DNA of 33,249 nucleotides, taken from assembly GCA_019695305.1 (NCBI GenBank), contig JAIBAG010000026.1, positions 1-33,249 on the forward strand, in the 5' to 3' direction. The stretch comes from a bacterium. GTDB taxonomy: Bacteria; UBA10199; JAIBAG01. Position numbers and translations under genes: made by a program. This document shows positions 1 through 33,249 of this stretch, in pieces (position 1 is the first letter of the stretch; each line of letters begins with the position of its first letter). A model generated the notes under the pieces. It had not been told where the DNA came from, made no database searches, and saw only the letters and a program-made list of their open reading frames with translations.

Positions 1-194
1 GTTTCATAAAAAACTACTCCCTCACTCCTTACTAATTCAAACCCCATGCCAAACCAGCCATCCTCAGCATAAAAAAAAATTAATAGTTTCAATAAGTTAT
101 TTATTTGACTTTAATAAAGCCATAAGGAACCATGTCAAAAAAATGATGCTCCGGAAAAACAGGAATTTCATTTTGATAAACAAGGAGACCCCCT
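1..194. other. Intergenic, no gene resolved
   Basis: No convincing coding region lies here. On the minus strand an ATG at positions 7-5, preceded by purine-rich AGGAG- and GAGGGAG-like stretches, could be the start of a divergent gene leaving the window, but only two codons are visible. The right part is A/T-rich and must hold the promoter for the secreted protein starting at 195. A TTGACT at 105-110 is a possible -35 box, but I find no good -10 at normal spacing. Confidence 0.4.
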
Positions 195-587
195 ATGAAA
201 CGTATTTTTGCGATTTTATTAGCGTTAGTAGCCCCCACTGTATGGGCACAAGGTACAAGCAGTATGAAGTTTGAAAACGGAGGTTTAAAAGACCGTACCG
301 TGGTAGAGCTTGTCATTAATAACAATACCCTCTCAGGTACTTACACAATCGAAAAAGATTACGATGCCACTACTGCCGAAAAGCATCTTTTTACAGCTGT
401 AAAAACAGCCCCTGATAAAATGGAAATAAGCTTTAAAGATGGCAAAATACCTTACGAATTACCCAAAGGAGCTACAAAAGCGGTGTGGCTTTTTAAAGGA
501 ACTCAATTGATTATCCCAACACAGGGAATGAATTATCAAACCAATCAAATAAGCAACTACGATATGGCATTTGATGCAAAACCTTAA
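195..587 (+). CDS. Small secreted protein of unknown function
   Basis: The product is 130 residues. It opens with a clear Sec signal peptide: MKR, a hydrophobic core to about residue 16, and a likely signal peptidase I site VWA|QG after residue 18. The mature part is about 112 residues, has no cysteine, and alternates polar and hydrophobic residues in a way that suggests a small beta-rich periplasmic domain. I recognise no family. The start is well supported by an AAGGAG Shine-Dalgarno about 8 bases upstream. The gene stands alone and converges on the large lipoprotein gene, sharing a hairpin terminator immediately after its stop codon. Both neighbours are exported proteins, but nothing else links them. 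Confidence 0.8.
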   Translation: MKRIFAILLALVAPTVWAQGTSSMKFENGGLKDRTVVELVINNNTLSGTYTIEKDYDATTAEKHLFTAVKTAPDKMEISFKDGKIPYELPKGATKAVWLFKGTQLIIPTQGMNYQTNQISNYDMAFDAKP

Positions 588-591
588 AAAA

Positions 592-619
592 AAAAGCCCC
601 CGCAAATACGGGGGCTTTT
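592..619. terminator. Bidirectional intrinsic terminator
   Basis: Perfect stem of 11 pairs (AAAAGCCCCCG against CGGGGGCTTTT) with a six-base loop. Each strand has an A-run before and a T-run after the G/C core, so it can work in both directions. It sits between the stop codons of two convergent genes, the secreted protein and the large lipoprotein. Confidence 0.9.
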
Positions 620-646
620 AAAAGACTTAGATAGAGTACTGCTTAT

Positions 647-2629
647 TTATTCACCGCAATCATCATCACCATTGGTGTCAACGCAGAAGAATTTAAAATC
701 CCCAGCAGCCTGACCCAAAATATCGTCTGTTTCATCCACCAAGAATGTTTGGATAGCCAAACGACAGGTAATTTGATCGGGTGTAGTAGCATGTGCCGTT
801 GCACAAGCATCTACATTACAATCGATAGTGGGAATAAAGTTATCTACAGAATATAACGGCCCGGCTGTAACAGCAGGACAATCGCTTGTATTGGCAAGCG
901 GAGCGCCATCACCAATTTTATAATGAGCATATTCGTACTGATATTTTACCTCTGAACCAGCAGGAGCACCTGTAATAAGAGCCAATACATCTTCGGGAGA
1001 TTCCCAAGTAAAGGTTGGGCGAGCTACATCCACCACAGTGGCCGCATGTTCATCGCCCGATAAAGCAACACCATCCATATCAGCATCGGCTTCCGGAACT
1101 TCGGGATGATTACGCGTCACTTCTTTTGTAGCGGTAGAATCATCCGAGAAAGTAGCCGTAACTGTATAGGTAACTTCGGTTCCGCTTTCCACGCAGTTAC
1201 CATCAGCTGTCATTTCATAACGATTACCACCAGCCGGATCAAGAGTAACACTGCCATCTCCACCCAGTGCGGTAGTATCGGTGGAGGTAACAACTACCGA
1301 ATTAACGGTAAGAGCACTACCATCGGGAATATACACCCGTACATCAGCCACAAAATGACCCTGCCCTAAACCCACGCAGCCAAAACCACTGTTAGCGTAA
1401 ATTTGTACTTCATCAATTTGCGGGCTTTCAAGCGCGGTAGAACCGGTAAGGGCGGCAATAACCGCTGTAATATCGGGGGAACCGGCAAAAACACCGGGGG
1501 TTTCACCCAAACTCATAAGAAAGGTTAAAGCCTGATCGGCATCAAGAGGAGTATCTGATGCAAAAGTATCTTCATTGAGCTCTCTTTGTGTATAAAGAGC
1601 CACCTGCTGATCATCTTCAATAAAGGCTTCTTCAACAACATCGGTGCCACCTAAAATTTCGTTGGCATCTCTTAAATGACCAAGGTCTGCTGCATATTCT
1701 GTAACCTCCGTATCCACATCCTTGGGAGTATCCGCAATAGAGTTAAAAGCTTCCACCACATCGGCCGGAGTAAAAGTAGTACCCGCTTCCATGGCCTCGG
1801 CTAAAGCCATAGCCGCTCCTTCGTTAAGAGGAGTTGTTGCCGGTTGATCGGTAGATTCTCTGGCAATACGCACCATGTACCCCGCCATTTGGTCGGTGGT
1901 AGCGTCTTCAGAATTGGTTAAACCTACAAATTCCGATTCAAACGAAAATTGCTTATACGATTTTTCGGCATCACCACCGGCTGCGGCAATACCATTAGCC
2001 AGCGCCAATACTCCATCAGCATCATCAAGAGCCGGAACATCAATATTATTACCCAAATTATTCATGTTACCTGCCACAAAGTTAATCACTTTTTCAAACT
2101 GCTCGGCAGGAGGAATGGGGTTATTATCAAAGGAGCGCGAATCGGCTACATTTGAAATAACTTCGGCAGCTACAGTTGATTCGGGAGAAACGTTTAAGGC
2201 TACTTCTTCAGAATCACCCGTGGGACACGCCGGTGCCTTTACGGTAACATCACCACTTGTCACGCGCATTTCGTAATAATAATCATCATCAGCGCCAGTA
2301 CCCGCCTGACACACATCTACCTGGGCTAAAGTATAATTACCTTCGCTATCTGTTGTTGTGGTAGCTTCTTCTGTTTCGGTACCGTCAGCATTAATTTTAA
2401 CCAACGTGACTTCGGCATTCGCTAAAACAGTATCACCCACTGTTTCAAAACGAGGTATAGCCGTACTTTTGGTAAGAGTTGATAAAGAAGCAGCAACATC
2501 GGTACTACGAACCGATACTTGGCCAGTAACAGTAACCTGTTCCACACCGGCCGATCCTCCGCCAGATGATGAACATGCCTGAAATGTTAAAACAACAAGA
2601 GACAGTGCAATATACTTTGAAAATTTCAT
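647..2629 (-). CDS. Large secreted lipoprotein, Ala/Thr/Asp-rich, with carboxypeptidase-regulatory-like domain
   Basis: 660 residues. The N terminus is a lipoprotein signal: MKFSKY, a hydrophobic segment, and the lipobox FQAC with lipidated Cys19, followed by a Ser/Gly linker (SSSGGG). From roughly 32 to 130 the pattern VTGQVSVRS...ANAEVTLV...TTDSEGNYTL resembles a carboxypeptidase-regulatory-like (transthyretin-type) beta sandwich. The middle (about 150-400) is acidic and largely helical. The C-terminal 250 residues look beta-rich and hold about eight cysteines, ending in an acidic Asp/Cys tail (TNGDDDCGE). It is probably anchored in the outer membrane or on the surface; the function is unknown. 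The start is supported by a GGGGGATTC-ATG context. The gene is monocistronic, with its own likely promoter upstream. Confidence 0.85.
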   Translation of the reverse strand: MKFSKYIALSLVVLTFQACSSSGGGSAGVEQVTVTGQVSVRSTDVAASLSTLTKSTAIPRFETVGDTVLANAEVTLVKINADGTETEEATTTTDSEGNYTLAQVDVCQAGTGADDDYYYEMRVTSGDVTVKAPACPTGDSEEVALNVSPESTVAAEVISNVADSRSFDNNPIPPAEQFEKVINFVAGNMNNLGNNIDVPALDDADGVLALANGIAAAGGDAEKSYKQFSFESEFVGLTNSEDATTDQMAGYMVRIARESTDQPATTPLNEGAAMALAEAMEAGTTFTPADVVEAFNSIADTPKDVDTEVTEYAADLGHLRDANEILGGTDVVEEAFIEDDQQVALYTQRELNEDTFASDTPLDADQALTFLMSLGETPGVFAGSPDITAVIAALTGSTALESPQIDEVQIYANSGFGCVGLGQGHFVADVRVYIPDGSALTVNSVVVTSTDTTALGGDGSVTLDPAGGNRYEMTADGNCVESGTEVTYTVTATFSDDSTATKEVTRNHPEVPEADADMDGVALSGDEHAATVVDVARPTFTWESPEDVLALITGAPAGSEVKYQYEYAHYKIGDGAPLANTSDCPAVTAGPLYSVDNFIPTIDCNVDACATAHATTPDQITCRLAIQTFLVDETDDILGQAAGDFKFFCVDTNGDDDCGE

Positions 2630-2675
2630 GAATCCCCCTCAAAGAAAAAAATGTGAATAAAAAAAATGAGAGCTA

Positions 2676-2704
2676 ATTGTGAAGATTTTTTAAGCGTGTT
2701 TCAA
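2676..2704 (-). promoter_or_regulatory. Candidate sigma-70 promoter of the large lipoprotein gene
   Basis: On the minus strand TTGAAA (2699-2704) and CACAAT (2676-2681) are separated by 17 bases, about 47 bases upstream of the ATG at 2629. The -10 matches consensus at only four positions. The whole 2630-2853 spacer is very A/T-rich, so chance matches are likely; no other gene is seen in it. Confidence 0.35.
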
Positions 2705-2853
2705 GACTTAATATTGATTTTTTTATAAAAAAAATGATCTTTCTATAGTTAAAATCTTAAATCGGAATAAAATTTCTTGGAAATACAACAAAAACCAAAA
2801 AATACTATAAGCGTTTCACCTATAAGACCTTCTTGAACTCCAATTAAAAAGCA

Positions 2854-4638
2854 TCAAGTCTGAATTTTATTAATCGCAATCGACAACTCCAAGAGTTGCT
2901 TGGGATCTACCGTAGATGGCGCTTCACTCATGGGGCATGTGGCCTTTTGAGTTTTGGGGAAGGCAATCACATCGCGAATACTGGTGCTTTGTGTAAGGAG
3001 CATGGCCAAGCGATCTAAACCAAAAGCCAAACCACCATGCGGCGGTGCGCCAAATTGAAGTGCATCGAGCAAGAAACCAAATTTAGCATTGGCTTCTTCA
3101 CGGGTGATTTTTAAGAGATCAAAAACTTTGGACTGCATTTCCTGATCGTGAATACGAATAGAACCACCGCCAATTTCGTTGCCGTTTAGTACCAAATCAT
3201 ACGCATTGGCCCGGCACTTAAGCGGCTCGCTATCCATTAAAGAAATATCTTCGTATTTGCACGAGGTAAACGGGTGATGCACGGCCACCAAACGTTTGGC
3301 TTCATCATCGTAATCAAACATCGGAAAATCGGTGACCCATAAAAAGTTATACTGATTATCATCCAGCATTTTTAACTTAGCCGCCACATGTTCACGCAAA
3401 TTACCCATGGAGTCGTACACAATTTTTTTTTTACCAGCACCAAAGAAAACGATGTCCCCTACTTTTAAATCCAAGCGTTTGGTGAGTTCGGCCTTTTCGG
3501 TTTCGGATAAAAACTTGGTGATAGGCGACTGCCATTCATTTTCTAAAATTTTAATATACGCCAAACCACGCGCACCATAGATACCCACGAATTTGGTAAA
3601 ATCGTCAATTTCGCTACGGCTAAACTTAGCACCGCCGTCTACTTTCATAGCTTGAATGAGTCCCTCGGTAGCTGCCGATTTAAATACCTGGAAGCCCGTG
3701 TTGAGGAAAATATCGTTCACGATTTTAAGCTCCATCCCAAAACGCGTATCGGGCGCATCTAAACCATAACGGTCCATACATTCTTGATACGGCATTTTAA
3801 TGAACGGGGTTTTGAGTTTTATGCCCAAAACTTTTTCCCACACTTCCACCACCAGCCCTTCCATCATGTTCATCACGTCATCGGCGTTTACAAAAGACAT
3901 CTCTACGTCGATCTGCGTAAATTCAGGTTGGCGATCAGCACGCAAATCTTCATCTCTAAAACAACGAGCAATTTGGTAATAACGTTCGTAACCCGATACC
4001 ATGAGCAACTGTTTAAATAATTGAGGCGATTGCGGGAGCGCGTAAAAATGGCCGGGATGCACGCGTGACGGTACCAGATAATCGCGAGCGCCTTCAGGAG
4101 TAGATTTAGTGAGGAACGGTGTTTCAATTTCCAAAAATCCGTTGCGGTTAAAATAATCATGCACAATGCCGGTTACCTTAGAACGTAAACGGAGATTACG
4201 TTGCAGCTGAGGACGACGCAAATCTAAATAACGATACTTAAGACGTACGTCTTCGTTGGTATCAATTTTATCATCAATTAAAAACGGAGGTGTTTTCGAT
4301 TTATTAAAAACTTCCAGTTCCAGCGCTTCAATTTCAATTTCACCGGTAGGTAATTTAGGGTTGGTCATCCCACTGGGACGGTTGCGCACTTTTCCTTTAA
4401 TCCCAATACAATATTCACTACGCACATCGTGAGCGGCTTCATGTGCATTTTTGCTTAAGTCAGGATCAAACACAATTTGAGTCAGACCATCACGGTCGCG
4501 TAAATCGATAAAAATAAGTCCACCATGATCACGGCGGGTATCCACCCATCCAAAAAGAACTACTTCTTCTCCCACATTTTTAGCCGTGAGCTGATTACAA
4601 GTGTGTGTACGTTTAACCTGATTAATGAATGAACCCAT
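2854..4638 (-). CDS. aspS: Aspartyl-tRNA synthetase
   Basis: 594 residues, the usual size of a bacterial AspRS. It charges tRNA-Asp with aspartate in the cytoplasm. An N-terminal OB-fold anticodon-binding domain covers roughly residues 1-105 (LFGWVDTRRDHGGLIFIDLRD). Class II motif 2 is visible near 222-240 (FRDEDLRADRQPEFTQID), a bacterial-type insertion domain follows, and motif 3 lies near 531-550 (GLAFGLDRLAMLL). The start has a TAGGAAAT ribosome site. gatC and gatA elsewhere in this window make it possible that this is a non-discriminating enzyme that also forms Asp-tRNA-Asn, but that cannot be decided by reading. The gene is followed by an A/T-rich spacer without a clear terminator. Confidence 0.97.
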   Translation of the reverse strand: MGSFINQVKRTHTCNQLTAKNVGEEVVLFGWVDTRRDHGGLIFIDLRDRDGLTQIVFDPDLSKNAHEAAHDVRSEYCIGIKGKVRNRPSGMTNPKLPTGEIEIEALELEVFNKSKTPPFLIDDKIDTNEDVRLKYRYLDLRRPQLQRNLRLRSKVTGIVHDYFNRNGFLEIETPFLTKSTPEGARDYLVPSRVHPGHFYALPQSPQLFKQLLMVSGYERYYQIARCFRDEDLRADRQPEFTQIDVEMSFVNADDVMNMMEGLVVEVWEKVLGIKLKTPFIKMPYQECMDRYGLDAPDTRFGMELKIVNDIFLNTGFQVFKSAATEGLIQAMKVDGGAKFSRSEIDDFTKFVGIYGARGLAYIKILENEWQSPITKFLSETEKAELTKRLDLKVGDIVFFGAGKKKIVYDSMGNLREHVAAKLKMLDDNQYNFLWVTDFPMFDYDDEAKRLVAVHHPFTSCKYEDISLMDSEPLKCRANAYDLVLNGNEIGGGSIRIHDQEMQSKVFDLLKITREEANAKFGFLLDALQFGAPPHGGLAFGLDRLAMLLTQSTSIRDVIAFPKTQKATCPMSEAPSTVDPKQLLELSIAINKIQT

Positions 4639-4649
4639 AATTTCCTAGT

Positions 4650-4733
4650 TAACAGCTCGTCATCCTGAACGTAGTGAAGGATCTCCTGTTAAAAGGGGAT
4701 TCTTCGCTCCGCTCAGAATGACAAACGAGTTAA
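4650..4733. repeat. Interspersed palindromic repeat between aspS and the Nif3 gene
   Basis: The two halves are imperfect inverted copies. GTCATCCTGAACGTAGTGAA on the left matches the complement of TTCGCTCCGCTCAGAATGAC on the right with a few mismatches, and an outer TTAAC/GTTAA pair extends it. I recognise this type of sequence as a palindromic repeat scattered in intergenic DNA of many unrelated bacteria. Its outer end overlaps the stop codon of the Nif3 gene. It could form a hairpin in the transcript of either neighbour. Confidence 0.6.
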
Positions 4734-5491
4734 ATATTCGTAAAAACATCCGTTAAACCCCTATATTCCTCAAGATAGATGCTATCGTCAAACAATTCTT
4801 TAAAAATGTTTTTGAGTAATTTGACGGAAATAATTTCCGAATAATAATGTCCTACATCTACCAAACACACATCATTCCGTTTGGCATCCGCTCCATAATG
4901 ATATTTCACATCGCCGGTGATGAAATAAGGGATCTTTTGCGCAATCACCGTCGGTAGTAAGCCAGTGCCGCTGCCGGTACAAAGCGCTACTTTTTTGATT
5001 TTTTGTTTGGGGTTCCCTGAAAAGCGGAGCAAAGGCGTTTTAAATATCTTTTTTACTTTTTTATTAAGAGCAGCAGCCGTCATAGGTTGCGCTAAATTTC
5101 CCACCAAACCACTGCGATGGACGATAGGTTTTAAATTTCTAAGCTTGAGTAAACCAGCATAATAACGACTAACACTAAAGGGAGAATTATCGTGACTTGT
5201 ATGCGCGGTATAGATGGCGATTTTGTGTTTTTTAGCGAAAACAATAAGACTTTTTTCGTACTCTCCTGCTCGCTTGCCAAGATACAGAGGATGATGCGTG
5301 ACGATAAGTTCAAATTTCTTTTTAGCGGCATAACGCAATACGGGGCGCGTGACGTCGTAGACAAAGAGAACGCGGGATACTTTGGGGTTTATACCTTTAA
5401 ATTGGAGGCCGGATCTATCCCAGGTTTCTTGGTAAGTGAGAGGGATCTTTTTTTCGAAAATTTTAACGAGCTGTTTAAGAAGAAGAGACAT
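4730..5491 (-). CDS. Nif3/YbgI-family dinuclear metal-centre protein
   Basis: 253 residues from the chosen start at 5491 (MSLLLKQLVKIFEKK), which matches the usual beginning of the family; an in-frame ATG 13 codons earlier is less likely and has no ribosome site. Members form hexameric toroids with a two-metal site; the biochemical role is not settled, though GTP cyclohydrolase-like activity and roles in metal or redox stress have been proposed. The expected ligands are visible: the His pair in VTHHPL, AHTSHD, and DVGHYYSE near the C terminus. It lies downstream of the tRNA and rpoD but is separated from them by a strong terminator, so it probably has its own promoter. Confidence 0.85.
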   Translation of the reverse strand: MSLLLKQLVKIFEKKIPLTYQETWDRSGLQFKGINPKVSRVLFVYDVTRPVLRYAAKKKFELIVTHHPLYLGKRAGEYEKSLIVFAKKHKIAIYTAHTSHDNSPFSVSRYYAGLLKLRNLKPIVHRSGLVGNLAQPMTAAALNKKVKKIFKTPLLRFSGNPKQKIKKVALCTGSGTGLLPTVIAQKIPYFITGDVKYHYGADAKRNDVCLVDVGHYYSEIISVKLLKNIFKELFDDSIYLEEYRGLTDVFTNI

Positions 5492-5530
5492 GGTTGAAAA
5501 TATGCACTTTTTGCGGAGCAAAAAGTACAA

Positions 5531-5587
5531 TTTTTTTCTAAGTCTTTAGCCTGGCCTTCCAGGCCAGGCTAAAGACTTAGAAAAAAA
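5531..5587. terminator. Perfect 27-bp stem terminator after the CAU tRNA
   Basis: A left arm at 5531-5557 and a right arm at 5561-5587 are perfect reverse complements over 27 bases, with only TCC as loop. The outer part of each arm is seven T or seven A, so both strands end in a T-run. On the minus strand it begins directly after the discriminator base of the tRNA. It closes the rpsU-yqeY-dnaG-rpoD-tRNA transcript. Confidence 0.9.
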
Positions 5588-5661
<74 letters not shown>

Positions 5662-5673
5662 CCTTAATAAAAA

Positions 5674-7497
5674 TTATTGGCCATCAACAAAAGCTTTCAA
5701 CTTTTTAGCGCGGCTAGGATGACGTAATTTGCGCAGCGCTTTAGCCTCAATCTGACGGATACGTTCGCGGGTTACCGAGAAATCGCGACCTACTTCTTCC
5801 AAGGTGTGATCCGATTTTTCACCAATACCAAAACGCATGCGAATTACTTTTTCTTCGCGCGGCGTTAAAGTTTGCAACACTTCGGTGGTTTCATCACCCA
5901 GGTTAAAGTTAATAGCCGCTTCCGACGGCGACAAGATAGACTTGTCTTCAATAAAATCTCCCAAATGACTGTCTTCTTCTTCACCAATGGGCGTTTCAAG
6001 CGAGATGGGTTCTTTGGCAATTTTTAACACCTTGCGCACTTTCTCAAGCGGCATCTCCATCTTTTCGGCAATTTCTTCGGGTGTGGGTTCACGTCCTTTT
6101 TCTTGCACCAAGTAACGCGAGGTACGCACCAACTTGTTGATGGTTTCAATCATATGCACCGGGATACGGATGGTGCGGGCCTGATCGGCAATGGCGCGGG
6201 TAATAGCCTGACGAATCCACCAAGTGGCGTAAGTTGAAAACTTGTAACCACGACGGTATTCAAATTTATCAACCGCTTTCATAAGGCCAATGTTACCTTC
6301 TTGGATAAGATCCAAAAATTGAAGCCCACGGTTGGTATATTTTTTAGCGATACTCACTACGAGACGAAGATTCGCTTCTACCAACTCACCTTTGGCACGA
6401 TCGGCTTCGGATTCGGCGTATTTTAATTCGCGATAGGTGCGTTTTAAATCGTTGATGTTGGCATCAAAGTCGCTTTCAATCTTGCGGTTATTTTTATAAT
6501 GCTCCAGCATCTCGTCGCAAAGCTTGTATACATCGGCTTTGGAAAGTTTTGATTTTTGAACCACCTTACGTTGCAAGTAAGGCGATTTTTTCATCTTGCG
6601 CGCAACGTCAATCGCTTCTTCGGGTTCTAATTTTAAGGTTTCTCGGTGACGTCCAATCAAGCGTTCGCGGCTTTCGATGGTTTCAATCACTTCTTTTAAA
6701 CGGCCAATAAAACGGTTGATAGTGTCACGATTGAAATTGATATCGCGTAAGCACTCAATCATTTTCTTTTGTACTTCGGTGCGTTTTTCTTCGCTCTTTT
6801 TACGGAGCGCTTCACGCATGCGCGGGTTTACCGCTTTTTGATGGTGCTTGTTGTATTCTTTGGTAAGTGTTTTAACCGTGCCCAATAATTTAAGAACGCG
6901 GGTACGATGATCTTCTTCCATCTTACCCAAATCGGGGCCTTCGCCGCTGGCGTTTTCCATTACATCTAATTCTTTAATGATGTCAAAAACGCGGATATTG
7001 TTTTTGGTTAAGGCCTCAAACATATCCATAATTTCCTGGCGGCCAATGGCAGAAGCCAAGATGATTTGCAAAACCTGGTCTTCCCACTTTTCAATATTTT
7101 TGGCGATTTCTACTTCACCTTCACGCGTGAGGAGTGGCACCTGCCCCATTTTACGCAAGTACAAACGCACAGGGTCGTTGGAACGGCCGCCCGTATCAGC
7201 TTCTACAACCGGTTCGGCTTCACCGTCATCATCATCGTCATCGTCATCTTTATCGCTCTTTTTTAAATCTTTCTTTTCTTTGTAATCTTTTTCGTTTTCT
7301 ACAACGTCAATATCCATGCTGTCGAACACGGCCAACACTTCGTCTAACACTTGGGCCGACACGATATCGGGAGGAAGAGTTTTATTGAGATCATCAAAGG
7401 TTAAAAAACCTTTCTCTTTGCCCTTATCAATTAATTTTTGAAGATCTTTGGGGTCAACTGATTTGGGAGCGTTAATGGTAGTCTCGTTTTTTTGCAT
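5674..7497 (-). CDS. rpoD: Primary sigma factor of RNA polymerase (sigma-70)
   Basis: 607 residues, full length for an RpoD. Region 1.1 covers about residues 12-70. It is followed by a highly acidic linker with eight Asp in a row (84-91), then region 1.2 ([20 protein letters not shown]). A non-conserved domain follows, then regions 2-3 ([17 protein letters not shown] near 393-410, [17 protein letters not shown]) and region 4 with the -35 recognition helix ([17 protein letters not shown] near 569-586). It directs transcription of most genes. The ATG has AAAGGAAT upstream, placed right after the dnaG stop, so the two genes are in one operon. The Asp run is encoded by a short GAT/GAC microsatellite-like stretch. 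Confidence 0.98.
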
Positions 7498-7507
7498 GAT
7501 AATTCCT

Positions 7508-9262
7508 TTAATGTTTTATTCCCATTTGCTTCACAGCTTCGCTTTTTTGCGAGAGCAAGCGGGCTATTTCGTCCTGGTCGCCTTTAAGCTCGGCCAAGTG
7601 GATGGCGCTGGTAATTTTAGCCAATTGGTCTTTTAACTTTTGAGCCTTCCAGCGCCCGTAACAATCACTAATCATTTGGGTCAGCTCTTCTTCAGCCGGA
7701 GCCACGGCATCGCCAAAAACAATGCGGCTTAAAATACTTTCGCCGTCTCCCAATGCAGGAGACAATAATTCTTCTACCCGAATCATTCCCTTCTTTTTAA
7801 ATTCATCGGCAATGAGTCCAAAAAGCTTTTTAAGAGTTTCGTCTTCCACCAGTTTTAAATCCTCTTCCACAAAAAGAGACGAAACCCGATCCGGATACTT
7901 GACATAAAGCTCCAACAGATTTCTTTCAAGTGAAATTTTCAATTGATTTCCGGCTTTTACCACGGTTTTTCCCCGATAGGACTCCGGAGGAAAAGAGCGG
8001 CTAGAGGCCTTATTTTCTTCCACCCCCACCAACTTTGAAATTTTGGCCTGATAAGCCTTTTTTTCAATCTCATTGCCAATTTGATCGAGCAAGGGGGCAA
8101 TTTTTTGAGCCGCCCCAACTTTATCGGATGTTTTGGAAGACGCCTCCGAAAAATATTTAAGAAGAAGCGTATCCAGCGCAGGAAGCGCCTCGCGCACCAG
8201 CTTTTGCAAGGCTTCGGCTCCGTTGTGATGGATAAAAGTATCGGGGTCTTCGCCTGGGGGTAAAATAACCAGTTTGGGATGAAAACCTTCTTTTAAGAAA
8301 ATAGAAATAGACCTGAGGCTAGCTTCAAAACCGGCATTGTCGCCGTCAAACAGTAAACAAAAGTTGCGCGAATAGCGCGACAGTTTTTTAACCTGCATGG
8401 GCGTTAAAGCCGTGCCCAGCGGCGCCACCGCCGTGTTAAGGCCCGCTTGATGAAGCGTGATAAGATCCATATACCCTTCTACAATAATAATTTGATCCTT
8501 CTCGCGTATATGTTTTTTGGCCTGAAACAGGCCAAATACCTCGCGTCCTTTACTATAAACGGGTGATTCGGGTGAATTGATGTATTTTGGCTCATCCGAT
8601 TTATCGTTTAAACGACGTCCGCCAAAAGCAATCACACGGCCTTCGGCATCAATGATGGGAAACATCAAGCGATCTCTAAAAAAATCGTAAACACGGCTTT
8701 CTTTTTGGCGCACCAAAGAAAGAGTGAGTGCTTCCTCCATGGGAACACCTTTTTTATTTAAAAAACTGCTCAACCCATCCCAACTGGCCGGCGCATAACC
8801 CAATTTAAAATCGGCCATAATTTCGGGCGAAAGCTTGCGCTTTTGTGTGTAGGCAAAAGCCACTTTGCCTTGGGGTTCGGAGAGTTGCTGATGAAAAAAC
8901 CAACCCGCGTAACGGTTGATACGGTAATAAATTTCGCTATGAGTATCGGCTCCGGAAGTTTCTTTGGTAAAACGCGATAAATCAACACCAGCACGGGCTG
9001 CTAAATCACGCACGGCTTCGGGGAAAGTTTTCCCCTCTTTTTTCATGAGAAAAGAAAACACATTGCCGCCCACACCGCAGCCAAAACAATGAAAGATATT
9101 TTTTTCGGGATTCACCATGAAGGAAGGAGATTTTTCCTGGTGAAAGGGACATAAGCCCTTGTAATTGATACCACTTTTTTTAAGCACCACATGCTCGCCC
9201 ACCACCGAAACAATATCCAGCCGGGTGGCGATGTCATCCAAAATTTCCTGCGGATAAAGCAT
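7508..9262 (-). CDS. dnaG: DNA primase
   Basis: 584 residues. It makes RNA primers at the replication fork together with the DnaB helicase. The N-terminal zinc ribbon uses Cys38, His41, Cys59 and Cys62 (CPFH...CFGC). The RNA polymerase core follows, and the TOPRIM fold is marked by IIIVEGYMD near 255 and LLFDGDNAG near 303. The last 130 residues are the helical, poorly conserved helicase-binding domain. It sits between yqeY and rpoD in the macromolecular-synthesis operon. A double-hairpin repeat separates it from yqeY and would lie in its 5' leader. Confidence 0.97.
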
Positions 9263-9321
9263 GCCTTTTCTTCGGTTAAAAACTTAAAAAGTTGCCTGTT
9301 AATCGAAACTTTTCAATATTT

Positions 9322-9372
9322 CCTTCTCCCCTTGTGGGAGAAGGTGGCTCGCCAAAGGCGAGACGGATGAGG
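9322..9372. repeat. Double-hairpin interspersed repeat between yqeY and dnaG
   Basis: Two perfect hairpins lie in tandem. The first is CCTTCTCCC/GGGAGAAGG (9322-9330 with 9336-9344, five-base loop). The second is CTCGCC/GGCGAG (9348-9353 with 9357-9362, loop AAA). The segment ends in a GGATGAGGGAA tail. The layout matches a repeat type I know from intergenic DNA of many proteobacteria. Here it is inside an operon, so it would be transcribed into the message between yqeY and dnaG. Confidence 0.65.
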
Positions 9373-9375
9373 GAA

Positions 9376-9822
9376 TTATTTGGCCAGAGCGGCCTTCACT
9401 TTTTCAGAGAGAATTTTGCCATCTACACGGCCTGCCGTTTTGTCTTTTAAAGCCTTCATCACAAGCCCCATACCCGCAGGGCCTTGAGCGCCGGTTTCTT
9501 TCATGGCGTCTGCAATCATTTGAGAAAGCTCTTCATCGCTTAAAGATTTTGGTAAAAAAGATTCAATAACCTTAAGCTCACTCTCTTCTTTTTGATACAG
9601 ATCGTCCCGTCCAGCCGCTTTAAACTGATCCATGGAATCTTTGCGCTGCTTCACCATGGTACCCAACACCTGAAAAAACTCGGCTTCGGTCAGCGGCCGT
9701 ATCAGTTCAATTTCCTTATTTTTAACGGTAGACTTAATAAGGCGAATAGCCGCTAAAAGCTCGGTATTTCGAGCTTTCATGGCCTCTTTTAACTGTGTTT
9801 CCAGTTGTTGAAGAATTGACAT
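9376..9822 (-). CDS. yqeY: GatB/YqeY domain protein
   Basis: 148 residues, the normal length of free-standing YqeY proteins. The family shares a helical domain with the tail of GatB, the tRNA-dependent amidotransferase subunit, but the role of the free protein is not established. Characteristic features are the opening helix (LKEAMKARNTELLAAIRLIK), the NKEIEL segment, and the C-terminal helical part with GPAGMGLVMKAL and GRVDGKILSEKVKAAL. It lies between rpsU and dnaG, its usual place in deltaproteobacteria and Firmicutes. No clear ribosome site precedes its ATG, which lies 15 bases after the rpsU stop, so translation may be coupled. Confidence 0.93.
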   Translation of the reverse strand: MSILQQLETQLKEAMKARNTELLAAIRLIKSTVKNKEIELIRPLTEAEFFQVLGTMVKQRKDSMDQFKAAGRDDLYQKEESELKVIESFLPKSLSDEELSQMIADAMKETGAQGPAGMGLVMKALKDKTAGRVDGKILSEKVKAALAK

Positions 9823-9837
9823 TTAAAATATTGAAAA

Positions 9838-10017
9838 TTAACGAACTATTAAACGTTTACGGGCAGCGGCACTCTTCTTTTTAGCTCTAATGGAAGGCTT
9901 TTCATAGTGCTCGCGCTTGCGTACTTCGGCCAAAATTCCGGCTTTTTCGCATTGTTTTTTAAAACGTCTAATTCCGCTTTCAAAAGACTCACCGTCTTTA
10001 ATTGTAACACCTGGCAT
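9838..10017 (-). CDS. rpsU: Small ribosomal subunit protein bS21
   Basis: A 59-residue protein beginning [20 protein letters not shown] and ending in a basic tail ([15 protein letters not shown]). This is the standard bS21 sequence, with its [22 protein letters not shown] middle. It belongs to the small subunit platform near the anti-Shine-Dalgarno end of 16S rRNA. The ATG has a strong GAGGTGA site eight bases upstream. It is the first gene of the macromolecular-synthesis operon with yqeY, dnaG and rpoD, and a consensus-like promoter lies just upstream. Confidence 0.95.
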
Positions 10018-10062
10018 TTCAAATCACCTCTTAAGGATTGATAGGTTTAAAAAAAGTTGTTC

Positions 10063-10092
10063 TTTGTAAGTTATTTAGGCTCGTCTTGTCAA
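10063..10092 (-). promoter_or_regulatory. Likely sigma-70 promoter of the rpsU-dnaG-rpoD operon
   Basis: On the minus strand a perfect TTGACA (10087-10092) is followed after 18 bases by TACAAA (10063-10068). This is about 45 bases upstream of the rpsU start codon and in the only spacer between the HIT gene and rpsU. The position fits an independent promoter for the operon. No terminator separates it from the HIT gene, so read-through from the his cluster is also possible. Confidence 0.5.
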
Positions 10093-10096
10093 GGGC

Positions 10097-10438
10097 TTAT
10101 CCGGCCATGTTACCACCCAATTGCCGCCCGCCCATCACATGGAGATGGAGATGATACACCGTCTGTCCACCCTCCTGGTTACAGTTCATCACGGTACGGT
10201 AACCGGTTTTATCAATTCCCAAATCTTTAGCCACCTGCTGGGCAGCTTTAATCATTTCGCCGGCTAAGATGCTATCGGACAAATCGTTAAGAGTAGCCAC
10301 ATGCTTTTTAGGAATTACCAACACATGCACCGGCGCTTGAGGAGATATATCGTGAAAAGCAACAACGTGCTCGTTTTCCAGAATAAGTTTGCTGGGAATT
10401 TGTTTGGAGGCTATTTTGCAAAAGATGCAATCACTCAT
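10097..10438 (-). CDS. HIT-family (Hint-like) nucleotide-binding protein
   Basis: 113 residues. The histidine triad is visible as HLHLHVMGG near residues 97-105, and the family opening CIFCKIASKQIPSK is intact, including the CxxC. Hint-type enzymes hydrolyse nucleoside phosphoramidates and acyl-adenylates. The ATG overlaps the stop codon of hisI by four bases, so it is translated with the histidine genes. This adjacency suggests that it is expressed together with the pathway, not that it is a biosynthetic enzyme. Confidence 0.92.
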   Translation of the reverse strand: MSDCIFCKIASKQIPSKLILENEHVVAFHDISPQAPVHVLVIPKKHVATLNDLSDSILAGEMIKAAQQVAKDLGIDKTGYRTVMNCNQEGGQTVYHLHLHVMGGRQLGGNMAG

Positions 10439-10830
10439 TTTTTATACACCTTATCTTCTTCAAAAATCTTTTCGCCAACAGTGGTAACAGACCCGTCTTT
10501 TTCTACACGGCGATAAAAACAAGTACGATACCCCACGTGACAAGCCGCTACTTTTTGGTCGGCTTTAATAAGAATACAATCTTTATCGCAATCAAAATAA
10601 ATTTCTTTTACGGTTTGCGTGTGGCCTGAGCTTTCTCCCTTAATCCACATCTTCTGGCGCGAACGCGAATAGAAGTTTACAAACGGACCTTCCATGGTTT
10701 TTCTTACCGCTTCTGCGTTCATGTACCCTACCATCAAAATTTCGTTATTTTGATAGTCTTGCACAATGGCGGGAATTAACCCGTGTTCGTCATACTTTAA
10801 ATTTTTAACAAGTTCGTCAAATTGGCTCAT
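10435..10830 (-). CDS. hisI: Phosphoribosyl-AMP cyclohydrolase
   Basis: 131 residues, a monofunctional HisI without the HisE pyrophosphohydrolase domain. It opens the adenine ring of phosphoribosyl-AMP, the third step of histidine synthesis. The metal-binding cluster is visible: FDCDKDC followed by AACHVGYRTCFYR. The YSRSRQKMWIKGESSGH segment is the family signature. It lies three bases after hisF and overlaps the HIT gene. hisE, hisG, hisD and hisC are not in this window. Confidence 0.96.
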   Translation of the reverse strand: MSQFDELVKNLKYDEHGLIPAIVQDYQNNEILMVGYMNAEAVRKTMEGPFVNFYSRSRQKMWIKGESSGHTQTVKEIYFDCDKDCILIKADQKVAACHVGYRTCFYRRVEKDGSVTTVGEKIFEEDKVYKK

Positions 10831-10833
10831 AGC

Positions 10834-11601
10834 TTATGTCCTTACCGTAACCCCTTTTTGTTGTAAATATTGTTTTGCCTCGCCCACCGTATGCTCCTGA
10901 TAGTGAAAAATAGACGCTGCCAGCACCGCATCGGCCCCACCTTGGGTTAAACCTTCGTACAAATGTTCTAAATTACCCACACCACCAGAGGCAATTACCG
11001 GGATTCTCACCGCATCACTAATAGCCCTGGTAAGTTCCAAATTATAACCCATCTTGGTCCCATCACGATCCATGCTGGTAAGAAGAATTTCACCGGCACC
11101 AAAGCTTTCCATTTTTTTAGCCCATTCTACAGCGTCGATTCCGGTCGCATTACGGCCCCCATGGGTGAAGATTTCGAATTTGCCCGAGGCCACCTGCTTG
11201 GCGTCGATAGCAACGACGATGCATTGGCTTCCAAAACGTTCAGAGGCTTCTTTCACAAATTCGGGACGGTGAATGGCAGCTGTATTAATAGATACTTTAT
11301 CGGCACCAGCATTTAAAAGCGCGCGTATATCATCATTGGTACGCACACCTCCGCCCACGGTGAGTGGCATAAAAATTTGGCTGGCGGTTTTTTCAACAAC
11401 ATCGAGAATAATCCCTCGTTTTTCATGCGAGGCCGTGATATCCAAAAAACACAATTCATCAGCACCCTCTTCGTTATAACGCTTGGCTACTTCCACAGGA
11501 TCCCCTGCGTCTTTAAGACCGACGAATTTTACCCCTTTAACAACGCGCCCTTCTTTTACGTCGAGGCAAGGGATGATTCTTTTGGCGAGATTGTTTACCA
11601 T
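10834..11601 (-). CDS. hisF: Imidazole glycerol phosphate synthase, cyclase subunit
   Basis: 255 residues, a (beta/alpha)8 barrel. With HisH it converts PRFAR and ammonia to imidazole glycerol phosphate and AICAR. The N-terminal [17 protein letters not shown] carries the catalytic Asp, and the second catalytic Asp is in VVAIDAK. Phosphate-binding loops VGGGVRT and ASGGVG are present. The start overlaps hisA by seven bases, indicating translational coupling. Confidence 0.97.
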
Positions 11602-12332
11602 GTTTCTTTTACAGCATCCTCTAACTTCACTTTATTTTCATACAGCGCTTTTCCAGCAATCATTCCATAAATATTAGAAATATTTTTCAAGTCCCGAACA
11701 TCTTTTAAACTGGTAAAACCACCGGAAGCAATAATGGGAAACGGTGATTCTTGAACCATAATTTTAAGCGCCGGAATATTCATTCCCTGTAACATCCCAT
11801 CCTTGGCGATATCCGTATAAACAACCGATTCAATTTTAAGGTCTTCAAAACTTTTAACCAGGTCAATTGCTGATGTACGCGATACTTTATCCCAACCTTC
11901 GGTGGCCACCATGCCGTCTTTAGCATCTACACCCAAAATAATGCGGCCAGGGTGTTTGTCACAGGCATCTTTTAAAAGTTGAGGGTTTTTAATAGCGGCT
12001 GTTCCCAAAATACAATAACTCACACCCGCATCAAAATATTCCTGGATGGTTTCAAGTGAACGTATACCACCACCAATTTCAATTTTTAAATCGGGAAAAG
12101 CTTTGGTGATTTTCTTAATCACGGCAGCATGCACGGGCTTACCTTCAAACGCGCCGTTTAAATCGACGATGTGAAGACGATACTCTTGCGATCCAGAATC
12201 TACGAGGATCCGGTACCATTTTTCGGCCATGGTCACGGGATCGGACGAGTACACAATCTCATCACTCATCTTGCCTTGCGACAAGCGCACCACGTTTTGA
12301 TCTTTTAAATCAATGGCAGGAATAATAATCAT
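11595..12332 (-). CDS. hisA: ProFAR isomerase
   Basis: 245 residues, a (beta/alpha)8 barrel related to HisF. It catalyses the Amadori isomerisation of ProFAR to PRFAR. The opening [20 protein letters not shown], the phosphate loop EIGGGIRS, and the second-half motifs [12 protein letters not shown] and ASGGFTS are intact. It overlaps hisH by four bases upstream and hisF by seven bases downstream, so the three are a tightly coupled unit. Confidence 0.97.
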
Positions 12333-12934
12333 TTCAGCTCCACAAAATTTTTAAGCATCTTTAAACCCGTCGCCTGACTTTTTTCCGGGTGGAATTGCAC
12401 AGCCACAATATTGTCTTTTTCTACACTCGAGCAATATTCAATCCCGTACGGCGTTGTAGACGCAATAAGCGACTTGTCTTGCGGCTCCACGTAATACGAG
12501 TGCACAAAATAAAAGCGCGAATTGTTTTCAATGTCTTTAAATAAAGTTGATCCTTTTTTTGCATTTACCGTATTCCAACCAATCTGCGGTACTTTTAAAT
12601 CGCCTTTAAACTTTTTTACTTTCCCTTTTAAAACACCCAAGCCTTGTATGGGGCCAAATTCTTCGGATTCTTCAAATAAAAGTTGCAGCCCCAAACAAAT
12701 TCCCAAAAACCTTTTGCCAGAGGCAATCGACTCTTTAATCACCTCGACTAAGCCAAATTTTTTAAGATTATCCATGCACATGCCATAAGCCCCTACTCCC
12801 GGCAGTACAATTTTAGAGGCGTTTTTGATAACGGACGGATCACGCGTCACAGTTACAGAAGCGCCCTGAGATTCCAGCGCTTTGGACACACTTTTTAAGT
12901 TGCCCATTTCGTAATCGATAACCGCGATTGTCAT
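12329..12934 (-). CDS. hisH: Imidazole glycerol phosphate synthase, glutaminase subunit
   Basis: 201 residues, a class I glutamine amidotransferase that supplies ammonia to HisF. The catalytic triad is visible: the nucleophilic Cys in FLGICLGLQLL, and the His and Glu in VQFHPEKSQ near the C terminus. The N-terminal IAVIDYEMGNLKSV is typical of HisH. It begins two bases after the hisB stop and overlaps hisA by four bases. Confidence 0.97.
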   Translation of the reverse strand: MTIAVIDYEMGNLKSVSKALESQGASVTVTRDPSVIKNASKIVLPGVGAYGMCMDNLKKFGLVEVIKESIASGKRFLGICLGLQLLFEESEEFGPIQGLGVLKGKVKKFKGDLKVPQIGWNTVNAKKGSTLFKDIENNSRFYFVHSYYVEPQDKSLIASTTPYGIEYCSSVEKDNIVAVQFHPEKSQATGLKMLKNFVELK

Positions 12935-12936
12935 GA

Positions 12937-13527
12937 CTATAACTTGCCTTTGGTAGAAGGAATACTTTTAACACGAGGGTCAATTTGTGTGGCCATATCC
13001 ACCGCACGGGTAAAGGCCTTAAAGAGCGATTCCACTACATGGTGTTTGTTGCCGCTTTCAAGCACATGGAGGTGCAAATTGATAGCAGCTGCATTCACAA
13101 AGGCCTGGAAGAACTCGTTCACGAGATCGATATCAAAGTTTTTGATTTTGCCGCTTTTAACGGGACTCTTATAAACAAAGGCCGGACGGCCCGAAAAATC
13201 TACCGCAGCCATCGAGAGCACCTCGTCCATGGGCAAGGTAAAGTGACCATAACGACGTATGCCTTTTTTATCGCCCAAGGCTTTGGTAAACGCTTCGCCC
13301 AACACCAGGCCCACATCTTCAACTAAATGATGATCATCCACATCGATATCACCTTTGGCTTTAAGCGTGATATCAAACAAGCCGTGGCGACTAATCGCCT
13401 CGAGCATGTGTGTAAAAAACGGGATGGGCGTTTTAATAGAATACTGCCCGGTACCGTCGATGTTAAGATTTAGGCTAATGTCCGTTTCTTTGGTTTTACG
13501 GACAACTTTGGCGCTGCGGTTTTTCAT
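12937..13527 (-). CDS. hisB: Imidazoleglycerol-phosphate dehydratase
   Basis: 196 residues, the monofunctional dehydratase without the histidinol phosphatase domain. It forms imidazole acetol phosphate with a di-manganese site. The metal-binding motifs are visible: FFTHMLEAISRHG, DDHHLVEDVG and the later KHHVVES. No Shine-Dalgarno is seen upstream of the ATG at 13527; instead the left end of a 106-bp palindromic element starts seven bases upstream. That may mean initiation depends on coupling or on a structure in the element. Confidence 0.96.
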   Translation of the reverse strand: MKNRSAKVVRKTKETDISLNLNIDGTGQYSIKTPIPFFTHMLEAISRHGLFDITLKAKGDIDVDDHHLVEDVGLVLGEAFTKALGDKKGIRRYGHFTLPMDEVLSMAAVDFSGRPAFVYKSPVKSGKIKNFDIDLVNEFFQAFVNAAAINLHLHVLESGNKHHVVESLFKAFTRAVDMATQIDPRVKSIPSTKGKL

Positions 13528-13533
13528 GAAAAT

Positions 13534-13639
13534 AAGAGTAACCCACCTCTGTCTCCTCCCTTACTCTAAGGGAGGAGGACTTACTAACACATGCCCCTCC
13601 CCCTTAAAGTAAGGGGGAGGACGGGAGGGGGTTACTCTT
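13534..13639. repeat. MITE-like 106-bp element with terminal inverted repeats
   Basis: The ends are perfect 11-base inverted repeats: AAGAGTAACCC at 13534-13544 and GGGTTACTCTT at 13629-13639. Inside are two perfect 11-bp hairpins: CTCCTCCCTTA/TAAGGGAGGAG (13553-13563 with 13667-equivalent arm 13567-13577) and CCTCCCCCTTA/TAAGGGGGAGG (13596-13606 with 13610-13620). Each has a three-base loop. It has no coding capacity. It fills the whole spacer between the rhodanese-MoeB gene and hisB. Non-coding size, terminal repeats and internal palindromes fit a miniature inverted-repeat element. Confidence 0.65.
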
Positions 13640-13644
13640 CACTC

Positions 13645-14820
13645 TTAATGTTTTACATTCCCCGTGGTGCAAAACCATTCGTAATCAATCAATTCCTTGA
13701 TTGTTGGGTTATCACCGCACACAGGGCAGGTTTTATCGCGTCTAATTTTAAGCTCGCGAAATTTTTGTTTAAGCGCATCGTACAGTAAAAGCTTACCCAC
13801 TAAAGGTTCGCCAATACCAAGCGCCACTTTAATAACTTCAACCGCCTGAAGCGAACCAATGATACCAGGGAGCACTCCAAACACACCGGCCTCTTGGCAA
13901 CTGGGAGCCATTTCAGGCGGCGGAGGCAAAGGATACAAACAACGGTAGCAAGGGCCACCTTTAGAGGTATCAAACACCGTTACTTGTCCTTCAAATCTAA
14001 AAATAGAACCATCAACAAGTGGCTTCTTTAAAAACACGCACGCATCGTTGATAAGGTAGCGCGTCGCAAAATTATCGCAACCGTTTACGATGATGTCGTA
14101 CTTAGAAAAAATTTCTTTAACATTGGTACGGTCCAAACGCACATTGTGAGGAATTACATTCACATCAGAATTAATCCCTTTCATGCGATGCTGGGCGCTG
14201 GCTACCTTAGAAAGCCCCACCCAGGATTCATCATGCAAAATCTGACGCTGTAAATTGGAACGGTCCACTGTATCGTTATCAATAATACCAACAGTACCCA
14301 CACCGGCAGCAGCCAAATACAAACCGGCAGGCGAACCCAAACCACCAGCGCCGATGAGTAGCACTTTAGCTTCGGATAATTTAATTTGTCCCGCTTCGCC
14401 TACTTCGGGCATCGATAAGTGACGGGCGTAACGGGCTAATCTATCGGCCGAAAGTGATTTTTGTTGTTGAATGGGAAGCCCCGCATGTTGCCACGCCGAG
14501 TAGCCACCTTTCATGGAAAGAACATTTTTATAGCCCATGTCTTGCAAGGCTTTAGCAGCCATGGCCGAACGATTGCCACCGGCGCAGTAGAGAATGATTT
14601 CGCGATCAAGCTTGGGTTCGGCACCCGCTATTTTCATTTCGAGTAAACCCTTGCTGATCGTATCCGCCCCCGGCACGATTCCTCCGTTGGTTTCTTCTTT
14701 TTCGCGCACGTCGATAATGTGGATGTTTTCCTTATTGTCGATTTTGGCTTTTACTTCTTGAGCGGTAATTTCTTTAATATCTTGTTTTAATTTTGAGAGA
14801 TAATCCTGAACGCCAGACAT
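13645..14820 (-). CDS. Rhodanese-MoeB/ThiF fusion, sulfur-carrier-protein adenylyltransferase
   Basis: 391 residues in two domains. Residues about 16-116 are a rhodanese domain with the persulfide Cys79 in the loop CAGGNR. Residues about 122-385 are an E1-like adenylating domain with the nucleotide loop GAGGLGSP (157-164), DNDTVDRSNLQRQ, zinc-ligand pairs CYRC and CPVC, and the PSCQEAGVFGVLPG segment. Such proteins activate the C-terminal Gly-Gly of a ThiS/MoaD-like carrier and load sulfur onto it. The common fusion has the rhodanese at the C terminus; here it is at the N terminus. No carrier gene is adjacent, so the pathway (thiamin, molybdopterin, cysteine or tRNA thiolation) is undecided. 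The start has an AAAGGAAA site. Confidence 0.9.
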   Translation of the reverse strand: MSGVQDYLSKLKQDIKEITAQEVKAKIDNKENIHIIDVREKEETNGGIVPGADTISKGLLEMKIAGAEPKLDREIILYCAGGNRSAMAAKALQDMGYKNVLSMKGGYSAWQHAGLPIQQQKSLSADRLARYARHLSMPEVGEAGQIKLSEAKVLLIGAGGLGSPAGLYLAAAGVGTVGIIDNDTVDRSNLQRQILHDESWVGLSKVASAQHRMKGINSDVNVIPHNVRLDRTNVKEIFSKYDIIVNGCDNFATRYLINDACVFLKKPLVDGSIFRFEGQVTVFDTSKGGPCYRCLYPLPPPPEMAPSCQEAGVFGVLPGIIGSLQAVEVIKVALGIGEPLVGKLLLYDALKQKFRELKIRRDKTCPVCGDNPTIKELIDYEWFCTTGNVKH

Positions 14821-14937
14821 ATCATTTCCTTTCGTTTACACCCTCTAACCTTTAAAACTACGCCCGTCAAGGAGCGATCCTATTAAATTCTTTAAATTCC
14901 TTTCTAATTCAAGTAACTTAGGGGAATTAGGAGAAAA

Positions 14938-15822
14938 ATGAAATTTCCGGAAATTGAAATAAAAACATCGGTTCAAGGCCAGGAAGGCCGTTTTTTTGTG
15001 AGGGCCAGTGAATGGGCGGCTGATTCAATTAACTTTGAATTTAAAGAAACCCTGTTTTCAACTTCAGGATTGATAGAATTTAACGCTCAAACGGGTACAC
15101 TCAATATTAAGCTTTCTTCTCCCATTCAAACCCATCAAGATAAACAGCAAGAAGTAAACGCTTATTTTAAAGCGGTCATCAAATTGTTCATTAATAACTT
15201 TCGATACGGCTGGATGCCGCAAGCGCACGAAAAAACAGACTACACCATCGACTATCACCGCGGTAAAAATTATTTGGAAGCAAGCGATAACGAAAAAAAT
15301 ATTAAAAAGATGCAGGCCAATATTATTAAACTTATCGCCTCGCCTCACAAAGCATTGGTTGCCGGCTGCTCGGATGGAGCTTTGGTTGAAGCTCTTCAGG
15401 AAAAAGAAATAAAAACTTTTGGTTTTGATATTGTGCCCAATTTACACCAAATGGTACGCCCACATCTCAAAAATTTTATTCGTGAAGGATCAGCTAGCCA
15501 AATACCGTACAACGAAGCAGACAGCTTTGATACTTTTGTGGCTATCGATGTTTTAGAACACATTCCCGAAAACGAAATAGCGTTGATGGTAGAAGAATGG
15601 CTGCGTTTGGACATTAAAAAACTGGTACTCTTGATTAATTTAAACGATTGGTTTTACGAAGGCCATATCACCATGCGCCCCCTCCCTTGGTGGCTATCGC
15701 AATGGAGCGCGCACTTTAAACATGTGCAAACTTTCAAAAATTTTCCGCAATTTGAGCCGCTTTACAGCAACAAAAGAACTTATAATCAGCAGTGGGTGTA
15801 TTGTGAAAAATCTTTTTCTTAA
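14938..15822 (+). CDS. SAM-dependent methyltransferase with an unrecognised N-terminal domain
   Basis: 294 residues. The class I methyltransferase fold occupies roughly residues 105-290. Motif I is ALVAGCSDGALVEAL (139-153), an acidic end of strand 2 follows in FGFDIVP, and the post-motif AIDVLEHIPENEIALM is near 201-216. The first 95 residues form a separate polar, beta-rich domain I do not recognise; they include FFVRASEWAADSINFEF. The substrate is unknown; the general look resembles methyltransferases of cell-envelope or glycan clusters. It has a TAGGAGAAAA ribosome site. It stands alone on the plus strand between two minus-strand clusters. Confidence 0.8.
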   Translation: MKFPEIEIKTSVQGQEGRFFVRASEWAADSINFEFKETLFSTSGLIEFNAQTGTLNIKLSSPIQTHQDKQQEVNAYFKAVIKLFINNFRYGWMPQAHEKTDYTIDYHRGKNYLEASDNEKNIKKMQANIIKLIASPHKALVAGCSDGALVEALQEKEIKTFGFDIVPNLHQMVRPHLKNFIREGSASQIPYNEADSFDTFVAIDVLEHIPENEIALMVEEWLRLDIKKLVLLINLNDWFYEGHITMRPLPWWLSQWSAHFKHVQTFKNFPQFEPLYSNKRTYNQQWVYCEKSFS

Positions 15823-15855
15823 CCATTCACTACCCACCATCCACTATTCACTATC
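15823..15855. repeat. Short tandem-like repeat ATTCACTA
   Basis: Three related octamers follow each other: ATTCACTA at 15825-15832, ATCCACTA at 15839-15846 and ATTCACTA at 15846-15853. They fill the 33-base gap between the convergent methyltransferase and gatA genes. There is no clear hairpin, so this gap has no obvious terminator. Confidence 0.5.
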
Positions 15856-17319
15856 TTAAAAAATAGGTTTTTTCTTATGCCACGGGGTTGCCTGCTCATA
15901 AGCATGCCCTACCTGAATAAGGGTTCCTTCATCAAAGGCTTTTCCAATAAGCTGCATGCCAATCGGCAAACCTTTGCTATCAAAACCACATGGGAGACTC
16001 ATGCCAGGAAGACCGGCCAAGTTAACGGCGATAGTGCAAATATCCGAGAGATACATTTGAAGAGGATCGGATGATTTTTCGCCGATTTTAAATGCAGTGG
16101 TGGGTGTTGTAGGTGTTAAGAGTACATCCACTTTTTTAAACGCTTCGTTAAAATCGTTGGTAATTACCGTACGCGCTTTTTGAGCTTTAATGTAATACGC
16201 ATCGTAGTAACCCGCCGAGAGCACATAGGTGCCCAGCATAATACGGCGTTTTACTTCGGGGCCAAAACCTGCCGTTTTAGAATTTTCGTAAATCTCTTTT
16301 AAATTATTTCCATCGGCCCTAAAACCATAACGAATACCATCATAACGCGCTAAATTGCTGCTGGCTTCGGCGGGGGCCAAAATATAATACACGGCTGTTG
16401 CATATTGCGTGGTAGGCAAACTCACTTCTTGTATTTCGGCACCTAAATCTTTTAAGGTTTGAATGGCTTTATCAATAGAGGTTCGTACTTCGCCGTCTAA
16501 TCCATCAGCAAAATATTCTTTGGGAATCCCTATTTTTTTACCCTTAATTCCCAAATTTAAAAACTTGGTATAATCGGGAACCGACATGTTTACCGACGTA
16601 GAATCGTTTTTATCGTAACCCGAAATCACATTCATCAAGAGCGCTGTATCTTCCACATCTTTTGTCATGGGGCCCATCTGATCGAGGCTACTGGCAAAAG
16701 CAATCACTCCATAACGACTCACACGACCATAGGTGGGTTTTAAACCAACAACTCCGCAAAACGCTGCTGGCTGACGGATAGAGCCACCTGTATCGGTGCC
16801 TAAGGTTGCAATACACAAATCGGCGGCTAAAGCTGCCGCCGAACCACCCGACGATCCGCCGGGCACACATGCCAAATTCCAAGGATTTTTAACAGATTGA
16901 TAAGCCGAGTTTTCGTTGGAAGAGCCCATGGCAAATTCATCCAAATTAATTTTTCCAACCATGTACAGGCCCGCCTCTTCACATTTGTTAATAACGGTGG
17001 AATTATAAGGCGGGATATAGCCTTTTAAAATTTTAGAGGCACAGGTGGTAGGCATGCCTTTGGTTAAATAAATATCTTTAGGAGACATGGGGATACCGGC
17101 CAAAGGCGGTAAATCGGATTTTTGCGCAAAGAGCTCATCAAATTTTTTAGCCTTTGCTCGTGCCCCTTCGGCATCTACATAGAGATAAGAACCAACCTTG
17201 CCATCGAGAGCCTCAATACGCTTTAGCAAGCTATCCAGCACTTCGGACGGCTTTACTTCTTTAGAGCGCAGTTTATCTTTTACTTCGTGGAGTGTAAGTT
17301 TGGCTAATAATTCAGTCAT
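15856..17319 (-). CDS. gatA: Asp-tRNA(Asn)/Glu-tRNA(Gln) amidotransferase subunit A
   Basis: 487 residues, the amidase subunit of GatCAB. It hydrolyses glutamine to ammonia, which is used to convert misacylated Asp-tRNA-Asn or Glu-tRNA-Gln. The Ser-cisSer-Lys triad is visible: Lys81 in SPKD, cis-Ser156 in PGGSSGGS and Ser180 in GTDTGGS. It follows gatC with a single-base gap. gatB, which binds the tRNA, is not in this window, so the three genes are split in this genome. Confidence 0.97.
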
Positions 17320-17320
17320 A

Positions 17321-17602
17321 TTAAATTACCTTGGGCACAACAAATAAGTTATCTTCAGCTTGAGGTGCAACTTTAAAAACAGTCTCACCTATACCCGCTT
17401 CTACTACAATATCGTCACGAAAAACATTGGTCATAGCTACGGCATGCGATGTAGCCTGGATATTATCCAGTTTGAGTTCATTTAATTTATCGACGTATTG
17501 AAGAATATCCGACAGCTCGCGCGAAAATTTTTCGAGCTCGGAATCCGAAAGTTTAAGCCGGGAAAGCAGTGCAATTTTTTTAACATCGTCAAGTGATAGC
17601 AT
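17321..17602 (-). CDS. gatC: Asp-tRNA(Asn)/Glu-tRNA(Gln) amidotransferase subunit C
   Basis: 93 residues, the small stabilising subunit of GatCAB that wraps around GatA and GatB. The family pattern is complete: [20 protein letters not shown], the [15 protein letters not shown] segment, and the C-terminal RDDIV...[15 protein letters not shown]. It is the first gene of the gatCA pair and is divergent from the prepilin peptidase gene, with a 74-base A/T-rich spacer holding both promoters. A short GTGT/ACAC inverted repeat lies near 17619-17631. Confidence 0.95.
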
Positions 17603-17676
17603 AAAATTCCTTTAAATTGTGTATAGCACACACTAAATTGATTGGAATAATAAAAAAATCTGATAAATTTTGATTT

Positions 17677-18501
17677 ATGTTACCTCAAAATATCCTGTTA
17701 ATAGAAGCCCTTCTTTTAGGCTTAGTGGTTGGCTCCTTTTTAAACGTGTGCATTTTACGTATTCCACAAAATCAAACAATAGGTGGCCGATCGGCCTGCC
17801 CCAAATGTAATAAAAAAATAGCCTGGTACGACAACATTCCCGTGTTTAGTTTTATAATACTGATGGGAAAATGCCGTGGTTGCAAAACCAAAATTAGCTG
17901 GCAATACCCATTGGTGGAACTGGTAACCGCTATCTTATCGGTAGCAACACTCATTCACTTTAACTTTAGCATTTTGTCTTACGGCCTGTGGTTTATCTTC
18001 TTTATTTGCCCTCTTGTTACCTTGTCGGTGATCGACATGAAAATTCAGATTATTCCCGATTCTATATCACTACCCGGAATTGCAAGCGGCATTATCACTA
18101 CCCTCATATTAAATAGACCTGCTTATTTAGAATCTCTCAAATTTTCGGGCTTGGGCCTTTTATCAGGAGGAGGCTCTCTTCTACTCATTGCCATTGTCTT
18201 TGAAAAACTACGCAACAAAGAAGGTATGGGTGGTGGCGATATTAAGCTTGCAGCCATGCTGGGAGCCTTTACAGGCATGAAAGGGGTTCTCTTTACTTTC
18301 TTTGTCAGCTCCATTTTAGCCCTCATATTCTTTATTTTAAGGGCTATTTTCATCAAGTTAACCAAAAAAGAAGATAATGGTAGCGATTATATGATCCCTT
18401 ATGGCCCATTTTTAAGCGCTGCATCGCTTATTTATCTCTTTTTTGGGGAAAATATCATCAATTGGTATCTCTTATTCCTCAAATCCCCACACCATTCTTA
18501 A
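17677..18501 (+). CDS. pilD: Type IV prepilin peptidase / N-methyltransferase (A24 family)
   Basis: 274 residues, an integral inner-membrane aspartyl protease. It cleaves the leader of type IV pilins or type II secretion pseudopilins and N-methylates the new end. The N-terminal domain has the zinc-binding pairs Cys41/Cys44 and Cys66/Cys69. Catalytic Asp120 (VIDMK) and Asp188 in GMGGGDIK are present, and about seven hydrophobic segments span the membrane. No pilin genes are in the window, so pilus or secretion substrates are elsewhere. The ATG has no ribosome site. A TTGATT-18-GATAAA promoter candidate (17638-17667) would start transcription only a few bases before it, so the message may be leaderless. 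Confidence 0.93.
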   Translation: MLPQNILLIEALLLGLVVGSFLNVCILRIPQNQTIGGRSACPKCNKKIAWYDNIPVFSFIILMGKCRGCKTKISWQYPLVELVTAILSVATLIHFNFSILSYGLWFIFFICPLVTLSVIDMKIQIIPDSISLPGIASGIITTLILNRPAYLESLKFSGLGLLSGGGSLLLIAIVFEKLRNKEGMGGGDIKLAAMLGAFTGMKGVLFTFFVSSILALIFFILRAIFIKLTKKEDNGSDYMIPYGPFLSAASLIYLFFGENIINWYLLFLKSPHHS

Positions 18502-18519
18502 GAATTGGACATAAATTTG

Positions 18520-18593
18520 TAAAAAATTATAATATATAATTAATTATAATTATATATAATATTATATAATTAATATTAATATATATAAATTAA
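18520..18593. other. 74-base tract of pure A/T
   Basis: No G or C occurs from 18520 to 18593. The tract is built of alternating ATTATA, TAATTA and TATATA steps and is rich in small palindromes. It lies between the prepilin peptidase gene and the promoter candidate of the XRE-aro run. It could be an intrinsically bent or easily melted segment, an upstream activating element, or simply relaxed sequence. Confidence 0.6.
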
Positions 18594-18636
18594 GCTTCTA
18601 TCCTATTCCAATAAAGTATTACTAAGATATAAAGAC

Positions 18637-18664
18637 TTGACTTTAACCCCCAATAGAATAAATA
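18637..18664 (+). promoter_or_regulatory. Candidate promoter of the XRE-aroK-aroB-aroQ-TPR run
   Basis: TTGACT (18637-18642), a 16-base spacer and TAAATA (18659-18664). This predicts a transcript start near 18671. It lies between the pure A/T tract and the first gene of the run. The -10 is only a partial match, so this is tentative. Confidence 0.4.
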
Positions 18665-18694
18665 CTGAACAAATTGATGTTAAGTGACTATTTT

Positions 18695-18910
18695 ATGGTT
18701 TCCGACAAAATTGAAAAAATTAAAAACAATGTCCGCAAAATCCGCGAAGACATGCTGATGAGTAAAGCCGAACTTGGCCGTAGCGCTGGTCTGTCCCCTC
18801 TTACCATCGACCGCGTTGAAAACGGCATGGTGTGCCGCATGGACACCAAACGTAAAATTATTTTAGCCTTGGGTTTAAAACTGACTGATAAAGAAAAAGT
18901 ATTTCCTTAA
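18695..18910 (+). CDS. XRE-family helix-turn-helix protein
   Basis: 71 residues from the ATG at 18695; in-frame TTG and ATG codons at 18674 and 18677 are alternatives and none has a good ribosome site. The protein is almost only a Cro/C1-type DNA-binding domain: NVRKIREDMLMSKAELGRSAGLSPLTIDRVENG, followed by TKRKIILALGLKL. Lack of an effector domain suggests a simple DNA-binding regulator. It is one base ahead of aroK and must be cotranscribed with the shikimate genes, so it may control them or itself. I recall similar small proteins next to aro or pilus genes in deltaproteobacteria, but could not check this. Confidence 0.88.
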   Translation: MVSDKIEKIKNNVRKIREDMLMSKAELGRSAGLSPLTIDRVENGMVCRMDTKRKIILALGLKLTDKEKVFP

Positions 18911-18911
18911 C

Positions 18912-19451
18912 ATGAACGCCCCTCTCCCCATTTTTATTTCCGGCATGATGGGCACCGGCAAAAGCACCATTGGCCGCCTGATAGCCAAACAATTACAAAT
19001 TAAATTTATCGATTTAGATCATCTCATTGAGAAAACAGCCGGCATGAGCATTAATGATATCTTTAATACACATGGAGAAGCCCATTTCAGGAGTTTAGAA
19101 AGCCGTTTATTATTACAAACCTCTCATAAAAAAGCCGTAATCAGCCTGGGTGGTGGGGCAATTTTAAAAGCCCAAAATCGTGATATCTTAAAGCGTGGCA
19201 CCTGGATTAATCTCCACACCACAGCCACAATTCTTTTTAAACGGATTGGCAAATCTAAAAAAAGACCCAAACTGGGAATACAAGTAACACAGGAAACTAT
19301 TGAAGCTCTTTTAAAAGCCAGATCCCCGTTTTACGGGCTTGCGCCATTACAGGTAGAAACCGGCCTCTTTGCCAAAAAAATGGTGGCCGATAAAATCATT
19401 CGTTTTTTATGCAGCCGTGCTTTTCCGCTTATCAAACAAGAGAGAATATGA
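18912..19451 (+). CDS. aroK: Shikimate kinase
   Basis: 179 residues, a small NMP-kinase-fold enzyme that phosphorylates shikimate at the 3-hydroxyl. The Walker A loop is GMMGTGKST (11-19). DLDHLIE carries the shikimate-binding Asp, FRSLES the conserved Arg and Glu, and VISLGGGA the binding glycines. The lid region contains KSKKRPKL. It starts one base after the XRE gene and is followed by aroB after 22 bases. Confidence 0.96.
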   Translation: MNAPLPIFISGMMGTGKSTIGRLIAKQLQIKFIDLDHLIEKTAGMSINDIFNTHGEAHFRSLESRLLLQTSHKKAVISLGGGAILKAQNRDILKRGTWINLHTTATILFKRIGKSKKRPKLGIQVTQETIEALLKARSPFYGLAPLQVETGLFAKKMVADKIIRFLCSRAFPLIKQERI

Positions 19452-19473
19452 TTTAAAAGATATATTCTAACTC

Positions 19474-20532
19474 ATGAAAAAACTATCTCTTAATCTCGGA
19501 AAAAATTCTTATACCATCTTCATCGGCGCTGGCATCCTCGGTTCGCGTGAAATTAAAAAAACGATCTCGTCATTCAAGTTCACCAAAACATTTCTCTTAA
19601 CCAACACCACAGTTGCGAGACTCTACAAAGCGAAAATAAAAAAGCATTTTCCTCAAGCCTCTCTCATTATTATTCCCGACGGCGAAAAATATAAAAACAG
19701 CCGTACCATGGATAAAATTTATAATGCTTTGGCAAAAGGCCGTGCCGACCGTAAAAGCGGGCTTATTGCTTTAGGTGGTGGCGTTGTGGGTGATATGGGT
19801 GGTTTTGCAGCCGCAAGCTTTATGCGTGGCATCCCGTATATTCAAATTCCCACCACCCTCCTCTCTCAGGTAGATAGCTCCGTTGGGGGAAAAACGGGTA
19901 TCGATCTGCCTTCGGGCAAAAATTTAGTGGGAGCTTTTTATCAACCTAGAGCTGTCTTTATAGATACCGACTTCTTAAAAACTCTCCCCAAACGTGAATT
20001 TCTTTGTGGCCTGGCCGAAGTTATTAAATACGGCATGATTTGGGATAAAAAGTTTTTTGATTATTTGAAAAATAGCACCAACGAGATTCTTAAGTGCAAA
20101 ACTTCTGTTTTAGAAAAAATTATCCACACTTCATGCACCATTAAAGCCAAGGTAGTGGAAAAAGACGAAAAAGAAAGCAATCTGCGCGCCATTCTTAATT
20201 TTGGCCATACCATGGGGCACGCCGCCGAAACCTTGTCGGGTTTTTCCAGCATTCATCACGGTGAAGCGGTAGCTATGGGCATGGTGTATGCGGCCTTTCT
20301 CTCCGAAAAGAAAAAATTATGTCCAAAAGGAACGGCTGTTGCTCTAACAACGCTTCTTAAAAAAATAGGCCTGCCTGTGAATCTTCCCCGTTTTTCTAAG
20401 GCTCGTTATGCTAAAACCATTGCTCTTGATAAAAAAGCAAAAGCCGATACAATCACCTACGTTACCATTAAACAAATCGGCAAAGCACACTTAGTAGATT
20501 TGAAGCCACATGACATTGTGAGGTATCTGTAA
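19474..20532 (+). CDS. aroB: 3-dehydroquinate synthase
   Basis: 352 residues. It converts DAHP to 3-dehydroquinate with NAD and a divalent metal. NAD-binding [19 protein letters not shown] and the [20 protein letters not shown] segment are intact. Metal ligands are in [21 protein letters not shown] and [10 protein letters not shown]. No clear ribosome site precedes the ATG. The stop codon shares one base with the aroQ start. A DnaA-box-like TTATCCACA near 20118 lies within this coding sequence and is probably chance. Confidence 0.97.
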
Positions 20533-20981
20533 TGGCCCAAAATTTTAAAATATTAGTTTTAAACGGTCCCAATCTTAATTTGTTGGGGACACGCGAAGAA
20601 TCCATTTATGGCAAAACCACGCTTAAGGATATTCAGGCCACTCTTAAAAAAGAAGGTGCCAAATTAAAAGCGGATATTACTTTTCATCAATCTAACGAAG
20701 AAGGAAAGCTGGTGGCCTGGATTCAAAAATCGGAAAAGAAATACGATGGTCTTATCATCAACCCGGCTGCTTATACACATACAAGCGTAGCCATTCGGGA
20801 TGCCATTTTAGCGGTGAACACGCCAACCGTTGAAGTACATCTTTCCAATATTTATAAACGTGAAGAATTTCGCCATCACTCATTTGTATCGGCTGTGGCC
20901 ATTGGCCAAATAGCGGGTTTTGGGCCTCATGGATACACCCTGGCTTTAATGGCTTTAGTTAATCATTTAAAGAACGCATGA
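20532..20981 (+). CDS. aroQ: Type II 3-dehydroquinate dehydratase
   Basis: 149 residues, the dodecameric type II enzyme that dehydrates 3-dehydroquinate. The opening [15 protein letters not shown] carries the catalytic-loop Arg, and the catalytic Tyr is in SIYGKTTL. The active-site [15 protein letters not shown] motif and the [10 protein letters not shown] stretch follow. It begins inside the aroB stop codon, with GAGGT upstream, and its own stop overlaps the start of the TPR gene by four bases. Confidence 0.97.
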
Positions 20982-21757
20982 ACTTAAAAGAAACCAAAGA
21001 AAAAGTTACAAAATTCCTTCAGGAATTAAAGCCCACCAACCGTTACGATACGGCCTTAAAAAATTATATCAACGAACTTTCCAAAAACCCCAAGGATGCC
21101 CGCATTAAATTAAAAATTGCCGAAACTTATTTTAAAAGCAAAAAAGTAGATAAGGCTATAGAAGTATATTTTGACGTTGCCGAACAGTACTTAGAAGAAA
21201 ACTTTTTATTAAAAGCCATTTCCATATACAAAAATATTTTAAAATTAAATCCCGCGCTTATGGAGGTAAACATCAAGCTTGCTCAATTATACCAAAAACT
21301 GGACATGACTACCGAAGCCGCTAATCAATATAAAATTGTGATGCAATGCCACATGCGCCGGCAAGAAAAAGAAAAGCTCATTGAAACCTGCATTACCTTA
21401 ATTGAAATAGAACCCTCCCCCGCCAATATACGCAAGTTGGGTGAAGTGTACCAGGCTTACGGGATGATTCCCGACGCGCTAGAGCAATACGAAAAATTAT
21501 CGCAAATTTACCGCAATAATAAAAATTATGACGAACTCTTACGCGTGTATGAATTGATATTGGCCCACAAGCCCGATAAAAAATCGATGATCCGTGATGT
21601 ATGTATTTTATATTTAAGAAAACAAGAACCCGATCAGGCCATCCGCACTATGGAACGCTTTAAAGTGGATGGCGACGAAGAATTTAGTGATTTATTTAAT
21701 AAATCTAAACTCATGCGCCAAGCTCTACGCGTATCAACTCCACCTAAAACCGCTTAA
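20978..21757 (+). CDS. Tetratricopeptide-repeat protein
   Basis: 259 residues, all helical, with no signal peptide or membrane segment. At least five TPR-like units can be followed, for example [55 protein letters not shown] and [24 protein letters not shown]. Such proteins are scaffolds for protein-protein contacts. The ATGA overlap with aroQ makes it the last gene of the aro run, but a direct role in chorismate synthesis is not implied. Proteins with this repeat pattern also occur beside pilus genes, which would fit the prepilin peptidase upstream. Confidence 0.88.
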
Positions 21758-21777
21758 TTTTTATACATGTTATTTTT

Positions 21778-21817
21778 CGTAAAAGACTAACCCCCATAAA
21801 GGGGATAAGTCTTTTAT
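21778..21817. terminator. Convergent hairpin between the TPR gene and ahcY
   Basis: AAAAGACT (21781-21788) pairs with AGTCTTTT (21808-21815), and inside it CCCC (21791-21794) pairs with GGGG (21801-21804), with a small internal loop. Both flanks are A/T-rich on the stem ends, so it can serve both convergent genes. CGTAAAAGACTAA recurs at 21855-21867, where it overlaps the ahcY stop codon. Confidence 0.6.
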
Positions 21818-21863
21818 CGGAAACTATCTCGCGCATTCTGCGCAAGCTATTTTCCGTAAAAGA

Positions 21864-23276
21864 CTAATAACGATAATGATCTGGCTTATAAGGGCCATCT
21901 ACATTTAAATTCAAATACTGCTGCTGCTCAGATGTAAGTTTTGTCAAATTGACTCCTAATTGCTTTAAATGCAAACGGGCCACTTTTTCATCTAAGTGTT
22001 TGGGAAGAACATAAACTTCCTTTTTGTATTTTGAACCGTGAAGAAATAGTTCGATTTGAGCAAGAACCTGGTTGGTAAAGGAGTTACTCATCACAAAGCT
22101 GGGGTGCCCTGTACCGCAACCCAAGTTTACTAAACGACCTTCAGCCAAAACGATGATACGTTTGTTATCAGGAAAAATTACGTGATCAACCTGGGGTTTA
22201 ATATTTTCCCATTTATATTTTTTGATGCTCGCAATATCAATTTCGGAATCGAAGTGACCAATATTACAAACAATAGCCTGATTTTTCATTTTGGCCATGT
22301 GGTCGTGAGTAATTACACGCACGTTACCGGTGGTAGTCACAAAAATATTGGCCTTATCACAGGCTTCTTCCATGGTTACAACACGATAACCTTCCATAGA
22401 AGCCTGCAAAGCACAGATAGGATCAATTTCGGTTACCCAAACAGTAGCACCCAAACCGCGTAAACTTTGCGCACAACCCTTACCCACATCGCCATAACCG
22501 CAAACAACAGCAATTTTGCCGGCAATCATCACATCGGTAGCACGTTTAATGCCATCTACTAAAGACTCACGACAGCCATAGAGATTATCAAATTTGGATT
22601 TTGTTACCGAGTCATTCACGTTGATAGCTGGGAAAGGAAGACTCCCCTCTTTTGCCATTTGATACAGGCGTTTTACACCCGTGGTTGTTTCTTCGGTAAC
22701 ACCTTTAATATTTTTAAGGCGCGAGGAATACCAGTCTTTGGAAACAGCCAAATGTTTTTTAATGGAGTTAAAAAGAGAAATTTCTTCTTCGTTAGTAGGT
22801 TTAGAAATAACAGACGGATCTTTTTCGGCTTTGCTCCCTAAAATAAGAAGCAATGTGGCATCGCCACCGTCATCTAAAATCATGTTAGCACCTTCACCCG
22901 GCCATTCAAAAATACGATGCGTAAATTCCCAGTATTCATCTAATGTTTCGCCCTTATAGGCAAATACCGGTGTGCCTCCTTCGGCAATAGCTGCCGCAGC
23001 ATGATCTTGAGTAGAAAAAATATTACAGCTAGCCCAACGCACATCGGCCCCTAAATCTACCAGGGTTTCAATAAGTACGGCCGTTTGAATAGTCATGTGC
23101 AAAGATCCGGTAATACGGGCACCCTTTAAAGGCTTGGTAGCACGGTATTCTTCGCGGATAGCCATCAGCCCCGGCATTTCGGTTTCGGCAATGGCAATTT
23201 CTTTGCGACCAAAGCCGGCTTGAGAGATATCGGCTACATGATAATCATTATGTTGTTTTTGAGCTTGTGCGGTCAT
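21864..23276 (-). CDS. ahcY: S-adenosylhomocysteine hydrolase
   Basis: 470 residues, the long bacterial form with the extra insert after the N-terminal part. It splits S-adenosylhomocysteine into adenosine and homocysteine and so relieves inhibition of methyltransferases. The NAD-binding loop [20 protein letters not shown] is near 255-274. Substrate-binding segments around [13 protein letters not shown]-like [16 protein letters not shown] and [11 protein letters not shown] are intact, as is the C-terminal KPDHYRY. It lies 17 bases after metK with an AAAAGGAAA site, so the two genes form a methyl-cycle operon. Confidence 0.97.
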
Positions 23277-23293
23277 ATATTTTTTCCTTTTAG

Positions 23294-24457
23294 TTATTTA
23301 ATTACAGCTTTTAATTTGGCAGCAGCATCGGTTGTTTCCCAAATAAACTCCGGTTCATTACGGCCAAAGTGACCATAATTGGATGTTTTTTGGTAAATGG
23401 GACGAGCCAATTGCAAATAAGAAATGATATTTGCCGGTTTAAAGCTAAATACTTCCCGAACAGCCGCTTCAATTTTTTCATCAGCTACTTTACCAGTACC
23501 AAAAGTTTCCACCATCAGCGACACGGGTTCGGGATAACCAATGGCATAAGCCACTTGCACTTCGCATTTATCGGCCAAACCTGCAGCTACAATATTTTTG
23601 GCCACATGGCGTGCCATGTAACAAGCGCTACGATCTACTTTAGTAGGATCTTTACCCGAAAAAGCACCACCACCATGACGTCCCATGCCACCATAGCTAT
23701 CCACAATGATTTTACGACCTGTTAAACCGCAATCCCCTTGAGGGCCACCCACTACAAAACGACCTGTGGGGTTAATTAAAAATAGAGGCGACTTGTTAAA
23801 TAAGTTAGCGGGGATAACCTTCTTAACCACTTCTTCAATCACGGCTTCCTTTAATTTTTCATGCGTCACATCTTCGGAATGTTGTGTAGAAATAACAACC
23901 GTATCCACAGATACAGGCTTGCCATTTTCGTAACGAACCGAAACCTGCGATTTACCATCAGGGCGTAAAAACTTTAAAAGACCACTTTTACGAACTTCGG
24001 CCAATTTCTTGGTAAGGCGATGCGCTAAGGCAATAGGCATGGGCATCAGTTCGGGTGTTTCATTTGAGGCATAACCAAACATAAGCCCTTGATCACCAGC
24101 ACCCAATTCTTTAAAAAGCCCTTCCCCTTCGGTCACACCCTGAGAAATATCGGGAGATTGTTTATCGAGGGTTACAATCACACCACAGCTTTTAGAATCA
24201 AAACCCATGCGTGAATCGTTGTATCCAATATCATTTACCACATTGCGCACTAATGCCTGAACATCTACATAAGAGTTAGTGGTAATTTCGCCGGCTACAC
24301 ATACAAGCCCCGTGGTTACCAGTGTTTCACAGGCTACACGAGATTTAGAGTCTTCTTTTAAGCAGGCATCCAATACAGAGTCTGAAATTTGATCGGCCAC
24401 TTTATCAGGATGGCCTTCGGTTACGGATTCGGATGAAAAAATATAATGTTGTGACAT
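23294..24457 (-). CDS. metK: S-adenosylmethionine synthetase
   Basis: 387 residues. It makes SAM from methionine and ATP. The opening [20 protein letters not shown] holds the ATP-binding His and Asp, [12 protein letters not shown] is the family signature, and the second signature is [16 protein letters not shown]. It is the first gene of the metK-ahcY pair, with an AAGGAA site and its own promoter candidate. I looked for a SAM riboswitch in the 90-base leader and saw none. Confidence 0.98.
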
Positions 24458-24493
24458 GTCTTATTCCTTTTTTTAGTTTTAAATAGAGGGGCT

Positions 24494-24522
24494 TGATTAA
24501 TGCTTTTTGAGGGAATTGTCAA
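24494..24522 (-). promoter_or_regulatory. Candidate promoter of metK-ahcY
   Basis: On the minus strand a perfect TTGACA (24517-24522) is followed after 17 bases by TAATCA (24494-24499), about 37 bases upstream of the metK start. The -35 is good and the -10 is weak. It lies in the short gap after ptsI, which has no visible terminator. Confidence 0.4.
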
Positions 24523-24548
24523 AAAAGAAATTTCTTTAAAAATCAGGT

Positions 24549-26285
24549 TTATGCCCAAGCCTGACGATAGGTTTTCTCTAAAAAGTCCTCAACATCGTTT
24601 TGGGAAGCAAAATGACTGATTTTATCGTACAAAAAGCGGTCTTCTCTAATATTAAGAGAACGGATGGTATTTTTAATACGAGGAATAGCCATGGGGTACA
24701 TACTAAAACGTCTATAGCCTAAAATAAGCAGAAGAAAAAGATAACGGGGCTCGGTTGCAATTTCGCCACAAAAGGTTACTTCCAAATCGTGTTCTTCGGC
24801 CTTTTTTACAATTTCACGCAACACACGGATAATAGATGGATGATAAGGGTTATATAAATACGCCACATTTTCGTTGGTACGGTCTACCGCTAAAAAATAT
24901 TGAATTAAATCGTTGGAACCTACCGAAATAAAGTCGGCCTCACGCGATAAAAAATCCATTTCATAAACCAACGATGGAACTTCCAGCATAGCACCCAACA
25001 CAATATTTTTTTCTGCTAAAAAACGCGTCTTTTTTAATTTTTCGGCAATTTGCCAAAAATCCTTTTTTAATTTCTTAAATTCCGCAGCGCTTGTAACCAT
25101 GGGAAAACAAATTTTTAACTTTTGTTTTCCATTATACGCTCGTAAAATAGCCCGCACTTGCATTTCAAATAGATTTTTATATTTTGTATATAAACGGATA
25201 GCACGCATTCCCAGTGCAGGATTAGGTTCATCGCCCAAAGGAGAATTTTCAAATATCTTGTCTCCTCCCATATCTAGCGTACGCAAGGTAATCTCACCCA
25301 AATGCGGATGCCCTAATAATTTACAGTAATATCGATACTGAGTTTCTTCATCCCCGTCGCCTTCACCCGTACCAAATAAAAACTCGGTTCTAAATAAACC
25401 AATCCCGCTGCCTCCCAAGCGCTCCACCATCCGTGTTTCTTCATCAAATTCCACATTACCCAACAAATGAACCGTTACACCATCGGCTGTTACCGAATTT
25501 TTACGGGCATCCCGCATCAGTTTTTGATTAGCCGTATCGTGCTGACGCTTTGCGCGGCGATACAAGCTCATCTTTTTAGCCGTAGGATTAACCACCACCT
25601 GGCTTTTATGACCATCGAGTACAACAAAAACATTATTTGGCAATTTATTAAGCACGGCAGCATGAAGATTAAAAAGAGGCAGGCCTAAAGAACGGGCCAT
25701 AATAGCAGTATGTGAGTTATAACCCACCGCCGATGTTAAAACTCCCAATGCATGTTGCCGATTTAGCGAAACAATATCTTCGGGTGATGGATGCGCCATA
25801 GCCAGCAAACGTGACTGAGGTGACAGTTGTGACAAAGCCGGCTTCTTTTTTAAGAGCTTTAATAGAATAGAACTTTCAATAAAATTAATATCATGGATAC
25901 GTTCGCGAATATAACCTTGAGGCAATGTTAAAAAAACATCACGAATTTCGGACACCGTTCGGGATAATGCCCATTCGGCATTGATAGAAAAATTTTCTAT
26001 TTCACGTAGTGTATTATTGACCAACAAATCATCTTCAAACAACAAGGAGTGCGCCGACACCACTGCAGACGATTCAAGATGTGATACTTGATGACTCATT
26101 TGCTCGCTTTGGGTACGGCATTCGCGAACAGCTTTTAAAAAACGTTTTTTTTCAGGTTCAATATCACTATCACACAACCAATGTTTGGGATAATCGGGGG
26201 CTTTGTGTTCAACCACCAATAAACGACCCGAAACCATGCCAGGGCTAATAACTTCGGAGGCTATTTTTTGTTCCTTGAGGCGCAT
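24549..26285 (-). CDS. ptsI: PTS enzyme I (PEP-protein phosphotransferase)
   Basis: 578 residues. It takes phosphate from PEP onto its active His and passes it to HPr. The active-site His192 is in YNSHTAIMARSLG, the PEP-binding barrel follows with GIGLFRTEFLF and LGMRAIRLY, and the active-site Cys is in VTFCGEIATEP near 506. There is no N-terminal GAF domain, so it is of the EI type and not EI-Ntr. It is three bases downstream of ptsH. It is the last gene of the hprK-EIIA-ptsH-ptsI run. No EIIB or EIIC gene is present. Confidence 0.95.
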   Translation of the reverse strand: MRLKEQKIASEVISPGMVSGRLLVVEHKAPDYPKHWLCDSDIEPEKKRFLKAVRECRTQSEQMSHQVSHLESSAVVSAHSLLFEDDLLVNNTLREIENFSINAEWALSRTVSEIRDVFLTLPQGYIRERIHDINFIESSILLKLLKKKPALSQLSPQSRLLAMAHPSPEDIVSLNRQHALGVLTSAVGYNSHTAIMARSLGLPLFNLHAAVLNKLPNNVFVVLDGHKSQVVVNPTAKKMSLYRRAKRQHDTANQKLMRDARKNSVTADGVTVHLLGNVEFDEETRMVERLGGSGIGLFRTEFLFGTGEGDGDEETQYRYYCKLLGHPHLGEITLRTLDMGGDKIFENSPLGDEPNPALGMRAIRLYTKYKNLFEMQVRAILRAYNGKQKLKICFPMVTSAAEFKKLKKDFWQIAEKLKKTRFLAEKNIVLGAMLEVPSLVYEMDFLSREADFISVGSNDLIQYFLAVDRTNENVAYLYNPYHPSIIRVLREIVKKAEEHDLEVTFCGEIATEPRYLFLLLILGYRRFSMYPMAIPRIKNTIRSLNIREDRFLYDKISHFASQNDVEDFLEKTYRQAWA

Positions 26286-26288
26286 ATG

Positions 26289-26561
26289 CTAATCCTCATT
26301 AAAACCCGCCTTCACCAATTCTTCTAACTTTTTAACAGCTTCTTTGGCATCATTGCCTTCGGCTACTATTTTAATTTTTGATCCTTTGGCGGCCGCCAGC
26401 ATTAAAAGGCCCATAATACTTTTGCCGTTTACAGTGGTATCATCCTTTACTACCGAAATATCACTATCAAAACGTCCCGATAATTTTACAAAAGTAGCAG
26501 AAGCCCGTGCGTGCAAACCTAACTTATTTACAATTTTTACAGTTACTTCTTGTTTTGGCAT
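26289..26561 (-). CDS. ptsH: Phosphocarrier protein HPr
   Basis: 90 residues. Both control sites are intact: the catalytic His17 in NKLGLHARA (His15 in the E. coli count) and the regulatory Ser48 in NGKSIMGLLMLAA (Ser46). Because HPr kinase is encoded in the same run, the protein should be modified at both positions. Its start codon touches the stop codon of the EIIA gene, and ptsI follows after three bases. An AAAGGGGA site precedes the ATG. Confidence 0.96.
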   Translation of the reverse strand: MPKQEVTVKIVNKLGLHARASATFVKLSGRFDSDISVVKDDTTVNGKSIMGLLMLAAAKGSKIKIVAEGNDAKEAVKKLEELVKAGFNED

Positions 26562-26959
26562 TACGTCCCCTTTTTGGAAACCACACGTCGGATATGATCA
26601 CGGCCGTAGTTTTCGATAAACGGCACTAAATCGTTTAACGAAAGAGTTTGATGAAGAGTAGACAGCTTAACGAGCATGGGTAAATTAAAACCAGTCAGTA
26701 ACTCAACCGAGCCCTTTTTTAAAAACTGCATACACACGTTACATTGTGTAGAACCGTAAAAATCGGTAAGCAACAACACTCCCCTACCCCCATCCACCTG
26801 ATGAATAGCTTTTTTAAGACTAGCCTTCATTTTAGAAACAGGCTGTCCGGGTTTAAGGACAAGGCTCTTAATGCCATTTGTTTTACACAACAAACGCCTG
26901 GCAGTTTTAAGCATTTCGTCAGCTTCTTTGTTTTCGGTAATAAGAACAATTCCTATCAT
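26561..26959 (-). CDS. EIIA-Man-family protein without the phospho-accepting histidine
   Basis: 132 residues. It aligns without gaps to the N-terminal half of EIIA-Man proteins: IGIVLIT-E-N...EMLKTARRLL, then GRGVLLLTDFYGSTQ and FNLPMLVKL. In the family the active His follows the IVIGT or IVIVT strand, as in the THG of E. coli ManX. Here that position is Glu9. The conserved GGSP after the strand-4 Asp (Asp66 here) is also changed to YGSTQ. It therefore should not carry phosphate in the normal way, and Glu could mimic a charged state. Its place between hprK and ptsH is the normal one for EIIA-Man in deltaproteobacteria. A signalling role is an inference. Confidence 0.85.
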   Translation of the reverse strand: MIGIVLITENKEADEMLKTARRLLCKTNGIKSLVLKPGQPVSKMKASLKKAIHQVDGGRGVLLLTDFYGSTQCNVCMQFLKKGSVELLTGFNLPMLVKLSTLHQTLSLNDLVPFIENYGRDHIRRVVSKKGT

Positions 26960-26979
26960 CCATATCTCCTTAAAAGCGG

Positions 26980-27933
26980 TTATTCGCCCGGTTCGTTTTC
27001 GGTTTCCTTGTCAAGCTGGTCATCCAGCCTTCTCGCAAAAATACGGGATGAATAATGTCCCTGGGCCTTCAGCAAATTATTGCGTGCGGCCACTTCTACA
27101 ATGGTGGTCACATTCCTTCCCGGTGATACGGGTAGTTTTATATAGGGGATAGGCACATCCAAAATATTATACTTATGCTCGTCTAACCCCAAACGATCGT
27201 ATTCGTAATTAGGATTCCATTCTACTAACTCAATCACAATTTCAATAATTTTTTTATCACGAATGGCAGCAATACCAAATAAATCGCGGATATTAAGAAT
27301 GCCCAAACCTCTAATTTCGAGATGATGCCGCAATAACTCGGTACTCGAGCCATACAAGGTGGTGGGCGGTCTTTTTGCAATATGCACCATATCGTCTGCT
27401 ACCAAACGATGTCCTTTTAAAACCAGATCAAGGGCACATTCGCTTTTACCAATGCCGCTTTTACCAATAATTAAAATACCCACACCAAATACATCTATTA
27501 ATACCCCATGCACAGTAGTGGAAATGGTAAGGCGTTCTTCCAAAAAGCGCGAAACCCGATTGATAAAAGTAGAGGTAATAAGGCTTGTCTGAAACAGAGG
27601 GATCCCTTTTTTATTAGCCTCATCTAACAAGGCCTGGGGAGGCTCTATGCCACGCGTGATAATAAAACAGGCCACTTCTACTTCACAAATTTTTTCCACT
27701 ATTTTTTTAAGGCGAGCATCTTCTAGAGATTTTAAATAAGTAAGCTCCGATTTACCCAAAACCTGAACACGCCCCGGATGCAGTTTAGTTGTGTCACCAA
27801 TAAGAGCAAGGCCGGGCTTTTGAATGCGCGGAATATGGATCTTTTTTTTAAGCCCCTTTTTACCGGCCAGCAGCACCAGTTCTAAATGAATGCTTTTATC
27901 GTTTAAAAGTTCGGATACAGGCAAAGAAAGCAT
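26980..27933 (-). CDS. hprK: HPr kinase/phosphorylase
   Basis: 317 residues. It phosphorylates HPr on the regulatory serine and removes the phosphate again. The N-terminal domain covers about 1-130. The catalytic domain has His142 in TVHGVLIDVFGVG, Walker A GKSGIGKS (157-164), the LVADDMV segment and the signature LEIRGLGILNIRDLFG. It is followed after 20 bases by the EIIA gene. In many related genomes rapZ lies in this gap; here it is absent. ptsN lies 38 bases upstream. Confidence 0.95.
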   Translation of the reverse strand: MLSLPVSELLNDKSIHLELVLLAGKKGLKKKIHIPRIQKPGLALIGDTTKLHPGRVQVLGKSELTYLKSLEDARLKKIVEKICEVEVACFIITRGIEPPQALLDEANKKGIPLFQTSLITSTFINRVSRFLEERLTISTTVHGVLIDVFGVGILIIGKSGIGKSECALDLVLKGHRLVADDMVHIAKRPPTTLYGSSTELLRHHLEIRGLGILNIRDLFGIAAIRDKKIIEIVIELVEWNPNYEYDRLGLDEHKYNILDVPIPYIKLPVSPGRNVTTIVEVAARNNLLKAQGHYSSRIFARRLDDQLDKETENEPGE

Positions 27934-27971
27934 GGTGTTAATGTATTGTTTATCGGAGGAGAGATCAAGTT

Positions 27972-28430
27972 TTAGATTTTATCGTCTTCGGCAATTAACA
28001 CGTCGTAAAGCTGAATATCCTTGGCTTCCAATAAACGATGGCGGATTTCTTCGCCCTTTAACAAACGTGACAGGCGGGCTAAAGCCTGTAAATGATTACC
28101 CACCACGTTTTCAGGAGCGAGTAATACAAAGAAGAGGGAGGCTAGTTTGTGATCGTGGGACTGAAATTCGATACCACTCTTAGAACGACCAAAAAAGGAA
28201 ACAATCTGGTTTAATCCTGCTATTTTGCCATGAGGTATAGCGACGCCATACCCAACCCCCGTGGAACCCAATTTCTCGCGTTCCAGTAGCACCCTGAGCA
28301 CATCTTCTGCTTTGAGACCGGGGTATTGTGCAGCTGTTAAACGGGAGAGCTCATCCAGTACATCTTTTTTATCGGTTGAAACCAAATCTCCGCAAACGGC
28401 TTCTTTTTTAAGAATATCTCTCAGTTTCAT
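27972..28430 (-). CDS. ptsN: PTS EIIA-Ntr-like protein
   Basis: 152 residues, the fructose/nitrogen-type EIIA fold. The phospho-accepting His67 is intact in GVAIPHGKI, as are GSTGVGYG and the C-terminal LARLSRLLKGEEIR. In proteobacteria this protein is a regulator (potassium transport, sensor kinases, sigma-54-linked genes) and transfers no sugar. It is placed between hpf and hprK, close to rpoN. An intrinsic-type hairpin ends only about 15 bases upstream of its ATG, and no ribosome site is visible in that space. Confidence 0.94.
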   Translation of the reverse strand: MKLRDILKKEAVCGDLVSTDKKDVLDELSRLTAAQYPGLKAEDVLRVLLEREKLGSTGVGYGVAIPHGKIAGLNQIVSFFGRSKSGIEFQSHDHKLASLFFVLLAPENVVGNHLQALARLSRLLKGEEIRHRLLEAKDIQLYDVLIAEDDKI

Positions 28431-28445
28431 GAATCGTCGCTACAA

Positions 28446-28479
28446 AAAAGGCCTAAACTGAAATTGGTTTAGGCCTTTT
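28446..28479. terminator. Intrinsic terminator between hpf and ptsN
   Basis: A perfect 13-bp stem, AAAAGGCCTAAAC (28446-28458) with GTTTAGGCCTTTT (28467-28479), and an eight-base loop. On the minus strand it ends in a T-run, so it should terminate the rpoN-hpf message. The T-run comes within about 15 bases of the ptsN start codon. Confidence 0.85.
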
Positions 28480-28540
28480 GGAAACAAATTGCAATATTTA
28501 TTTGACGTAGTGCATTAGCCCTATAAAAAAGGCGACGCCC

Positions 28541-28882
28541 TTAGAAAAACGGAGCCTCCATTTCGTCATTTTGAGCCTTGTCATGAGACTTGTTATGATG
28601 GCTCTTTACAATTTCTTTATGTTTTTTAAGCTGACGCTCCATCTTGTGTACAGCGCTATCGATAGAAGCATACATATTATCACTGCATTCCAGGGCTGTT
28701 GCCGAAAAATGCGGTGAATTAATCGTTATTTCACAAGAATGACGAATTTTCTCCACAAACAAAATCACATGACAATCGATGGGATCTTTTAAATACCGCT
28801 TCAACTTCTCCACCTTATCTTCAACATGGTTTTTTAAGGACGGCGTTAACTCCATATGACGGCACGTAACATGAACGTTCAT
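28541..28882 (-). CDS. hpf: Ribosome hibernation-promoting factor (short form)
   Basis: 113 residues, the short HPF/YfiA type without the dimerisation tail of the long form. It binds the 30S decoding region when growth stops. The fold pattern is intact: VHVTCRHMELTPSLKNHVEDKVEKLKRY, then ILFVEKIRHSCEITI and the NMYASIDSAVHKMERQLKKHK helix. The last 20 residues are polar and His/Lys-rich. It follows rpoN in the typical rpoN-hpf order, with an AAGGAG site. A 124-base spacer to rpoN may hold a promoter of its own. Confidence 0.94.
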   Translation of the reverse strand: MNVHVTCRHMELTPSLKNHVEDKVEKLKRYLKDPIDCHVILFVEKIRHSCEITINSPHFSATALECSDNMYASIDSAVHKMERQLKKHKEIVKSHHNKSHDKAQNDEMEAPFF

Positions 28883-29006
28883 AATTTTTTCTCCTTACTT
28901 AAGTTGATAGTTTGTTTTTTTGATTTTTTACTTCGGATGAGCTGAGGAATTTGGCCCTTCACAAAAGCTATCTTACGCCCAAAAAAAAGAAATGGTAAGC
29001 GCTTTT

Positions 29007-30470
29007 TTAAAAAAGTCTCTTGCGTTTAGAAGAAGGTAAAATATTGAGCATTTCTCTATACTTAGCAACGGTACGGCGCGCAATTTCAATATTGGATTTT
29101 TTTAACATGTCTACAATTGTAATATCAGAGAGCGGATCTTTAGGATCTTCAGCCGCAACAATGGCGCGTATTTTTTCTTTTACCGATTCACTAGCCACAT
29201 CCTGCTGGCCGCTGGAAGAAGCCAAACCATTATTAAAAAAGTATTTTAGTTCAAAAATACCCTGAGGCGTGTGCATGTATTTATTGCTGGTTGCACGCGA
29301 TACGGTAGACTCGTGCACACCAATAGACTCGGCCACATCCTTTAAAATCATGGGTTTTAAGGCTTCTACGCCACGTTCCAAGAACTCACGCTGAAATTTA
29401 ACAATACATTTTGATACGCGATATAAAGTGCGTTGACGCTGATGAATACTTTTAATAAGCCATAAAGCACTTTTTAATTTTTCCTGCACATAATCTTTGG
29501 CTTTATCGCCTGAAGCCTCACCACTTAACATACCCTTATAATAGCGACTAACCTGTAAGCGAGGTAGTCCGTCTTCATTTAACACAATGGCAAAATCGTT
29601 CCCCACCTTCATCACATACACATCCGGCGTAATATACTGCGTGTCGCTTGCTCCAAAGGGCCGACCCGGCTTAGGTTCCATTTCAGAAATATATTGGGCA
29701 AGCTGGATAATTTTTTTGAGAGGTAATTTGGTTTTGCGAGCAATAGCGGGATAATCACGCTTTTCAACTAAAGGCAGATAGTTTTCAATAATGTCAATCA
29801 ACTGTGCTTTTTCGATGCCTGTATAATAACGACATTGTAGTTTTAAACATTCCTTTAAATCACGAGCACCCACACCAGCAGGATCAAAATCTTGGATAAC
29901 ACTGAGTGAATCATCCAAATCGTCCACGGTTACACTGTTTGCTTCGGCAATTTCATCCAAACTTTGGGTTAAATATCCATTGTCATCTAAATAACCCAAA
30001 AGCAAATACCCCAACTCTTCTTCTTTTTCGGTAACGGCATTCATTTTTAACTGCCATTCCAAATGATCGCGCAAAGTATTGGGGCGCGTGGTCATGTTTT
30101 CGTAATTGGGCAAATCATCAGGACTAAACGAACGGGCTTCTTCTCCGGGAGCATTATAAGTGCCAATATAGTTTTCCCAATCAAACTCTTTGGGTTCTTT
30201 TAAATCGCCGTCTTTGTGGAGTTCTTCCTGGGCTTCGTGAGATTTATCGGGGGCCGCTTCAGACTCAATTTCCTTCTCCATCTCGGGAGGAACCTCTTCC
30301 TGCTCGGCCGTACTCATTTCCTCCAAAACAGGGTTTTCCAACAGCTCATTTTGAACCATATCCACCAGTTCGGTGCGAGAAAGTTGAAGTAATTTAATAG
30401 CTTGCTGCAGTTGTGGTGTAATAACCAGCTGCTGGCTAAGCTTTAGACTTTGACGTAATTCAATGGCCAC
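29007..30470 (-). CDS. rpoN: RNA polymerase sigma-54 factor
   Basis: 487 residues, a complete sigma-54. The Gln/Leu-rich region I opens the protein (LRQSLKLSQQLVITPQLQQA), an acidic region II follows to about 110, then the core-binding domain. The HTH region contains AESIGVHESTVSRATSNKY, and the RpoN box ARRTVAKYREMLNI lies near the C terminus. It serves genes with -24/-12 promoters that need an AAA+ activator. The start codon is GTG in the context GGGGGATTC-GTG. Downstream is hpf; the lipopolysaccharide transport genes often found upstream are absent, and pyrG is there instead. Confidence 0.97.
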   Translation of the reverse strand: MAIELRQSLKLSQQLVITPQLQQAIKLLQLSRTELVDMVQNELLENPVLEEMSTAEQEEVPPEMEKEIESEAAPDKSHEAQEELHKDGDLKEPKEFDWENYIGTYNAPGEEARSFSPDDLPNYENMTTRPNTLRDHLEWQLKMNAVTEKEEELGYLLLGYLDDNGYLTQSLDEIAEANSVTVDDLDDSLSVIQDFDPAGVGARDLKECLKLQCRYYTGIEKAQLIDIIENYLPLVEKRDYPAIARKTKLPLKKIIQLAQYISEMEPKPGRPFGASDTQYITPDVYVMKVGNDFAIVLNEDGLPRLQVSRYYKGMLSGEASGDKAKDYVQEKLKSALWLIKSIHQRQRTLYRVSKCIVKFQREFLERGVEALKPMILKDVAESIGVHESTVSRATSNKYMHTPQGIFELKYFFNNGLASSSGQQDVASESVKEKIRAIVAAEDPKDPLSDITIVDMLKKSNIEIARRTVAKYREMLNILPSSKRKRLF

Positions 30471-30525
30471 GAATCCCCCGTAGATGGCATGGTTTTTTCA
30501 CTTACTTGCAAATATAAAGCCAATG

Positions 30526-32229
<1,704 letters not shown>

Positions 32230-32302
32230 TTAAGTCCGCAACATCCGCGAACCCATTTTTGTTTTCAAATTATTGGATTAACTTAGTACTGGCTGGAAAA
32301 AT

Positions 32303-32331
32303 AGACTAGAGGAGTGACACAAAAATGTCAA
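32303..32331 (-). promoter_or_regulatory. Likely sigma-70 promoter of pyrG
   Basis: On the minus strand a perfect TTGACA (32326-32331), a 17-base spacer and TAGTCT (32303-32308). Transcription would start near 32296, giving a leader of about 80 bases before the TTG start codon of pyrG. The leader carries no obvious terminator or attenuator. Confidence 0.6.
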
Positions 32332-32372
32332 CATTGTTGGCGTATTTTTTTATTTTTTTTGAAAAAACTTAT

Positions 32373-32441
32373 CCACAGATCTGTGGCAAATGCGCGCACT
32401 TTTATTTGAAATTTCATTTCAAGTAAAAGTACAGCGCATTT
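32373..32441. repeat. Stack of palindromes upstream of pyrG
   Basis: CCACAGATCTGTGG (32373-32386) is a perfect 14-base palindrome and overlaps TTATCCACA (32369-32377), a DnaA-box match. Right beside it is a long hairpin: a 15-base arm (32398-32412) and its partner (32416-32430) pair with a single mismatch around loop TTC. An outer AAATGCGC (32388-32395) pairs with GCGCATTT (32434-32441). There is no T-run, so this does not look like an ordinary terminator. Confidence 0.7.
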
Positions 32442-32485
32442 CTAACGGTACCAGCCCTTAAAAAGGGCCGCTCCCGCAAGAAATG

Positions 32486-32559
32486 CGCGGCTGGCAGGAG
32501 TCGAACCTGCGACCACTTGATTCGTAGTCAAGTACTCTATCCAGCTGAGCTACAGCCGC
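32486..32559 (-). tRNA. tRNA-Arg (ACG)
   Basis: On the minus strand: acceptor GCGGCTG/CAGCCGC, D arm TAGCTCAGCTGGATAGAGT, anticodon stem CTTGA/TCAAG with loop CTACGAA giving ACG (read as ICG after deamination), T arm GCAGG-TTCGACT-CCTGC, discriminator G. CCA is not encoded. The 3' end overlaps the right arm of an inverted repeat (AGAAATGCGC at 32479-32488 against GCGCATTTCT at 32434-32443). A good promoter lies about 160 bases upstream. Confidence 0.94.
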
Positions 32560-32714
32560 GTATAAAAGAAAAGTTCCAAGGCCGTCCTTTAGGGCAGCCG
32601 CGTGTTACTAAAGCGGTTATCAAAGATAACCGGTTTTGTTACACGCGACTTGTCCTTGAGTAAAGCTCAAGGGCAGCCGCTTCATGAAGCAAGCAGCAAC
32701 CCCGTGCAACAAAG
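32560..32714 (-). other. Structured leader or repeat nest before tRNA-Arg
   Basis: The 155 bases between the predicted transcript start and tRNA-Arg hold three hairpins. The largest (32599-32647) has 23-base arms with 20 pairs, four isolated mismatches and loop AAA; its inner eight pairs (CGGTTATC/GATAACCG) and outer seven (CGCGTGT/ACACGCG) are perfect. A second is CCTTGAG/CTCAAGG (32654-32672). A third is the palindrome GCTTCATGAAGC (32679-32690). AGGGCAGCCGC is repeated at 32591-32601 and 32670-32680. On the minus strand its GCGGCTG equals the first seven bases of the tRNA. No protein is credible here. Confidence 0.6.
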
Positions 32715-32720
32715 GATGGG

Positions 32721-32749
32721 TCTATACAGGCCCCACCCAAGTTTGTCAA
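32721..32749 (-). promoter_or_regulatory. Strong sigma-70 promoter reading toward tRNA-Arg
   Basis: On the minus strand a perfect TTGACA (32744-32749), a 17-base spacer and TATAGA (32721-32726). This is the best promoter match in the window. It reads through the hairpin nest into tRNA-Arg. It lies back to back with the region that must hold the promoter of the plus-strand lipoprotein gene. Confidence 0.65.
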
Positions 32750-32826
32750 CCAAGGAGTCCCTCAAAATAACCCTTCCCAACACCTCAAATTTCCGTATCA
32801 TTATCTATTCATACAAAGGGGGATTC

Positions 32827-33159
32827 ATGCTTTTACGTCGTTGGTTTAAATTACTGTCTTTTATGCTTATAAGTGCTGTAGCCGTACCCACTACCGTGGG
32901 CTACCTGGGAATGTCGGGCATTTTTGGATGTGCCCCTCCTCCAGCAAGCAGCACTTCCTTCCCCGAAACCTGCGCCGAAGCCAGAGATATAGCCGAGGAA
33001 GAGGGTGAATCTGTTTCAAACGGGCCCCAAATCCTTTATGTAGATGGTAACGAAGACCAACCTTGGGATGCTTACTGTAATGATATGAGCCGGGCGGAAC
33101 CAGCAGAGTATCTTGATGTAAATCCTGGGTTCAATAAGCAAGTGCACCACTTAGAATAG
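32827..33159 (+). CDS. Short lipoprotein with GON-like segment, probably truncated
   Basis: 110 residues from the ATG at 32827, chosen for its AAAGGGGGATTC ribosome context and because a lipoprotein signal starts here; the upstream in-frame extension only translates hairpin DNA. MLLRRWFKLL and a hydrophobic stretch lead to the lipobox IFGC with Cys35. The mature part contains ETCAEARDIA and then GPQILYVDGNEDQPWDAYC and EYLDV. This resembles the start of a GON or fibrinogen-like domain (YC-DM pattern). Such domains are about 200 residues, yet the reading frame ends after about 75 mature residues, just before an IS30-type transposase gene. The end is therefore probably cut by insertion. Confidence 0.7.
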   Translation: MLLRRWFKLLSFMLISAVAVPTTVGYLGMSGIFGCAPPPASSTSFPETCAEARDIAEEEGESVSNGPQILYVDGNEDQPWDAYCNDMSRAEPAEYLDVNPGFNKQVHHLE

Positions 33160-33249
33160 ATGAGTATTCTGAGTGGATATGGGTAAAAACTACTATCAAT
33201 TTACTTTAATTGAACGAGAAACGATCGCGATTTTAAAGGCTAGGGGCCA
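33129..33249 (+). mobile_element. Left end of an IS30-family insertion sequence, cut by window edge
   Basis: The call rests on the transposase start at 33179. The end of the element is inferred: IS30-type left ends lie about 50 bases before the transposase, which falls inside the last codons of the lipoprotein gene. The stretch TTCAATAAGCAAGTGCACCA at 33130-33149 is a candidate for the terminal repeat, but its partner is outside the window. Confidence 0.45.
33179..33249 (+). CDS. IS30-family transposase, N-terminal fragment
   Basis: The last 71 bases read MGKNYYQFTLIERETIAILK and continue ARG to the window edge, open at the end. This matches the beginning of IS30-family transposases, where a tyrosine or histidine pair is followed by LT-x-EER-x-x-IA-x-L in the first helix of the N-terminal helix-turn-helix that binds the terminal repeats. 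The catalytic DDE domain would lie beyond the window. A GAGTGG stretch a few bases upstream may be the ribosome site. I identify it by pattern only, from 23 residues. Confidence 0.7.
   Translation, partial: MGKNYYQFTLIERETIAILKARG

Follow-up and report, generated by a model that had tools for sequence, protein, structure and literature searches.

A regulatory EIIA-Man protein (ManX) with glutamate in place of the phospho-accepting histidine throughout a bacterial order

Background

The role of ManX proteins apart from sugar transport, and the question of which of their phospho-forms signals, are only partly known. Among proteins of the phosphotransferase system (PTS), Crh, a paralogue of HPr in Bacillus, carries Gln in place of His15, and the H10E variant of E. 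coli IIA-Man (PDB 2jzn) was reportedly made as a mimic of the phosphorylated protein, glutamate being an imperfect mimic of phospho-histidine. SucA, a partner of ManX in Brucella, is its known target in alpha-proteobacteria. Stand-alone ManX proteins of alpha-proteobacteria serve as terminal phospho-acceptors of NPr (PMC13104625, PMC2937029), and in Brucella NPr phosphorylates ManX in vitro. In Rhizobium the active form of ManX is the unphosphorylated one, and an H9A variant is able to complement in vivo (PMC7617929). The complementation by H9A implies that the output of ManX does not require phosphate; ManX would act by binding and phosphate would merely tune this action, a tuning that would be gone in the order treated here. 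Unphosphorylated Crh, for its part, inhibits MgsA (PMC13130090). With regard to the active site of EIIA-Man, the equivalent of Asp66 is reported to act as a general base in orienting and activating His10, Asn75, Gly94 and Asn96 (S. pneumoniae/E. coli numbering) are the proposed contacts to HPr, and Ser72 positions the phosphoryl group (PMC7587183).

The window analysed here, i.e. the whole stretch of DNA of 33,249 nucleotides, contains a manX-like gene in a cluster of PTS genes. The features referred to below are the following (window coordinates):

24549..26285, minus strand: ptsI, Enzyme I (EI), His192 kept (TIGR01417, 5.9e-118; active-site alignment)
26289..26561, minus strand: ptsH, HPr, His17 and Ser48 kept (PF00381, 2.5e-29; order alignment)
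26561..26959, minus strand: manX-like EIIA-Man gene, 132 aa with Glu9 (open reading frame; PF03610, 3.1e-15; AlphaFold model)
26738..26764, minus strand: loop D66-F-Y-G-S-T-Q-C-N74 in place of D-x-F-G-G-T/S-P-x-N (alignment of the order against outside sequences)
26933..26935, minus strand: codon 9 of manX, GAA (Glu), where the family has the phospho-acceptor His (7/7 members of the order, against His in 74/74 others)
26980..27933, minus strand: hprK, HPr Ser kinase/phosphorylase, Walker A motif GKSGIGKS kept (TIGR00679, 6.8e-111)
27972..28430, minus strand: ptsN, EIIA-Ntr, His67 kept (PF00359, 3.9e-28)
28541..28882, minus strand: hpf, ribosome hibernation factor (PF02482, 9.3e-27; synteny)
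29007..30470, minus strand: rpoN, sigma-54 (open reading frame, named from sequence; class-wide synteny)

The manX gene and its product

The manX frame starts 20 bases past the end of hprK, is preceded just upstream by the ribosome-binding site AAGGAG, and its TAA overlaps the ATG of ptsH (TAATG). Its product belongs to the Pfam family EIIA-man (PF03610), which it matches over residues 3-113 with a score of 56.8 bits (curated cut-off 21.4), and falls short of TIGR00824 (mannose/fructose/sorbose PTS IIA), where it reaches 50.5 bits and the curated threshold is 98.35. The AlphaFold model, built with 33 homologues (pLDDT 94.1, pTM 0.88), has the EIIA-Man fold: its top PDB matches are EIIA-Man proteins, 1pdo among them (TM 0.87/0.89, rmsd 1.6). 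The match to the solved EIIA-Man chains is collinear from the N-terminus.

This ManX is the sole match to PF03610 in the genome, which rejects the idea that it is a paralogue of a true EIIA-Man encoded elsewhere. A role in sugar transport together with EIIB-Man is likewise rejected, because EIIB-Man (PF03830) has no match in the genome. By synteny, the gene is an orthologue of the regulatory ManX/EIIA-Man genes found in rpoN-hpf-ptsN-hprK-manX-ptsH-ptsI clusters, and the Glu9 finding is a matter of an order-wide regulatory ManX, not of a sugar-transport EIIA.

Glutamate at position 9

Our sample of the host order comprises eight genomes in five families. One of them (G005) has no EIIA-Man match; the orthologues in the other seven span all five families and without exception carry Glu9, encoded by GAA. 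At the same position His is found in 24/24 orthologues from the rest of the class and in 85/85 EIIA-Man domains sampled outside it. In the aligned set, His occurs in 0/7 sequences within the order and in 74/74 outside (Fisher p = 3e-10, a value that is descriptive only, as the sequences are related). The His at position 9/10 by which a phospho-accepting EIIA-Man is recognised is lacking in all seven. The original prediction, made from this one stretch of DNA, had numbered the replaced residue correctly and had asked whether Glu is fixed in a clade or confined to a single sequence; fixation in the order, with His outside it, answers this. A sequencing error or an oddity of one genome is rejected on the same grounds, all the more since a change from His to Glu needs two base substitutions.

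In a free tree, one Glu9 sequence (from G001) is placed beside a long-branched His9 sequence, as if Glu had arisen twice. The tree in which the order is constrained to one clade has the better likelihood and is not rejected (p-AU 0.59). One origin of Glu is therefore preferred over two independent ones, as the simplest reading.

For most pairs within the order, identity is near random at fourfold sites but reaches 60-85% at second codon positions, so that the gene is under purifying selection. Over a tree length of 4.7 substitutions per site, 15 of the 132 columns are invariant in the order, Glu9 and Gln72 among them, and the site rate at position 9 is zero. That the gene is missing in G005 indicates that manX is not essential.

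The loop following position 66 had also been singled out in the original prediction as altered from GGSP, and the alignment specifies the change as GGTP/GGSP to GSTQ. Position 72 is Gln in 7/7 members of the order, against Pro in 71/74 sequences outside; residue 70 is Ser or Ala, against Gly in 67/74. Asp66 is retained in 4/7 members, including the ManX of the window, against 74/74 outside, and the remaining three carry His, Asn or Glu, a drift to be expected if the phosphotransfer chemistry is gone. The equivalents of the reported HPr-contact positions Asn75, Gly94 and Asn96 (Asn74, Gly90 and Asn92, a match of numbering that we read off alignments) and of the phosphoryl-positioning Ser72 (Thr/Ser71) are kept in 7/7 members, although conservation of Asn74, Gly90 and Asn92 may reflect the fold or the dimer rather than binding of HPr. 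Judged from the alignments, the pattern is that of an active site whose phosphotransfer chemistry has been lost and whose binding face has been kept. We infer that Glu9 ManX has almost certainly ceased to accept phosphate and that it would continue to bind HPr.

The relay and its gene neighbourhood

The residues through which the other proteins of the relay act are intact in the window (His17 and Ser48 of HPr, His192 of EI, His67 of PtsN), at the positions given for them in advance; in the order, the His and Ser of HPr and the His of EI and PtsN are kept in every genome whose locus carries the respective gene. The loss is thus specific to ManX, as had been proposed; its partners in the relay are intact in most members of the order. 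Members of the class, whether they have His9 or Glu9, share the gene order pyrG-rpoN-hpf-ptsN-hprK-(rapZ)-eiiA-ptsH-ptsI-metK.

Several further observations concern this neighbourhood. The phosphorylation-site motif of the operon EI begins V-G-Y-N-S-H, and this EI is only 37-40% identical to that of its order-mates, where most neighbouring genes reach 55-75%; it appears to be evolving unusually fast. In most genomes of the order the operon EI is accompanied by a further EI-type match, in frames of some 800 codons or longer, as would suit a PtsP-like EI. In G001, G004 and G005 the gene rapZ separates ptsN/hprK from eiiA or ptsH; it is absent at window positions 26960-26980, and no match to it (PF03668) was found in genomes G000, G002, G003, G006 and G007. 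Finally, ahcY (window 21864-23276) is 57-60% identical to its counterparts in the distant class members G011 and G015, against 39-40% to those of its order-mates, which suggests two types of this gene that may have been exchanged or differentially kept.

A probable binding regulator without a phosphate switch

The explanation that we consider probable, if by no means assured, is an ancestral uncoupling of ManX from the relay, which would have left a non-switchable binding regulator held in a phospho-like state by Glu9. In the ancestor of the order, ManX would have lost phosphate acceptance as His9 became Glu, Gly70 became Ser or Ala and Pro72 became Gln, but its fold and the reported HPr-contact positions were kept. 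Most of the order retains the EI/HPr/PtsN relay, so that PtsN should still be switchable by phosphate, and ManX should not. ManX would then most likely be a constitutive binding regulator: the carboxylate of Glu9, near the N-terminus of the helix that begins at Thr71, would hold the protein in a phospho-like conformation, in which it would act on a protein target and/or on HPr without responding to PEP. The suggestion of a pseudo-EIIA in the original prediction is supported by the order-wide fixation of Glu9 and by the intact relay partners. A locked phospho-like state is a plausible fit to the fixed Glu, and titration of HPr by ManX is plausible as well. SucA is not supported as a universal target of ManX: only part of the class has full-length SucA, its distribution does not follow that of manX, and several genomes of the order lack it although they retain the gene.

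Alternatively, it is possible that only the inability of position 9 to be phosphorylated matters, and that ManX is locked in a dephospho-like state, constitutively unphosphorylated and active as is the Rhizobium H9A protein. The activity of unphosphorylated ManX in R. leguminosarum and the complementation of a manX mutant by H9A (PMC7617929) are in line with such a state, as is the relaxation of several catalytic positions in the order. Position 9, however, should then drift as Asp66 does, yet it is Glu in 7/7 members with a site rate of zero, and Thr/Ser71, which positions the phosphate, is kept; we therefore regard a dephospho-like regulator as unlikely. In the order, position 9 is never Ala, Gln or Asp. 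Fixation as Glu instead of drift speaks for a requirement for the carboxylate itself, which in the simplest case would imitate the phosphoryl group beside Thr71 and the helix N-terminus. Taken to its full extent, the phospho-like reading would make ManX an order-wide natural phosphomimetic EIIA, a constant signal binding HPr and its target regardless of PEP while PtsN is still switchable, a proposal that we put forward tentatively.

The replacement of His by Glu might also have been the first step in a slow decay of the PTS module, with little function left to ManX. Such a loss can be followed in family f2, in which ptsI/EI is gone from the locus (L038 of G001, 4000-7000; L060 of G005, 7900-10200), hprK is absent in G001 and cut in G005 to a 188-aa C-terminal kinase domain, and G005 is also without eiiA. 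In this family the module appears to be eroding stepwise, and the low identity of EI within the order (37-40%) points in the same direction. As an account of the Glu9 proteins, decay has a small chance, because the manX frame is intact and under purifying selection in seven genomes across five families, with Glu9 and Gln72 invariant.

Smaller still is the chance that the site has been repurposed for a ligand, a metal or redox chemistry, with Glu9, the variable residue 66 (D/H/N/E) and Cys73-x-x-Cys76 forming a new binding or thiol site. The cysteine pair (window 26732-26743) does open helix 71-77 in the model, i.e. it lies at the helix N-terminus, and Cys76 is present in 7/7 and Cys73 in 6/7 members of the order. 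However, the Glu9-bearing protein of G001 has Thr73, and both cysteines are found in the His9 class proteins L014, L028 and L031; the motif hence does not track with Glu, and it is rejected as an innovation tightly linked to Glu9.

That ManX is an ordinary EIIA accepting phosphate on Cys76 or on another His, the latter a possibility allowed for in the original prediction, is hardly credible despite the intact relay partners and the invariance of Cys76 in the order, since no His is conserved there (H53, H103 and H122 all vary in the order alignment), positions 66, 70 and 72 of the catalytic site are changed, and Cys76 is common among His9 proteins.

Comparison with known systems

A literature search, with subscription papers mostly outside its coverage, returned no described non-phosphorylatable EIIA and nothing on H10E. 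The ManX proteins of the alpha-proteobacterial PTS-Ntr (Rhizobium, Brucella) resemble the protein described here in being stand-alone EIIA-Man without EIIB/C/D, encoded next to hprK and the gene for HPr/NPr, and in having PtsN as a sister output (PMC13104625, PMC2937029). They differ in that His9 is their proposed acceptor and phosphorylation controls their output, whereas the host order has Glu9 throughout; moreover, the host cluster adjoins rpoN and has its own EI, unlike the alpha-proteobacterial ManX clusters. The Glu9 lineage with its kept relay can be regarded as a natural experiment, which suggests that ManX is useful without switching and points to binding as the core of what it does.

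With the regulatory EI-R cluster of Xanthomonadales and other Proteobacteria the host shares its gene neighbourhood (rpoN, ptsN, hprK, IIA-Man, ptsH, ptsI; PMC2405797). The passages on this cluster describe no loss of the phospho-acceptor His, in contrast to the situation in the host order.

The H10E variant of E. coli IIA-Man (2jzn), which is among the closest PDB chains to ManX, has the same fold (TM 0.87) and likewise Glu at the phospho-acceptor position. Its change was engineered, whereas the Glu of the host order is natural, and positions 70 and 72 have changed along with it. If the phosphomimetic reading is true, evolution has fixed the same change of His to Glu that was introduced in E. 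coli, and a PTS-Ntr-type relay with two outputs has had one of them turned into a constant signal. Glu9, Ala9 and His9 form a ready set of variants that bears on whether Glu mimics phospho-histidine in the EIIA-Man fold.

Crh, as ManX appears to be, is a PTS protein outside the histidine relay that regulates by binding. It sits beside an intact HPr, however, and is still Ser-switched by HPrK, whereas in the host order it is the only copy of EIIA-Man itself that has changed.
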